This document shows positions 1 to 64,000 of a stretch of 64,000 nt of DNA, one piece after another. The stretch is from Rubrobacter sp. (lineage in GTDB: Bacteria > Actinomycetota > Rubrobacteria > Rubrobacterales > Rubrobacteraceae). The position numbers and the translations under genes are program-made. Below the pieces are notes generated by a model. It saw nothing but the letters and a program-made list of their open reading frames with translations. It did no database searches and was not told where the DNA came from. The DNA is taken from positions 1-64,000 of the forward strand of contig JACCWD010000115.1 of assembly GCA_013697825.1 (NCBI GenBank), in the 5' to 3' direction. Numbering within the stretch: position 1 is the first letter of the stretch; each line of letters begins with the position of its first letter.

Positions 1-174
1 GTCGCCACGCGGCACAACCCGGAGATGAGGGCGTTCTACGAGAGGCTGCTGGCGAAGGGCAAGCCGAAGCTCGTCGCCCTTGTGGCGTGCATGAGGAAGC
101 TGCTGACGACGCTCGACGCGATCCTCAAGAACCGAAGAACCCCTTGGAGGTCTTCCCATGCTCTGACCCCTTGA
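1..174 (+). pseudogene. 3' end of an IS110-family-like transposase (truncated by window edge)
   Basis: Frame 1 reads VATRHNPEMRAFYERLLAKGKPKLVALVACMRKLLTTLDAILKN...stop at 174; RHNP..AFYxRLLAKGKPKxVALVACMRKLL resembles the IS110 transposase C-terminus. Whether the full gene is intact upstream cannot be seen. Confidence 0.75.
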
Positions 175-591
175 CACTGAAGACAGTTGCTACTCGCATC
201 TGCCTCGACTCAAGCCGCGAATCGGGATGGAAGCCCGTCCGATGGCGACGCGGCGAAGGGGGATTCGGCACCGACGCGCCGCGCCGCCATCGGCATCCGC
301 AAGGTTTCCCGCACGGCCTCGCGGCACCCATGCCCCCTCGAATCCTCGAAGTCGATGCGAATGCGAGAAGTGTTTTTTCTACTCGCTATTCACCACTCAC
401 CGGAGCGGAGCCGAAGGTGAAGCGAGCAAAAACTTGGCTATTTTTGGGGATGCGTGGCTCGTATCGGGTGTATCACAATGGCTTTCGCATGTTCGGGAAG
501 GAATGTAACGGTGGAGATCCAGACCGGAAGCCCGCCGCCGCCCTCGATGGAGGGGGGAGGGCGGCTGGCCCGGACGCAAGGAGGGTGAGAT

Positions 592-2280
592 ATGAGCAGC
601 GACGACGTTGGCCGACAGCCGGAGATGGGCGGATCGGAACGCCCCGACCGCCCCGAGCCGCCGAAGGACTATTTGCCGGGGCTGGCCGAAAACTGGAAGA
701 GCGATGTCGTCTCCGGGTTCGTCATATTCCTCATCGCTTTGCCGTTGTGCCTCGGCATAGCGATCGCCTCGGGGTTTCCGCCGATAGCGGGGATCATCTC
801 CGGGATCATCGCGGGCATGCTCGTTTCGCTCATAAGCGGCTCCCACGTGACGATAAACGGCCCGGCGGCGGGCATGATCGTGATCGTCCTCGGCGCCGTT
901 CAGGAACTCGGCGGCGGGGACGCCGCGCTCGGCTACCAACTCGCCCTCGCCGTCGGCGTCGTCGCCGGGGTCATCCAGATCGGATTGGCGTTCCTTCGGG
1001 CCGGCAAGCTCACCGGCTTTTTCGCTTCCTCGGTGATCCACGGCATGCTCGCGGGCATCGGCCTCATCATCATGGCCGGGCAAATCCACATCGCCCTCGG
1101 ACGCGAGAACCCCGGCGAGCACGGCCTCGGAATATTGACGGCGATTCCGCCGACCATCCTCAATCTGAACCCGTACGTCGCCGTCATCGGATTGACGGCG
1201 ATCCTCATAATGGTTTTCTGGCCGAAGATGGGGAGAATTTCCGGCATTGTTCCGGCCCCGCTCGTCGCGGTGGTCGTCGGCACTTTGATGGCTATCGGCC
1301 TCGGGGTGGGAACGAGCGGCTCGTACACGCTCTTCGGGAACACGTACGAGACGGGGGCGCAATATCTCGTGCCGCTCCCGGAGGGCGGCCTTCTCGCGGG
1401 CTTCGCCTTCCCCGACTTCTCGCAGATTTTGACCGCGACCTCGATAAAGTGGATCTTCCTCTTCGTCTTCGTCGCGAGCCTCGAATCGCTCCTCACAGCG
1501 GAGGCGGTGGACAAGATAGACCCGTACAAGCGCCAGTCGAACATGAACAAGGAGTTGTTCGGCAAGGGCGTCGGCAACGCGCTTTCGAGCGGCATCGGCG
1601 GACTCCCCATGATCGCCGAGGTCGTCCGGAGCAAAGCGAACATTCTTCAAGGAGCGAAGACGCGGTGGTCGAACTTCTTCCACGGCTTCTTCCTCCTCGC
1701 TTTCGTCCTCGCCGTGCCGGGGCTTTTGTCGCAGATTCCTCTCGCCGCCCTCGCCGGAGTCCTCCTCGTGATCGGATTCCGCCTCGCCCACCCGAACGAG
1801 TTCCGCCACGCGCTCCACGTCGGACGGACGGAGTTTTTGTTCATGGCCGTCACGGCGGTCACGGTTCTTTTGACGGACCTCCTCATCGGCGTCGCCACCG
1901 GACTCATCGTGGCGTTCATCATCGCGTTCGTCGTGGGGCGGACGAAGCCGAACAATGTCTTCAAGCCGAAGGTGGATGTGGCTTCGGAGAACGGCGTGGT
2001 TCCGGTTCATTTCTCGGGCGCGCTCGGGTTCCACAACTTCCTCGGGATCCGGAGCAAGCTCGACTCACTCCCGAAGGGGAAGAACGTCGTGATGGACTTC
2101 TCCGACGTCCACTTCGTAGACCACACGGTGATGGATCGCCTGAGCGACTTCGAGCGGGTGTACACTGACGACGGCGGCGAGGTGGAGTGGCGGAACATGG
2201 AGCATCTCGAGCCATCCGGTCACGACGACCTCTCGCCGAGGCGCGGGACGCCGGTCAAAGCGGAGAAGACGACGGCATAA
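592..2280 (+). CDS. SulP/SLC26-family anion (possibly bicarbonate) transporter with C-terminal STAS-like domain
   Basis: 562 aa, multi-TM; DVVSGFVIFLIALPLCLGIAIASGFPPIAGIISGI N-terminal SulP signature; C-terminal STAS-like VVMDFSDVHFVDHTVMDRL. Confidence 0.9.
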   Translation: MSSDDVGRQPEMGGSERPDRPEPPKDYLPGLAENWKSDVVSGFVIFLIALPLCLGIAIASGFPPIAGIISGIIAGMLVSLISGSHVTINGPAAGMIVIVLGAVQELGGGDAALGYQLALAVGVVAGVIQIGLAFLRAGKLTGFFASSVIHGMLAGIGLIIMAGQIHIALGRENPGEHGLGILTAIPPTILNLNPYVAVIGLTAILIMVFWPKMGRISGIVPAPLVAVVVGTLMAIGLGVGTSGSYTLFGNTYETGAQYLVPLPEGGLLAGFAFPDFSQILTATSIKWIFLFVFVASLESLLTAEAVDKIDPYKRQSNMNKELFGKGVGNALSSGIGGLPMIAEVVRSKANILQGAKTRWSNFFHGFFLLAFVLAVPGLLSQIPLAALAGVLLVIGFRLAHPNEFRHALHVGRTEFLFMAVTAVTVLLTDLLIGVATGLIVAFIIAFVVGRTKPNNVFKPKVDVASENGVVPVHFSGALGFHNFLGIRSKLDSLPKGKNVVMDFSDVHFVDHTVMDRLSDFERVYTDDGGEVEWRNMEHLEPSGHDDLSPRRGTPVKAEKTTA

Positions 2281-2304
2281 ACAAGGAGGAGGGCGCCCGG
2301 ATCC

Positions 2305-2703
2305 ATGCTGATTAAATCATTTGTAACCCGGCAGGAGGTCCTCACCGTGGATCCCGAACACACCCTCTCGGAGGCGGCTCGGGGCATTTGGGAGCGCGGC
2401 GTGGGTTCGGCCGTGGTGCTCTCCGGGGAGGGAGGGCCCGGGATCATCACCGAGCGGGACTTGCTCCGGGCGGTCGCCGACGGAGCCGATCCCACCAGCA
2501 CGAAGGTCGGCGCCTACATGACCTCCAATGCGGTGACCATCACCGTGGGCTGGCACGTCGTGGACGCCGCCCGGACGATGATCGAACGCGGGTTTCGGCA
2601 CTTGATCGTGCTCGACGACGCCGGGGAGGTTGTGGGCATGGTCTCGATCCGGGACATGGTGCGCGCCTTGCTGGAAGACAAGAAAAGGACGCTCGCCGGA
2701 TGA
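2305..2703 (+). CDS. CBS-domain protein (tandem CBS pair)
   Basis: 132 aa; GIITERDLLRAVADG and GMVSIRDMVRALLED CBS motifs; immediately downstream of SulP. Confidence 0.88.
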   Translation: MLIKSFVTRQEVLTVDPEHTLSEAARGIWERGVGSAVVLSGEGGPGIITERDLLRAVADGADPTSTKVGAYMTSNAVTITVGWHVVDAARTMIERGFRHLIVLDDAGEVVGMVSIRDMVRALLEDKKRTLAG

Positions 2704-2868
2704 AGCCGAGCGGAAAGGGAGGAGTGATGTTCACAGGTCGGGCTTCAGGCTTCAGGCTTCAGGTTTCAGGAAATACTTCTCGGACAGGCTGCGACGGTCG
2801 CCCGGAGCCTCATTGGCGAGGCGGAGTCTTTATGAACTTCGCTGCGAGGTGTCGCGGGGCGAACGTTC

Positions 2869-2896
2869 GTAGAGACGTAGCATGCTACGTCTCTAC
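2869..2896. repeat. 28-bp perfect palindrome GTAGAGACGTAGCATGCTACGTCTCTAC
   Basis: Read directly; sequence equals its own reverse complement; lies between CBS gene and first NuoM-like gene. Confidence 0.9.
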
Positions 2897-2983
2897 CGGG
2901 AAGACTCGGCTGTCGCGTCGAAGGAAGCGATCTCCCGGATTCCGTATGAGGCGTCGCGGGGCGAGGATCGCGAGGAGCGAGCT

Positions 2984-4447
2984 ATGACTATCCCGATCCT
3001 GACTTTGATCGTGTGGCTTCCACTCCTCGGCGTGGTCGCGGTCCTCATCTCGCCCAGCAAGAACGTGAAGCTCATCCAAAGCGTCGCCGTCGGATGCACG
3101 GGGGTCTCGTTCGCGATTTGCTGGAGCCTCCTCTTCTTCTTCGACCGGGGGACATCGGATCTCCAATTTACCGAGCGGGTCGAGTGGATCCCCGACCTCG
3201 GCATGACGTACGCCCTCGGCCTCGACGGACTTTCGTTTCCATTGCTTCTCCTCACTTCCCTCGTGTGCCTCGCGGCGGTCGTCGCATCGCTCGGGCTGCG
3301 CGACCGGGTGAAGGGATATTTCGCGTGGTTCCTCCTCCTCGAGTTCGCGGTACTCGGGGTGTTCGTCGCGCAAGATTGGTTCCTTTTCTATGTTTTCTAC
3401 GAGGTCGGACTCGTCCCGATGTTCTTCCTCATCGGCTTGTGGGGCGGCGAGCGGAAGGACGTCGCCGCGATGAGCTTCTTTTTGTATACGCTCGTCGGCT
3501 CCATATTCATGCTCCTCGGCATCATCGCCGTGTATTTGAACGCCGACTCCGGCACCTTCGACATGCGCGAGCTTCTCCAAAACCGCGACGGATGGACGCA
3601 AACTTTCCAGACGGGGGCGTTCCTCGCCTTCCTCGCCGGGTTCGCCGTGAAGATACCGATCTTCCCTCTCCACGGATGGCTTCCGCTCGCGCACGTCCAA
3701 GCCCCGACGCCCGTGAGCATGGTCCTCTCCGGCCTCCTCCTCAAAATGGGGGCGTACGGACTTATGCGGGCGGGGGAGCTTCTTCCGCTCGGTTTGCAGT
3801 GGTTCGCCCCGATTCTCCTCGCCCTCGGCTTCGTGAACATTTTGTACGGTGCGCTTCTAGCGTGGCGCCAAACGGATCTCAAATCCATGGTCGCCTTCTC
3901 CTCGATAGACCACATGGGCTTCGTCCTCGTCGGCATCGCCGCTTTGAACGTCATCGGCTTCACCGGAGCGGTCATGATGATGGTGACGCACGGAATCATA
4001 AGCGCGGGCCTCTTCTTCCTCGTCGGCGTGCTTTACGAGCGGGCGCATACGAGAGACATGACGGACTTCCGGGGGCTTATGTCGAGCGTGCCGGTGTTTT
4101 CGGTACTCTTCTCGCTCGCGCTCCTCGCTTCGATGGGGCTTCCGGGACTCGCGCAGTTCGTGAGCGAGTTCCACGTTCTCGTGGGGGCTTTCCAGCAATG
4201 GGGGCTTTACATCATCATCGCGCTCATCGGCGTTCTTTTGACGGCGGCGTATTCATTGCGGGCGATCGGGCGTATGGTGATGGGCGAGGTGGATCCGAAA
4301 TGGGCAAACCTCAAAGACATCGGCGGGTACGAGCTTGTGGTGATACTCCCGCTCGCCGCCCTCATGCTCGTTCTCGGGCTTTATCCGGGCGTGGCTTTGG
4401 GACTCATGAACGAGACGATGGTTCAAATGGCTTCCCTCTTCGGCTAG
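2984..4447 (+). CDS. NuoM/MrpD-like proton-translocating membrane subunit 1
   Basis: ATG at 2984 preceded by GAGGAGCGAGC; YEVGLVPMFFLIGLWGG, AVKIPIFPLHGWLPLAHVQAPTPVSMVLSGLLLKMGAYG typical of NuoM. Confidence 0.9.
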   Translation: MTIPILTLIVWLPLLGVVAVLISPSKNVKLIQSVAVGCTGVSFAICWSLLFFFDRGTSDLQFTERVEWIPDLGMTYALGLDGLSFPLLLLTSLVCLAAVVASLGLRDRVKGYFAWFLLLEFAVLGVFVAQDWFLFYVFYEVGLVPMFFLIGLWGGERKDVAAMSFFLYTLVGSIFMLLGIIAVYLNADSGTFDMRELLQNRDGWTQTFQTGAFLAFLAGFAVKIPIFPLHGWLPLAHVQAPTPVSMVLSGLLLKMGAYGLMRAGELLPLGLQWFAPILLALGFVNILYGALLAWRQTDLKSMVAFSSIDHMGFVLVGIAALNVIGFTGAVMMMVTHGIISAGLFFLVGVLYERAHTRDMTDFRGLMSSVPVFSVLFSLALLASMGLPGLAQFVSEFHVLVGAFQQWGLYIIIALIGVLLTAAYSLRAIGRMVMGEVDPKWANLKDIGGYELVVILPLAALMLVLGLYPGVALGLMNETMVQMASLFG

Positions 4448-4457
4448 AAAGGCGCGA

Positions 4458-7400
4458 ATGTCTCCGACCATAACGAACGAGATGCGACACCACCTCAAGC
4501 ACGAGGTGGATCACGTCAGCCACCTCCTCGCCGGACAAGGCCCGATAACCACCTTCATCCACCACAATACCCTCCACGGCCTCCAACATCTCCCCTTCGA
4601 ACAAGCCATCTCCGAAGCCCGCCGCCTCATTGGCGGCGCCGGATATTTCCCGAACGAAAGATACCGCGAACTCTATAAAGCGGACCGCATCGCCGACGAA
4701 GACATCACCGCCGCCTTCGAGTCCCGCCCCTTTCCGGAGGAAGCGCCCGTCGCGGTTTCCGGTGGAAGCTCCATCGAAGCGAAGGACATCCGGCGCATCC
4801 ACCTCCTCCACGGCATCGAAGCCCTCGACCCCGCCCGCCTCCGCTTCGAAGCATTCGAGAACGATGCGACGACCCGCCTCCGCGAAGGCGTCCCGGAGGA
4901 GACCCGCGCCCGCCTCATGGAAAAAGCCGCGAGCGAACTCGAAGCGAGCCTCGACCGCGTGGGACGCGAATGGACTCTCTCCGAATGGATGGAGGTTCAT
5001 CTCGGCCTCGACCTCACCGGACGAGTCCGAGCCGAAGTCCGGGCGGCGATGGAGGAGGGCGGCGGGAAGTCCGGGAACTCGGACTCCGGCCTTCGCTCCC
5101 TCGCCATCACCGCCGACCGGAGGGACAGATATCTCGCGTGCATAGACCGGAGCTTCGGCGGCGCTTTCGTGGACGACGCGGAGCGCGACCGGATGCGCCG
5201 ACTATGGCTCGCCTCCGAGACACGCCTCGTGAAGACGCTTGCCCGAAGGCACTTCGGCGTCCGGGGGACTCTCACAGACATCGCGAGGCATTTCGAGGGG
5301 AACATCGAAGGGTATGCGGTTCTCACTTTGTGGAATGCGTGCCTCGATGTCCACGGTCTCGAAGACCCGCTTTCGCCGACGGACTCGGAGCATTTCACCG
5401 AGCGCGACGTGGACGGCGCGGCGGAGCGGATGGAGGAGAGGTTCCGGCACATGGAGCGGTGGGGAGGCCCGCCCATCCCGCTCACCGAAGAACTCAAAAA
5501 GTCTGTCGAGGCCGTTGTTCAAACCGAACTCGAGCTTTTGCAAAGAGGCGAGGACGAGTCCGACGACGAGGCGTCCACGCTCGAGTCGGCGCATCTTTGC
5601 TGGCTCGTCCTCCACGACCTCGGAAAGACGGGTTTGAATCGACGTGGCTTCGCCGCCCTCGAAATACTCCTCTCGCTCCGTGAAAACGCGCACCCCGGCC
5701 TCCTCGACGAACTCCGCCGCCGCGACCCGAGGCGACGCATGCACGAGGAAGTCCGTCGCGTGATGGAGCGGGAGATGAATCCTCTCGGGCGCGACAAAAC
5801 CCACAGCGAGTTCCTCGAAGAACTCACGGGGGAGGCTTTGGGAAAGCGAGTCAACGACTATATGGTGAAGCGGTGCGCGGCGTTTCTCGACGAGGGTTTG
5901 GCGGCGTGGAGGATGCCGGGTCGCTCCCTCGGTTTCTATGACGCATGGAAGAGCCTCGCCGACAAAGACCGCTCTCTCGAATTCGACGACCTCCCCGGAT
6001 GGCGCGAAAAACTGAACCACCTCCCCGCCCTCGCGAGGGACGCCGTCATCGGCCACCTCGATGACCTCGGGGTGAAGGAAGAAGATTGGGGGGCGTACAT
6101 CGGGCGCACTCTCATGGAGCTTCCGGGATGGGCGGGCATGATCCAATGGCGAGAAACCCACCCCCATTACCCGCGCCAGGAAACTCAACCCATAGACCTC
6201 ATCCAGTTTTTGGCGGCACGCTTCTTTTACGAAACACTCCTCATCCAAAAAACATGCCGCGAAACATGGCGCATAGACGGAAGCGCGCAGAGTTTGCGAG
6301 CGTACTTCGAGACGCACCCCTCCGAGTTCTTCGTGCGGCGCGAACTCCATAAAGGGAATCTTCCGGATCACCTCGCCGAACAAGCCCGCATCCTCGCTGC
6401 GGACAAGAACGCCTCCGGCGGCCCCGAGGACGAGCGGTGGCAGACGATGGCCGACATGCTATGGACGCACCGCGAGGCCGACGGCGCGGCGGCGGTGTGC
6501 GGGGATGCGTGGAGGCTTTTCCACCTCGCGCAGTTTCTCGGACTCTCGGGCGGGGAGCTTCGTCGGATGAGGGATGGAGGGCGGGATGCTCTCATCGCCG
6601 CGCTCGACGCTTTTCCGGCCGCCGATCACGGCCCGGTGTGGCTCGCGGCTTATGAGCGGAATTATCGGGAGAAGGTTCTCAATGCGATCGCGGAGAACCG
6701 GGGTCGGGGGAATTGGAGGACGAGGGAGGGCGGTCGGCCTCGCTCGCAGTCCGTGTATTGCATAGACGAGAGGGAGGAGGCAATCCGGCGTCACCTCGAA
6801 GAGATCGACCCCGGACACGAGACGTTCGGGGCGGCGGGGTTCTTCGGAATCGCGATGCACTATCTCGGCGTGGACGACCACGACACGACCCCGCTTTGCC
6901 CGCCCGTCATACACCCCGTCCACAAGGTCGAGGAACGCCGCCGCGAGGAGGAGGCGGAGCGCATGGAAACCCACAAATCCCGCTCGAAGTGGGAGGAGGC
7001 GTTCCATAACGCATACTGGGAAACCGAACGGAACTCCGTCTCGGCGTACTTCCTCATACACCTCATCGGCTTCATTCAAAGCGTGCCGCTCGTCGGGAAG
7101 ATCCTCGCTCCGCACCGATACAACCGCCTCTCGGAGAAGGTTCATAGCCGGGTGGTTCCGCCCGTCCGCACGACCATCGCCATTGACGCCGGGCCGACTC
7201 CGGCGAGGGACGGGGCTTTCCAACTCGGGTTCACGACCGTCGAGCAAGCGGACCGGATCGAGACGATGCTCCGGAATATCGGCCTCACGCACGGCTTCGC
7301 CCGCATCGTCCTCTTCGCCGGACACGGCTCCTCCAGCCACAACAACCCGCACGAGTCGGCATACGACTGCGGGGCGTGCGGCGGGAAGCACGGCGCCCCG

Positions 7401-8348
7401 AACGCCCGAGCCTTCGCCGCGATGTCGAACAGCCCGGCGGTTCGGGCCATCCTCCGCGAGCGCGGCATCGCCATCCCCGACGACACGTGGTTCGTCGGCT
7501 CCGAACACCATACCGGCTCCGAACTCATAACGTACCTCGACACCGAGGACATCCCCGAGTCGCATAAGGAAGACTGGCGGCTCTTCCTCGCGGACATGGA
7601 CGAGGCCCGCTCCCGCTCCGCGCAAGAACGCTGCCGGCGCTTCGCCTCCGCCCCGAAGGACGCCCCGCTCGACGTCTCGCTCCGGCATGTGGAGGGGCGG
7701 GTCGTGGATATGAGCCAAGCCCGTCCCGAACTCGGACACGCCACGAACGCATCCGCCATCGTCGGTCGGCGTTCTATCTCGCAAGGAGTGTTCCTCGACC
7801 GGAGGGCGTTCCTCATCTCGTACGACGCTTCACAGGATCCCGACGGCTCCATCGTCGAGCGGATACTCCTCGCTGTCGGGCCGGTCGGGGCGGGAATTAG
7901 TTTGGAATACTATTTCTCCACCGTGGACAACGTGAAGTATGGATCGGACACGAAGGTTCCGCACAACGTGTCGGGTCTCATCGGGGTGATGGAGGGGGCG
8001 GCGAGCGACCTTCGGACGGGGCTTCCTCGGCAAATGGTCGAGGTGCATGAGCCGATGCGGCTCCTTCTCATCGTGGAGGCGAGCCTTTCGGTTCTCGGGG
8101 AGATATATGGGCGGCAGCCCGCCATACAAGAACTCGTCGGGAATGCGTGGGTGCAACTCGCGGCGATGGACCCCGACACCGGGGATTTGAACCTCTTCGT
8201 CCCGGACGTCGGCTTCGTGCCGTGGGACGGGCCGACCACGCCGCTCCCGGAGGTCGAAAACTCCTTCGAGTGGTACCGGGGCGAGACGGACTTCCTCCCC
8301 CCGGCCCGCATCGTCCCGAACGGCGTGTCGAACGGAAGGGGGACGTAA
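4458..8348 (+). CDS. dabA: DabA-like DUF2309 (UPF0753) protein, long form
   Basis: 1296 aa; N-terminal PITTFIHHNTLHGLQHLPFE; SVYCIDERE (Cys/Asp) and FAGHGSSSHNNPHESAYDCGACGGKHG (His/Cys) match the expected zinc-site motifs of DabA. Confidence 0.9.
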   Translation: MSPTITNEMRHHLKHEVDHVSHLLAGQGPITTFIHHNTLHGLQHLPFEQAISEARRLIGGAGYFPNERYRELYKADRIADEDITAAFESRPFPEEAPVAVSGGSSIEAKDIRRIHLLHGIEALDPARLRFEAFENDATTRLREGVPEETRARLMEKAASELEASLDRVGREWTLSEWMEVHLGLDLTGRVRAEVRAAMEEGGGKSGNSDSGLRSLAITADRRDRYLACIDRSFGGAFVDDAERDRMRRLWLASETRLVKTLARRHFGVRGTLTDIARHFEGNIEGYAVLTLWNACLDVHGLEDPLSPTDSEHFTERDVDGAAERMEERFRHMERWGGPPIPLTEELKKSVEAVVQTELELLQRGEDESDDEASTLESAHLCWLVLHDLGKTGLNRRGFAALEILLSLRENAHPGLLDELRRRDPRRRMHEEVRRVMEREMNPLGRDKTHSEFLEELTGEALGKRVNDYMVKRCAAFLDEGLAAWRMPGRSLGFYDAWKSLADKDRSLEFDDLPGWREKLNHLPALARDAVIGHLDDLGVKEEDWGAYIGRTLMELPGWAGMIQWRETHPHYPRQETQPIDLIQFLAARFFYETLLIQKTCRETWRIDGSAQSLRAYFETHPSEFFVRRELHKGNLPDHLAEQARILAADKNASGGPEDERWQTMADMLWTHREADGAAAVCGDAWRLFHLAQFLGLSGGELRRMRDGGRDALIAALDAFPAADHGPVWLAAYERNYREKVLNAIAENRGRGNWRTREGGRPRSQSVYCIDEREEAIRRHLEEIDPGHETFGAAGFFGIAMHYLGVDDHDTTPLCPPVIHPVHKVEERRREEEAERMETHKSRSKWEEAFHNAYWETERNSVSAYFLIHLIGFIQSVPLVGKILAPHRYNRLSEKVHSRVVPPVRTTIAIDAGPTPARDGAFQLGFTTVEQADRIETMLRNIGLTHGFARIVLFAGHGSSSHNNPHESAYDCGACGGKHGAPNARAFAAMSNSPAVRAILRERGIAIPDDTWFVGSEHHTGSELITYLDTEDIPESHKEDWRLFLADMDEARSRSAQERCRRFASAPKDAPLDVSLRHVEGRVVDMSQARPELGHATNASAIVGRRSISQGVFLDRRAFLISYDASQDPDGSIVERILLAVGPVGAGISLEYYFSTVDNVKYGSDTKVPHNVSGLIGVMEGAASDLRTGLPRQMVEVHEPMRLLLIVEASLSVLGEIYGRQPAIQELVGNAWVQLAAMDPDTGDLNLFVPDVGFVPWDGPTTPLPEVENSFEWYRGETDFLPPARIVPNGVSNGRGT

Positions 8349-8349
8349 A

Positions 8350-10680
8350 GTGTTCGAGCTTCTCGTCATCGCCATCGTGGCACTTCCGCTTCTCGCGGCG
8401 ACCTCGAACGGTCTCAATTTGATGCTCGGAGAGAGGTATTCGTACCGCGTCGTGCATCGGCTCGCGAGGGGGGCGATACTTCTTTCTTTCCTCGGGGCGG
8501 TGGGGGTTTTCGCCACCGTGCTTTTCGACCCGGCGCCTCGGGAGATCGTCGTATATCGGTGGATGACGAGCGGCGACCTCGGAGTGGACATCGCGTTCCT
8601 CATCGACTCGCTCTCCTCGGTGATGATGCTCGTGACGACGGGCATCGGGTTCCTCGTGGCGGTGTTCTCGGTGAACTATATGCACAACGAGCGGGGCTTC
8701 TCGCGCTTCTTCACGGTCGTGCCGCTCTTCGTGTTCGCGATGCTCGTTTTGGTGATGGCGAATAATTACGTGCTTCTCTTCCTCGGGTGGGAGAGCGTGG
8801 GCGTGTGTTCGTATTTGCTCATAAGTTTTTACTATGAGCGGCCCGCCTCCGCGAAGGCCGGGACGAAGGCTTTCGTGATGAACCGCATCGGCGACGCGGG
8901 GTTTTTGATCGGCATATTTTTAATCGTCGCGACTTTCCAAACCACCGACTATACGGGCGTTTTCGGGCAAGTCGAGTCGGCGGGAACCGGGGTTCTCACG
9001 GCCATCGGGTTGTGTCTCCTCGTCGGGGCGGTGGGGAAGTCGGCGCAGTTGCCGCTCACGACGTGGCTGGCGAAGGCGATGGAGGGGCCGACTCCCTCGA
9101 GCGCGCTCATCCACGCGGCGACGATGGTGACGGCGGGAGTGTACATGATCGCCCGCAGCCACCCGATCTTCGACCTCGCACCGAACGCGCTCCTCGCGGT
9201 CGCCATCGTCGGAGCGGCGACCGCATTGTTCGGAGCCGTCGTCGGCCTCGTCCAAACGGACATAAAGAGCGTCCTCGCGTATTCGACGACCTCGCAGCTC
9301 GGGCTTATGTTCCTCGCGTGCGGCCTCGGGGCGTACCCGGTGGCGATCTTCCACCTCGTGGCGCATGCTTTTTTCAAAACGCTCCTTTTCCTCACGGCGC
9401 CTTCCATACTTCATCACCTTCACGGCGGGGCGGACCCTCGGAAGGTGGGGCGGATGAGCGCGGGGGTTCCGGTGGCGTATCAATTGCTTTTGGTGGCGGC
9501 GGTCGGTTTGCTCGCGTTCCCGTTCCTCTCGGTGTGGTGGCAAGGGGATGTCCTCGGGACATCGTTCTCCGGCGGGCTTTTCATCCTCCTCGCGGTGGGG
9601 GCGGTCGCGGCTTTCGCGGCGGCTTTCGCGGCGGGGCGGATGGTTTATGTCGCCTTTTTCGAGGATTCGCACGGGGAGGGTTCGGGGAGTCCGTGGGCGA
9701 AGGTGGCCGTGCCGCTCGTGGTTTTGGCGGCGCTCGGTGGGGTCGGGGTGGCCGTCGGAATATTGCCGGGCGGGCTTCGCGGCACGTGGTTCGAGGCTTT
9801 CCTCGCGCCAGTCATCTCGGCGCAGCCGGGGATTCCGGAGGGGAGCGCGGTTCTCGTGGTGGCGCTTTTGCTTCTCATGGCGATGCTCCTCGGTGTCGGG
9901 TGGTTCGCTTCTTTGTATCTTGACCGGTTTCGACCGGAGAGGCCGGGGCTTTTGTTTTTCAGGACGCGGGCGGTTTACAACCTCGCATTGAATCGCTTTT
10001 GGCTCGACGAGTTTTATGATGCGGTGTTCGTGCGGACGAGCAAACGCCTCGGGCATGTTTTTGCGAGGGTGGATGCGGAGATCATTGACCGTGCGACGGG
10101 GGTTCCGGAGCCGGCCCGGAGGCTCCATGTGGCGCGCGAGACGTGGGAGGAGAGGCGCCTCATGAGCGACGCGGCGGAGCCGACTTCGACATGGGAGGAG
10201 GAAGAGGAGATGGAGGGGAGGTCGGCCCCATCTCCGGGCGTCCTCGGGTGGCTCACGAGGGTTGGCGGCGAATCTTCGACGTGGGTGGAACGCGAGGGGG
10301 TCGGGCGGGCGCCCGGCATCCTCGGCGCGGTGGCGAGGGTGGGAGGGGATGCGTCGGACTTCGTGGAGAGGGGCATCCGGCGGGCGCCGGGCGTTCTCGG
10401 GTGGCTCGCGGGTATGAGCGGGAGCATTTCGACGTTCATCGAGAGGGGAATTGACCGCGCGCCGAACCTCCTCGATAAATTGACGGAGGCCATCGTCGCG
10501 GTTTCGGCGTGGGTCGAGAAAGTTACGTTCACCGGGGTTCATGTGGGGATGCCGGGGGCGAGCGGGGGTATCGGGCGCATGCTCACGCGGACCGAGGAAG
10601 TCATCGGGCGTCCGGTGGTGATCGGGAGCATCGTGATGGTTTCACTCGCCGCCGTGCTCATGGTGGCGATATGGCTTTGA
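8350..10680 (+). CDS. NuoL/DabB-like membrane subunit with repeat-rich C-terminal linker
   Basis: GTG start 1 nt after dabA stop; GWESVGVCSYLLISFYY, GKSAQLPLTTWLAKAMEGPTPSSALIHAATMVTAGVYMIAR typical NuoL; C-terminal TM helix. Confidence 0.9.
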   Translation: MFELLVIAIVALPLLAATSNGLNLMLGERYSYRVVHRLARGAILLSFLGAVGVFATVLFDPAPREIVVYRWMTSGDLGVDIAFLIDSLSSVMMLVTTGIGFLVAVFSVNYMHNERGFSRFFTVVPLFVFAMLVLVMANNYVLLFLGWESVGVCSYLLISFYYERPASAKAGTKAFVMNRIGDAGFLIGIFLIVATFQTTDYTGVFGQVESAGTGVLTAIGLCLLVGAVGKSAQLPLTTWLAKAMEGPTPSSALIHAATMVTAGVYMIARSHPIFDLAPNALLAVAIVGAATALFGAVVGLVQTDIKSVLAYSTTSQLGLMFLACGLGAYPVAIFHLVAHAFFKTLLFLTAPSILHHLHGGADPRKVGRMSAGVPVAYQLLLVAAVGLLAFPFLSVWWQGDVLGTSFSGGLFILLAVGAVAAFAAAFAAGRMVYVAFFEDSHGEGSGSPWAKVAVPLVVLAALGGVGVAVGILPGGLRGTWFEAFLAPVISAQPGIPEGSAVLVVALLLLMAMLLGVGWFASLYLDRFRPERPGLLFFRTRAVYNLALNRFWLDEFYDAVFVRTSKRLGHVFARVDAEIIDRATGVPEPARRLHVARETWEERRLMSDAAEPTSTWEEEEEMEGRSAPSPGVLGWLTRVGGESSTWVEREGVGRAPGILGAVARVGGDASDFVERGIRRAPGVLGWLAGMSGSISTFIERGIDRAPNLLDKLTEAIVAVSAWVEKVTFTGVHVGMPGASGGIGRMLTRTEEVIGRPVVIGSIVMVSLAAVLMVAIWL
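10220..10528 (+). repeat. Coding tandem repeat, four imperfect ~22-28 aa amphipathic units in NuoL-like C-terminus
   Basis: APSPGVLGWLTRVGGESSTWVEREGVGR / APGILGAVARVGGDASDFVERGIRR / APGVLGWLAGMSGSISTFIERGIDR / APNLLDKLTEAIVAVSAWVEKV. Confidence 0.8.
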
Positions 10681-12380
10681 ACGAAATAACCGCCATCGAG
10701 CAAGTCGGGTTCCCGATCCTCACCATTCTCATCTTCCTCCCCGTCGCCCTCCTCGTCGCGCTCGTCTTCATCCGCGACGAAAGGCTCGCGTACCGCGTGG
10801 GCCTCGGCGGGGCGACCGTGGAACTCGCGCTCGCGTTCTTCCTCGCGTACGCCTTTCGCACCGGGACTTCGGACATGCAATTCGTGGAGAGCCTCGGTTC
10901 GATACCGGGCATCGGGGTCGGGTACCACCTCGGCGTGGACGGGGTGAGCGTGCTTTTCGTTCCCGTGACGGCGCTTCTCACGGCGCTCGTTATTTTGTAC
11001 GCGGAGTATTCGGTCCGCTCGGATGCGCGGCATTATTTGATCGCGACGCTCGGCCTCGAAGCGACGATGATGGGGGCTTTCCTTTCGCTCGACCTTCTTA
11101 TGTTTTGGGCGTTCTTCGTGCTCGAACTCATCCCGGCGTACTTCCTCATCACGCGGTGGGGGACGGGGGAGAGACGGCGGGAGGCGGCTCTTTCGTACAT
11201 ACACTTCATGCTTACGGGGTCGGCGCTCATGCTCGTCGGGTTCGTGCTCCTCGCCGTCAATGCGAGCTTCGCCGGAGGGGGCGGCCTCACCTTCGACTTC
11301 ATGGAGCTTCTCGGGGTTTCGGTTCCGGCGAGCATGCAAACTATTATTTTCTTCTTTTTGTTTATCGGGTTCGCTGTGAAGGCGCCCATTTTCCCTCTCC
11401 ACACGTGGATGCCGAAGGTTCTCGAAGAAGGGCCGATCGTGGGTATGAGCGTGTTCCTCGTCGGCATAAAGCTCGGGACGTATGGGATGCTTCGGTTCAT
11501 GATCCCGTTATTGCCGGAGGCTTCGGTGCGGTGGTTGTGGGTGATGGCGATACTCGGGGCGGTGAGCATCGTGTACGGGGCGATGATCGCGTTAATTCAG
11601 ACGAACCTTCGACGGCTTTTGGCGTTCGCGAGCGTGAGCCACATGGGGGTCGTTTTATTGAGCATGTTCACTTTGAATATATACGGCCTCGAAGGCGGGC
11701 TTTTGCAAATGATCAACTTCGGCATCGCCGGGGCGGGCCTCTTCTTCGTCGCGGGCTTCATAAGCTCCCGCATCGGCCCCCCCGATCTTTCGAGCCTCGG
11801 AGGAGTCGCCTCGACCGCGCCGTGGCTCACGGTGGCGTTCCTCGTCATTGCACTTGCCACCATCGGGCTTCCGGGGACGAATGGTTTCAACGGCGAGCAT
11901 CTCGTCCTCATCGGGGCGTTCGAGGTGCATTGGCTCCTCGCGCTCGCCGCCGGGACGGGCATCGTCCTCACGGCGGCGTATTTCCTGTGGTTCTTCCAGC
12001 GAGGCTTCCTCGGCGAAGTGAACGAAAGAACCGCCTCAAAGATGAAAGATCTCCGTTCGAGGGAGATGATCATCGCCCTCGTCCTCGGAGCGATGATTTT
12101 CTGGATCGGGCTGGCGACGACCCCGTTCGTGCAAAGAATGCGACCGTCATTGGAGGCGCTCGAAGCGAGGTCGCTTCGCTCCGGGGAGTCGGGAGCCGCG
12201 TCGCTGCGCGACGCTTCGGGAGTCGGGAGTCGGGAAATACATGGTGGCGAAGCCTTCGCCGAGATCGCCGCCGTCCGTGTCCATCGAGAGTTCGTCGAGC
12301 GGGGGGGCGGAAGTGAACGGGCGGAGAAAGTCGAGACCATCCCGACTCCCGGTATTTCCGACTGGAAGGAGCGACCATGA
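10671..12380 (+). CDS. NuoM/MrpD-like membrane subunit 2 (C-terminus encoded in repeat element)
   Basis: ATG at 10671 overlaps the nuoL stop; FFVLELIPAYFLITRWG, AVKAPIFPLHTWMPKVLEEGPIVGMSVFLVGIKLGTYGM. Confidence 0.9.
   Translation: MALNEITAIEQVGFPILTILIFLPVALLVALVFIRDERLAYRVGLGGATVELALAFFLAYAFRTGTSDMQFVESLGSIPGIGVGYHLGVDGVSVLFVPVTALLTALVILYAEYSVRSDARHYLIATLGLEATMMGAFLSLDLLMFWAFFVLELIPAYFLITRWGTGERRREAALSYIHFMLTGSALMLVGFVLLAVNASFAGGGGLTFDFMELLGVSVPASMQTIIFFFLFIGFAVKAPIFPLHTWMPKVLEEGPIVGMSVFLVGIKLGTYGMLRFMIPLLPEASVRWLWVMAILGAVSIVYGAMIALIQTNLRRLLAFASVSHMGVVLLSMFTLNIYGLEGGLLQMINFGIAGAGLFFVAGFISSRIGPPDLSSLGGVASTAPWLTVAFLVIALATIGLPGTNGFNGEHLVLIGAFEVHWLLALAAGTGIVLTAAYFLWFFQRGFLGEVNERTASKMKDLRSREMIIALVLGAMIFWIGLATTPFVQRMRPSLEALEARSLRSGESGAASLRDASGVGSREIHGGEAFAEIAAVRVHREFVERGGGSERAEKVETIPTPGISDWKERP
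12181..12361 (+). repeat. Interspersed repeat family A copy inside 3' end of NuoM-like gene
   Basis: GGGAGTCGGGAGCCGCGTCGC...CTTCGGGAGTCGGGAGTCGGG ... ATCCCGACTCCCGG; similar to copies at 16.6, 23.0, 42.6 and 55.7 kb. Confidence 0.75.
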
Positions 12381-13927
12381 CCCTCGAAGTGATGCCCGCC
12401 ACCGGGCAAATCGGGTTCCCGATTTTGTCTCTCATTATTTTCCTCCCGCTTCTTTGCGCGGTCGCGCTCGCTTTTATAAAGGATGACGGGATTGCCCGGA
12501 AGGTCGCCCTCGGGGGGGCGGTTCTCGTTTTCGCGCTTTCGATGGTGATGGCTTTCTTTTTCGTTCCGGGGTCTTCGGCGATTCAGTTTGCGGAGCGGGC
12601 GGAGTGGATGCCGGAACTCGGGGTGGGGTACTTCGTGGGGGTGGATGGGATAAGCGTCCTCTTTATTCCTTTGACGGCGTTTTTGACGGTGCTCGTGATG
12701 CTTCTTTCGTGGGGGAGCGTGAGATATTTTTCGAGGGCGTATCTCATTGCGATTCTCGGTTTGGAGACGGCGACGCTCGGGGTGTTCGCTTCTCTCGACC
12801 TTTTGCTTTTCTTTGTGTTTTGGGAGCTTATGCTCGTGCCGAGTTATTTCCTTATAAAGGTGTGGGGGATCGGGCCTCAAAGACAGTACGCCGGGACGAA
12901 GTATGTGATGTATATGCTCGTCGGCTCGGCGCCGCTCCTCGTGGCGATCGTGGTTCTCGGGGTGAACCATTTGAATGCGACGGGGGAGTTTTCATTCGCT
13001 TTCGTGGAGCTTATGGCGACTCCGGCCTCGCTCGGAGTTCAAACTTTGGTTTTCTTCCTCATGGCTTTCGCGTTCGCGGTAAAGGGGCCGCTTTTCCCGT
13101 TCCATACGTGGCTCGCATCGGTGTTCTCGGAGGGGCCGGTGGGGATGAGTATTTTCCTCGTCGGTTTGAAGATGGGAATCTTCGGGTTCATTCGGTTCGC
13201 CATTCCGCTCGCTCCCGAGGCGGCGGGTGAGTGGTTTTGGATCGTGGCGGTACTCGGGGTGGTGGCGATCATATATGGAGCTTTGATCGCACTCGTCCAG
13301 CCGAACCTCCGGCGCGTTTTGGCGTTTGCGAGCGTGAGCCACGTGGGACTCGCGACGCTCGGGATGTTCACTTTGAGCACGCAAGGTTTTCAAGGCGGCC
13401 TCCTCATGCTCGTGAATATGGCGATCGCGAGCGCGGGCCTCTTCTTCCTCGCGGGCTTTTTATATGCACGGGTCGGGTCGTGGGAAATTTCGTCGTTCGG
13501 GGGGGTGGCCCGGCATATGCCTCTCCTCGCGACGTTCTTCTTCATCATCGGCTTGGCGAGCATCGGGACGCCGGGGACGAGCGGGTTCCCGGCGGAGTTC
13601 CTTATTTTCCTCGCCGCGTTCCGGGTTCATTGGGCGCTCGCGGTCGTCGGGGTGGTCGGGATCATCTTGAGCGCGGGGTATTTCTTCCTTTATTACGAGC
13701 GTGCCTTCTTCGGCCCGGCGACCCGCGAGGCGGTGCGGACGGCACGCGACCTCCGGCCACGAGAGGTCATGATCTCCGTGGCGCTCGTCGCCGTGATATT
13801 TTGGATCGGGCTATATCCGGCTCCGCTCCTCGAAATGACGGGCGGCTCGACGGACGCCCTCGCGGAGAGGATTTCGGGCGGGCCGATGGCCGGAGCCGGG
13901 GTGGAGAATGTGGCGGCGCGTGAATGA
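12377..13927 (+). CDS. NuoM/MrpD-like membrane subunit 3
   Basis: ATGA overlap with preceding gene; FWELMLVPSYFLIKVWG, AVKGPLFPFHTWLASVFSEGPVGMSIFLVGLKMG. Confidence 0.9.
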   Translation: MTLEVMPATGQIGFPILSLIIFLPLLCAVALAFIKDDGIARKVALGGAVLVFALSMVMAFFFVPGSSAIQFAERAEWMPELGVGYFVGVDGISVLFIPLTAFLTVLVMLLSWGSVRYFSRAYLIAILGLETATLGVFASLDLLLFFVFWELMLVPSYFLIKVWGIGPQRQYAGTKYVMYMLVGSAPLLVAIVVLGVNHLNATGEFSFAFVELMATPASLGVQTLVFFLMAFAFAVKGPLFPFHTWLASVFSEGPVGMSIFLVGLKMGIFGFIRFAIPLAPEAAGEWFWIVAVLGVVAIIYGALIALVQPNLRRVLAFASVSHVGLATLGMFTLSTQGFQGGLLMLVNMAIASAGLFFLAGFLYARVGSWEISSFGGVARHMPLLATFFFIIGLASIGTPGTSGFPAEFLIFLAAFRVHWALAVVGVVGIILSAGYFFLYYERAFFGPATREAVRTARDLRPREVMISVALVAVIFWIGLYPAPLLEMTGGSTDALAERISGGPMAGAGVENVAARE

Positions 13928-13940
13928 AGGAGGGATAAAA

Positions 13941-14126
13941 ATGCCTCGAAGGTATGTTCGGATGGTGGTTCGCTCGACGGGGTCGATGTTTTCCGGGAGT
14001 GTGGGATGGGCGAAGCTCCTCCGGGGGCGCGGGCATATCCCGCAACGCGACCGGGCTTCGCATGCGGGTTGGAAGTCCGCGTTCCCAGCGAAGGTGTTCT
14101 TCCGACTTCGGTTTGGAGAGGGTTAA
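13941..14126 (+). CDS. Possible 61-aa basic small protein between NuoM-like and NuoN-like genes
   Basis: Strong SD (GAAGGAGGGATAAAA-ATG); stop TAA abuts nuoN-like ATG (TAAATG). No recognised domain; could be an insertion remnant. Confidence 0.3.
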   Translation: MPRRYVRMVVRSTGSMFSGSVGWAKLLRGRGHIPQRDRASHAGWKSAFPAKVFFRLRFGEG

Positions 14127-15602
14127 ATGGAGGTCTTCTCGATTTTGCCCTTCCTCGCGATGGCCGTCGCGCTCGCGGGGGTGGCGGGGATTTATGCGAC
14201 GCGGAATACGCCGAACATTCGCGAGGGGTGTTCGCTCGGGGCTTCGATCCTCCAGTTTTTGATCGTGTGCGCGATGGTGCCGTCGATTCTCGCGGGGAAT
14301 ACTCTCCATTTCACGCTCTTCCCGTTTTTGCCGCAAGTTTCGATCTCGTTCCGGGTGGACGCGCTCGGGGTTCTCCTCGCGCTCACGGCATCGTTTTTGT
14401 GGATACTCGCGGTGGTGTACTCCATCGGGTATATGCGGAGCCTCGGGGAACGCGCGCAAACACGTTTCTATGCGTGCTTCGCCGTCACGCTCGCCGTGAC
14501 GATGGGCATAGCATTCTCCGAGAACCTCATCACGCTTTATATTTTCTATGAACTCCTCACGTTCGTGACGTATCCGCTCGTGATCCACGAAGGCACGGAG
14601 GAGGCGAAGGCGGCGGGGCGGAGGTATCTTCTTTACCACCTCGGGGCTTCGATCGTGTTCATGCTTCCGGCGATATTCCTCATATATGTCGTCTCCGGGA
14701 CGTTCGATTTCCAGCCGGGAGGGGTTTTCCCGGAGGGGGCGGGGGGCGCGCTTCTCGTCGTCGTTTATCTCATGTTTCTCTTCGGGTCGGCGAAGGCAGC
14801 GATCATGCCGTTTCACGGGTGGCTTCCGAGCGCGATGGTCGCGCCCGTTCCGGTGAGCGCGTTGCTTCATGCGGTGGCGGTCGTGAACGTGGGGGTGTTT
14901 TGTATATTGCGTCTCATCCTCGACGTTTATGGGCCGGGGCTTATGGGGGATTTGAATCTCGGGTTCACCACGGCGGTCATTGCTTCGGTTACGATTTTGC
15001 TCGCTTCTTTTTATACGTTCATGCTCGACAATATAAAGGCGATACTCGCTTTCTCGACCATCAGCCAGCTTTCGTACATGGTTCTCGGGGTGGCGCTTTT
15101 GAGTTCTTCGAGCATGACGGGGGGGATCATCCACATAATGAACCACGCCTTCGGAAAGATCACGCTCTTCTTTTGCGCGGGTTCGATATACATCGCGGCG
15201 CGCACGCTCAAAGTTTCGGAGATGGGGGGGATCGGGCGTCTCATGCCGTGGACGGCGGGGGCGTTCGCCATCGGGGTTTTGAGCATCGTCGGCATTCCTC
15301 CGACGGCGGGGTTCATAAGCAAATGGTATTTGTTCCTCGGGACGATTCAGGCGGGGCAGATCGCGTTCTTCTTCGTTTTCCTCATAAGCACGTTGCTTGC
15401 GGCGGCGTACTATTTGAAGATATTCCGCATGATCTTCCTCGGGAGTCGGGGGGAGAGCGAAGAGAACGAAGCCGAGAAGCCGACCATAAAAGAGTCCTCG
15501 AACTTCATAATCGTGCCGTTGGCGATAAGCGCGGCGATCTCGATAATCCTCGGCATATACCCGAACTTCCTTCTCGAACTCGCTCGGCTGGCGGTTCCGT
15601 AA
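14127..15602 (+). CDS. NuoN/MrpD-like membrane subunit
   Basis: FYELLTFVTYPLVIHEGTEEAKAAGRRYLLYHLG, AKAAIMPFHGWLPSAMVAPVPVSALLHAVAVVNVGVF. Confidence 0.88.
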   Translation: MEVFSILPFLAMAVALAGVAGIYATRNTPNIREGCSLGASILQFLIVCAMVPSILAGNTLHFTLFPFLPQVSISFRVDALGVLLALTASFLWILAVVYSIGYMRSLGERAQTRFYACFAVTLAVTMGIAFSENLITLYIFYELLTFVTYPLVIHEGTEEAKAAGRRYLLYHLGASIVFMLPAIFLIYVVSGTFDFQPGGVFPEGAGGALLVVVYLMFLFGSAKAAIMPFHGWLPSAMVAPVPVSALLHAVAVVNVGVFCILRLILDVYGPGLMGDLNLGFTTAVIASVTILLASFYTFMLDNIKAILAFSTISQLSYMVLGVALLSSSSMTGGIIHIMNHAFGKITLFFCAGSIYIAARTLKVSEMGGIGRLMPWTAGAFAIGVLSIVGIPPTAGFISKWYLFLGTIQAGQIAFFFVFLISTLLAAAYYLKIFRMIFLGSRGESEENEAEKPTIKESSNFIIVPLAISAAISIILGIYPNFLLELARLAVP

Positions 15603-15630
15603 CGGTGAAAGGAAATCGAGGCAAGCGAAA

Positions 15631-15655
15631 GGGCGGAGAGAAAACCCTCCGCCCC
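15631..15655. terminator. Hairpin between convergent NuoN-like and SDR genes
   Basis: GGGCGGAG-AGAAAACC-CTCCGCCC stem-loop, weak flanking T/A tracts. Confidence 0.5.
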
Positions 15656-15660
15656 CAAAA

Positions 15661-15700
15661 AGCTGACAAGCTGACTGGCTGAAATGCTGATCAGCTTTTA
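15661..15700. repeat. AGCTGA-type short-period repeat (family B)
   Basis: AGCTGACAAGCTGACTGGCTGAAATGCTGATCAGCTTTTAG; abuts SDR stop codon. Confidence 0.65.
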
Positions 15701-16468
15701 GATCACCGAACTCGAAGGCCCGCCCGCCACATAAATCGTCTCCCCGCTTATGTACGATGCTTCATCGGAGACGAGGAAGGAGACGACGTTCGATATGTCG
15801 TCCACGCGACCGAATCTCTTCAGCGGGATGTTTTTGGCGAAGCGGTCTTTCATTTCTTCCATGCTCATTCCGGCTCGTTCGGCGGCTTCTTTCGTCATTT
15901 CGGTCTCGACCCATCCGGGGGCGACGGCGTTGACGTTTATGTTGAAACGACCGAGTTCGATGGCGAGGGTGCGGGCGAGGGATTGGAGCGCGCCCTTCGC
16001 CGCCGAATAGTTCGCCTGTCCGCGGTTGCCGAGCGCGACGATGGAACTCGTCATGACGATCTTGCCGTATTCCTGCTCGACCATGTATTTCTGGACGGCC
16101 TTCGAACAGAGGAAGCTCCCCTTGAGATGCACGTCGAGAACCTTGTCCCAATCCTCCTCGCTCATCTTGAACGAGAGGTTGTCGCGCAGAAGCCCGGCAT
16201 TGTTCACGAGGATGTCGATCCGTCCGAAACGGTTCGCCACCTCCTCGAAAGCGGCCTCGACTTGCTGCCCGCTCGACACGTCGCAAGCGACAGCGAGCGC
16301 CTCGGCCCCCGTGGCTTCGATCGCCTCGACCGTCTCCTGGCATGACTCCGCCGAGAGGTCGAGAACCGCCACGTTTGCGCCGTCCTGCGCCAGCCGGATA
16401 GCCTCCGCCGCCCCGATCCCACGCGCCGCTCCGGTTACAACCGCGATGCGTCCACTTAGCCGTCCCAT
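15698..16468 (-). CDS. SDR-family 3-oxoacyl-ACP reductase / acetoacetyl-CoA reductase-like
   Basis: 256 aa; VTGAARGIGAAEA, NNAGLLRD, YSAAKGALQSL. Confidence 0.88.
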   Translation of the reverse strand: MGRLSGRIAVVTGAARGIGAAEAIRLAQDGANVAVLDLSAESCQETVEAIEATGAEALAVACDVSSGQQVEAAFEEVANRFGRIDILVNNAGLLRDNLSFKMSEEDWDKVLDVHLKGSFLCSKAVQKYMVEQEYGKIVMTSSIVALGNRGQANYSAAKGALQSLARTLAIELGRFNINVNAVAPGWVETEMTKEAAERAGMSMEEMKDRFAKNIPLKRFGRVDDISNVVSFLVSDEASYISGETIYVAGGPSSSVI

Positions 16469-16640
16469 GTTTGCATCCTCTCAATCTACTCGACAACCGT
16501 GCTTTGCTTAAACCATGACGCTTTGTTGCAATGCCATTAATTGTATACGGATAGAATGTATGTGTCAGACGCAACTAGAAGATGGGCCGAAATATGCAAC
16601 GGAATGGGGCCGGTGTTTACTCCCTCGGGCCATAAGTACG

Positions 16641-16850
16641 GGGAGTCGGGAGGCACGCCGCTTCGTGTCGCTTCGGGAGTGGGGAGTCGTGAAAAGCATG
16701 TAGGCGAAGCCCGCATCCGACATCGCCCCGGTCGAGTCCGGCGAGAGTCCCTCGGGCGGGGAGGCGAGTGTATCCTGAGAAAAGGGAGTCGAGAATATCC
16801 CGACTCCCGAAACGAGCGAGCGCCTCTCGACTCCCGCCTCCCGGTTTCTC
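16641..16850. repeat. Interspersed repeat family A copy
   Basis: GGGAGTCGGGAGGC...CTTCGGGAGTGGGGAGTCG ... ATCCCGACTCCCGAAACGAGC ... CTCGACTCCCGCCTCCCGG. Confidence 0.7.
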
Positions 16851-17593
16851 TAAATGTACACGCCACCGTTTACGCTGAGGGTTTGTCCGGTTATATAGTC
16901 GCCGTCCACGCAGAGGTATTTGACGGCCTTTGCGACGTCTTCTGGTTGGCCGATCCTTCCGAGTGGGATCATCGGCACTATTTTTTCGTCCACTACTTTT
17001 TGCGGCACGTCGGCGAACATGTCGGTCTCGATGAAGCCGGGGCATACGGCGTTGACGGTTACGCCGTGGCGGGCCATCTCCTTCGCCGCCGCTTTCGTGA
17101 AGCCGATGACCCCGGCTTTCGCCGCCGCGTAGTTCGCCTGCCCGAAGTTCCCCGCCTGCCCGACGAACGAGCTTATGTTTATGACCTTCCCGCCGCTCTC
17201 CGTGAGATGCTCCATCGCGGCCTTGAAGGTATAGAAGCAACTGTTCAAGTCCACCGTGACGACCTTGTCCCAGTCGTCGGGCGTCAGCTTCTTCATCGTC
17301 TTGTCTATAGTGATACCCGCGTTGTTTACGAGGATGTCGAGCTTCCCGTATTTCTCGACCGCCTGCTCGACGAGCTTTTGCGCCTCCTCCGGGTTCGATA
17401 CGTCGCCTTGAATGGCGACCGCCTCGCCGCCGTTCGACTCGATCGCCTTCACGAGCTCCTCGGCGGGGTCTTTGCTCTTCGAATAGTTGACTACGACTTT
17501 CGCCCCGCCGTTCGCAAGCTCCTCGGCTATCGCCTTGCCAAGACCGCGCCCGGCACCCGTTACAACCGCTACCGACCCTTCCAAACTGCCCAT
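16850..17593 (-). CDS. phaB: Acetoacetyl-CoA reductase (SDR)
   Basis: 247 aa; VTGAGRGLGKAIAEEL, NNAGITIDKTMKKLTPDDWDKVVTVDLNSCF, YAAAKAGVIGFTKAAAKEMA; within PHA locus. Confidence 0.85.
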   Translation of the reverse strand: MGSLEGSVAVVTGAGRGLGKAIAEELANGGAKVVVNYSKSKDPAEELVKAIESNGGEAVAIQGDVSNPEEAQKLVEQAVEKYGKLDILVNNAGITIDKTMKKLTPDDWDKVVTVDLNSCFYTFKAAMEHLTESGGKVINISSFVGQAGNFGQANYAAAKAGVIGFTKAAAKEMARHGVTVNAVCPGFIETDMFADVPQKVVDEKIVPMIPLGRIGQPEDVAKAVKYLCVDGDYITGQTLSVNGGVYI

Positions 17594-17728
17594 CGTCTCC
17601 TCCTACTCCCATGATCCATTGACTGATAACCCAGTCTACCCATCCCAGAAACTTCCCTCACTAGATTCTTTTTGCATATAAAGGTGCAGCAAAGCGTTAC
17701 AATGTCGGAAAAGGTTACGCTGATCCAC

Positions 17729-17756
17729 TTGACTCGTCGGTATATATATGTAAACT
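17729..17756 (+). promoter_or_regulatory. Candidate sigma70-type promoter of PadR/phasin operon
   Basis: TTGACT-N16-TAAACT just upstream of ATG 17767; within divergent phaB/phaQ-like intergenic region. Confidence 0.4.
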
Positions 17757-17766
17757 ACACATAGAT

Positions 17767-18222
17767 ATGGAAGAGAGAGCCATGAGCAACGAGGAGAAGA
17801 ACCGCGAGGATCTGCCGAGGCGCCGCTCCGGGGGGAAAGACCCGAGCGGGGCGGAGGCACGTCCGAGGAACTGGCTGGTGCCGGTGATTTTGCTTTCGCT
17901 TCGGGACTGGAACTCTTACGGGTATGAGTTGATGGAGCGTTCGACGCGGTTCGGGTTCGATGCGATGAACCCCGGGACTTTGTACCGGACTCTCCGGCAG
18001 ATGGAGAAGGACGGCATCGTGGAGTCCTCGTGGGAGACCTCGAGGGGTGGCCCGGCGCGCCGGATGTACTCCATCACGGACGCGGGGAAGGCTTACCTCG
18101 ACTTTTGGGCCAAGTCGCTGGAGCAGTATCAGCGGACGATGGACACTTTCTTTCGTATGTACACGGGGCAGCCGCTCTCCGATGACGATGAAAAAGACAG
18201 CGGCGAAGAGAATTCGCGGTAA
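17767..18222 (+). CDS. PadR-family regulator, PhaQ-like (PHB-responsive repressor family)
   Basis: 151 aa; NWLVPVILLSLRDWNSYGYELMERSTRFGFDAMNPGTLYRTLRQMEKDGIVESSWE; adjacent to phasin-like genes. Confidence 0.8.
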   Translation: MEERAMSNEEKNREDLPRRRSGGKDPSGAEARPRNWLVPVILLSLRDWNSYGYELMERSTRFGFDAMNPGTLYRTLRQMEKDGIVESSWETSRGGPARRMYSITDAGKAYLDFWAKSLEQYQRTMDTFFRMYTGQPLSDDDEKDSGEENSR

Positions 18223-18246
18223 GACGCGGGAAAGGAGTTAGCGAAA

Positions 18247-18567
18247 ATGGCTAACCAGGAAAAGGCCAACAAGGCAGCGGAGAAGCTCGCGCAGACGACG
18301 AGGGACTCGTACAAGACCGTCCTCGAGCATGTGGTTGGGATGCAGGAGCGGAACGTGAGGTTCGCGCAGGGGATGGTGGACAACTCCATCAAGGAGCTTC
18401 GCCAGCAGGCCGAGACGAACCAGGCGATGACGCAGGAGCTCGTCGAGCGTACCGAGAAGCAGCGCGACGCCTACAAGACGCTCGTTCAGGAGTCCGTTGA
18501 CTCGTACATGGACATCGCCTTCGCGCCCTTCAGCTATTACAAGAAGGGTCTGGAAGCCGTCAAGTAG
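18247..18567 (+). CDS. Phasin-like small helical protein 1
   Basis: 106 aa, charged helical; context with PhaQ-like regulator and thiolase. Confidence 0.7.
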   Translation: MANQEKANKAAEKLAQTTRDSYKTVLEHVVGMQERNVRFAQGMVDNSIKELRQQAETNQAMTQELVERTEKQRDAYKTLVQESVDSYMDIAFAPFSYYKKGLEAVK

Positions 18568-18627
18568 CAACAACGGCTGCGGTTCGGTGCGTTCATGGGA
18601 GCGGAGTCGAGTATTTCGCTCCCGTGT

Positions 18628-18661
18628 CTCTTCGGGCAAATGTCTCGAGCGGCCCGAAGAG
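18628..18661 (+). other. 10-bp-stem inverted repeat between the two phasin-like genes
   Basis: CTCTTCGGGC...GCCCGAAGAG. Confidence 0.5.
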
Positions 18662-18704
18662 GGTATGAAAACCAAGCGAAACTAAATTGAGGAACAGGAG
18701 AATT

Positions 18705-19055
18705 ATGGATAACAAGCAGCAGAAGCAGATCAACGAGGCGGCGGAGAAGTTCGCCGAGGCGGTCAGGGAATCCAACCAGGCGGTCGCCGACCGGGCGGTG
18801 AACGCTCAGGACATGAACTCCCAGCTCACGCAGAGCTTCTTCAACCAGGTCGTGAACAACCTCCAGACGCAGGCCGAGGCGAACAAGTCGCTGGCGCAGG
18901 ACTTGGTGGATCAGCAGCAGAAGCAGCGTCAGGCGGCGCAGGATATGTTCCAGCAGTCTACGAAGGCATATAACGAGTTCATCAACTCGATGTTCGCTTA
19001 CCAGGAGCGGAACCTCAACCGGGCGAAGGAAGACGCAGGGAAAGACAACAAGTAG
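18705..19055 (+). CDS. Phasin-like small helical protein 2
   Basis: MDNKQQKQINEAAEKFAEAVRESNQAV..., Gln-rich helical, similar composition to the preceding gene; SD AGGAG. Confidence 0.7.
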   Translation: MDNKQQKQINEAAEKFAEAVRESNQAVADRAVNAQDMNSQLTQSFFNQVVNNLQTQAEANKSLAQDLVDQQQKQRQAAQDMFQQSTKAYNEFINSMFAYQERNLNRAKEDAGKDNK

Positions 19056-19087
19056 CGAGCAGGAAAACATTTTGGGGAGATCCCAGG

Positions 19088-19121
19088 CCGAGTCTCTTTC
19101 GAGGCTCGGTCTTTTGCTTTT
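19088..19121 (+). terminator. Rho-independent terminator after phasin-like genes
   Basis: CCGAGTCTC-TTTC-GAGGCTCGG followed by TCTTTTGCTTTT. Confidence 0.8.
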
Positions 19122-19165
19122 GGTGCTATGCTTCGCGTAATGCGAGCATAGAGGGAAGGAGCATT

Positions 19166-20374
19166 ATGAGTTTTGGCAACGGCAACGGCACCGAGATCGT
19201 CATCTCGACGCCTCTCAGAACCGCGATAGGCACGTTCGGAGGAGCCATAAAGGACGTTCCGGCGACCGAACTCGGGGCGACCGTCGGCAAGGAAGTCGTC
19301 TCGAAGTCCGGCGTCTCGCCAGAGAACGTGGATCAGATAATCGTCGGCAACATCCTCTCCGCCGGACAGGGAATGAACCCCGGTCGACAAGTCGGCATGA
19401 AGACGGGACTTCCGGTTGAGACGCCCGCCCTGACCCTCAACCGCATGTGCGGTTCCGGTCTCCAGGCGATAGTCTCGGCGGCGCAGGAAGTCGCGCTCGG
19501 CGATGCCGAGGTCGTCATGGCTGGCGGCATCGAGAATATGGACATGGCGCCGTTCCTCCTCCCGAAGGGCCGGTATGGATACCGGATGGGGATGCCGGAC
19601 GCCAAGATTCAGGACCACATGGTCTATGACGGGCTGTGGGACATATTCAACGACTACCATATGGGCGTTACGGCGGAGAACGTCGCCGAGCAGTACAACG
19701 TCAGCCGCGAGGATCAAGACGAGTACGCCGCCCGGAGCCACCAGCGAGCCACGAAGTCCATAAACGAAGGCTATTTTGACGAGCAGATTGTCCCCGTGGA
19801 CATCAAGCAGAAAAAGGAGACCGTCCAGTTCACCCGCGACGAGCACGTGCGCGAGAACGCGACCGTCGAGGGGCTCGGCAAGCTCAAGCCCGTCTTCAAG
19901 CGCGACGGCGGAACCGTCACGGCGGCGAACGCCTCCGGCATAAACGACGGCGCGGGCATGATGCTCGTGACCTCCGGCAAGAAGGCCGAGGAGCTCGGAC
20001 TTCCCGTCGCGGGCAAGCTCCTCTCCGCATCCGTCGCGGGCGTTGACCCGTCCGTCATGGGCGTGGGAATGATCCCCGCCTCCCAGTCCGCGATCAAGAA
20101 GGCCGGCATCTCCATTGACGACATAGACATCGTGGAGGCGAACGAAGCCTTCGCCTCGATCGCCGTCACCGTCGGGCGCGAACTCGGCGTCCCCGACGAG
20201 AAGATGAACCCGATGGGCGGGGCCATCGCCCTCGGGCACCCCATCGGCGCGTCCGGCGCGATCCTCACCGTCAAAATCCTCCACGAACTCGCACGCACCG
20301 GGGGTCGTTATGGCCTCGTCACGTTGTGCATCGGCGGCGGGATGGGGATCGCGGCCATCTTCGAGAGGGTTTGA
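19166..20374 (+). CDS. phaA: Acetyl-CoA C-acetyltransferase (thiolase)
   Basis: 402 aa; LNRMCGSGLQAI active-site Cys, NEAFASIAVTVGRELG, GGAIALGHPIGASGA, CIGGGMGIAAIFE. Confidence 0.92.
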   Translation: MSFGNGNGTEIVISTPLRTAIGTFGGAIKDVPATELGATVGKEVVSKSGVSPENVDQIIVGNILSAGQGMNPGRQVGMKTGLPVETPALTLNRMCGSGLQAIVSAAQEVALGDAEVVMAGGIENMDMAPFLLPKGRYGYRMGMPDAKIQDHMVYDGLWDIFNDYHMGVTAENVAEQYNVSREDQDEYAARSHQRATKSINEGYFDEQIVPVDIKQKKETVQFTRDEHVRENATVEGLGKLKPVFKRDGGTVTAANASGINDGAGMMLVTSGKKAEELGLPVAGKLLSASVAGVDPSVMGVGMIPASQSAIKKAGISIDDIDIVEANEAFASIAVTVGRELGVPDEKMNPMGGAIALGHPIGASGAILTVKILHELARTGGRYGLVTLCIGGGMGIAAIFERV

Positions 20375-20424
20375 TTGAAGATGGCCGCGATTAGCTTTTA
20401 GCGGTTAGCTAAGATGAACTCTTC

Positions 20425-20457
20425 GACGCCCGGTGGTGAACGCCGGGCGTCTTTGTT
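20425..20457 (+). terminator. Rho-independent terminator after thiolase
   Basis: GACGCCCGG-loop-CCGGGCGTC followed by TTTGTTT. Confidence 0.8.
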
Positions 20458-20658
20458 TCCGCTCGACTCCTTCGCGGAGTTCTCGCGTCCGGCGCCAGCC
20501 AACGAACGAAACGGCTACCTTCATCGACCGCTTCGAGAGCGGAAAACTCGTCGAGCACGACGGCGAAATGTATGAGGAATCGTTAATGGAGCAACTCGGC
20601 TTCCGTCCGAGAAGTAAGGTCAATCAAAAGCTGACGGCTGATGGCTGTCAGCTAAAAG

Positions 20659-21183
20659 CTAATTCCTCAAATCTATCGCCACGTGCTCCGCCCCGTCCTC
20701 CCACCGGAACTCCTCCGGCAAGTCGAGGGCGCGCAGCAGATTTAGCATCTGGCGGTTCTCGTGGAGGACGAGCGCGTAGAAATGGCGGATGCCGTTCTCC
20801 TTCGCGGCTTCTATGAGGTGTCTCGTCATCCCGACGCCAAGCCCCATGCCCTGGAATTTGTCCTCGACGAGCGCGGCGTATTCGGCGGCGTTGTCACTGT
20901 CCTTCTCGCGGTCATACCTTACGACGGCGACTATCTCGTCCTCGTCGTCGGGGTCGAGGGCGACGAGCGCGAACCGGTCTTTCCCGTCCACCTCGGCGAA
21001 GTGGCGGGCTTTCTTCTCGCTCAACTCCTTCATCGGGCCGAAGTACCGGAGATATACCGTGCGCTGGCTCAAACGCCCCACGAGCCGCCGGAGCGCGTGC
21101 GCGTCCCCGGGGCGTATCTCACGTATGCCCACGCACGTCCCGTCCCGCAATGCCAGTGTCTCTTGTGTATGTGTGGAACGCAT
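20659..21183 (-). CDS. GNAT-family N-acetyltransferase
   Basis: 174 aa; REIRPGDAHALRRLVGRLSQRTVYLRYFG, GMGLGVGMTRHLIEAAKENGI. Confidence 0.8.
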   Translation of the reverse strand: MRSTHTQETLALRDGTCVGIREIRPGDAHALRRLVGRLSQRTVYLRYFGPMKELSEKKARHFAEVDGKDRFALVALDPDDEDEIVAVVRYDREKDSDNAAEYAALVEDKFQGMGLGVGMTRHLIEAAKENGIRHFYALVLHENRQMLNLLRALDLPEEFRWEDGAEHVAIDLRN

Positions 21184-21329
21184 ATAGAGATATATTACCG
21201 CGTCGGCGGGTTGTCGTATGCGGAGAAACGTTAAATGTCGTTGAAGCTTTTACAGAGATGGGTGAGTCGGGAGTCGCCAATCGCGAGTCGTATTTCCTCG
21301 AATCGCCGCCTGATCTGCGATTCGCGGCT

Positions 21330-21737
21330 TTATGGTTCGCGGTTTTCCCGCCTCGGGAACTTGACGAGTTCGAGGAATTGATCGCTCTCGATCTCGAGGT
21401 ATCGGGCGGCTTTTTGGGGGGTGAGGGTTCCGGTCATGGCTTCGGTGAGGTGTTTGCGGGTGGTTTGGAGGAGTTCGAGTGCGTGTTCGTGGTCTTTTTC
21501 TAGGGAGCCGCTCCAGCTTTCGTCCGCTTCCTCGGCTGCCTCCTCGAACGACTTCCCTTCAAGGACGAGGGCGGCGAGTTCGATGGCCCGGTATGTCGAG
21601 GGGGCGAGGCGGCGTTCGGGGGAGACGAGACCGACGGTCGTGTTCAGGCTCACGGCGTAGCGGAGGAGGTCGGCGACGCGCTTCGCCTCCTCGTCGCTTA
21701 CCCGGAGTTCGGCCCGGTGCGTTCCGCATTCCTCCAT
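21330..21737 (-). CDS. Hypothetical protein
   Basis: 135-aa acidic ORF; no family recognised. Confidence 0.5.
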   Translation of the reverse strand: MEECGTHRAELRVSDEEAKRVADLLRYAVSLNTTVGLVSPERRLAPSTYRAIELAALVLEGKSFEEAAEEADESWSGSLEKDHEHALELLQTTRKHLTEAMTGTLTPQKAARYLEIESDQFLELVKFPRRENREP

Positions 21738-21872
21738 GAAATACCTTTCCCTCCGCGAGCGTTGAAAGCATATTCTAAACGCTTTGTATGTGGTCTTCTA
21801 TCCGTCGTCCTCGGTGGCTTCGCCTTTCCGCTTCCGGGTACGGTCGGGTAAAATCCATGTGAGGAACGGAGC

Positions 21873-23036
21873 ATGGTGGAACACGAACCCTCGGACGGCC
21901 AGTCCATCGTCGGGACGACCCTTTCCCGGTCGTCGCGGATCGCGGTGTGGGGCGGCCTCCTCGTTGCCTCGGGCGGGTTCATGTTCGTCGTCGCGGCGTT
22001 CGTTTCGTTCGGGTGGATGGTCGGATGGATTTCCCCGACCTCCCCCGGATACGAGATGTTCGCCGAGGAATACGCCGTCAAAAGACTCCGAAACATGTTC
22101 CTCGCCCTCACCGCCCCGCTCGGCGCCCTTCTCGTCGCCGCCGGATTGCCCGGTGTATTCCCGCTTCTCGAAATGCGGTCGAATGGGCGAATCTCGATGG
22201 CGAAGGCGGGAGTTTACCTCGCCCTCGCGTCGAGCCTGTGCGCCGCCGCCCTCACCGTTTACGAGTCCATGCCCCGGTACTTCGAGCGGAACCCCGCCGA
22301 ATTTCTCGCCTCGCAGTCCGCATACGCCGCCTCTTTCCTCGGGTGGATGATCGGCGTCGCGCTCGTCGGGTTCGCCGCTTTCCGGGCGAGGTCGCTCGGA
22401 GCGTGGAAATCCTCGCTCACGCCCCTCGCCTTCCTTTGCCTTCCGGCTCGCCATGCCGCGCTTCTCCTCATGTATGCGACGGGGTTCCTCCCCTTCACCG
22501 CGCCGGGCTTCGCCTTCGCCGCGCTCATCGAGGTTCCGAGGGCGGTCGGCGGTATTGGCTGGATCCTTTTCGGACTCGCCCTCTCGAAAGCATGGGAGAA
22601 AGAACTCGAAACGACCCGAAAAGAAAACCTCGCCCTCGTCCGGCGTTTTTACGAAGAAGCGTGGGGCCGAGGACGAGCCGAACTCGTGGACGACATCCTC
22701 GCCCCGGACTTCGTTGACCATCGGCGCGGAGCGGAGGGAGCGGAAACCTTCAAGAACTACCTCGCCGACCTCCGGGCGACCTTCCCCGACCTCACCCTCG
22801 ACATCCACTCCCAAACCGCCGAAAAAGACGAGGTCGAAACCCGGTGCGAACTCCACGGTACCGACCGTGGCGGAGTTCTTTACTATCCACCGACGCACAA
22901 ACACGTCGCCTTCACCGCCGTCTTCACGGATACCATGAGAGGCGGTCGCATCACCGATCATCGCGGGGAAATAGACGAAGCCGCCCTCTTCGAACAGCTC
23001 GGCCATGAAAACCGGGAGTCGGGAGCCGCTCGCTGA
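21873..23036 (+). CDS. Multi-TM protein fused to C-terminal SnoaL-like (ester cyclase/NTF2-fold) domain
   Basis: 387 aa; ~6 hydrophobic segments then ENLALVRRFYEEAWGRGRAELVDDILAPDFVDH...ADLRATFPDLTLDIH. Confidence 0.75.
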   Translation: MVEHEPSDGQSIVGTTLSRSSRIAVWGGLLVASGGFMFVVAAFVSFGWMVGWISPTSPGYEMFAEEYAVKRLRNMFLALTAPLGALLVAAGLPGVFPLLEMRSNGRISMAKAGVYLALASSLCAAALTVYESMPRYFERNPAEFLASQSAYAASFLGWMIGVALVGFAAFRARSLGAWKSSLTPLAFLCLPARHAALLLMYATGFLPFTAPGFAFAALIEVPRAVGGIGWILFGLALSKAWEKELETTRKENLALVRRFYEEAWGRGRAELVDDILAPDFVDHRRGAEGAETFKNYLADLRATFPDLTLDIHSQTAEKDEVETRCELHGTDRGGVLYYPPTHKHVAFTAVFTDTMRGGRITDHRGEIDEAALFEQLGHENRESGAAR

Positions 23037-23181
23037 CGCCCGCTTCGGGAGTCGGGGATGCCCTCGACTCTCTCTTCGCGCGGACTTCCTCTTTACTCGT
23101 TCGACAAACTCTCGCCGGCCTCGAACGGGGCTTCGACGGCGGACGAATCGCCCATACACCGTTTTCCCGACTCGCACGGAA
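23013..23181. repeat. Interspersed repeat family A copy
   Basis: GGGAGTCGGGAGCCGCTCGCTGACGCCCGCTTCGGGAGTCGGGG...CTCGACTCT...TTCGACGGCGGACGAATCGCC...TTTTCCCGACTCGC. Confidence 0.75.
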
Positions 23182-23439
23182 TCCGCTCGAATGCCTCACG
23201 TCTTTTCTTGTCTGCGGAAATCGTGAGTCGCTTAGATTCGGGGGATCGGTGTTTTCTCGACTCACGAAGCGGAGCGGAACGCACCGCGAAGCACCTCGGA
23301 GGCGATGCCGAGACGATCAGCCGGACTCGGTGTCGCAAATCGAAGCGATCCCACGAGGCGACGCGGAGTGAAAGCGGAGAGACGCGCCCCACGACTCCAC
23401 CGGGAGCGACCGGAGCGTCGCACCGAGCGAAGCGAGCTT

Positions 23440-24706
23440 TCACGTCGCGGAAGGACGAGGCGCGAAGGCCCGGTGGCCGGTGATCGCCTGCCCCACGATG
23501 AGCGTGTTCACGTCGTTCGTGCCTTCGTACGTATACACGCCCTCGATGTCGGCCATGTGCTCGATGACCCGATAGTCGAGAAGCACGCCGTTCCCGCCGA
23601 GAACCTCGCGGGCGAGGGCGGCGATGCCTCGCGCTTTCGACACGTTGTTCATTTTGAACATCGAGACGAGCGGCGCGTCGAGTTCCCCGGCGTCCTTCAA
23701 TCGGGCTATGTGGATCGCAAGCAATTGCATTTGCGAGATGTCGTTGACCATCGAGACGAGCTTTTGCTGGACGAGCTGGAACGAGGCGATGGGATTCCCG
23801 AACTGCTCGCGCTCCTTCGTGTACGAAAGGGCGACCTCATAGCAATCCATCGCCTGTCCGAGGCCGTCCCATCCCACCCCTTATCGCGAATGCGTGAGGA
23901 TCGAGAGCGTCGAGCCCGAGGCTCGTGGCCTTCGGAAGACGGTTCTCTTCCGCGACGAAGCAGTTTTTCATCGTGATGTGGGTCTGCCACGCGGAGCGTT
24001 GCGAGCCTTTCCTCGGAAGCACGTCGGCCTTGAAACCTTCGACGTCCACCCCGCCCTCGACGAGGAAGCCCCCGACTTTCCCGTCGTCCATCCTCGCCCA
24101 TATCACCGCGACGTCGGAGAATGAGGCGTTGCCGATCCACCGCTTCTCACCATCGAGGATGTATCCTCCCTCGACTATCTTCGCCGTCGTCTCCATCGAG
24201 GAGGGGTCGCTTCCGGCGTTCGGCTCGGTGAGGCCGAAGCACCCGATCTTCTCGCACTTCGCCATCGGCGGGAGCCATTTGTGTTTTTGCGCCTCGCTGC
24301 CAAGCTCGTGTATCGCCGTCATCGCAAGCCCCGACTGAACGTGGAGGAACGTCGCGAGCGACCCGGAACCCCGTGCTATTTCTTGTATAGCCAGCCCGTA
24401 CGCCACATTGCTCCACCCCGCGCACCCGTACTCCTCGCCGAAGACGCCGCCCATCACCCCGGTCTCCCCGAGCTTCGGCAAAACCTCGAACGGAAACTCC
24501 GCCCGATCCCAATGCTCGGCGGCCCCCGGTATCACATGCTCGTCCACGAACGCCCGAACCTCGTCCCGAACCCTCGCCTCCTCCTCTGAAAGAAGCACCC
24601 CCGACCTCACGAAATCGGCCGGTCGAGTGTCCTTTCGAGTCCCCTCCGGTGTCATGGTCATCGCCCCGTCCCTTCGCGTCTTTTCCAACGAACTTTCCTC
24701 CGGCAA
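23440..24706 (-). pseudogene. Acyl-CoA dehydrogenase (glutaryl-CoA-dehydrogenase-like) split by a frameshift near 23870
   Basis: N-terminal part 23837..24706 (CFGLTEPNAGSDPSSMETTA) and C-terminal part 23440..23877 (MDCYEVALSYTKEREQFGNPIASFQLVQQKL...YTYEGTNDVNTLIVGQAITG) join as one protein with a 1-nt indel; could be sequencing error. Confidence 0.8.
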
Positions 24707-24751
24707 GGATATGCCGCCCCGCGCCCGCGGTCAATGTGCGTCGCTTCGCAG

Positions 24752-24800
24752 TCGTTCTTCGTTCTCGGTTTTTAGTTCTTGGCGAAGAACGAAGAACCAA
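24752..24800. repeat. Inverted repeat family C (GTTCTCGGTTTTTAGTT type)
   Basis: GTTCTTCGTTCTCGGTTTTTAGTTCTTGGCGAAGAACGAAGAAC; shares 17-mer GTTCTCGGTTTTTAGTT with 35433. Confidence 0.75.
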
Positions 24801-24919
24801 ACTCAAACCCGTGATAACGTTTACAACCTTCCCTTTATGACGACACTCCTTCTCGTAGAATACACGTTCGATAAACTTAAGTGCATAACGCATTTAGTTG
24901 AGTTTGAGGAGGCGGGCGT

Positions 24920-25930
24920 ATGCCGGTCGCGATAACGGAGAGGACGAGCATAGATTACGACGAGGCGGGGCAGGGGTTTCCGCTTGTTTTGATCGGGGGT
25001 CTCGGTTTTGGCCGATGGGGATGGTTTCGGCAGGTTCCGGCTTTGTCGAGGCATTTCCGGGTCGTCACCTTCGATGTGAAGCGTGAGCGGGTTTTGCGGG
25101 ACGGGGTCGAGGATCTCGCCTCCGACGTGGTCGCGCTCATGGATCACCTCAAAATAAAGAAAGCGCATGTTCTCGGGGCTTCGCTCGGGGGGTTCGTCGC
25201 GCAGGAGCTCGCGCTTCTCCGCCCGGATCTCGTGGAGAAACTGGTTCTCGTATCCACGAGCTATGGCGGTCGCGGGCGCGAGGCGATGTCCGCGTCCGCG
25301 CTCGCGGACATGCTCGGATGGGGCTCCTTTAGCCCGGAGAGTACGGTGCGAAGGGGTTTGGAGACGGCGACATCCGAGAAGTACCGGGCGGAGCATCCCG
25401 GCGAGTTCGAGGAGATCGTCCATTCGAGGCTCGCGGATTCGCCGTCGCAGAGCGCGTATTACGAGCAAATGCAGGCGGGCGCCCGCTTCGACATCTCCGG
25501 CGATGTCGAGAGCATAACCGCTCCGGCGCTCGTCGTCCACGGAGCGGAGGACCGGTACGTGCCGCCCGCCAACGCCGCCGCGCTCGCCGAATCCCTCCTG
25601 GACGCGAAGCTCCGCGTCCTCGACGAAGCCGGGCATCTCGTCTTCATCGAACGCTTCGCCGACGTGAACCGCGAGGTCGTCAACTTTCTCAAGCCCCGGA
25701 AGCCCCGCCGCCACGAACCTGCGGAGAAAAGCCCGGTCGAAGAGCTTCTCGCCGGATGCGCCGGGGTGGTTTCGCGGACCGGGAAGCGGCTCTCATCGCT
25801 CATAAGGCCCGACGGAGGAGGGACTCGCTTCGCTCGCCGGGAGTGGGGAGCCGCTCGCTTCGGAAGTCGGGGGGTCTCGACTGACTCTTTCTCGATACTC
25901 TCGCTTCCCCGCGCGACGGATTTCTGCTGA
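24920..25930 (+). CDS. Alpha/beta hydrolase (C-terminal ~40 aa run into repeat element)
   Basis: VLGASLGGFVAQELALLRPDLVEKLVLVSTSYGG; VHGAEDRYVPPANAAALAESL; AGHLVFIERFADVNREVVNFL. Confidence 0.85.
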   Translation: MPVAITERTSIDYDEAGQGFPLVLIGGLGFGRWGWFRQVPALSRHFRVVTFDVKRERVLRDGVEDLASDVVALMDHLKIKKAHVLGASLGGFVAQELALLRPDLVEKLVLVSTSYGGRGREAMSASALADMLGWGSFSPESTVRRGLETATSEKYRAEHPGEFEEIVHSRLADSPSQSAYYEQMQAGARFDISGDVESITAPALVVHGAEDRYVPPANAAALAESLLDAKLRVLDEAGHLVFIERFADVNREVVNFLKPRKPRRHEPAEKSPVEELLAGCAGVVSRTGKRLSSLIRPDGGGTRFARREWGAARFGSRGVSTDSFSILSLPRATDFC

Positions 25931-26015
25931 ACTCGACCGGATGCTTTGACGGCGGACGTTCCGATACCTCGCCTTTCCGGACTCCTGGAGCGGAGCCGCA
26001 GGCGAAGCGACTCGC
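25839..26015. repeat. Interspersed repeat family A copy
   Basis: GGGAGTGGGGAGCCGCTCGCTTCGGAAGTCGGGG...CTCGATACTCTCG...GACGGCGGACG...GGACTCCTGGAGCGGAGCCGCAGGCGAAGC. Confidence 0.65.
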
Positions 26016-26118
26016 CTCCGCATGTTTCGTTCGGCTCGCGGAGTGGGGAAAAGGTATGGGCGGGGCTTAAGCTACGCGATAGACTGTGATAGTAGACACA
26101 AAGAAAGGGAAGCGGATT

Positions 26119-27969
26119 ATGAGCGAAGCCGGGCCGACGATGCCCTTCGACATGTGGTCGGAGTGGTTCAAAAACAACATGCAGGAAGGCGCGCCGTGGA
26201 TGATGCTCTCCCCCGGCGAAGAGGCCCACGTGAAGACGAAGGCGTCTTCCGGCAAAGACCCGCTCCTCTCCGTCGTCGAGAAGGCGTGGGAGGCGAACCC
26301 GCTGCAAAGCGTCCTCCCGATAAACTGGGTCGAGATCACACGCTCCCTGCAAACGCTGTGGATGCGCGAGATGCGCGACCCCGCCCGCGCCACGGAGCGC
26401 GCCATGGACTACAACATGCGCGCATGGAGCGCGGCGATGGAGTCGTGGAACAAAACCGTCTCGCGCCTATGGGGCATCCCCGTCGAGGAGGACGAAGGCT
26501 CCGACAGCCGCTTCTCCGCCCCTGAGTGGGAGACGAACCCGTACTACCACACGCTCAAGGAAACATACAACCTCGCCTCCGAATACCTCCTCGCCGAGGC
26601 CGAGGAGACCGACGGGGATGTCGGCACGGAGGAGCAACGTCGCCTCCGATTCCATCTCAAGCAGTTCGTTGACGCGATGGCCCCGGTCAACTTCCTCCTC
26701 ACGAATCCAGCGGCCCTCCGGCGGGTCGTCGAGACGGGCGGGGCGAGCGTCGCCGAGGGGACGAGGAACCTCCTCTCCGACGTTCAAGAAGGCAAGCTCA
26801 CCATGACCGACATCAACGCCTTCGAGCCGGGCGAGAATTTGGCGATAACCCCCGGAAAGGTCGTGTACCGCAACGAGCTCATCGAGCTGATCCAGTACGA
26901 GCCGCAGACCGAGAAGGTGCATGAGATCCCGATGGTGTGGATGCCGCCGTGGATCAACAAATACTACATCCTCGACATGCAGCCGAAGAACAGCTTCGTG
27001 AAGTACATGGTCGAGCAAGGCTATACGCTCTTCGTGGTAAGCTGGAAGAACCCCGACGCTTCGATGGACGAAACGACCTTCGAGGACTATATGCACAAAG
27101 GACCGCTGGCGGCGGCGGAGGTCGTCCGGGACATAACCGGAAGCGAGACCGTCAACCCGATGGGATATTGCATTGGAGGCACGCTGCTCGCGATGACGCT
27201 CGCATACCTCGAAGCTAAGGGCGAGAACAAGTTTGGCCCGGCGACGTTCATGGTCAGCTTGCAGGACTTCTCCGAGGTGGGGGACACGTCGGTGTTCGTG
27301 GACGACGAGCAGATCGACTTCATGGAGCGTCAAATGCTCGAGAGGGGCTACCTCGACAGCAGCTCGCTCTATAACATGTTCAACCTCCTCCGCTCCAACG
27401 ACCTCATCTGGTCGAACGTCGTCAACAATTACCTCATGGGACAAAAGCCCCCCTCCTTCGACCTCCTCTATTGGAACTCCGACAATACGAGGATGACGAG
27501 AAATGCCCACAGTTTCTACATGAGGAACACGTACCTCGAGAACAACCTCGTCGAGCCGGGCAAGGTGAAGCTCGACGACGTGCCGATAGATTTGAGTCGC
27601 ATCAAGCAGGATGTCTACGCTGTCGGGGCGGAGAAGGACCACATAGTGCCGTGGAAGTCCGCGTGGCGCATAAGCCAGCTCGTGAGCGGAAACACCCGCT
27701 TCATCATGGCTAACAGCGGCCACATCGCCGGGATAATAAACCACCCCGGCAAAGGCAAGGGCAACTTCTGGACGAACGACGCCGCCGAGAAAGCGAACAC
27801 CCCCGAGGAATGGTTCGAGACGACTGAAAAGCACGAAGGCTCGTGGTGGACCGACTGGGCGAAGTGGCTCTCCGAGCGGAGCGGCAAAAAGAAAGACCCG
27901 CCGAAGATGGGAAGCGAGAAACATCCGCCGTTGGAAGACGCTCCCGGAACTTACGTGAAGGAGAGATAA
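26119..27969 (+). CDS. phaC: Poly(3-hydroxyalkanoate) synthase, class I-like
   Basis: GYCIGGTLLAMTLAYL lipase-like box Cys; MPPWINKYYILDMQPKNSFVKYMVEQGYTLFVVSWKNPD; ANSGHIAGIINHPGKGKGNFW. Confidence 0.9.
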   Translation: MSEAGPTMPFDMWSEWFKNNMQEGAPWMMLSPGEEAHVKTKASSGKDPLLSVVEKAWEANPLQSVLPINWVEITRSLQTLWMREMRDPARATERAMDYNMRAWSAAMESWNKTVSRLWGIPVEEDEGSDSRFSAPEWETNPYYHTLKETYNLASEYLLAEAEETDGDVGTEEQRRLRFHLKQFVDAMAPVNFLLTNPAALRRVVETGGASVAEGTRNLLSDVQEGKLTMTDINAFEPGENLAITPGKVVYRNELIELIQYEPQTEKVHEIPMVWMPPWINKYYILDMQPKNSFVKYMVEQGYTLFVVSWKNPDASMDETTFEDYMHKGPLAAAEVVRDITGSETVNPMGYCIGGTLLAMTLAYLEAKGENKFGPATFMVSLQDFSEVGDTSVFVDDEQIDFMERQMLERGYLDSSSLYNMFNLLRSNDLIWSNVVNNYLMGQKPPSFDLLYWNSDNTRMTRNAHSFYMRNTYLENNLVEPGKVKLDDVPIDLSRIKQDVYAVGAEKDHIVPWKSAWRISQLVSGNTRFIMANSGHIAGIINHPGKGKGNFWTNDAAEKANTPEEWFETTEKHEGSWWTDWAKWLSERSGKKKDPPKMGSEKHPPLEDAPGTYVKER

Positions 27970-28063
27970 ACTCGAAGGCGAGGGATCGGGGGCCGCAGCC
28001 TCCGACCCCTCGCAAGAAGCCTCGTCCGCCCCGGCGACGGAATTCAAAAGTTTGTTAAAGGTC

Positions 28064-28091
28064 CCCCCATAGCGTGTCAACGCTATGGGGG
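28064..28091. other. 12-bp perfect stem-loop downstream of class I-like phaC
   Basis: CCCCCATAGCGT-GTCA-ACGCTATGGGGG, no clear T tract. Confidence 0.6.
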
Positions 28092-28182
28092 TGCGATATA
28101 TTGTGGGTAGTCACGATAGTTGCATACTGGCTATCGTATAGAAACTTTCGTGGGGAAGGTTTCGCGGGGAAAGGAGGAGGCT

Positions 28183-28395
28183 TTGACGGCTACCATTGTC
28201 GAGCACACGCGGGGTCATTACGAGGTGCTTGAGGTCCACAGCGGCAGGGACTGCGTTTGGTGTCCGGAGTGCGTGGTTGTGGAGCGCGGGTGCGGGGAGA
28301 TGTTGCACTTCACGAACCCCGGCGAGGCGGTTTGCCGATGCGGGCAGGGCCATGCGGGCGTCGCGTGCGGGACGAGTTGGAGGCGCGGCGGATGA
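28183..28395 (+). CDS. Small Cys/His-rich protein (TTG start)
   Basis: SD AAGGAGG; LTATIVEHTRGHYEVLEVHSGRDCVWCPECVVVERGCGEMLHFTNPGEAVCRCGQGHAGVACG; Cys-pair pattern suggests metal binding. Confidence 0.6.
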   Translation: MTATIVEHTRGHYEVLEVHSGRDCVWCPECVVVERGCGEMLHFTNPGEAVCRCGQGHAGVACGTSWRRGG

Positions 28396-28476
28396 GGGCC
28401 GGTGGAGACCCTCCCTGGCGCGAGGAATTTAGAGGCGAACCGGAGCGTTCCGAGTATCGGTACTGGGTTGAGTTGA

Positions 28477-28842
28477 ATGAAATCGATTGAGCGGGAGGAA
28501 GGGGAGCTACGAAGCTCGTTGGCGAGGCCGGTCTCCGGCCATTACCTCATCGTCCGGCGGGACTTTGGGGGTTTGGAGCTTCCGCATCTGTCGCTGGGTG
28601 GACGCGAGGGCGTGTTGCCGATCTTCTCTTCCGAGAAGGCGGCCGAGAGGTTCCTCGCCTCTCGCCTCCCTGGCGACGGATGGCGAGTGAGGGGCTTCTC
28701 CAGAGGCGAAGTCATCTCCCTCCTCTTCGCGTTCGGCGAGGGGGTAAGGTGGATGGCGCCGGATCCCGAATCCCCGGCAAGGGAAGGCGGCGGACCCCGC
28801 CCGATGAGCCGGGGCGCCTTCATAGAGTTTCTGGCCGGATAG
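28477..28842 (+). CDS. Hypothetical protein
   Basis: 121 aa ORF in intergenic space bounded by a terminator; no family recognised. Confidence 0.5.
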   Translation: MKSIEREEGELRSSLARPVSGHYLIVRRDFGGLELPHLSLGGREGVLPIFSSEKAAERFLASRLPGDGWRVRGFSRGEVISLLFAFGEGVRWMAPDPESPAREGGGPRPMSRGAFIEFLAG

Positions 28843-28862
28843 CCGACGACCCGATAAACACG

Positions 28863-28890
28863 AAGGGCAGAGCCGCCAAGCTCCGCCCTT
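28863..28890. terminator. Hairpin between convergent genes (bidirectional terminator candidate)
   Basis: AAGGGCAGAGC...GCTCCGCCCTT. Confidence 0.6.
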
Positions 28891-28891
28891 C

Positions 28892-29980
28892 CTATGCGTG
28901 TCCCGCCGAGTCCTTTTGGTTCGAGCGCTCGGCGAGCCATTCGTTGATCTTCGGCCAAAGCCCCTTCTTGGCTCCGCGCCCGGTCATGAGGCCGACGTGG
29001 CCCGCGTCTTGTACGAAGAACTCCTTGTCCTCGCTGGAGACGTATTCCATCGTCGCCTCGGCTTGCGGGATGGAGCAAATATGGTCTTTCGTTCCCGCGA
29101 TGTTGAGGAGCGGGGCTTTTATGTTCGAGAGATCCACGCGGCGGCCGCGGAGCTTGATCTCACCTTTCACCAGCTTGTCTTGCTGGTAAAACTCGGTGAT
29201 CCACTGCTTGAAAGCCGCTCCGGGGAACGGGGGGCCGTCGTTTACCCACTTGTTCATCGCGAGCCAGCCCTCCATCGGCTTGTCCTCGAAGAGCCGCTCC
29301 CACATGCCCACGTACGTCCCGACGTAGTTCGTGACCGGTTTCATCATCCGGTTCCCGGTGTCTATGATCTCCCCCGGAATGTTTCCGAAGGCATCTGCCA
29401 GAAGTCCCGGCTTGAGGTATTTGTCGTTGGTGAAGAGCGAATAGAGTCCGATGGAATCCCTCGGGAAGGAGGTCGGGGCGGTCATGAGGACGAGGTTCTT
29501 CAGAGTGTCGGGGAAGAGCGAGGCGTACATCGCGCTCATCGTCCCGCCCATGCAATATCCGAAGAGCGTGAAGTCGTCGGTGCCGGAGGTTCTCATGACC
29601 TTCTTCGCGGCTCTCGGGATGTAGTCGAGAACGTAGTGTTCGAAGGACATGTCCTTGTCCTCGTCGCCTGGAATTCCCCAGTCGAGCATGTACACGTCGA
29701 AGCCCTCGCTCGTGAGGTATTCGATGAGGCTGTTTCCCGGCATGAGGTCGAGGATGTACGGGCGGTTTATGAGGGCGTAGATTATGAGGATCGGGGTTTT
29801 GTGCGTCTTCTCTTTGGACGGCTCGTAACGGTAGAGTTTGGCTTTGTTCTTCGTCCAGACAACTTCTTTGGGGGTTTGCCCGGTGTCGGCCTGCGCGCCC
29901 TCCATGACGATACGCATGCCTTGCGAGTACTTGTCGAAGAAGTTCTCCGTGTCCGCCGGAACGAAAGTTTGCTCGGTCAT
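28892..29980 (-). CDS. phaC: Class III poly(3-hydroxyalkanoate) synthase subunit PhaC
   Basis: 362 aa; FTLFGYCMGGTMSAMYASLFP; PILIIYALINRPYILDLMPGNSLIEYLTSEGFDVYMLDWGIPG. Confidence 0.92.
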   Translation of the reverse strand: MTEQTFVPADTENFFDKYSQGMRIVMEGAQADTGQTPKEVVWTKNKAKLYRYEPSKEKTHKTPILIIYALINRPYILDLMPGNSLIEYLTSEGFDVYMLDWGIPGDEDKDMSFEHYVLDYIPRAAKKVMRTSGTDDFTLFGYCMGGTMSAMYASLFPDTLKNLVLMTAPTSFPRDSIGLYSLFTNDKYLKPGLLADAFGNIPGEIIDTGNRMMKPVTNYVGTYVGMWERLFEDKPMEGWLAMNKWVNDGPPFPGAAFKQWITEFYQQDKLVKGEIKLRGRRVDLSNIKAPLLNIAGTKDHICSIPQAEATMEYVSSEDKEFFVQDAGHVGLMTGRGAKKGLWPKINEWLAERSNQKDSAGHA

Positions 29981-31225
29981 TTATGCGTCTCCCTTCTTAC
30001 GGACATCTTCGACGGTGATCTGGCCGTCCGCCCCGGTTCCGTTGACTTCGGCGAGGTTTACGTTCATGTCCTCGGCCTTTCGCCTCGCGGCGTCCGTCGC
30101 CCGGATTTCAGAGGCGTTCGCTGAGACGCGCGCCGATGCGTTCGCCGGGATACTCGCCGGAGCTTCGCTGTTGGATGAGATGTTCGCGAGGGCGGCGAGG
30201 ACTTGGTCGAGCTTGCTCTCCACCTCATCCATGCGCCCGCTCAAGCTATCCGACGCGCTCGTGTCGGCAGGCTGGTCGATTGCCGTGGAAACTGCGTCGA
30301 GTTTCCCTTCCACGCGATCCATGCGCTCTCCGAGGCCGTCGGTCGCGCTCGTGTCGGCGGGGCGATCCACCGCGGTGGATATACCGTCGAGCTTGCCTTC
30401 GAGGTCGCCGAGACGCTTCTCCATCCCGTCGTTCGCCTTGTCGGAGCGTTTGGCGAGCTTGTCCTCGAGCTTGTCGAGTCGCTTCTCGATCTTTTCCTCG
30501 GTTTTGTCCACTTTCTTCTCGACCTTGCCGAGGTGCTTCTCGATGTCGGAGATCTTCCCGTCGGCGAGCGAGGCGGCCTGGCTGTCGCCCATGTCCTCGA
30601 CGGCGTCCTCGATGTTGTCCACCTTCTCTTCGAGCGCGACCACGAGCGACGCGACGCGGGTTATGTCGCTCCGGGTCGGAATCTGGATGTTGTGGAGATA
30701 CTCCTCGGACTGCCGTTTGTAAATCTTGTAAAAGCTCGCGTAATTCTGGAGAAAGCGGCTTCCTTGTTCGAGGAACTCTTCCCTCTCCACAATATCCTGA
30801 ACGAACTCCGAGTACGGGCCGCTCGTCGCGTTGTACCAGTGGACGGCGAACTCGAGCGGGTCTTTCGGCATTTGTTCGACGGCCATGAGGTTCTCCCGCG
30901 CCTGATCGAGCATTTCCATCCATCTCGGAGCCATGCCCATCATCTCGGTCGCGTTCTCGGCGGATTTGCGCCAGTTCTCCATCGTCATGTCAACGCCTTT
31001 TTGCCACGCGCCCGCGGCGGCATCGGTGCCGTTCCCGCCGCCGATGGAACCCATGCTCCGCATGGTTTGCTCGCGCATGTTCTCCATGCCCTCATACCAC
31101 CGGCGGTAAAGACCCCATGGATCCATATAGTTCGCGCCGCCTCGGTCGAGCGAGTCCGTCCACATACGAGATCCCGTCTCGTACCATTGCCGCCAAAGGT
31201 TCGTGGGATCCATTCTCTCAGTCAA
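29981..31225 (-). CDS. phaE: Class III PHA synthase subunit PhaE with coiled-coil region and C-terminal E3-binding-like domain
   Basis: Adjacent to class III phaC; PhaE-like N-terminus; helical repeats KRLDKLEDKLAKRS...; C-terminal ATDAARRKAEDMNVNLAEVNGTGADGQITVEDVRKK. TTG start at 31225 (SD GGGAGGG) inferred; ORF extends to 31255. Confidence 0.85.
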   Translation of the reverse strand: MTERMDPTNLWRQWYETGSRMWTDSLDRGGANYMDPWGLYRRWYEGMENMREQTMRSMGSIGGGNGTDAAAGAWQKGVDMTMENWRKSAENATEMMGMAPRWMEMLDQARENLMAVEQMPKDPLEFAVHWYNATSGPYSEFVQDIVEREEFLEQGSRFLQNYASFYKIYKRQSEEYLHNIQIPTRSDITRVASLVVALEEKVDNIEDAVEDMGDSQAASLADGKISDIEKHLGKVEKKVDKTEEKIEKRLDKLEDKLAKRSDKANDGMEKRLGDLEGKLDGISTAVDRPADTSATDGLGERMDRVEGKLDAVSTAIDQPADTSASDSLSGRMDEVESKLDQVLAALANISSNSEAPASIPANASARVSANASEIRATDAARRKAEDMNVNLAEVNGTGADGQITVEDVRKKGDA

Positions 31226-31385
31226 GCTCGAAACCCTCCCAGGGTCTTTTTCCAATTACTTTCCTGAAATTTCATTATATCCGATTTAGAGTAAATATAT
31301 GCGTAGTACATATACCGAGGGAGCGGAGACGCAACGAGATGGAGGAGGCGCGATCCTTTCCCCGACTCCTCCATACCTCGAATTC

Positions 31386-33053
31386 TCAAAGCTCCCGGAG
31401 TTCTCGCCGCAAAAACTTCCCCGTCGCCGTCTTCGGAACCTCGTCGAGGAAGGCGATGCTTCGGGGATATTTGTATGCCGCCATGTTCTCTTTGCAATGC
31501 GCGATGAGGTCTTCCTCGGAGACGGAGTTTCCGTCTTTCAACGCGACGAACGCCTTCACCGTCTCGCCCCGGTATTCGTCGGGTATGCCGACCACGGCGG
31601 CTTCGCGAACCGCCGGGTGCGTATAAAGCATGTCCTCGACCTCGCGCGGCCACACTTTATAGCCCGAGACGTTTATCATGTCTTTCTTCCGATCCACGAT
31701 GTAAAAGAAGCCGTCCTCGTCCATGACGGCTACGTCGCCCGTGAGGAAGAAGCCGTCGTGGAAAGCCTTCTCGGTCTCCTCCGGCTTCTCCCAGTAATGA
31801 GAGAAGATCATCGGCCCGCGAGCCGCGAACTCCCCCGACTCACCGACCGCGACTTCCTTCGACGGGTCTTCGAGGCTCACGAGACGCGCCTCGCACCCCG
31901 GTATCGGGACGCCGACGGACAACGCTCCGCTGTTTTTGTCCACGGGAGCCTTCGTCCCGTATGGAGTCCCGTGTGTCGGAGAGTTCGATTCGGTGAGTCC
32001 GTAAATATTGTGGATGTACACACCGAACTTCTCCTCGAACTGCTCGGTGATCGACGGCGCGATGGGCGCGCCTCCACTGTACACCTTCGTGAGCGAGGCG
32101 AGGGCGTCTTCTTTCGCCCCGGAGACGTTCATCAACGAGAGGAAGACCGTGATCGCCCCGACGGTGAACGTCGGGCGCCACTTTTCGACGAGCCGGAGCG
32201 TCTCGGCGGGGTCGGGACGATGGTACAAAACGAGCGGTATTCCGGCGAGTCCGGCGACTCCGATGTGTCCGACGAGGCCCGTTATGTGGAAGAGCGGCGC
32301 GACCCCGAGAACCGAGTCTTCATCGTCGAGTCGCATCCAAACCCGGTACACCTCCGAGTTGTACGCGACGTTTGAGTGCGTCTCGACCGCCCCCTTCGGC
32401 CTCCCCGTCGTCCCGGACGTGTACACGAGCATCGCCATGTCCGCGGGCGTTGTCGGGACTTTCACCGAAGCGTCCGGCTCCGTCGCCCGTATCGTCTCCA
32501 TCAAATCGTCCGCGCCTTCGTGCTCGATCCTCTCGGCTGCGGCGAGGTTCGGGCGGTCGTAGCCCTCGGGGAGAAAATCGAGTTCGCTCGTCGTGAAGAC
32601 GTGTTCGACGGCGGTGGCGGAAACCACGTCTTTGGCGACGTCCCGATACAAACTTTCGAGGCAAACGAGGATCTTCGCTCCGGAGTCGTTGAGGTGGTAT
32701 TCGATCTCCCGCCCTTTGAGCATCGGGTTGAGCGGCACGACCGCCGCCCCACGCTTCCATGCTCCGTAAAGCGCGACGAGGAATTGCGGGTTGTTTTGGA
32801 GATAAACCGCCACCCGGTCGCCCTTTTCTATTTCCCGGCTCGCGAGGACGGCGGCGAAGCGGTTCGCCATATCGTCGAGTTCCGAGTACGAGATCGTCTC
32901 GTCGAAATAGCGTATGGCATCGGTGTTCGGGACGCGCCTTGCGGAGTCCTCGAAGAGATCGGCCATGCTCTTCGAGGGCATCGGAAGCTCTTTTGGGACG
33001 TACTCGGCGTATCGTTCCAGCCACGGCTTCGCTTCGTACACGGACGACGGCAT
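31386..33053 (-). CDS. AMP-forming acyl-CoA synthetase/ligase
   Basis: 555 aa; LVYTSGTTGRPKGAVETHSN; FLTGDVAVMDEDGFFYIVDRKKDMINVSGYKVWPREVE. Confidence 0.92.
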   Translation of the reverse strand: MPSSVYEAKPWLERYAEYVPKELPMPSKSMADLFEDSARRVPNTDAIRYFDETISYSELDDMANRFAAVLASREIEKGDRVAVYLQNNPQFLVALYGAWKRGAAVVPLNPMLKGREIEYHLNDSGAKILVCLESLYRDVAKDVVSATAVEHVFTTSELDFLPEGYDRPNLAAAERIEHEGADDLMETIRATEPDASVKVPTTPADMAMLVYTSGTTGRPKGAVETHSNVAYNSEVYRVWMRLDDEDSVLGVAPLFHITGLVGHIGVAGLAGIPLVLYHRPDPAETLRLVEKWRPTFTVGAITVFLSLMNVSGAKEDALASLTKVYSGGAPIAPSITEQFEEKFGVYIHNIYGLTESNSPTHGTPYGTKAPVDKNSGALSVGVPIPGCEARLVSLEDPSKEVAVGESGEFAARGPMIFSHYWEKPEETEKAFHDGFFLTGDVAVMDEDGFFYIVDRKKDMINVSGYKVWPREVEDMLYTHPAVREAAVVGIPDEYRGETVKAFVALKDGNSVSEEDLIAHCKENMAAYKYPRSIAFLDEVPKTATGKFLRRELREL

Positions 33054-33252
33054 GAAGACCTCCTCTTCGCGCTTTCCCCATCGGGTTCCCGGATTCGATT
33101 CCCGTACTCGTATTCTTTATTCCGTTTGTGGGTTTGTCAATTTCCTGCCGAGGCGTCCGCTGGGTTGCTGCTGAATCCGAACGTCCGTATAGTGGTTTGC
33201 GCGAGTCGGTTTGGGGAAGACTCGAAGGAAACGGGAGGGAAGGAGAGCATTC

Positions 33253-34536
33253 ATGCAGGGAAACGGCTCCGCCTACGAAACTATCTTCACGATGGAGGCC
33301 ACCCCGGTCAAATACGGCCCCGGCTCCTCGGAGGAGGTCGGGTGGGAGGTGAAACGCTTCGGGCTGAAGCGAGTCATGCTCGTCTCCGACCCCGGCGTCG
33401 TCGCATCCGGCATAACGCCCCGCATCCGGGAACTCATCGAAGCCGAAGGCATCGAGGTCGAGGTGTGGGACGACTCCCGCGTCGAGCCGACGAGCAATTC
33501 GTTTCAAGCCGCCGCCGACTTCGCCAAAGAAGGGAACTTCGACGGGTTCGTCGCGGTCGGGGGCGGGTCGAGCATGGACACCGCGAAGGTCGCCGACCTT
33601 ATCGCCACCCACGGCGGCGAGATCATGGACTACGTGAACCCGCCCATCGGAGGCGGGAAGAAACCACCCGGCCCGACGAAGCCGCTCATATGCGTCCCGA
33701 CGACCGCCGGGACCGGCTCGGAGGCGACGACGGCGGCCATCCTCGACATCCCGGACATGAAGATAAAGACGGGTATCTCCCACGTATACCTCCGCCCGAA
33801 CCGGGGCATCGTTGACCCGCTCCTCACGATGACCGCTCCCTCGGAGGTGACGTCCTCCGCCGGACTCGATGTCGTATGCCACGCCGCCGAGTCGTATCTC
33901 ACGAAACCATACAACGAGCGACCGAAAATAGACGACCCGGACGAACGACCGCCGTATCAGGGAGCGAACCCGGTCGCCGACATGTGGAGCGCGAAGGCGC
34001 TCGAATACGGCGGTAAATACCTTCGCCGCGCCGTCGCCGACGGCAAGGATGTCGAGGCGCGGGGCTTCATGATGCTCGGCGCGACGCTCGCCGGGGTCGG
34101 CTTTGGCTCCGCCGGAGTTCACATACCGCATGCGTGCGCGTACCCCATAGCCGGGCTAAAGCACGAGTGGCAGCCGCCCGGCTACCCGGACGACCACCCC
34201 TTCGTGCCGCATGGATGGTCGGTCATAGTCACGTCTCCGGCGGCCTTCCGCTTCACGTATGACGCGATGCCCGAACGCCACCACGAAGTGGCGAACCTCC
34301 TCTCCGGGGAGACGATACAAAACCCGGACGAGAACACATTGCCGGATGTCGTCATCCAGCTAATGAAAGACGTCGGCGCGCCGAGCGGCGTGCGGGAACT
34401 CGGGTACACGGAGGATGAGATACCGATGCTCGTCGAGGGCGCGATGAAGCAGCAAAGGCTTCTCGTCGGCGCGCCGAAGGAGGTGAGCGAGGAGGATCTT
34501 GCGAGCGTAATCCGGGATTCGATGGAGAATTTCTAG
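33253..34536 (+). CDS. Iron-containing alcohol dehydrogenase
   Basis: VAVGGGSSMDTAKVADLIATHGG; PTTAGTGSEATTAAILD; SD GGAAGGAGAG upstream of ATG 33253. Confidence 0.9.
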   Translation: MQGNGSAYETIFTMEATPVKYGPGSSEEVGWEVKRFGLKRVMLVSDPGVVASGITPRIRELIEAEGIEVEVWDDSRVEPTSNSFQAAADFAKEGNFDGFVAVGGGSSMDTAKVADLIATHGGEIMDYVNPPIGGGKKPPGPTKPLICVPTTAGTGSEATTAAILDIPDMKIKTGISHVYLRPNRGIVDPLLTMTAPSEVTSSAGLDVVCHAAESYLTKPYNERPKIDDPDERPPYQGANPVADMWSAKALEYGGKYLRRAVADGKDVEARGFMMLGATLAGVGFGSAGVHIPHACAYPIAGLKHEWQPPGYPDDHPFVPHGWSVIVTSPAAFRFTYDAMPERHHEVANLLSGETIQNPDENTLPDVVIQLMKDVGAPSGVRELGYTEDEIPMLVEGAMKQQRLLVGAPKEVSEEDLASVIRDSMENF

Positions 34537-34537
34537 C

Positions 34538-34600
34538 GATCGGCAATTAGCGATCAGCTTTTAGCCAACGGCCAATCGCCAACCGCTAAAAGCTCGCGAA
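34538..34600. repeat. Short-period inverted repeat (family B), begins at ADH stop codon
   Basis: GATCGGCAATTAGCGATCAGCTTTTAGCCAACGGCCAATCGCCAACCGCTAAAAGCT. Confidence 0.65.
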
Positions 34601-34623
34601 GCGACTGAAAGGAGCGAAGCGCA

Positions 34624-35415
34624 ATGAGCGACCTTCGACTGTACTTCATGGAGTGCGGCAGCCTGAAGACGCAAGTGCAAATGATCAAGATGAACCAGGG
34701 TCTCGGCGACCCATACGAGGTTCCCGTCCCGTTCTATCTGATTCAACACCCGAGGGGAAACGTCCTCTATGACGGCGGCAACGCTTTGGAAGTCGCCCAA
34801 GACGCCGTCGCCCACTGGGGACAAGGCGTCGTCGACGCGTATACCCCGGTGATGACGGAGGATGATTTCGTCGTCAACCAACTCGAACGGCTCGACGTCG
34901 ATCCCGCCTCGATAAAGTACGTCATCCAGTCGCACCTCCACCTCGACCACTCGGGAGCCATCGGCCATTTCCCGAACGCCGAATACATCACTCAAAGGCG
35001 AGAACTCGAGTACGCCTTCACCCCGCAGTGGTTCCAGAAACCGGCGTACATCCGCCCGGACTTCGACCGTGACGTGGACTGGCTCCTCCTCGACGGCCCC
35101 CACGACGACGAATACGACCTCTTCGGCGATGGTGCTATTAAAACCCTCTTCACCCCCGGCCATGCTCCGGGCCACATGTCCGTCATCGTGAATTTGGAGA
35201 ACGACGGGGCGATGATCCTCACCGCCGACGCTTGCTATACGATGGACCATTACAACCGAACCGCCCTCCCCGGCCTCATCCACTCCGCCTCCGACGTCGC
35301 GGACTCCGTGGACAAAATACACCGCGCCGTGGACAAATACGAAGCCACCCCCGTAACCGGCCACGACCCCGAGGAGTGGCCGAAGTTCAAGAAGGCTCCT
35401 GAATATTATTCGTGA
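34624..35415 (+). CDS. MBL-fold hydrolase, N-acyl-homoserine-lactonase-like
   Basis: QSHLHLDHSGAIG HxHxDH motif; TPGHAPGHMSVIV; overall AHL-lactonase-type layout. Confidence 0.82.
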   Translation: MSDLRLYFMECGSLKTQVQMIKMNQGLGDPYEVPVPFYLIQHPRGNVLYDGGNALEVAQDAVAHWGQGVVDAYTPVMTEDDFVVNQLERLDVDPASIKYVIQSHLHLDHSGAIGHFPNAEYITQRRELEYAFTPQWFQKPAYIRPDFDRDVDWLLLDGPHDDEYDLFGDGAIKTLFTPGHAPGHMSVIVNLENDGAMILTADACYTMDHYNRTALPGLIHSASDVADSVDKIHRAVDKYEATPVTGHDPEEWPKFKKAPEYYS

Positions 35416-35432
35416 GGCGGCTTCGCGTCGCG

Positions 35433-35483
35433 GTTCTCGGTTTTTAGTTTCTAGCCGAGAACCGAGAACTAAAAACCGAGAAC
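35433..35483. repeat. 17-bp perfect inverted repeat (family C) overlapping aminotransferase stop
   Basis: GTTCTCGGTTTTTAGTT ... AACTAAAAACCGAGAAC. Confidence 0.85.
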
Positions 35484-36815
35484 TTCCTTCATCGTCTCGA
35501 CAACGAAGGAAAGGTCTTCGTCCGTTATGTTGAGCGGCGGGGAGAGTGAGACGACGTTGTTGAATCCCGCCACCGTGTCGGCGTTCTTTCCGACTATGAG
35601 GCCGCGACTCTGGCAGCCCGCGAGAACCTTCGTCGCCATATCGGGGGCGGGGGTTTTCGTCTCTTTGTCCTCGACGAACTCGATGCCGATGAGGAGGCCG
35701 CGACCGCGCACGTCGCCGACGTTCGGGTGGCTTCCGAGTTCGGCGGAGAGTTTTTCGAGGAGCTTCTTTCCTTTTTCGGCGGAGCGTTCGGGGAGCTTTT
35801 CTTCTTCCATTATTTCGAGGTTCTTTATTGCGACGGCGCATCCCGCCGGGTGGCCGCCGAAGGTGTTCACGTGGCGGAAGCGGTCGTATTCCCCGGCGTT
35901 CGCGAAGGATTCGTAAAGCTCGCGCTTCACGGCGGTGGCGGAAAGTGGGAAGTACGCGCTCGTTATGCCCTTCGCCATCGAGACGATGTCCGGCTTCACC
36001 CCGTAATGCTGGTGGGCGAATTTCTTCCCCGTCCGCCCGAAGCCGCATATCACCTCGTCGGAGATGAGGAGTACGCCGTGCTTCTCGCAGATTTCCTCGA
36101 CTTTCCCCATATAGCTTTCGGGCGGGATGAGGATGCCGCCGCCCGTGATGATCGGCTCCATGATGACCCCGGCGACCGTCTCGGGCATCTCCCACATGAT
36201 GGCGCGCTCGATCTCCTCGGCGTACAACCTCGCGCACTCTTCGGGATCCTCGACGTTGAGATGACCCCGATACGAGTCCGGCGGCGGCACATGCACGAAG
36301 CCGGGCGTCAATGGCTCATAACGATACTTCCGGGCGGCTTGCCCGGTGGCGGCGAGGGTTCCGAGCGTGTTCCCGTGGTATGAGCGGTACCGGGAAATGA
36401 ACTTCCATCGGCCCGGCTCCCCGTTTTGCTCGTGGTACTGGCGGGCGACTTTGAAGGCGACCTCGTTCGCCTCCGAGCCGGAGTTCGAGAAGAAGAAGAC
36501 GTATTCGTCGTCGAGCCATTCGTTCAGCTTCTCGCCGAGTTCGATGGCGGGGACGTGGCTCTTCGTGAGCGGATAAAACGGGAGCGTGTTCAATTGATCG
36601 TACGCGGCTCGGGCGAGTTCCTCGCGCCCGTATCCGGCGTTCACGCACCACAGGCCGGACATTCCGTCGAGGTATTTGTTTCCTTCGATGTCCGTCACCC
36701 ACGCGCCTTCGGCGGAGGCGATGGTGAGGTGCGAGGATTCGGGGTCGTAGCCGCTCATCGCGTGCCAGAGATATTGGCGATCCTTCTCGACCCATTTCCC
36801 GGTCTTTTGCAGCAA
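35469..36815 (-). CDS. Class III (omega-type) aminotransferase
   Basis: 448 aa; FFSNSGSEANEVAFKVARQYH; LLISDEVICGFGRTGKKFAHQHYGVKPDIVSMAKGITSAYFPLSA. Confidence 0.92.
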   Translation of the reverse strand: MLQKTGKWVEKDRQYLWHAMSGYDPESSHLTIASAEGAWVTDIEGNKYLDGMSGLWCVNAGYGREELARAAYDQLNTLPFYPLTKSHVPAIELGEKLNEWLDDEYVFFFSNSGSEANEVAFKVARQYHEQNGEPGRWKFISRYRSYHGNTLGTLAATGQAARKYRYEPLTPGFVHVPPPDSYRGHLNVEDPEECARLYAEEIERAIMWEMPETVAGVIMEPIITGGGILIPPESYMGKVEEICEKHGVLLISDEVICGFGRTGKKFAHQHYGVKPDIVSMAKGITSAYFPLSATAVKRELYESFANAGEYDRFRHVNTFGGHPAGCAVAIKNLEIMEEEKLPERSAEKGKKLLEKLSAELGSHPNVGDVRGRGLLIGIEFVEDKETKTPAPDMATKVLAGCQSRGLIVGKNADTVAGFNNVVSLSPPLNITDEDLSFVVETMKEVLGF

Positions 36816-36849
36816 GGTTTTCTCCTCTCGATATTTCCGGCGCGAAACG

Positions 36850-36881
36850 CCCTCCCGAGCTTTTTACCCGGCTCGGGAGGG
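36850..36881 (-). terminator. Rho-independent-like hairpin after BCCT gene
   Basis: CCCTCCCGAGC-loop-GCTCGGGAGGG. Confidence 0.65.
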
Positions 36882-36898
36882 ATGAATCAAGGTGATTG

Positions 36899-38557
36899 TC
36901 AGCGGCTCTTCGTCACTTCCCCCTCTCGCGCCCGGCTGTCCTCGCCGACGGGTTCTTCGGGGCGGGCCTCCCTTTCAGCGCGGGGTTCGGTGTCTTCGGA
37001 GCGAAGGGCTTTCATGAGGCTGAACGCCATGAGGGCGAGGATGATGAGGAACGGAAGCCCCGTGACGGTGACGACGTTCGAGAGGGCGTCGAGACCCCCG
37101 GCCAAAAGAAGCACGAGGGCGATGGCGCCGAGCGAGACGGCCCAGAAAATACGTTGGCGGGCGAGCGAGTTCTCTTCATCGCCCGAGGTGAGCGTATCGA
37201 GGACGAGCGAGGCCGAGTCGGCGGAGGTTATGAAGAAGATGCAAATTATGACGAGCGCGAGGAGCGAGGTGATCGTCGCGAGCGGGAGTTGTTCGAGCAT
37301 CGCGAAGAGCGCGACTTGCAAAGTTTCGTCAACGATCGCCGCAAGCCCGCCCGCGCCGTTGATCTCGATGTCGAGCGCGGTTCCGCCGAACACGCTGAAC
37401 CAAACGATGGTGAACGCGAGCGGCGCGAAGAGCACGCCGAGTATGAACTCCCGGATCGTCCTTCCGTAAGAAATTCTCGCCACGAACAGCCCGACGAAGG
37501 GAGCCCACGAGATCTGCCACGCCCATATGAAGACGGTCCACGCACCTTGCCAGCCGTCGTCGTTGTACGCCTGGTTCCAGAAAGAGAACTCGATGAGATT
37601 CTGGAAATAGTACCCGGTGTTTTGCACGAAACCTTGAAACACGAATGCCGTCGGCCCGGCGATGGCGACGAAGGTGAGGAGGATGATGGCGAGCGTCATG
37701 TTTAGCTGGCCGAGACGCCGAATGCCGCGATCCAAGCCGAGCGCGACCGAGATTATCGCCCCCGCCGTGATGATCGCGATGACCCCGGCTTGTAACCCCG
37801 CCGACTCGCCAAGCCCCGTAACCCTCGTCAACCCGGCGTTCACCTGCGAACCCGCGAGCCCGAGCGTGACCGCCACGCCGAACACGGTCCCGAGGACGGT
37901 GAAGATGTCTATGGCATGCCCGAGCGGGCCGTGGATCCTGTCCCCGAAGATGGGATGGAACGCCGAGCGTATGCGGAGTGGCATCCCTCGTCTATAACAA
38001 AAATACGCGAGCGAGAGCCCGGCGAGGCCGAAGACGCCCCACGCATGAAGCCCGTAATGGTAAAGCTCGAAGTTTATGGCCGCCTCGGCGATCGCCGTCT
38101 GTCCGGTCATGTTCATCGGGTTCTCGGCGAGGTGCGAAACCGGCCCCGCCACCCCGTAAAACATGAGCACGCTCCCGATGCCCGCCGTGAAAAGCATCGC
38201 GAACCACGCCCAGTTCGTGTATTCGGGGCGGCTTCCGTCCGGCCCGAGGCGGAGCCTCCCATACTTCGAGAAGCCGATGATCACCACGAAGCCGACGAAG
38301 ACCGTTACGAGGAGGATATATAGCCAGCCGAGGGAAGCGGAGATCCACGCCGCCAAATCCCCGAAAACAGCCGAGATCGGCCCCGGAAATATCGCCGCCG
38401 CCGCCACGAATAAAACAATGAACGCTGCCGACGCAAAGAATACAACCGGGTTCGTCTGCAACCCCAATGCCCGCTCTACACGCTGAAGCATGATGCCCCT
38501 TCCTCTTGCGGCCATTGGCTCAAAGTCCAGTGTAGATTGTTGACAATCATACGTCAA
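36899..38557 (-). CDS. BCCT-family (betaine/carnitine/choline) transporter
   Basis: 552 aa, 12-TM-like; NWAWFAMLFTAGIGSVLMFYGVAGPVSHL; FIWAWQISWAPFVGLFVARISYGRTIREFILGVLFAP. Confidence 0.93.
   Translation of the reverse strand: MTYDCQQSTLDFEPMAARGRGIMLQRVERALGLQTNPVVFFASAAFIVLFVAAAAIFPGPISAVFGDLAAWISASLGWLYILLVTVFVGFVVIIGFSKYGRLRLGPDGSRPEYTNWAWFAMLFTAGIGSVLMFYGVAGPVSHLAENPMNMTGQTAIAEAAINFELYHYGLHAWGVFGLAGLSLAYFCYRRGMPLRIRSAFHPIFGDRIHGPLGHAIDIFTVLGTVFGVAVTLGLAGSQVNAGLTRVTGLGESAGLQAGVIAIITAGAIISVALGLDRGIRRLGQLNMTLAIILLTFVAIAGPTAFVFQGFVQNTGYYFQNLIEFSFWNQAYNDDGWQGAWTVFIWAWQISWAPFVGLFVARISYGRTIREFILGVLFAPLAFTIVWFSVFGGTALDIEINGAGGLAAIVDETLQVALFAMLEQLPLATITSLLALVIICIFFITSADSASLVLDTLTSGDEENSLARQRIFWAVSLGAIALVLLLAGGLDALSNVVTVTGLPFLIILALMAFSLMKALRSEDTEPRAEREARPEEPVGEDSRAREGEVTKSR
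38536..38547. promoter_or_regulatory. Candidate GntR-family operator ATTGTTGACAAT
   Basis: Near-palindrome in divergent BCCT/dehydrogenase region; 13-mer ATTGTTGACAATC also present (reverse complement) at 43928-43940. Confidence 0.5.
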
Positions 38558-38604
38558 ACACCGAGGATATTCATTCGGAGTTCACGGTCGCATCGAGGAG
38601 GATC

Positions 38605-39795
38605 ATGGTATCGGAAAGGCACGAGCCGTTTTTGCGGGTCGAATGGAACGACCCGGAGAGCGGCGCGAAGGGATACGTCGTCGTTGACCGACTCGTCGGC
38701 GGCATCGCGACGGGCGGAACCCGTATGCGGCGGGGATGCACGATGGGGGAGGTCGAGGATCTCGCCCGCGGCATGTCGTACAAAACGGGCGCGTTGAAAA
38801 TCCCGGTCGGGGGGGCGAAGGGCGGCCTCGACTTCGATCCGCACGGCCCGGAGGCGAAGGAAATCCTCGGGCGGTTCGTGAGGGCGGTGCGTCCGCTCCT
38901 CGAAACATATTGGGTGACGGCGGAGGATCTCGGCGTTCCGCAACCCCTTCTCGATTCCGTCTTCGACGAGGCCGGACTCGGGATGTCATTGCATGCCGCG
39001 CTCCGCCGAAGCGAGAACCCCGGAAAGACTTTGTCGCGGGTGCGCGAAGCGTTCACGGTCGAGGTCGAAGGCATCGCGCTCCCCGACGTCATCGGCGGAT
39101 ACGGCGTCGCCGAGGCTGCGAGGGCGGCCATCGAAAGCCTCGGATGGCCGGACGGGAGGGCGCGGACCGTCGTTCAAGGTTTCGGCTCGATGGGCGGCTC
39201 GACGGCGAGGTACCTCGACCGGATGGGCGTCAAAGTCGTCGGCGTCGTGGACGCGAAAGGAGCCATCGTAAACCCGGACGGCCTCGACGTGGAGCGTTTA
39301 TTGAAGGCGAGAACGGAGTACGGGGAAATAAACCGGGCCGCGCTCCGGGAAAAAGACGGAGAACTTCCCGTCGAGGAGTGGCTCTCCATCGAGGCCGAGG
39401 TGCTCGTCCCCGCCGCCGTTTCGTACGCCATCACCGCCGAAAACTGCGAACTCGTGAACGCGGAGATCATCGTCGAGGCAGCGAACGTCCCGACGACGGC
39501 GGAGGCCGAGGCGAGGCTTCTCGAAAGAAACATCCCCGTCATCCCGGATTTCATCGTGAACGCGGGGGCGGTCGGATGGGCGTGGTGGACGCTCTTTGGG
39601 GACATAACCGCCGAGCCGGAGGAAGCATTCGGGAAGCTCTCGGAGGAAATGCGCCGCGCCGTATCGGAGATCATGGCCGCGTGGAAGAGGGGGGAGGGAA
39701 GCCCGAGGGAGGCGGCCCGGAGGATTTCGCAGTCGAACCTCGACGAGTTCGCCCTCGAATACGGCGAGGCGAGCCAGACTCGCAATATACTTTGA
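38605..39795 (+). CDS. Glu/Leu/Phe/Val dehydrogenase family
   Basis: GMSYKTGALKIPVGGAKGGLDFDPHG; GFGSMGGSTARYLDRMGVKVVGVVDAKG. Confidence 0.88.
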   Translation: MVSERHEPFLRVEWNDPESGAKGYVVVDRLVGGIATGGTRMRRGCTMGEVEDLARGMSYKTGALKIPVGGAKGGLDFDPHGPEAKEILGRFVRAVRPLLETYWVTAEDLGVPQPLLDSVFDEAGLGMSLHAALRRSENPGKTLSRVREAFTVEVEGIALPDVIGGYGVAEAARAAIESLGWPDGRARTVVQGFGSMGGSTARYLDRMGVKVVGVVDAKGAIVNPDGLDVERLLKARTEYGEINRAALREKDGELPVEEWLSIEAEVLVPAAVSYAITAENCELVNAEIIVEAANVPTTAEAEARLLERNIPVIPDFIVNAGAVGWAWWTLFGDITAEPEEAFGKLSEEMRRAVSEIMAAWKRGEGSPREAARRISQSNLDEFALEYGEASQTRNIL

Positions 39796-39868
39796 CGCGA
39801 CCCCGCGAAAGTTTCGTGGGCGGGGAAGATGGCATGATCCTCCCCGACAAAAGATCGGCGGCTATCTC

Positions 39869-39965
39869 TCGAGCCTGGCGAACGTGATTCGCTCCCCTTC
39901 CGCGCCTTTCTTCCACATATCCTGCGAGGCCGCGGCGATGTCGTCGAGGCCGTCGGTGATGGTGG
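39869..39965 (-). pseudogene. Truncated duplicate of the 3' end of the DUF3830-like gene
   Basis: CGAACGTGATTCGCTCCCCTTCCRCGCCTTTCTTCCACATATCYTGCGAGGC... nearly identical to 40690-40785. Confidence 0.85.
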
Positions 39966-40025
39966 CAGCGTCGGGTGGAGGTCTTGAGCGGCGATCTTGT
40001 ACGGTGTCGTGAGGGAGGTGGAAAT

Positions 40026-40265
40026 TCAGGTGGTGGAGCCGAGGTGCCAGCGTCCGATCACCTTCAGATCGGGAGCCGTCGCCACATCGAGAAGGTCGAG
40101 CGTTCTTCCCTCGCCGTCGGAGACATCCACCGTGAGAACTCCGTAGGAGCTTTTGTCCACGATGGTCGCCGGGTGTCCGGCTCGAACCCCGAGAGACGAC
40201 ACGTCGGAGGGAAGCTCGATGACTTCGAGTTCCTCAAATTCTCGGATGTCTTTCGCTTCGTGCAT
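40026..40265 (-). CDS. DUF4926-like small protein
   Basis: 79 aa; VIELPSDVSSLGVRAGHPATIVDKSSYGVLTVDVSDGEGRTLDLLDV. Confidence 0.65.
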   Translation of the reverse strand: MHEAKDIREFEELEVIELPSDVSSLGVRAGHPATIVDKSSYGVLTVDVSDGEGRTLDLLDVATAPDLKVIGRWHLGSTT

Positions 40266-40277
40266 TATCTTTCGATT

Positions 40278-40634
40278 TTAGCGCACCACCGGATACGCTG
40301 TGATGAATCGGGGTGTGATCCGCCGCCAGTCGCCGTGCTCCGACACCCATGCCGTTATCATCGGTTCGGTGTTCTTCGCCGTCTCGAAGTCCTCGATCAA
40401 AACCTCGAAGCGGCGGAGATCGGTGCGTGGCGGCTTCTCCGTCACGATGCCACGCCCGATTTGCTCTCGTATGAGCCGTTCGAGGAGACGACCTTCACCT
40501 TCACCGACGCCAAAGACGCTTCGCCAAAGCCGGAGTTTGTGTCTGCCATCGGGGTGTTCGGGGTCGAGGAGGTATTCGTCGAACTTCCGGCGATCCACGC
40601 GCCCGGCAGCGAACCACTCCGCTCCGGGAATCAA
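40278..40634 (-). CDS. DUF6883-like small protein
   Basis: 118 aa; KFDEYLLDPEHPDGRHKLRLWRSVFG...WVSEHGDWRRITPRFITAYPV. Confidence 0.65.
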   Translation of the reverse strand: MIPGAEWFAAGRVDRRKFDEYLLDPEHPDGRHKLRLWRSVFGVGEGEGRLLERLIREQIGRGIVTEKPPRTDLRRFEVLIEDFETAKNTEPMITAWVSEHGDWRRITPRFITAYPVVR

Positions 40635-40681
40635 TCACCACCTCCGAAGTGCATGTGTATCGCCGGAAAAACGAAGAAACT

Positions 40682-41188
40682 CTATTTTTCCAGCCGGGCG
40701 AACGTGATTCGCTCCCCTTCCACGCCTTTCTTCCACATATCTTGCGAGGCTGCGGCGATGGCGTCGAGGCCGTCGGTGATCGTGGCGAAGACGTTCGCGG
40801 GAACCCATCCGTAATCCGGGTTGAGAAGAAGATTGTTCCGCTCGTAAAAAAGCGCGAGATCCACGATGGAGTCGAGGTCGCGCAAATTGTCCGACTCGTC
40901 ATAGCCGTGCGAGCCGGTCACGAGTTGCCACGGCTCGAACGAGAAATACACTACGTCGCCGGGTATCGGTGTGATCGTGGTGTTCTCCCGGCCCGGGTCT
41001 TTCTCGGCGAACGCCGGAAGAAGCCCGTATATCTCGTTCCTCGCGTACTTCGCGTGGTACGCATCCCCGCCGAGAGGGAGCGCGTTCCACACCGCCTCGC
41101 ACGTCCGCGGAGCCAAATCGTCGAGCATCTTCGCCACGCACGAGACATCCCTCTTTTCGAGCCGTATCTCGATGAACCGTTCCTCCAT
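40682..41188 (-). CDS. DUF3830-like (cyclophilin-like) protein
   Basis: 168 aa; DDLAPRTCEAVWNALPLGGDAYHAKYARNEIYGLLP...NTTITPIPGDVVYFSF; next to amidase. Confidence 0.65.
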   Translation of the reverse strand: MEERFIEIRLEKRDVSCVAKMLDDLAPRTCEAVWNALPLGGDAYHAKYARNEIYGLLPAFAEKDPGRENTTITPIPGDVVYFSFEPWQLVTGSHGYDESDNLRDLDSIVDLALFYERNNLLLNPDYGWVPANVFATITDGLDAIAAASQDMWKKGVEGERITFARLEK

Positions 41189-41209
41189 GAAAACTCCCTT
41201 CCGATTCGT

Positions 41210-42607
41210 TTATTTCTCCGGTGGCCTTCGATCCAATGGCCGCGCCGTCTCGTACGCATGCGAAGCTCGAAGCACGAGCGCGTCTTCGTATCTCCCGCCG
41301 ACGATTTGAAGCCCGATGGGCATCCCCGACTCCGTAAACCCGCACGGCACGCTCGCCGCCGGTTGCTGCGTGAGGTTGAACGGATACGAAAACGGCGTCC
41401 AACTCATCCATTGCCGATGCGGAGAATCTTCGGGAACATTCCGCCCCGCTTCGAATGCCGGAATCGGCATCGCCGGGGTGAGGAGGAGGTCATACGCCTC
41501 ATGGAAGAGGCTCATGCGAAGCCCGAGCTCGGCCCGCGCCTCGGCGGCGGCGAGGTATTCGAGCGCGGAATATCTTTCGCCCGCCGCCACGACCTCTTCG
41601 AGTCCCGGGTCTATGAGTTCGCGCTTCCCCTCCTCGAAATGGCCGACAAAGTTCGCCGCCGCCGTGAACCAATGCGCGTTGAAACACTCCACCGGATCTT
41701 CGAAGCCGGGGTTCGTTTCCTCGACGATCGCCCCCATTTCCTCGAAAGCACGGGCCGCTTTTTCCGCCGCTTCGGCCACCTCCGAGTCCACATCCACATA
41801 CCCGAGGTTCGGGCTGAAAGCGACTCGAAGCCCCGTCACACCGCCCTCGACCCCTTCCGAATACGCGACTTTTTTATATGGAAGCGCGGTCGCGTCGCGC
41901 GAATCCGGTTCCGAAAGCATATCGAGCATGAGCGCGGCGTCGGCGACGGTGTTCGCCATCGGCCCGGCGTGCGAGAGCGAGCCGAACGGACTCGGCGGCC
42001 ACAATGGTATACGCCCATAACTCGGCTTCAAACCGAAAATCCCCGAGAAAGCCGCCGGAATCCTCACCGACCCGCCGCCGTCCGTCCCCACCGAAAGCGG
42101 CCCCATCCCGAGCGCGACCGCCGCCGCCGAGCCGCCGGAAGAACCGCCGGGCGTCTTCGACACATCCCACGGGTTCCTCGTGATCCCCGTGAGGGGGGAG
42201 TCCGTGACGCCTTTCCAGCCAAGCTCCGGCGTCGTCGTCTTCCCGAGAAGAACCGCCCCATTCTCCCGAAGCCGGGCCACGAGCGGCGCGTCGTCCTCCC
42301 ACGGCCCCTTCGGGCTGATCGCCTTTGAGCCACGGAGCGTCGGCCACCCGCGAGTGAGGAAAACGTCCTTTATGGAAGTCGGAACCCCGTCGAGCCTTAC
42401 CTTCGGCTCGCCTCTCGAATATCGCTCCTCCGAAGACCGGGCCGCTTCGAGGGCCGCGTCCGCGTCCACGAGGCAAAAAGCATTCACGCGGTCGTTGTGG
42501 GCTTCGATGCGTTCCAAAACCGCCCGAGTCGCCTCGACGGGCGAAAGTTCGCGGGAGCGATAAAGCCCGAGAAGCTCGGCGGCGGTCATGCGCGTCGGGT
42601 CATTCAT
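41210..42607 (-). CDS. Amidase (amidase-signature family)
   Basis: GVPTSIKDVFLTRGWPT; NPWDVSKTPGGSSGGSAAAVALGMGPLSVGTDGGGSVRIPAAFSG. Confidence 0.93.
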   Translation of the reverse strand: MNDPTRMTAAELLGLYRSRELSPVEATRAVLERIEAHNDRVNAFCLVDADAALEAARSSEERYSRGEPKVRLDGVPTSIKDVFLTRGWPTLRGSKAISPKGPWEDDAPLVARLRENGAVLLGKTTTPELGWKGVTDSPLTGITRNPWDVSKTPGGSSGGSAAAVALGMGPLSVGTDGGGSVRIPAAFSGIFGLKPSYGRIPLWPPSPFGSLSHAGPMANTVADAALMLDMLSEPDSRDATALPYKKVAYSEGVEGGVTGLRVAFSPNLGYVDVDSEVAEAAEKAARAFEEMGAIVEETNPGFEDPVECFNAHWFTAAANFVGHFEEGKRELIDPGLEEVVAAGERYSALEYLAAAEARAELGLRMSLFHEAYDLLLTPAMPIPAFEAGRNVPEDSPHRQWMSWTPFSYPFNLTQQPAASVPCGFTESGMPIGLQIVGGRYEDALVLRASHAYETARPLDRRPPEK

Positions 42608-42623
42608 GAAACCTCCAAAATAC

Positions 42624-42872
42624 CGGGAGTGGGGAGGTCGCGTCGCTCAGCGTTCCGCTTCGCTCGCTTCGGGAGCCGTTCGCGGACGCTCGTTTCGGGA
42701 GTCGGGGTTTTCTCGACTTTCGTTATTTCCACACTCACGCCTTCCCGCTCGATGAGCTTTCGATGAACCCGGCGGGGGCTTCGGTGGCGGACGCTTCACC
42801 CATCATCTCTCTTTCCGACTCCCGAAGCGTCGCGAGGCGACACGGCTCCCGACTCCCCGGAGCGAAGCGACG
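42624..42872. repeat. Interspersed repeat family A copy
   Basis: CCGGGAGTGGGGAGG...CGTTTCGGGAGTCGGGG...CCGCTCGATGAGCTTTCGATGAACCCGGCGGG...GGCGGACGCTTCACC...CCGACTCCCGAAGCGTCGCGAGGCGACACGGCTCCCGACTCCCC. Confidence 0.75.
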
Positions 42873-43905
42873 AAGGAGCGGAGCGACCATACCCCCGCTC
42901 CTTGTCCACGATATTGAAAAGTTCTTCGCCCTCGCTCCACCGCCGGAAATTCTCCGCGATGAGTTCGCCGAGCGCGTTCGTCCACCCGACGAAGTCCCCG
43001 GACATGTGCGGCGAGATGATGACCTCGTCCATCTCCCACAACGGGCTTTCCGGCGGGAGCGGCTCCTCCCGGAACACGTCGAGGGCCGCGCCGGAGATTT
43101 TCTTTTCTCGGAGAGCGGCGGTGAGGGCGGCTTCGTCCACTATTTTTCCGCGACCGATGTTTATGAGCCTCGCTTCGGATTTCATCCTCCCGAACTGTTC
43201 GGCGCCGAACATGTCCCTCGTCTCGTCGGTGAGGGGGGCGGCGATGACGACATAGTCGGCGTGGGGGAGGGCGGCGTCGAGTTCTTCGTGGGCGAAAACG
43301 CGCTCGAAGTCGGGGTCTTCGGGTTTCGCGGTTCTCGCGACGGCGGACGGTTTCATGCCGAGGTTTTTCGCGAGAGTCGAGATCATGCGCCCGATCGGCC
43401 CCGCCCCGACGACGAGGAGCGTCTTCCCGGAGAGCATCCCACTCTCACGGTGCCTCCATTCTTTTCGTCTTTGGAGCGTGAGCGTCCGGAGAAGATCCTT
43501 CTCGAATACGAGCATCGTCCCGACGACATATTCGGCGATGGATCGATCGAAGACGCCCCGCGAGTTCGTCACGACGACCCCGCTTTCGACAAGTTCCGGG
43601 AATAATGCCGCGTCCACGCCCGCCCCCGCGACATGAACCCACCGAAGCTCGTCCGCGAAGCTCCACGCATCCCGAAGCTCGCTCGCCCGGAAGTCCCATA
43701 TGAAGAGCGCCTCCACTCCGGGGAGGATGCTTTTCAATGTCTCGCCGTCCGGGGCGAAGCGAACCTCCGCGTTCCCCATCACCGTCTCGATGTTCGGCGG
43801 CGGGTCTTCCTTCGCCGCGCCGAGGATGGCGAGGATGGGGCGGGTGTTTTTCTTCGCGGCGTTTCCTTTCCCCATCGATCCCTCCCTCGGTTCCTCGCTC
43901 CCCAC
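42796..43905 (-). CDS. D-2-hydroxyacid dehydrogenase (C-terminus in repeat element)
   Basis: VVGAGPIGRMISTLAKNLGM; INIGRGKIVDEAALTAALREKKISGAALDVFREEPLPPESPLW; tail RSGESGAVSPRDASGVGKRDDG. Confidence 0.9.
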   Translation of the reverse strand: MGSEEPREGSMGKGNAAKKNTRPILAILGAAKEDPPPNIETVMGNAEVRFAPDGETLKSILPGVEALFIWDFRASELRDAWSFADELRWVHVAGAGVDAALFPELVESGVVVTNSRGVFDRSIAEYVVGTMLVFEKDLLRTLTLQRRKEWRHRESGMLSGKTLLVVGAGPIGRMISTLAKNLGMKPSAVARTAKPEDPDFERVFAHEELDAALPHADYVVIAAPLTDETRDMFGAEQFGRMKSEARLINIGRGKIVDEAALTAALREKKISGAALDVFREEPLPPESPLWEMDEVIISPHMSGDFVGWTNALGELIAENFRRWSEGEELFNIVDKERGYGRSAPSSLRSGESGAVSPRDASGVGKRDDG

Positions 43906-43928
43906 GCACGGTACGCATGTATTGTAGG

Positions 43929-43940
43929 ATTGTCAACAAT
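43929..43940. promoter_or_regulatory. Candidate GntR-family operator ATTGTCAACAAT
   Basis: Between divergent hydroxyacid dehydrogenase and GntR genes; reverse complement of the site at 38536. Confidence 0.55.
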
Positions 43941-43960
43941 TCCGCGAAAGCGGGAAGACT

Positions 43961-44665
43961 ATGGACGGGATTCCGGGAGGCGGCGTGGTTCGGGGCATGG
44001 AGAAATTGGAGCCGGTCGGATGGGAAAGCACAGCGGGGATCATCGCCGCGAGGATACGGGAGAGGATCATAGACGGCACGTTCGAGCCGGGATCTCCGCT
44101 CGGCGAGGCGCACCTCGCGGCCCGGCTCGGGGTGAGCCGCGGCCCGGTGAGGGAGGCGATGCAACGTCTCATTCAGGAAGGTCTCCTCACGAACCGCCGA
44201 AACCGGGGCGTGTGCGTCATCTCGCTCGGCGAGGGAGATTTCGCTGACATATACTTCGCCCGCGGCGTTATCGAGAAAGAGGCCGCGAGGATTTTGATGC
44301 GCTCCGGCGAGGCGGCCCACCTCGAAGAACTCGAAGATTTGACGGCCCGCATGTCCGAGGCCGCCGGAACGGTCGAGTGGTCTGAGCTAACGACCCTCGA
44401 CCTCCGCTTCCACGAAACCCTCGTCGCGTCGTCGGGGAGCGGGAGGCTCGTGAGGATGTTCGGAACCCTCGCCGCCGAGACACGGATATGCCTCTCGCAG
44501 CTCGAACCCGCATATCCGGCGCACGAACGCCTCGTCGAGGAGCACCGGAGCCTCCTCGAAGCCATGCGCCGGGGCGACGAAGCGAGAACCCTCGACCTCA
44601 TAGACAAACACCTCTCCGACGCGGTGCATGATCTACGTGTGAACCGAGAGCCGGGGGGTTCTTGA
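43961..44665 (+). CDS. GntR-family regulator (FadR/FCD subfamily)
   Basis: FEPGSPLGEAHLAARLGVSRGPVREAMQRLIQEGLL; helical FCD-like C-terminus. Confidence 0.92.
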   Translation: MDGIPGGGVVRGMEKLEPVGWESTAGIIAARIRERIIDGTFEPGSPLGEAHLAARLGVSRGPVREAMQRLIQEGLLTNRRNRGVCVISLGEGDFADIYFARGVIEKEAARILMRSGEAAHLEELEDLTARMSEAAGTVEWSELTTLDLRFHETLVASSGSGRLVRMFGTLAAETRICLSQLEPAYPAHERLVEEHRSLLEAMRRGDEARTLDLIDKHLSDAVHDLRVNREPGGS

Positions 44666-45199
44666 TTTCGTTTCCCTCGACTCTTCCGCGTCTTCGCCCG
44701 TGATACCGAGTCCGGGTGGAGAGCCGTGCGTTCGCGAAGATGCGCTCCTCGGAGGGAAGCCCACCACCGATCGCCCGGACTCGGTATGATCGGTGGTTCG
44801 TCGGTTTCGGAGGAAGCGTCTCGTCTCGTTCGGCATGGCGCGGTTTCCGGTGGGATCGTGGCGTGTGCATGTGGTTCGGGAAAGGTCGTTTCGGACGACT
44901 TCGACACGTGCATCCCACCCCGTCAAACCGCCGTGATACGGAATCCGAACGGCCACTTCGTGCCTTCGAGCGTACGCGAGGTCGTGAGATCGGTGAAATG
45001 GATGCGTTGCGAAGCCGGGCGCGAGCGAAGAGATCTCACGAAACTCCGCGAACTCGTAAACGACGGAACCCGATCGCCGACTCGGTATGAGGCGTCGGAT
45101 GGGGAGGAGCCGACGGCCATCGTCTCGTACGGGTTCTTTCCTCATTCATCCCCGTTGGGTCGCCGATCCCCGTCGCGCCCGACGCTCGTTGTGAGAACG

Positions 45200-45302
45200 G
45201 TCGCGCCTCTTTCGCGGGGGCTTCGCCCGTCACAGCTTTTCCCGGCCCCCGACTCCCGAAGCGACGTGGAGCGGAGCGGCTCCCGACTCCCGGCGAGCGA
45301 CA
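45200..45302. repeat. Partial interspersed repeat family A copy
   Basis: CCCGGCCCCCGACTCCCGAAGCGACGTGGAGCGGAGCGGCTCCCGACTCCCGGCGAGCG. Confidence 0.6.
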
Positions 45303-46051
45303 GCGAGCGGCGACGGCGGCGGGACTTCCCACTCGTTGGCGAGTCCGGCGGCGCGGAGGGCGGCCCACATCGTAACCTGGTTGGCGGAGAGGACGGGTTT
45401 TCCGAGTTCCTCTTCGAGATCGGGGAGGATGCGGAAAGTTCGGAGGTTCGTGCAGCTAAGGAACACCGCGTCGGCGTCGGGTCGGTCGGCGGCGAGCGCG
45501 AGGGCGCGCACCGAATCCGCGCTCACCCGGAAGATGTCGCCCGTGAGGCCGAGGTATGCGTTCGACACCGTGTCGTATCCCGCCTCGCCGAGGAACCGCG
45601 AGAGCTTCTCCGTCACCTCTCCGTCGTACGGGGTTCCGACCGCGACCCGCTTCACGTCGAGGGCTTCGAGGGCCGTGAGGAGCGCGCCGCTCGCGGTGAT
45701 CGCCCGCTTCGCGCCCGCCTCCTCCATCGCGGCCCGGAGGCGTGCCTCGCCCGCGACGCCCTCGACGAAGCTCCCCGAGGTGCATGCGTACGCTATGACC
45801 TCGGGGGCGGCGATGGCGAGGTCTTTCACCGCCCGCATCACGACCGCCGCCTGGCTCACGAGCGAGGCGAACTCGATGCCGACGGGGAGCTCGACGGTGG
45901 GGGTGCGCGTTACATGGAGCGAGGCGTTCTCCGGCAGCCACCGCCAATATTCGCGGTCGAGGACGAGGTCGAAGGGCGTTATTATCCCGATTCCGACCTC
46001 GCCCGAGAAGTCGTCGAGAACCGCCTTCCCCGTCAAATTGACCTCGATCAC
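45230..46051 (-). CDS. Maleate isomerase / Asp-Glu racemase superfamily protein
   Basis: GIGIITPFDLVLDREYWRWLPENASLHVTRT; EVIAYACTSGSF; AVFLSCTNLRTF; GTG start with SD GGGAGGTG inferred. Confidence 0.8.
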   Translation of the reverse strand: MIEVNLTGKAVLDDFSGEVGIGIITPFDLVLDREYWRWLPENASLHVTRTPTVELPVGIEFASLVSQAAVVMRAVKDLAIAAPEVIAYACTSGSFVEGVAGEARLRAAMEEAGAKRAITASGALLTALEALDVKRVAVGTPYDGEVTEKLSRFLGEAGYDTVSNAYLGLTGDIFRVSADSVRALALAADRPDADAVFLSCTNLRTFRILPDLEEELGKPVLSANQVTMWAALRAAGLANEWEVPPPSPLAVARRESGAAPLHVASGVGGREKL

Positions 46052-46052
46052 G

Positions 46053-46112
46053 GTTTCACCTCCCGACGACGTTTCACATTTCAATGCATATTGTGGCACG
46101 CTGTTTCACATT
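46053..46112. promoter_or_regulatory. Repeated GTTTCAC(ATT) motifs in divergent promoter region
   Basis: GTTTCAC at 46053, GTTTCACATT at 46071 and 46103 (32 bp apart). Confidence 0.4.
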
Positions 46113-46146
46113 GCGCGACCAAATATCCAAAATGAAGGAGAAAGTT

Positions 46147-46875
46147 TTGCCGAACGATGAGACGAACCGCGTGAAACTCGGCTTTTTGTACCCCGGTTTC
46201 GCCGCCGAGGACGACTATCCACGCCTCGCCGAAATGACCGGAACCCGCGCCGAACTCGTCCACACCTCCATCGGCGAGGATGCCCACACGGTGGAGGCTC
46301 TCAGCGACATGGGTTCCCTTCCGCGCCTCCTCGAAGGGGCGAAGGTTCTCGAACAACGAGGCGTGGATTCGGTCGTGTGGTCTTCGACGAGCGCGAGCTT
46401 CGTCCTCGGGTGGGACGGCGCGATGCGCCAAGCCGAAGCCCTCGAAGAAGCACTCAGTGTACCCGCCTCGACGACCGCCTTCGCGTTCGTGAGCGCGGCG
46501 AAAAAGCTCGGGGTGGAGAGGGCCGCCGTCGCGGCGACGTATCCCGAGGACATCGCGCGGCTTTTCGAGAAATTCCTGGAAATCGGAGGTGTATCCGTCG
46601 TTCGGGTGGGGACTCGAGGGATCATTACTGCCGCCGAGGTCGGGACGCTCGGTCGGGAGGCGGTTCTCGAACTCGCGGTCGGGAACGATGACGGGTCGGC
46701 GGATGTTCTTCTCATGCCGGACACGGCGCTTCACAGCGCGGCGTGGCTCGAGGAGATCGAGGACGCGGTCGGGAAGCCCGTCATAACGGCGAATCAGGCG
46801 ACGTATCGGGAGGCGATGCGCCTCGCCGGGGACGATAAGGTTCGGGAGGGACTCGGGAGTCTTTTCCGGGTTTGA
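46147..46875 (+). CDS. Maleate isomerase / Asp-Glu racemase superfamily protein (paralogue)
   Basis: KLGFLYPGFAAEDDYPRLAEM; DSVVWSSTSASFVLG; VLLMPDTALHSAAWLEEIEDAVGKPVITANQATYREAMRLAG; TTG start with SD AAGGAG inferred. Confidence 0.78.
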   Translation: MPNDETNRVKLGFLYPGFAAEDDYPRLAEMTGTRAELVHTSIGEDAHTVEALSDMGSLPRLLEGAKVLEQRGVDSVVWSSTSASFVLGWDGAMRQAEALEEALSVPASTTAFAFVSAAKKLGVERAAVAATYPEDIARLFEKFLEIGGVSVVRVGTRGIITAAEVGTLGREAVLELAVGNDDGSADVLLMPDTALHSAAWLEEIEDAVGKPVITANQATYREAMRLAGDDKVREGLGSLFRV

Positions 46876-47129
46876 AAAGGTTTTGAGAATCTTTTCTCCG
46901 GTGGAGTGAAATCCGCATCGAGGCGCGGATTCGGCGTCGGTGGGGCGCCTTCGGAATCGGGGGTTAAGTAATGTTCGTAGCTTGCGTGGGATGGGCATAC
47001 TCGCTATAGTCTTCCGGCATGTACTGGCGGGCGGAAGTTCGCTTTGGCTATCTGCGAAGGGGCGGTTCACGAGGTTCGAGTTTAGCTTTCTTGTTCGTTA
47101 ATGCGTTTTCGACTGGAGGTTTTTCGAGT

Positions 47130-48014
47130 ATGCCCGACAATGACACGCACCACCAAAAATCCGGCAAGGCGAGTTTCGACGATATTTACGATATGGAGGA
47201 TCCCCGCGCTTATTTCACGGAGCTCGGGGCGTTCGATTACAAAGCCCCCGAGCATGGAAGCCGCCTTTTCTCGTGCTTGATCGAGGCGAAGGGGAAGGCC
47301 CGCGACGCGGACGACCCGTTCAATATAGTGGACGTGTGCTGTTCATACGGAATTAACGCCGCCCTTCTCAAATACGACATCACGCTCGACGACCTTTACG
47401 ACCGATACCGCTCCGAAGAAGCGGCGAGGGTTTCGAGCAACGAACTCGCCGTCTCGGACAAGGCTTTTTATGCGGCACGGAAGAAGGACGACCACCCGCG
47501 AGTGGTCGGCGTGGATTTCGCCGAGAACGCGGTCGCATACGGGGCGAGGGCCGGCCTCCTCGACGCGGGCTTCGCCGAGAACCTTGAAGACGAACCCGCG
47601 AGCGACGCGCTCGAACGCGCCATACGCCGCACCGATCTCCTCACCGTCACGGGCGGCATCGGGTACATCTCCGAGAAGACCTTCGACCACCTCCTCGGGA
47701 GCATGGAGGGCGCGCCGTGGGTCGCCTCGCTCGCGCTCCGGTGGGTCTCATACGACGACATCGCCGAAACCCTCTCCAAACATGGTCTCGCCACCGAAAA
47801 GCTCGACACCCACACCTTCATACAACGCCGCTTCGCCGACACCGAGGAACACGAATACGTCATCGGCGAACTCGAGAAGATGGGCGTGGACACCGAAGGC
47901 AAAGAATCCGAAGGTTCGTACCACGCCAATTTCTATCTCTCACGGCCCGTGGAGGACGCGGCGAGAACCCCCATCGAAGAGCTTCTCGCTCCCGTTCTCG
48001 AAACGTCGAGATAA
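47130..48014 (+). CDS. Class I SAM-dependent methyltransferase-like protein
   Basis: 294 aa; NIVDVCCSYGINAALLKYD; GVDFAENAVAYGARAGLLDAGFAENL; TGGIGYISEKTFDHLL. Confidence 0.72.
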   Translation: MPDNDTHHQKSGKASFDDIYDMEDPRAYFTELGAFDYKAPEHGSRLFSCLIEAKGKARDADDPFNIVDVCCSYGINAALLKYDITLDDLYDRYRSEEAARVSSNELAVSDKAFYAARKKDDHPRVVGVDFAENAVAYGARAGLLDAGFAENLEDEPASDALERAIRRTDLLTVTGGIGYISEKTFDHLLGSMEGAPWVASLALRWVSYDDIAETLSKHGLATEKLDTHTFIQRRFADTEEHEYVIGELEKMGVDTEGKESEGSYHANFYLSRPVEDAARTPIEELLAPVLETSR

Positions 48015-48029
48015 GCTCGCTGTCGCCCG

Positions 48030-48190
48030 CGCATTCAGCGATCAGCCGTCAGCTAAAAACCGTCCGGCGGCGAGAGTCGCGTTCCGAACACGACCCTCAC
48101 CCGGTGGGACTCACCGCTTCACGAACGCCGCGACTTCGCCAGCGGGGGTCGCCGGAAAAAGCTGACGGCTGACAGCGCGGGCGACAGCGA
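48030..48190. repeat. Imperfect inverted repeat with AGCTGA-type ends (family B)
   Basis: CGCTGTCGCCCGCGC..CAGCCGTCAGCTAAAAA ... AAAAGCTGACGGCTGACAGCGCGGGCGACAGCG. Confidence 0.75.
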
Positions 48191-48193
48191 GCT

Positions 48194-49426
48194 TCACGCC
48201 GACCTCGCCACCGGACGCGCCGCTCGGGCCGCTCCTTCGAGCCGCCCGAGATACCACACCACGAACGACTCGACGGAGCTTTCGGTGAGGGTGGAGAAGG
48301 GGCCGGGTTCGTAGGCGAGGGACTTTATCCCGGCGTGGTTGTTCTCGCAGAGTTCCCAATCCTGCTCCGAGGTCATCTTCCACACATGCGCGACCGTTCC
48401 GGGGTCGTAATCTTTTCCTTCGACGGCCTCCTCGTCCACGAAGAAGGTGACTTCCACGCGGGTGAGGTCGGGGCTTATCGGGAGGAGCCTCGTCGTCATG
48501 GCGTAGTCGCAGTTCGCGTGGCCCCAGAAATTGGGGAGCGTGATGATGCGGAGGCTCCCGCCGTCGGGACTCTCGAAATCGCCCATCAATGGCGCGACGA
48601 GGTTTCCGTCGAGGCTCTCTGTGAGGAAGCCTTCTTTTAGCGGGAGGCGGGAGATTCGGTGCGGGTCGCCGTCCGGGAAATTGACCTCCTTCGGGGAGAG
48701 GCCGAGGTTTTCCCACCGCTCGTATTCGCTGTCGAGGAGCGAATAATATTCCGCGTCGCCTCGGGTGTCGCCGGGGAGTCCGAGGTCGTAGTTCGACATG
48801 CAAAATTCCGGGTGGCTCACGCGGCAGTGATAGCATTCGCGGTTGTTCTCGACGAGAACCTTCCAGTTCGCCCGGACCTCGTAGTTATGGCGGGCTGCGA
48901 CTTTGGCGTTATCGAGGCCGTGCGCTCGGAGTTGCGGCTCGATGGCGTCGAGCATCGGGCCGAAGTCCGGCGCGTCGTCCGAGACGCACACGAAGATGAG
49001 GCCCGCCGCCTCGCGGATGTGGGCCTTCCGCAAAGCGTATTCTTCGGGGCGGAAGGTGTCGCCCATGAGGCGGGCGTTCGTTAGTTTCCCGTCGGGGGCG
49101 TACACCCATTGGTGGTACGGGCAGACGAGCGCTTTCGCGCAGCCGCGTTCTTCGGTGGCGATCTTCGAGCCGCGGTGGCGGCATACGTTGAAATGGGCGT
49201 GGATGTCGCCGTTTTTGTCGCGGATGATTATGAGGGACTCGTCGCCGACGGGGAGGGTGAAATAGTCGCCGGGGTTCGGGATCTCGCACGAGGCTCCGGC
49301 AAAGAGCCAGTTCGAGTGGAAGATGCGCTCCATCTCCTCGGCGAAGATGTCTTCGTCCGTGTAAAACTCGCGGGGGAGGCTCTTTCCCGGAGTCCGTTTT
49401 TGCAAAAGGTTCGTGAGGTTGTCCAT
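48194..49426 (-). CDS. Rieske [2Fe-2S] ring-hydroxylating oxygenase alpha subunit (GbcA/carnitine-monooxygenase-like)
   Basis: CRHRGSKIATEERGCAKALVCPYHQWVY Rieske motif; NREC YHCRVSHPEF iron-site region; ATG at 49426. Confidence 0.9.
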   Translation of the reverse strand: MDNLTNLLQKRTPGKSLPREFYTDEDIFAEEMERIFHSNWLFAGASCEIPNPGDYFTLPVGDESLIIIRDKNGDIHAHFNVCRHRGSKIATEERGCAKALVCPYHQWVYAPDGKLTNARLMGDTFRPEEYALRKAHIREAAGLIFVCVSDDAPDFGPMLDAIEPQLRAHGLDNAKVAARHNYEVRANWKVLVENNRECYHCRVSHPEFCMSNYDLGLPGDTRGDAEYYSLLDSEYERWENLGLSPKEVNFPDGDPHRISRLPLKEGFLTESLDGNLVAPLMGDFESPDGGSLRIITLPNFWGHANCDYAMTTRLLPISPDLTRVEVTFFVDEEAVEGKDYDPGTVAHVWKMTSEQDWELCENNHAGIKSLAYEPGPFSTLTESSVESFVVWYLGRLEGAARAARPVARSA

Positions 49427-49434
49427 AGTCGTCC

Positions 49435-50628
49435 TTATACGTGGAAGGTTTGCGCGAAGGCGGGGTCGGTGAGGGCGGGCCGGTCTATGCGGAACGCCTC
49501 GATGGGGTGCCGGCTCCCCCCGTCCATCGCGAGGTCGCGGAGGATGTCGCCGATGAGGGCCGCGAATTTGTACGCGTGGCCCGCCCCGACCGCGACGGAT
49601 ATTTGCGGGTGATCCGGCAAAGCGCCGAGGATGAAATTCTGATCCGGCGGCACGGTGTACAAACACGTCTTCGTGTACATCTCCGGCCCGAGGAAGCGAG
49701 GTATGCGCCGTTCGAGGAACCCGCGGTATCGAAGCTGGCGCACCGGGTCGGGGTCGAACGTCCGCGTGTCCCCCGTGACGGGCGAAGGCAATCCACCCAT
49801 GTGCTGCCCCATCTTCGTCGCGACCTCGCCGTAAACCGGGAACCCGTAGAAATTATGCTCCCCGTGCCACATGAAGACCGGGAAGCGACGCGGCGAGAAC
49901 TCGTGGAGGTTCGGCGTCGCATAGTACGTAACCTGTTCCTGCGTGACGGTGAGCGGAACGTACGCCCCCGCTCCCGCGAGGACCTCGTTCGTCCATGTGT
50001 CGCTCGCAACGACGACCCGGTCGGCGAAGAAAGTCCGATGGTCCGTGACGACTTCCACCCCTTCGCCGTTCGGACGGATGGAACGGACGGGCGTTTCTTC
50101 GAGGATCTCCGCTCCGTGGGCGCGGGCGAGAGCGACATGGGTGGCGTTCGCCTTCGCGGCGTCCACGATGCCGGAGTCTTTCTGGAAGATCGCCCGCTCG
50201 GAGCCTTCGAGCCGGAATTGCGGCCACCGCGACACAAGCTCGTCGGCGTCGAGAAGCTCGTAGTCGAAGCCGAACTCCTCGAAGGCCGCGACGTATCCTT
50301 CGATGTTCCGCGTCCCGGTCTTCGATGCGTCGCGCTCCGCCGTCGCTTCGATGACGAGGCCGCCCGTCTTCGTGAGGAGCTTTATGTCCGATTCCTTCTC
50401 GACCTCGTCCCATGCCTCATAAGCGTGGGGGGCGAGGGCGGCGTACTCGGATTGATGCTGCGCGAGGCGGATGATGCGTGAGTGATCCTGTGAGGCTCCC
50501 CGGACGTGGCCGAGCTTGAATTGCTCGATGCCGAGAACCGAAGAGCCGAGCTCCTTTCCGAGACGGTACAACGCCGCCGAGCCGAGTCCTCCACAACCAA
50601 TGACGATGACTTCATAATTATTATCCAT
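49435..50628 (-). CDS. FAD-dependent N-methyl amino acid oxidase (sarcosine oxidase/SolA-like)
   Basis: YEVIVIGCGGLGSAALYRLGKELGSSVLGIEQFKLGHVRGASQDHSRIIRLAQ; CLYTVPPDQNFILG; VAVGAGHAYKFAALIGDILRDL. Confidence 0.9.
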   Translation of the reverse strand: MDNNYEVIVIGCGGLGSAALYRLGKELGSSVLGIEQFKLGHVRGASQDHSRIIRLAQHQSEYAALAPHAYEAWDEVEKESDIKLLTKTGGLVIEATAERDASKTGTRNIEGYVAAFEEFGFDYELLDADELVSRWPQFRLEGSERAIFQKDSGIVDAAKANATHVALARAHGAEILEETPVRSIRPNGEGVEVVTDHRTFFADRVVVASDTWTNEVLAGAGAYVPLTVTQEQVTYYATPNLHEFSPRRFPVFMWHGEHNFYGFPVYGEVATKMGQHMGGLPSPVTGDTRTFDPDPVRQLRYRGFLERRIPRFLGPEMYTKTCLYTVPPDQNFILGALPDHPQISVAVGAGHAYKFAALIGDILRDLAMDGGSRHPIEAFRIDRPALTDPAFAQTFHV

Positions 50629-50684
50629 GACCGGAATCTAAAAGGTCGCATACGTTACGTCCAATACATTTCGCCACGCCTTCC

Positions 50685-50699
50685 ATAAGCGCGGCTTAT
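50685..50699. promoter_or_regulatory. Candidate LysR-type operator ATAAGC-GCG-GCTTAT (T-N11-A)
   Basis: Inverted repeat in divergent region between SolA-like and LysR genes. Confidence 0.5.
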
Positions 50700-50776
50700 A
50701 GTCATATATTCGATTCGGCAATAGCGGGTCGGCGTATACAAGTCGTGGGGCATGTGGCATACAATCGGGGCAGTTT

Positions 50777-51679
50777 ATGGAACTGAGGCATATACGGTAT
50801 TTCGTGGCGGTCGCCGAGGAGCTGAATTTCAGCCGGGCGGCGGGGAGGATATATCTCTCGCAGCCCGCTCTCAGCCAGCAAATAAGGAAGCTGGAAGTGG
50901 AGCTTGGCGTTTCGCTTTTCATCCGCAACGGCCACGGCATCGAGCTTACGGAGGCCGGGAAGGTTTTTCTGGAAGGCTCGCGGAAGATACTCGTCCAGGT
51001 CGAGCAGACGACGCGGGCGTCGCGGGAGGCGGGGGGCGCGGAGGAGAGTTATCTGCGCGTGGGCTTCCCGGAGTATGCGAACCACACGCCCGTGGCCCAT
51101 ATTTTGCAGGCGTTTCAGCGGCGATACTCGTACATCGAGTTAAAGGAGGAGGAGCTTTTCACGCTCCAGCAAACTTTGCAGCAGGTGGACGCGCTTCGCG
51201 ACGGGAACCTCGACATCGGGTTCATGCTCGCGCCCGTGGAGGACGAGGCATTGGAGAGCGAGGTCGTCCTCGACATCGAACTCGTCGCCGCGCTGCCGAT
51301 GGATCATCGCCTCGCCGGGAGGGACGAGATTCGCATGAGCGAGCTATCCGAGGAGCGCATCATCCTCTTCTCGCGCCGCTTTCACCCGAAATGCTACGAT
51401 TACGTCGTGGATTGCTGCCGCGAGGCCGGCTTCGTCCCGAACCTCGTGCAAAGGAACGAGCCGCAACTTTACTCCGGGGCGACGACGTACCGGATGGTCG
51501 CCTCCGGCGTCGGAGTCGGCATAGTCGCCAAGCCGCTCGTGACGGTCTTTCAGCCGGGCGTCGTCTTCAAGCGCCTGACGGAGCCTTCCCCGATATTGAA
51601 GCTCGCCGCCGCGTGGCGACGCGACGACGACTCTGTAAACCTTCGGGCCTTCCTCGAAGTGATGCGCGAATATTCGTAG
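50777..51679 (+). CDS. LysR-family transcriptional regulator
   Basis: MELRHIRYFVAVAEELNFSRAAGRIYLSQPALSQQIRKLEVELGVSLF. Confidence 0.95.
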   Translation: MELRHIRYFVAVAEELNFSRAAGRIYLSQPALSQQIRKLEVELGVSLFIRNGHGIELTEAGKVFLEGSRKILVQVEQTTRASREAGGAEESYLRVGFPEYANHTPVAHILQAFQRRYSYIELKEEELFTLQQTLQQVDALRDGNLDIGFMLAPVEDEALESEVVLDIELVAALPMDHRLAGRDEIRMSELSEERIILFSRRFHPKCYDYVVDCCREAGFVPNLVQRNEPQLYSGATTYRMVASGVGVGIVAKPLVTVFQPGVVFKRLTEPSPILKLAAAWRRDDDSVNLRAFLEVMREYS

Positions 51680-51689
51680 CCCGCTTCGC

Positions 51690-51812
51690 TCTCAGCCAGT
51701 CAGCAAAACCCGAAGCCGGAACTCCGGTTCGGAGGCGAACGCATGCGAACAAAAAGCTGAAATGCTGACTGGCTGAGACGCTGGCATGCGTAAAGACGCG
51801 AAGCGTCTTTAC
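51690..51812. repeat. Nested inverted repeat (family B) ending in GTAAAGACGC-GAA-GCGTCTTTAC
   Basis: CTCAGCCAGTCAGC ... GCTGACTGGCTGAG plus a 10-bp-arm hairpin at 51790-51812. Confidence 0.8.
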
Positions 51813-52654
51813 AAATCCCCGCCCTCGTCGGAGAGGCGGTTCATCTCGCGGCTGAGGAGGCCGAGGCGGGCTTCCCTGAGGAGCGGAACGCGCCTTCTTC
51901 TTTGAAGGACGCTTCCGAGGTCGAGGTCGGCGGTTATGAGGGTTTCTTTGTAAAGGGGGGCTTCGGCCATGAGGTTTCCCATCGGATCCGCGACGTGGGA
52001 GTTGCCCCAGAACGCGAGGTCGCCCTCGGTTCCGACGCGGTTCACGAAGACGACGTAGCATTCGTACATCCGACCGTAGAAACTCGTTATGTCGTGCCAG
52101 TATTCCGTCGTGTCCATGTCGCCGGGGAAGCGCGAGTCCGCGCTGTTCGTCGGGACGAGGAGGACGCGCGCGCTGTCTTGGACGGCGAGGAAACCGAGCG
52201 TCGGCTGCCAGGCATCGTTACATATGAGCGCCGCCATCCGTCCGTGCTTCGTCGTGAAGGCGCGCATGCGTTGCCCCGGAGCGAAGTGCTTCCGCTCCTC
52301 GAAGTGGCCGTACGTCGGGAGATAAAGTTTCCGGTGGAGATGGAGGAGGTGTCCGTCCTCGAAGTACGCCGCGCTGTTGTACGTCCTCACGCCGCCGTCG
52401 TCCTCGTGGAAGCAAAGGAGGAGCGAGGTGTCCCCGGCCTCCGCCAAAAGCTCTTTTATCCGCTCGTCGTTGTTTATGTCGAGGGAGACCTCGTCGCTGA
52501 CTTGGCCGAGAGAGTATCCGGTCAGGCTCAGTTCCGGGAAGACGACGAGGTCGGAGCCGAGGGACTTCGCCTCCCGGACTGCCTCCGCCGCTTTTTCGAT
52601 GTTCGCGCTGACGTCTCCGAGTATGGGGTCAACCTGTGCAAGAGCTATTCTCAT
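51809..52654 (-). CDS. Nitrilase-superfamily carbon-nitrogen hydrolase
   Basis: MRIALAQVDPILGDVSANIEKAAEAVREAKSLGSDLVVFPELSLTGYS; MAALICNDAWQPT. Confidence 0.88.
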   Translation of the reverse strand: MRIALAQVDPILGDVSANIEKAAEAVREAKSLGSDLVVFPELSLTGYSLGQVSDEVSLDINNDERIKELLAEAGDTSLLLCFHEDDGGVRTYNSAAYFEDGHLLHLHRKLYLPTYGHFEERKHFAPGQRMRAFTTKHGRMAALICNDAWQPTLGFLAVQDSARVLLVPTNSADSRFPGDMDTTEYWHDITSFYGRMYECYVVFVNRVGTEGDLAFWGNSHVADPMGNLMAEAPLYKETLITADLDLGSVLQRRRRVPLLREARLGLLSREMNRLSDEGGDL

Positions 52655-52739
52655 AGCCGCATCGTATATGGCCGAAACGAGTCGCGCTAGTGCGGACCCC
52701 GGAAAGACCACGCCTTCCCGAAAAATCGGCCGGGAATCG

Positions 52740-52895
52740 AGGCTCCGCTCCGCCCGCAGCCCCGCTTCGGAGGTTCGGAAAAGATGAAGGTCGAAACCAC
52801 GCGCCCGGCGCCAAAAGAGAGGGAGTCGGGAACATCCCGACCCCCGAAACGAGCGGAGCCGGAGACGAAGCGAGTGCCTCCCGACTCCCGTTTTT
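52740..52895. repeat. Degenerate interspersed repeat family A copy
   Basis: GAGAGGGAGTCGGGAACATCCCGACCCCCGAAACGAGCGGAGCC...CCTCCCGACTCCCG. Confidence 0.6.
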
Positions 52896-54437
52896 TTACG
52901 CCGTCGCGAAGCGCCCGATGGTGTTCTTCGTCCGTATGTCCCCGAGAACCTCGGCGAAGATTTTGTAATACGCCGCCTCTTCGCGGGTTCGGAGCGGGGG
53001 GACGGTCTCGTCCTTTGTCTCCTCGAACTCTTTTTCGGAGATGCTTTCCTCCATCCGCTTTTTGAGGACGGAGGACGCGCCCGAGCCGTCGCCGAACTGC
53101 GACTTCTTCCGCCAGAGGAGATCCTCCGGGAGCCAGCCGTCGAAGGCGTACCGGAGGAGCCGCTTCTCCATTTGCCCCTCCCCGGCGAGCTTCCATCCCG
53201 CCGGAAGCGCGAGTCCGAGCTCGATCATGTCGAGCTCCAAAAACGGAACCCGCGCTTCGAGGCCGTGCGCCATCGTCACCCGGTCGCATCTTTGGAGGTT
53301 GAGATTGTGAAGCCCCTCGATGGTCCGCACAAGCTCGTCGTGGAGTTCGTCCTCGGTCTTGAAGCGGTCGAGATATTCGTATCCGGCGAAAATTTCATCC
53401 GCGCCCTCGCCGGTGAGGACGACTTTGACGTGCTTTGCCGTGAACTCCGCGAGGATATAGTTCGGAACCGCGCTCCTCACGAGCGAGGGGTCGAAGCTCT
53501 CGATGGTACGCACGACCTTCGGCACGGCGTCGAGGGCTTCTTCGGCGGTGTATATGCTCTCGTGGTGCTCGGTGTCGAGGTATTCGGCGGCTTCTCGGGC
53601 GGCTTCGAGATCGGGCGAGCCTTCGAGGCCGACGGCGAAGGTCTTTAGTTTCTCGCCGCGCTTTTCGTACCATCTCGCCGCGATGGCGGCGATGAGCGTC
53701 GAGTCGAGGCCGCCGGAGAGGAACACCCCGACGGGGACGTCGCCCATCATTTGCCCCTCGGTTGTTTTTATGACTTGGTCGCGGACCTTCGCGAGGATGT
53801 CGTCGGGGATGTCCGCCCCCGCCTCCGACGGCCCCTCGAATTTGTGGAGGCGTTCGCGGTCGCGGGGAACGGCGTACGCGAAGCGGGTGAGCCCGTCCTC
53901 CGGCGTCCAATAATGTCCCGGCGGAAACACGCGAACCTCCGGCTGGTACTCCTCGTCGAAGGCGTGGAGCTCGGAGACGAACTGGACGTGTCCGTCTTCC
54001 TGCTCCGCCCAGTAAAGCGGCTTTATCCCCACCGGGTCGCGGGCGGCGAGGAAGCTCCCGTCCTCTCCGGCGATGGCGAACGCGAACATTCCGCGAAGCT
54101 CGGCGACGGCGTCTTTGCCGCGGTGGGCGACGACTTGAAGGGCGACCTCGTTGTCCGAGTTCGTTTTGAAATCCACGTCCGGGAGGGTCTCGCGGAGCGC
54201 GGCGTGGTTATAGATTTCGCCGTTCCCGACGAGGAAGAGTTTGCCCTTTCCGTTCTCCGTCGAGAGCGGTTGTTTTCCGCCGGACACGTCCACGATGGAG
54301 AGGCGGCGGTGGCCGAGCCAGTTTCCGGCGACCTCCACGCTGCCTGTGTCGTCCGGGCCTCGGTGGGTGATGCGTTCGAGCATTTCGGAGGCGATGTCAA
54401 GGTCGAGTCCGCCGTATCCGGCGACGATTCCGCACAT
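52896..54437 (-). CDS. asnB: Asparagine synthase (glutamine-hydrolysing)
   Basis: MCGIVAGYGG N-terminal Cys2; VPVGVFLSGGLDSTLIAAIA; VLTGEGADEIFAGYEYL. Confidence 0.93.
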   Translation of the reverse strand: MCGIVAGYGGLDLDIASEMLERITHRGPDDTGSVEVAGNWLGHRRLSIVDVSGGKQPLSTENGKGKLFLVGNGEIYNHAALRETLPDVDFKTNSDNEVALQVVAHRGKDAVAELRGMFAFAIAGEDGSFLAARDPVGIKPLYWAEQEDGHVQFVSELHAFDEEYQPEVRVFPPGHYWTPEDGLTRFAYAVPRDRERLHKFEGPSEAGADIPDDILAKVRDQVIKTTEGQMMGDVPVGVFLSGGLDSTLIAAIAARWYEKRGEKLKTFAVGLEGSPDLEAAREAAEYLDTEHHESIYTAEEALDAVPKVVRTIESFDPSLVRSAVPNYILAEFTAKHVKVVLTGEGADEIFAGYEYLDRFKTEDELHDELVRTIEGLHNLNLQRCDRVTMAHGLEARVPFLELDMIELGLALPAGWKLAGEGQMEKRLLRYAFDGWLPEDLLWRKKSQFGDGSGASSVLKKRMEESISEKEFEETKDETVPPLRTREEAAYYKIFAEVLGDIRTKNTIGRFATA

Positions 54438-54752
54438 GCTTTTTTATTCTCCTCTCGGGGATTTCCGACTATGGAATATCGCGGCGCGGTCGCCCGGCGG
54501 TGGAGTTGGCGATGAACCGTGTTTTCGTCCCTCCGGGGGATTTTCCGCGATCACGATAAGCATATGATAGCAGCAATGGAGATGCTTTTCGGCGAACGAC
54601 GTGCCGAACTCACAATCGCACGCGAATTCCCCCCGCCGTACAACGCGAAGAGCCACCGCCCCGAAAATCTTCCTCCCTCGGGCCGATGCGGAAATACACG
54701 CCGGAGAACTAATATTCCCGAACACGCCACGCGAAGAAGGAGGGAGGCGAAT

Positions 54753-55664
54753 TTGGTGCGAGTGATCCCCGGCGGCCTCGACGGAGGCGCCCCGAATGTT
54801 TATCTCGTCGAGAGATCCCCGGCGAAGCCCGGCGGTGAGCCGTCGCCCGGAGCGTCGTTCCCGTCCGTCGCCTCATTGAATCTCGGGCCGAAGCCCGGCG
54901 ACCTCGAAGCGAACCTCCGCATGGCCGAGGAGGAGATACATCGCGTGAAGCACGACGACCCGTCCATAAAATACATCGTCCTCCCCGAACTCTTCACCTC
55001 GGGATACTCCGACCTCGAAAATATATCGCGCCATGCCGAGGATGCCGAGCACGGGATGAGCGTGTGGCGGCTCTCGGCCCTCGCCCACGAACTCGACGTC
55101 TTCATCGCATACGGTTTCCCGGAGAGCCTTCCCGGAGGCGGGACGGCGACAAGCGCGAACCTCGTCGGGCCGGGGAGCGGAGGCCCGCTCCTCACATACC
55201 GCAAAAGGAACCTCGTCGAGACGACCCCCGAACACCGCGTCTTCACACCCGGCACGGAGCTTCCGGTCGTCGAAGCCGGAGGCATGCGCGTCGCGCTCGT
55301 GATTTGCTGGGACATCGGCCACCCCGAGACGATTCGAGAGGCGGCGGAGAACGGAGCCGAACTCGTCCTCGCGCCCGCGGCGTGGCGTGATCCGTGGCGG
55401 CCTCAATACGACCTCGCATGCGCCGCCCGCGCCCTCGACAACGCCGTGTACCTCGCGAGCGCGAACCAAATCGGCGCGTATCCTGAGGCGACCTTCGGAG
55501 CGTTCGGCGGCGTATACGGCCCCGACGGAGGCCGCGCCTCGGAAAGCCGGGGAACCGCGTCCGTCACGCCCCTCGACCCGTTCCTCCCCGAAACATGGCG
55601 GACTTTTTACGGCGACACGCTTCACGGTCGCTCCGCCGAAACCTTCGAAGAAGCATGTTCGTGA
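54753..55664 (+). CDS. Nitrilase-superfamily carbon-nitrogen hydrolase
   Basis: IKYIVLPELFTSGYSDLE; MRVALVICWDIGHPETIREAAENGAELVLAPAAW; TTG start with SD AAGGAGGGAGG inferred. Confidence 0.88.
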   Translation: MVRVIPGGLDGGAPNVYLVERSPAKPGGEPSPGASFPSVASLNLGPKPGDLEANLRMAEEEIHRVKHDDPSIKYIVLPELFTSGYSDLENISRHAEDAEHGMSVWRLSALAHELDVFIAYGFPESLPGGGTATSANLVGPGSGGPLLTYRKRNLVETTPEHRVFTPGTELPVVEAGGMRVALVICWDIGHPETIREAAENGAELVLAPAAWRDPWRPQYDLACAARALDNAVYLASANQIGAYPEATFGAFGGVYGPDGGRASESRGTASVTPLDPFLPETWRTFYGDTLHGRSAETFEEACS

Positions 55665-55705
55665 GGTTCCTCCGTACCCGGCTTCGCCGCCTTCGGCTCC
55701 GCTCC

Positions 55706-55918
55706 GGGAAGTCGGGAGCCGCTCGCTGACGCTCGCTTCGGGGGCCGGGAACCTCTCTTCTTCTTTCGCGGGACTTTCGCCTTTCCGCTCGATGAACTCT
55801 CGGCGGGTTCGGCGGCGGCGATGTCGGCGTGAATTTCCGCTTCTTGCGTTTCCCCACTCCCGAAGCGAGCGGAGCCGAAGGCGGAGTGATGCGACCTCCC
55901 GACTCCCGCTCTTTCCGA
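55706..55918. repeat. Interspersed repeat family A copy
   Basis: GGGAAGTCGGGAGCCGCTCGCTGACGCTCGCTTCGGGGGCCGGG...CCGCTCGATGAACTCTCGGCGGGTTCGGCGGCGGCGA...CCCACTCCCGAAGCGAGCGGAGCCGAAGGCGGAGTG...CTCCCGACTCCCG. Confidence 0.75.
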
Positions 55919-55936
55919 TGGTACGGTATCGGGGTC

Positions 55937-57064
55937 ATGGAAACGGCGAAACATCCCCGGCCTCGCCGCGCCCGCCTCGGCGGCCTCGACGCGGCCCGCG
56001 CCCTCGCGGTGCTCGGGATGGTCATGGCCCACTTCGGGCCGACCCCGATGCCCGAGAGCCTCGGCGGCGACGTGTATGGAGTCGTACTCGGGAGGGCTTC
56101 GATCCTTTTCGCCCTCCTCGCCGGAGTCGGGGGGGCGCTTCTTTCGAGGGGGCGTTCGGGATGGCGCGCTCGCGGGCGGCTCGTGGTTCGGGGGGCTTTG
56201 CTTTTGCCGATCGGGCTATGGCTTCAAGGTCTCGACCACGGCGTTCTCGTCATCCTTCAATATTACGCCGTGTATTTCCTCCTCGCCGCGCTTGTTTTGG
56301 GTTTGTCGAGTCGATGGCTTTTCGTGTGCGCGGCGGCCGCGTTCGTCCTCGGACCGCTCGTGTACGTCGCCATCCGGGACGTGTCGCCGGAGTGGTTCGT
56401 CGAAGACCCGGCGACACTCGGGGATCCCTTTGGGAACATTGTCGGGGATATACTTCTCTCCGGGGCGTATCCGCTCGTCACGTGGTCGGCACCGCTCCTC
56501 TTCGGGATGTGGCTCGGGAGCCGGAACCTCCGCGCCGTCTCGACGCGATTGTGGATGCTTTGGATCGGACTCGCCGCCGCCCTCGCCGCGCCGTACGTCT
56601 CGAACGCGCTCGTCGCCCGGTACGGGGAGACGCTCGTCGGCCCGCCGAGGAACCCGGAGAACGCCGGACTCTCGAACCTCCTCTCCGCCGACGCGCACAG
56701 CCAAATGCCGCTTTGGATGCTCGGAGCCGTCGGCGCGGCGACCGCGACCCTCGCCGCGGCTCTCCTCATCGCCGACCTCCTTCCGAAAATAACGTGGCCC
56801 CTCGTCGCCACCGGGCAACTCGCCCTCACCGTGTACGTCGGACACCTCATCCTCCTCCACGCGAACGAGGAACTCCTCCGGCGCGAAACCGTACCGGAGG
56901 CGACCTTCACCGTCGCCGCGTTCATGCTCTCCGCGATTCTCGTATGCACATTGTGGAGGCTCGTCCTTCCCCGCGGCCCACTCGAAGCCGCTCTCTCCGC
57001 GCCGTGGTGGGCGGTCGAAAGGCTCTTTCGAGCGAAGGGCGGAAACCCGAAGTCGGAGTCGTAG
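55937..57064 (+). CDS. DUF418 / heparan-alpha-glucosaminide acetyltransferase-like membrane protein
   Basis: RLGGLDAARALAVLGMVMAHFGP...ASILFALLAGVGGALLSRG; multi-TM; LALTVYVGHLILLH; start uncertain. Confidence 0.72.
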   Translation: METAKHPRPRRARLGGLDAARALAVLGMVMAHFGPTPMPESLGGDVYGVVLGRASILFALLAGVGGALLSRGRSGWRARGRLVVRGALLLPIGLWLQGLDHGVLVILQYYAVYFLLAALVLGLSSRWLFVCAAAAFVLGPLVYVAIRDVSPEWFVEDPATLGDPFGNIVGDILLSGAYPLVTWSAPLLFGMWLGSRNLRAVSTRLWMLWIGLAAALAAPYVSNALVARYGETLVGPPRNPENAGLSNLLSADAHSQMPLWMLGAVGAATATLAAALLIADLLPKITWPLVATGQLALTVYVGHLILLHANEELLRRETVPEATFTVAAFMLSAILVCTLWRLVLPRGPLEAALSAPWWAVERLFRAKGGNPKSES

Positions 57065-57225
57065 CGACCGGGTTTTTCGAGGACGGAGGGACTCCGGCGG
57101 GGAACCTCGGACGTGATGCGGAGCGCGGGCGATCCGAGCCTCTCACAGCGGGGGTCATGAGCGTCGACCCACCCCGCCATCGAGGTCTCGACCAAGAAGT
57201 ATTTCCTGAAGCCTGAAACCCGCCG

Positions 57226-58401
57226 TCAAAGCGCCGAGTTCAAAATTCCTTCGACTTCTTTTTCCGAAGGCATGCGCGGCGTGTTCGACATGACGCCGTC
57301 GTTCATCGCATCCTCGACGAGGAGAGGAAGCATCTCCCGCCCGACTCCGAGGTTCGAGAGCTTCGGCTCGCCCATGACGCGCTTTATGAGCCGCTCGGCC
57401 TCGGAGATGAAGGATCGAGCGTTTGCTTCGTCGTCTTTTTCCGCGTGGGAGACACCGAGGGCGGCGGCGAGGGGGGCGAGCTTGCCGGAACTCGTCGGGA
57501 GGTTGAAATCCATGACTTGCGGAAGCACGGCGGCGAGCGCGGCCCCGTGCGGCGCGCCGACCCTCGCGCCGACGGGGTGGGCGATCGCGTGGCAAAGCCC
57601 GAGCCCCGTCCCGCTCGCGAAGGAGAGTCCCGCGAGGTGCGCTGCGAGGAGCATTTGCGACCTCGCCTCCGCGTTCCCTCCGTCCTCGACCGCTTTCGGG
57701 AGCCACTCGAAGACCATTCGGACGATTTGCGAGGCGAGGCCGTCGGCGTACGGGTTTCCGTTCTTCGACATCGCGGCTTCGAGGGCGTGGGTGAGGGCGT
57801 CGAGTCCGGTCGCCGCCGTCGCCCCCGGCGGAAGCCCGAGGGTGAGGTTCGGGTCGAGGACGCTCGCCTTCGGGTAGACGCTCTCGTGGCCGACATAGAA
57901 TTTCCGCTCTTTCGACGGGTCTGTGATGACGCCGAATCCGTTCGTCTCCGAACCCGTCCCCGACATCGTCGGGACAGCGATGACCGGGAGTCCGGGGGTC
58001 GGGATCTCGTTCCGGAAATCGAGGCCGCGCACATCCCCGCCGTTCACCGCGTGGAGCGAGATCGCCTTCGCCGCGTCCATCGAACTCCCGCCCCCGACCG
58101 CGACCACCACGACCCCCCGAACCCCGAAGCCCGTGAGAGCTTCACTCCCGGCCTCGACATCGGCGGTGGATGGGTTCGGCGACACCGAATCGAAAGACGA
58201 AGTTTCAGTCTTCGCCGCTTCGAGGGAAGCGCGCACCTCGTCCACGATGCCGGACGCGCTCACGCCGGAGTCCGTCACGACGAACGCCCTCGACGCTACG
58301 AGTCCCCAAACCATATCGCCGAGGCGTTTCGACTCGCCCGCCCCGAAGACCATGCGACCGGGGAAAGTCATGTCGAGAGATCTCTCAGCGAGTTTGTCCA
58401 T
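57226..58401 (-). CDS. Iron-containing alcohol dehydrogenase
   Basis: VAVGGGSSMDAAKAISLHAVNGG; VPTMSGTGSETNGFGVITD; LCHAIAHPVGARVGAPHGAALA. Confidence 0.92.
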   Translation of the reverse strand: MDKLAERSLDMTFPGRMVFGAGESKRLGDMVWGLVASRAFVVTDSGVSASGIVDEVRASLEAAKTETSSFDSVSPNPSTADVEAGSEALTGFGVRGVVVVAVGGGSSMDAAKAISLHAVNGGDVRGLDFRNEIPTPGLPVIAVPTMSGTGSETNGFGVITDPSKERKFYVGHESVYPKASVLDPNLTLGLPPGATAATGLDALTHALEAAMSKNGNPYADGLASQIVRMVFEWLPKAVEDGGNAEARSQMLLAAHLAGLSFASGTGLGLCHAIAHPVGARVGAPHGAALAAVLPQVMDFNLPTSSGKLAPLAAALGVSHAEKDDEANARSFISEAERLIKRVMGEPKLSNLGVGREMLPLLVEDAMNDGVMSNTPRMPSEKEVEGILNSAL

Positions 58402-58403
58402 CC

Positions 58404-59918
58404 TCACACCCCGAACTCGAACCACGTCGTTTTCAACTGCTCGTATTGCTCCATCGCGTGGAGGGATTTGTCGCGTCCGTTCCCCGACTCCTTGAATCCC
58501 CCGAAAGGAACCGTCACGTCGCTCGCGTCGAAAGAGTTCACCCACACCGTCCCGGCCCGAAGCGCCGACGATACCCGGTGGGCCGTATTCACGTCGTTCG
58601 TCCACACCGAGGCGGCGAGGCCGTAATCCGTCGCGTTCGCGAGCGAGACGGCCTCCTCCGCGTCCTCGAACCCCATCACCGAGAGGACGGGGCCGAAGAT
58701 TTCCTCGTTCGCCACCCGCATCTCTTTCGTCACCCCGTCGAAGACGGTCGGCTCGACGTAAAATCCACCGCTCTCGGGGAGTCTCCGGCTTCCTCCGGCG
58801 GCGAGCTTCGCGCCTTCTTGCTTGCCGATGTCCACGTAGCCGAGGATGCGCTCCATTTGCGTCTCGTCCACGATGGCTCCGAGCTTCGTGTTTGGGTCGA
58901 GGGGGTCTCCCGGCGGCATGGTTTTAGCGATGGCGGCGACTCGTTCGATGAGTTCGTCCTTTATTTCCCTCGCGGCGATGACCCGAGATCCGGCGTGGCA
59001 TGTTTGTCCGGCGTTGTAAAAGATGCCGGAGGCGATGCTCTCGGCGGCGGCTTGAATGCTCGGGGCGTCGGCCATTATTATTTGCGGGCTTTTCCCGCCG
59101 CATTCGAGCGAGACGCTCTTCATGTTCGATTCCCCCGCGTACCGGAGGAACGCTTTTCCGACCTCGGTGGAGCCGGTGAAGGATATTTTATCCACGCCCG
59201 TGTGGAGTCCGAGGGCTCGTCCCGCCGTCTCCCCGAAGCCCGGCACGACGTTCACCACTCCGTCCGGGATTCCGGCTTCGGTGGCGAGTTCGGCGAGTAA
59301 AAGGGCGGAGAGCGGGGATTGTTCGGCGGGTTTGAGGACGACGGAGTTCCCGGTCGCGAGCGCGGGGGCGAGCTTCCACGCCGTGATGATGAGCGGATAA
59401 TTCCACGGCACGACCGCCCCGACGACCCCGATCGGCTCGCGCGTGATGAGGCCGAGGGAGCCGGGAGCGGTGGGGGCAACCTCGCCGTGGCGTTTGTCGA
59501 TGGCCTCCGCGTACCACCGGAAATACATCGCCGCCGACGGAACGTCCACCGAGAGGGAGTCGGAGATCGGCTTTCCCACGTCGAGCGTCTCGATGAGGGC
59601 GAAGGTTTCGAGGTTCTCCGTTATGAGGTCGGAGAGGCGGAAGAGGATTTCTTTTCTTTCCGACGGGCTTTTCTTCGACCACCTTCCGTCCTCGAAGGCT
59701 TCCTGGGCGGAGCGAACGGCGAGATCCACATCCGCTTCGTCGCATTCGGCGATTTCGGCGAGGATGGCTCCGTCGCGGGGGGTTCGTTTCTCGAACTTTC
59801 GTCCCGAGGCGGCGTCGACGGGGCGGCCCCCGATCCACGCCCGCGTGCGGAACTCGATCCCTTTCGCCCGCTCCTCCCACTCGGAGAGATGGCCGTTTTC
59901 ATGCGCTTCGCTCGTCAT
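58404..59918 (-). CDS. Aldehyde dehydrogenase (betaine-aldehyde-dehydrogenase-like)
   Basis: GAVVPWNYPLIITAWKLAPALATGNSVVLKPAEQSPLSAL; ISFTGSTEVGKAF; LECGGKSPQIIMADA; NAGQTCHAGSR. Confidence 0.95.
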   Translation of the reverse strand: MTSEAHENGHLSEWEERAKGIEFRTRAWIGGRPVDAASGRKFEKRTPRDGAILAEIAECDEADVDLAVRSAQEAFEDGRWSKKSPSERKEILFRLSDLITENLETFALIETLDVGKPISDSLSVDVPSAAMYFRWYAEAIDKRHGEVAPTAPGSLGLITREPIGVVGAVVPWNYPLIITAWKLAPALATGNSVVLKPAEQSPLSALLLAELATEAGIPDGVVNVVPGFGETAGRALGLHTGVDKISFTGSTEVGKAFLRYAGESNMKSVSLECGGKSPQIIMADAPSIQAAAESIASGIFYNAGQTCHAGSRVIAAREIKDELIERVAAIAKTMPPGDPLDPNTKLGAIVDETQMERILGYVDIGKQEGAKLAAGGSRRLPESGGFYVEPTVFDGVTKEMRVANEEIFGPVLSVMGFEDAEEAVSLANATDYGLAASVWTNDVNTAHRVSSALRAGTVWVNSFDASDVTVPFGGFKESGNGRDKSLHAMEQYEQLKTTWFEFGV

Positions 59919-59978
59919 CGTTCGGCTCCGATCTTTTCGTCCGGGGGCTTCGTCCGGTGTTTTCGACCCACGGCTCCA

Positions 59979-61079
59979 TCACGAATATTTCTCGTCGAGG
60001 ATGGCTCCGAGGCCGGGGAGGCCGGGAATGGCGAGGCATCCTTCGTCGTCTATTTTCAGCGGCTCGGCGAGCATGAAGTCGCGGCGTTCGGGCGTCCATC
60101 CGGGCGGGTCGTACGGGAACTCGATGAAGGGGCCGCCGCCGACGCCCGCCGTCACGTGGAGGTTCGCGAGAACCCCGACGCCGTTCGTCCACGTGTGCGG
60201 GGTGAAGAGGCGGTTTTTGGCGAGCGCGAGTTCGGCGATGGTTCGTGAGCGCGTCATGCCGATGGAGACGAGGACGTCCGGCTGGTACACGTCGAGGGTG
60301 TCGGCTTCGAGGCACGCGAAAAGCTCGCTCGTCGTCCGGGACATCTCACCCCCCGCGACCCGCATTCCGCTCCCGGCCCGAATGCTCCGAAGTCCTTCGA
60401 TGTCGGTGAGGGGGAGGGGTTCTTCGAGCCAGAAAACATCGAGTTCTTCGAGGCGTTCGGCGATGTCGCGGGCGGCTTTCGGGTCGATGCTTCGGGATGT
60501 GTCCCCGGCCATGCGCCACGCCTCGTTGAGATCCACCATAATCTCCATCGTGTCCCCGACGGCGCCCCTCGCCGCCTCGACCGTCTTTATGCCTTCTTCG
60601 AGGCGGTTCGGGGCAATGCGGATTTTCATCGCTCGGAAGCCTTCTTCGCGGAGGGCGAGCGCGGATTCGGCGCGTTCCTCGGGTGGTTTGAGTTCGCCGC
60701 ACGAAGCGTACGCCGGAATCTTTTCCTCGCTCCCGCCGAAGAGGGTGGCGACGCTTTGCCCGGCTACTTTGCCGAGGATGTCCCACAGCGCGGCCTCGAC
60801 GGGCCAGAATTTCCCGGCGTGAAGGGCGATGGTTTCGAGGGTTCTCACGTGGCGCGATATTCGGAGTGAGTCTTTGCCGACGAAGAGGTGTTCATACTCC
60901 TCGAAGCCGGACATCGTATCTCCGGAGGCGACGCCCGTGATGCCTTCGTCGGTGTCAACGAAGACGAGCGTCGCCTCGAAGGAGCGGCGCGGGACGGGGT
61001 CCCATGCCGCGTGGAATGGCGGGTCGAGTTTGGTTTCGATTCGCTTCAGCCGGATGTTTGTGATTTCCACACGGCTCAT
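59979..61079 (-). CDS. Mandelate racemase / muconate lactonizing enzyme family (enolase superfamily)
   Basis: FRAMKIRIAPNRLEEGIKTVEAARGAVGDTMEIMVDLNEAW; FWLEEPLPLTDIEGLRSI; ATG at 61079. Confidence 0.9.
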   Translation of the reverse strand: MSRVEITNIRLKRIETKLDPPFHAAWDPVPRRSFEATLVFVDTDEGITGVASGDTMSGFEEYEHLFVGKDSLRISRHVRTLETIALHAGKFWPVEAALWDILGKVAGQSVATLFGGSEEKIPAYASCGELKPPEERAESALALREEGFRAMKIRIAPNRLEEGIKTVEAARGAVGDTMEIMVDLNEAWRMAGDTSRSIDPKAARDIAERLEELDVFWLEEPLPLTDIEGLRSIRAGSGMRVAGGEMSRTTSELFACLEADTLDVYQPDVLVSIGMTRSRTIAELALAKNRLFTPHTWTNGVGVLANLHVTAGVGGGPFIEFPYDPPGWTPERRDFMLAEPLKIDDEGCLAIPGLPGLGAILDEKYS

Positions 61080-61256
61080 CGTACATGAGAAAGACGATTG
61101 TTTGACGTGTATCGCGCCGGGCTTTCGGGAGGCCGAATCGCTTTGCCCGCCTCGGAAGTCGAGGAGGGGGGAGTGGCCTTCGGCATTGCCGCGAGCGTCG
61201 CCTTCGCCGAAGCCCCACGGACGGGGAGAAAAAAGGCGTGGGTCGGAAGAAAAGCG

Positions 61257-61290
61257 ACCGCCCCGGAGGCGGTGTGCCGTCCGGGGCGGT
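61257..61290 (-). terminator. Rho-independent terminator for the betaine-type ABC operon
   Basis: ACCGCCCCGGA-loop-TCCGGGGCGGT followed on minus strand by CGCTTTTCTT. Confidence 0.75.
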
Positions 61291-61314
61291 GGTGGTGCGG
61301 TTTTTCGTGCTTGG

Positions 61315-62271
61315 CTACTCGATGAAGCCTTCCTCGGTGAGCCAGTCTTCGGCGACGTCCTCGGGGAGTTCGCCGTCAACGTCAACGCGGGCGTTGAGTT
61401 GGGACATCGTGTCCATGTCGAGGGCGGCGGCTATCGGGTTGAAGACCTCGCCGAGTTGCTCGCCGGACTCGTCGAAGGTTTCTTGGCGCATGCTCACCGC
61501 CGGGTTGTAGACCGGGAAGAAGCCCATGTCGTCTTCGATGAGCTGGAGGTCGAGGGCGGCAATGCGTCCGTCGGTCTCGAAGACGGAGCCGAAGTTGCAC
61601 GGGTCGCCCTCGGCGATCCGATCGTAGACCACGCCGGTGTCGAAGAGGGAGACGTTCCCCTCGGGGAACTCGTATCCATACTCTTCCTCCATGCCCGGAA
61701 GGCCGTCGTCGCGCGAGTTGAACTCGCTCTCGACGCATATCGTCGCCTCGTCGGGACTCTCTTCGATGAGGGGGCCGATGTCCGACAAAGTCTCGACGCC
61801 GATCTCCTCGTAGGCGTCGGAGCGGACGGCGAGTGCGTACGTGTTGTTGAACGGGGCGGGCTCGAGCATCGTGATCTGGTTTTCTTCCTCGTCGGCGGCT
61901 TTGGCTTCGTCGTACTGTTCCTGGGGGTCGGGGATCGGGTCGGTGTTTCCGAGGTGGTTGATCCAGACCGTTCCCGTGTACTCCCAGTACATGTCTATTT
62001 CGCCGCCGATGAGAGCCTGCCGGGCCGCGTCGGTTCCCGCGAGTCCGACTTGATCCGTGACGTTCGCGCCCGCCGCTTCGAGCGCGGAGACGATTATATA
62101 TCCCAAAACCAATTGCTCGGTGAAGTCCTTCGAGCCGACGGTGAAGCTGGCGTCCGAAAGGTCGGTGCCGCTCGCGCTCTCCCCGCCGCCCCCCCCGCAT
62201 CCCGCCGCGAACATAGCGGCCGCGAAGACGACCCCGGCCACCCCGACCTTTAACCTGCCAAGCGATTTCAC
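61315..62271 (-). CDS. Glycine betaine/choline-type ABC transporter substrate-binding lipoprotein
   Basis: Lipobox FAAGCGGGG; FTVGSKDFTEQLVLGYIIVSALEAAGANVTDQVGLAGTDAARQALIGGEIDMYWEYTGTVW. Confidence 0.92.
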   Translation of the reverse strand: MKSLGRLKVGVAGVVFAAAMFAAGCGGGGGESASGTDLSDASFTVGSKDFTEQLVLGYIIVSALEAAGANVTDQVGLAGTDAARQALIGGEIDMYWEYTGTVWINHLGNTDPIPDPQEQYDEAKAADEEENQITMLEPAPFNNTYALAVRSDAYEEIGVETLSDIGPLIEESPDEATICVESEFNSRDDGLPGMEEEYGYEFPEGNVSLFDTGVVYDRIAEGDPCNFGSVFETDGRIAALDLQLIEDDMGFFPVYNPAVSMRQETFDESGEQLGEVFNPIAAALDMDTMSQLNARVDVDGELPEDVAEDWLTEEGFIE

Positions 62272-62299
62272 GTAACTGCTCTCCTCTCCATTGTGTTCA

Positions 62300-63145
62300 C
62301 TACAGACCCTTCGGGCGAAGCACGTCCTCGGCGATCCCGGCGACGTAGTCGACCGAAAGCGCCAATACAGCCGTCAAAACCGACCCCGTTATGAGGATCG
62401 TCTCACGGCTGAGTTTGATGCCCGTGTTTATGAAGTCGCCCATCCCGCCCGCGTTGATGAACGTCGCCAGAGCCGCCGTCCCCACCACGATGATGAGCGC
62501 CGTGCGGATGCCCGCGAGCATGATCGGGATGGCGAGCGGAAGCTCGATCTTCCACAACACCGACCTCTTCGTCATTCCCATCCCGCGCCCGGCCTCGATG
62601 ACGGACTGGTCAACCTGCTGGATGCCGACCATCGTGTTCCGAAGAACCGGAAGGAAGGCGGTGATGACGAGCGCGACGATCGCGATCGTGAACCCGAACT
62701 GGTTCAAAAGAACCGCGATGAGTACGATGACGCCGATCGAAGGCATAGCCTGCCCGGTACTCGCCACCGCCACGATATACGGCGACACCCTTCGCATTAC
62801 GGGCCGCGTCAGAATAACCCCCGCCGAAACCGCGAGCGCGACGACGGCGATGGTGGCGATGACGGTGATCTCCAAATGCCGGATCGTCTTCTGGATGATG
62901 AGCTCGGCGTTGAGGTTCCGCGCCTCGATGCTGTCGAGGGTCTGGCTGCTCACCCAAATATAAAGCGCCGCGCACACCCCGGCGAGTATGATCGGCATCG
63001 TGAGATACCGCGCGAGCTTGTACGGGAGGCTCGACGTCGGGCCGCCCCCTCCCGGCTTTCCGCTCGTCCCCGACTTCGTCTCGGCCGCCTCCGATTGCGG
63101 CGGGCGCGTCTTTTCCTCCGGGCGTGTTTGTTCGGGGGTTCTCAT
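62300..63145 (-). CDS. Glycine betaine/choline-type ABC transporter permease
   Basis: QAMPSIGVIVLIAVLLNQFGFTIAIVALVITAFLPVLRNTMVGIQQVDQSVIEAGRGMGMTKRSVLWKIELPLAIPIMLAGIRTA. Confidence 0.93.
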   Translation of the reverse strand: MRTPEQTRPEEKTRPPQSEAAETKSGTSGKPGGGGPTSSLPYKLARYLTMPIILAGVCAALYIWVSSQTLDSIEARNLNAELIIQKTIRHLEITVIATIAVVALAVSAGVILTRPVMRRVSPYIVAVASTGQAMPSIGVIVLIAVLLNQFGFTIAIVALVITAFLPVLRNTMVGIQQVDQSVIEAGRGMGMTKRSVLWKIELPLAIPIMLAGIRTALIIVVGTAALATFINAGGMGDFINTGIKLSRETILITGSVLTAVLALSVDYVAGIAEDVLRPKGL

Positions 63146-64000
63146 CGCAGCACGTCCCGCTGGGGCTTGTCCGGACGGTTCGCGTCTTGCGGGCGCATGT
63201 CCTCGATGGCCGCGAGAACCGTCTCGAAGTCCACGACCCCTTGATACCGACCGTCGTCGTCCACCACGATCGCCGAGCCTTTGTATGAGGTGATCATGGT
63301 GTCGAGCGTGTCATACAAACTCGCCCGCGCCTCGACGATGGCGATGGCGGGCCATCCCGCCTCCTTGAGCGGAACGCCGTTTTGCTCGATGTTCGCCATG
63401 CCCACCCACCGCTTCGGCTTCCTCTCTCCGTCGAGGAGAAGCACATGCTCCTTGCCCGACTCGCGCATCTTCCGCCGCGCGTCGTCGTGGCTGTCTTCGA
63501 GGCTCGCCACCGGCCAGTCCGCCGGCTCGATGTCCCCGACTTTGCTGAGCGAGAGTCTCTTCAACGAAGCCCCCGAGCCGATGAAGTCCTCCACGAACTC
63601 CGAGGCCGGGTCGGTGAGGATGCGCTCCGGCGTGTCGTATTGCGCGATGATCGACCGTTCCTGCAAAATCGCGATCCGGTCGCCCATCTTTATTGCCTCG
63701 TCGATGTCGTGCGTGACGAAGATGATGGTCTTCCGAATGTCCTCTTGAATGCGGAGGAACTCATCTTGGAGACGATCGCGGGTGATCGGGTCGACCGCGC
63801 CGAACGGCTCGTCCATGAGCATGATCGGCGGGTCGGCGGCCATCGCGCGCGCCACCCCGACTCTTTGCCTTTGCCCGCCGGAGAGTTCCTTCGGGTACCG
63901 GCTCCCGTACGAGGCCGGGATCGAGACGAGCTCCATGAGTTCTTTCGTCCGCTCGGAGACGCGTTTCTTGTCCCAGCCGAGCATCTTCGGGACGGTCGCC
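63142..64000 (-). CDS. Glycine betaine/choline-type ABC transporter ATPase with CBS domains (5' end beyond window)
   Basis: LSGGQRQRVGVARAMAADPPIMLMDEPFGAVDPITRDRLQDEF; C-terminal CBS-like region; 4-nt overlap with permease. Confidence 0.93.
   Translation of the reverse strand, partial: ATVPKMLGWDKKRVSERTKELMELVSIPASYGSRYPKELSGGQRQRVGVARAMAADPPIMLMDEPFGAVDPITRDRLQDEFLRIQEDIRKTIIFVTHDIDEAIKMGDRIAILQERSIIAQYDTPERILTDPASEFVEDFIGSGASLKRLSLSKVGDIEPADWPVASLEDSHDDARRKMRESGKEHVLLLDGERKPKRWVGMANIEQNGVPLKEAGWPAIAIVEARASLYDTLDTMITSYKGSAIVVDDDGRYQGVVDFETVLAAIEDMRPQDANRPDKPQRDVLR

Follow-up and report, generated by a model that had tools for sequence, protein, structure and literature searches.

A peripheral-subunit-binding domain at the C terminus of PhaE in Rubrobacteraceae, a candidate docking module on a PHA synthase

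Introduction

Peripheral-subunit-binding domains (PSBDs, also called E3-binding domains) belong to the textbook picture of the pyruvate dehydrogenase (PDH) family. In E2 proteins, E1 and E3 are bound through basic residues clustered around helix I of the PSBD, and the residues that make contact are expected to be conserved from one E2 to another (PMC6270654). As to polymer synthesis, phaCE operons have been described in Rubrobacter (PMC8146576), and the passages on PhaE consulted there make no mention of a C-terminal PSBD. Well known as the PSBD is in itself, its placement on a PHA synthase subunit appears undescribed: the open literature searched yielded no account of an E3-binding domain on PhaE or on a phasin, or of this architecture. 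Here we analyze a phaE-phaC locus from the Rubrobacteraceae, a family of hardy soil bacteria, in which PhaE ends in such a domain.

Results

The window (the whole stretch of DNA analyzed, 64,000 nucleotides) is one contig of a 3.2-Mb draft genome from Rubrobacteraceae with a completeness of 82%. Of the named relatives found, Rubrobacter sp. MGR_bin253 is the nearest, with 74% identity in the best PhaE segment. The minus-strand pair formed by phaE and phaC (Table 1) is a PHA synthase operon of the class III type, and this gene order is kept over many genera in the related loci examined. An iron alcohol dehydrogenase gene and a metallo-hydrolase-like gene also flank the pair; together with the class I phaC and the acyl-CoA synthetase gene, they make up a neighborhood that is kept in several other genera. 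No lipoyl-dehydrogenase (lpd) motif was found in the window or in six pha neighborhoods, and a tblastn search found no PhaE in plasmids. The list of open reading frames starts phaE at a TTG at 31255. A second TTG, at 31225, is more likely to be the start codon, judging from the sequence GGGAGGG 8 nt upstream and from homology that begins near residue 14.

Table 1. Features of the phaE-phaC region (positions in the window; residue numbers refer to PhaE)
Feature	Position	Strand	Remarks
Class I phaC of same pha region	26086..27969	+	TIGR01838, 666 bits, cut-off 623 passed
Class III phaC	28892..29980	-	Directly downstream of phaE; TIGR01836, 390 bits, cut-off 365 passed
phaE open frame	29981..31255	-	424 codons from TTG; directly upstream of class III phaC
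PSBD / E3-binding domain, residues 386-419 (ATDAARRKAEDMNVNLAEVNGTGADGQITVEDVR)	29999..30100	-	PF02817
Ala/Ser/Asn/Pro-rich linker, residues 356-384	30104..30190	-	20.8% mean pairwise identity; pLDDT below 50
2.5 copies of a 30-residue coiled-coil repeat	30191..30406	-	Starts at residues 284, 314, 344
Long predicted helix (coiled coil), residues 227-296	30368..30577	-	Full-length model; many coiled-coil family matches
PhaR/PhaE-like core, residues 130-282	30410..30868	-	TIGR02132, 67.2 bits, below cut-off
Acyl-CoA synthetase (AMP-binding), upstream of phaE	31386..33053	-	PF00501/PF13193; next to phaE in other genera too

An earlier note on this DNA had named the protein PhaE. Operon context and homology bear this out, although both family models stay below their cut-offs: the PhaR model TIGR02132 with 67.2 bits (E 1.7e-18) against 148.4, and the PhaE model TIGR01834 with 11.7 bits against 154.95. 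The same note had described three repeats of about 30 residues. The repeats are real and their period is exactly 30 residues, but there are only 2.5 copies, the first two nearly full and the third diverging after about 12 residues. They sit within a longer predicted coiled coil, with helices at residues 304-327 and 335-359 in a full-length model; this model, built from a two-row alignment, has a mean pLDDT of 48 and is usable for secondary structure and for the C-terminal domain only. In a close relative (L014) the repeats are shorter; their copy number is thus not conserved, unlike the PSBD.

The presence of a PSBD at the C terminus, also claimed in that note, was confirmed by a Pfam search, in which PF02817 matched PhaE with 35.7 bits (E = 1e-8; curated cut-off 23.7). 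In a whole-genome scan the domain scored 39.7 bits against the same family. The solved structures closest to the 42-residue tail are the PSBD of PDH E2 (1w4i, E = 5.6e-7) and those of other E2s. The full-length model is at its most confident in the C-terminal 40 residues (pLDDT about 80), where a helix (373-397), a turn (401-403) and a second helix (415-423) succeed one another as in a PSBD. When modeled in isolation from its single sequence, the domain reached a moderate pLDDT of 73, and a Foldseek search with that small model returned no match. NCBIfam E2 models match PhaE weakly, via stretches ending in the PSBD, and neither a lipoyl nor an acyltransferase domain is present among the matches listed. 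On the Pfam match, we regard the last 40 residues of PhaE as a real E3-binding domain.

Two trivial explanations were considered. A chance match to PF02817 is ruled out by the E-value of 1e-8 together with conservation over many genera, and a frameshift or assembly artefact by the finding of the same architecture in two single-contig genomes (G014 and G015).

Conservation along PhaE was measured with 28 Rubrobacteraceae sequences. Mean pairwise identity is 72.7% in the PSBD, which aligns without gaps, against 68.6% in the PhaR-like core, 41.9% in the N-terminal part and 20.8% in the linker. No other part of PhaE in this alignment is as conserved as the PSBD. This argues that the domain is under selection, and its strict conservation supports a real function. 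The domain is present in 32 of the 47 PhaE-like frames collected; the other 15 are mostly second, diverged paralogues or broken or truncated frames. One of them (L143) is a primary PhaE with a normal end. The PSBD thus belongs to the primary PhaE, yet is dispensable for PhaE identity. Of the 347 actinomycete genomes drawn, 31 from Rubrobacteraceae encode a PhaE of this kind; one further genome gave a marginal match (E 2e-5). The second, diverged paralogue lacking the PSBD was seen in several genomes (L134, L135, L136, L137, L138, L139 and L140); that of L139 adjoins a class III phaC of its own and the L140 copy is broken by a stop.

To compare the PhaE domain with its E2 counterparts, PSBDs from Rubrobacteraceae (36 rows from E2s, 27 from PhaE and 26 from bL20) were aligned on 36 positions. 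Positions 7 and 28 we take to be the equivalents of Arg135 and Arg156 of Bacillus E2, residues with a role in E3 binding. The E2 domains have Pro4 in 36/36 rows, Arg7 in 35/36 and Arg28 in 35/36, with a mean net charge of +1.7. In PhaE, Pro4 is never found (0/27) and Arg28 is rare (3/27, mostly replaced by Gln), whereas Arg7 is kept in 25/27 rows and a basic residue at position 8 in all 27; the net charge is -0.4. As a set, the E2 signature of Pro4, Arg7 and Arg28 is therefore absent from PhaE. Ala10, Gly22, Gly24, Gly27 and Asp33 are invariant in the PhaE domains, as in E2, and so are, in all 27 rows, Thr3, Arg8, Thr30 and Arg35, which are positions of surface type. In the bL20 domains position 7 is mostly Glu (Arg in 1/26) and the mean net charge is -7.9.

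Outside Rubrobacteraceae, in 222 actinomycete genomes, the best 50 matches to a profile of the non-E2 domains were all E2s (best matches only, so that rare non-E2 PSBDs in these genomes could be missed). Pro4 is present in 54 of the 55 PSBD segments of these proteins, the remaining one having an X at this position, and Arg28 in 39 of 55. A tree in which the E2 rows are held together was not rejected (p-AU 0.90), with few forks resolved by the 36 columns, and is weakly consistent with a single origin of the non-E2 domains. Three actinomycete E2s (L178, L186 and L193) carry two PSBDs in tandem. The second domain of L178 and L186, the clearest cases (e.g., GTGPDGAITVADV), resembles the non-E2 class of Rubrobacter and is a possible source of it.

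PhaE is one of several carriers. The genome to which the window belongs encodes 13 PSBDs in nine proteins, namely four E2s, PhaE and four others. Ten genomes, this one and nine relatives, have 4-15 PSBDs each; other actinomycetes mostly have 1-4. A single non-E2 class, devoid of the helix-I Pro, is attached to several unrelated Rubrobacteraceae proteins. Besides PhaE and bL20, these are coiled-coil proteins, phasin-like or helical proteins, Ala/Gln-rich proteins that hold 2-4 PSBDs each, and small proteins that share a conserved domain. In four genomes (G014, G015, G016 and G028), the PSBD proteins found were the E2s and PhaE alone.

The gene for bL20 is single-copy. A complete bL20 frame was available in 37 genomes: it codes for at least 178 residues in 21 of them and is of ordinary size (118-135) in the other 16. 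The extended proteins whose sequences were obtained here carry 2-3 acidic PSBDs after a linker; that of the genome under study (L011, G000:C160:10373-11290) consists of bL20 followed by three of them. Frames of bL20 were further noted at L081, L085, L092, L093, L095-L098 and L102, and the case is perhaps more surprising than that of PhaE. Proteins with Ala/Gln/Gly repeats and 1-4 PSBDs each, often encoded side by side, were seen at L005, L076, L077, L078, L090 and L094; by eye, the 1172-residue product of L090 seems to run on into other stress-type domains. The PSBD of the small proteins (L008, L076, L077, L078 and a more distant case, L006) follows a conserved, uncharacterized domain (VPVLNVEEINLELQDLRAHIS...VGVDAYLNAVKLEIKGVEAQ), and PF02817 is the only Pfam family above cut-off. 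The pha regions of G037 and G035 encode additional phasin-like or helical proteins with a PSBD (L103:566-1681 and L104:824-1729).

Discussion

We consider it fairly probable that the PSBD of PhaE has been repurposed as a docking module, tethered flexibly to the synthase or granule. The coiled coil and the flexible linker would hold the domain out from the PhaC-PhaE complex, hence from the granule surface, in the manner in which E2 linkers offer their PSBD to E1 and E3. Some partner protein is thus probably drawn to the synthase or to the granule surface by this domain. The non-E2 class may have arisen once, from an E2-type PSBD in the Rubrobacteraceae lineage, and become fixed on PhaE; it would then have spread to bL20, to coiled-coil proteins and to the multi-PSBD Ala/Gln-rich proteins, acquiring a surface charge of its own on each. 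As these charges differ among carriers, partner specificity has probably diverged. A diverged ligand of PhaE is favored by the residue changes throughout the class, by the charge reversal in bL20 and by the lack of lpd-like genes next to pha. The conserved small domain could instead serve folding, stability or self-association.

A special case of such docking, in line with the earlier note's suggestion of a tethered dehydrogenase, would be the binding of E3 (lipoamide dehydrogenase) or E1 in the E2 style, so that a dehydrogenase complex or free E3 is tethered and acetyl-CoA or NAD(P)H is made beside the granule. The retention of Arg7 and of a base at position 8 in helix I fits this reading, and E1 and E3 are the only known PSBD ligands in the four genomes where PhaE is the sole non-E2 carrier. 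The loss of Arg28 does not by itself exclude it either, since this residue varies in true E2s outside the family. Pro4, on the other hand, is present in every readable E2 PSBD examined and in none from PhaE, Arg28 itself is mostly gone, and no lpd motif lies nearby. Moreover, the same class is found on bL20 and other non-metabolic proteins; with Glu in place of the helix-I Arg and a strongly acidic surface on bL20, docking to E1 or E3 cannot be a general rule for it. Overall, E3 or E1 is a possible but doubtful partner. A broader proposal takes the PSBD as a general C-terminal docking tag, borne by PhaE, by phasin-like proteins, by repeat proteins with several PSBDs and by bL20 in about half of the genomes; it would direct these proteins, and with them granules, scaffolds and ribosomes, to shared or matching receptors. 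This we hold to be unlikely. In a stricter form, PhaE, phasin-like proteins, multi-PSBD proteins and bL20 would be gathered through homotypic contacts or one shared receptor, the multi-PSBD proteins serving as cross-linking scaffolds. Such a network agrees with the number of tagged non-E2 proteins that a single family encodes, several of which have 2-4 PSBDs, and with the extra carriers in the pha regions of G035 and G037. Its surfaces, however, differ in charge from class to class. The PhaE domain is also kept where no other non-E2 PSBD was found, which makes a network unlikely as its original role. Overall, we rate the network as very unlikely.

Binding to nucleic acid, linking the granule to the nucleoid as PhaM and PhaF do, seems a remote prospect. 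Some nucleoid proteins, those of the Lsr2 type, have PSBD-like DNA-binding folds, and helix I of PhaE is basic; yet Lsr2 is absent among the Pfam matches listed, the sequence has no RGR loop, and the PhaE domain has almost no net charge and the bL20 domains a strongly negative one. Nothing relevant on Lsr2 with a PSBD was found in the open literature searched. An ordinary C-terminal cap, which would lack a partner and serve folding or solubility passively, is quite unlikely in our judgment: the PSBD ranks among the smallest autonomously folding domains (PMC6270654), and some PhaE frames of the family (L143 and the second paralogues) do without it, but a passive cap needs none of the conservation seen here, which includes surface-type positions.

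On the docking-module reading, a PSBD on a subunit of a bioplastic synthase offers a concrete handle on protein recruitment to PHA granules and could serve as a tag for loading enzymes onto them. Should the partner be E3 or E1, polymer synthesis would be physically linked to the supply of acetyl-CoA; should it be another protein, there is a new PSBD ligand to discover. To find the domain on bL20 as well, in Rubrobacteraceae, is surprising in itself, and a general docking tag, if true, would amount to a cellular addressing system built from a module of metabolic enzymes.

Comparison with known systems

With the PhaE and PhaR subunits of class III and IV synthases (TIGR01834 and TIGR02132), the protein described here shares the PhaR-like core, the coiled coil and the operon with a class III PhaC; it differs in falling below both model cut-offs and in the added C-terminal PSBD. 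The E2 PSBD (PF02817, best PDB match 1w4i) agrees with the PhaE domain in profile, length and predicted helix-turn-helix, as well as in the GTG loop, the conserved Asp, the helix-I Arg pair and presentation on a flexible linker. Unlike E2, PhaE has no lipoyl or acyltransferase domain, has lost Pro4 and mostly has Gln at the equivalent of Arg156, and its PSBD lies at the C terminus with a net charge about zero rather than positive. A likeness also exists to the mammalian E3-binding protein (protein X), which has no acyltransferase activity and brings in a partner through its PSBD (PMC6270654), although that protein is an E2 homologue within the PDH complex and PhaE is not. The bL20 proteins with C-terminal PSBDs (L081, L085, L092 and L011) carry the same non-E2 class of domain as PhaE, albeit as 2-3 tandem, strongly acidic copies in which Glu replaces the helix-I Arg.
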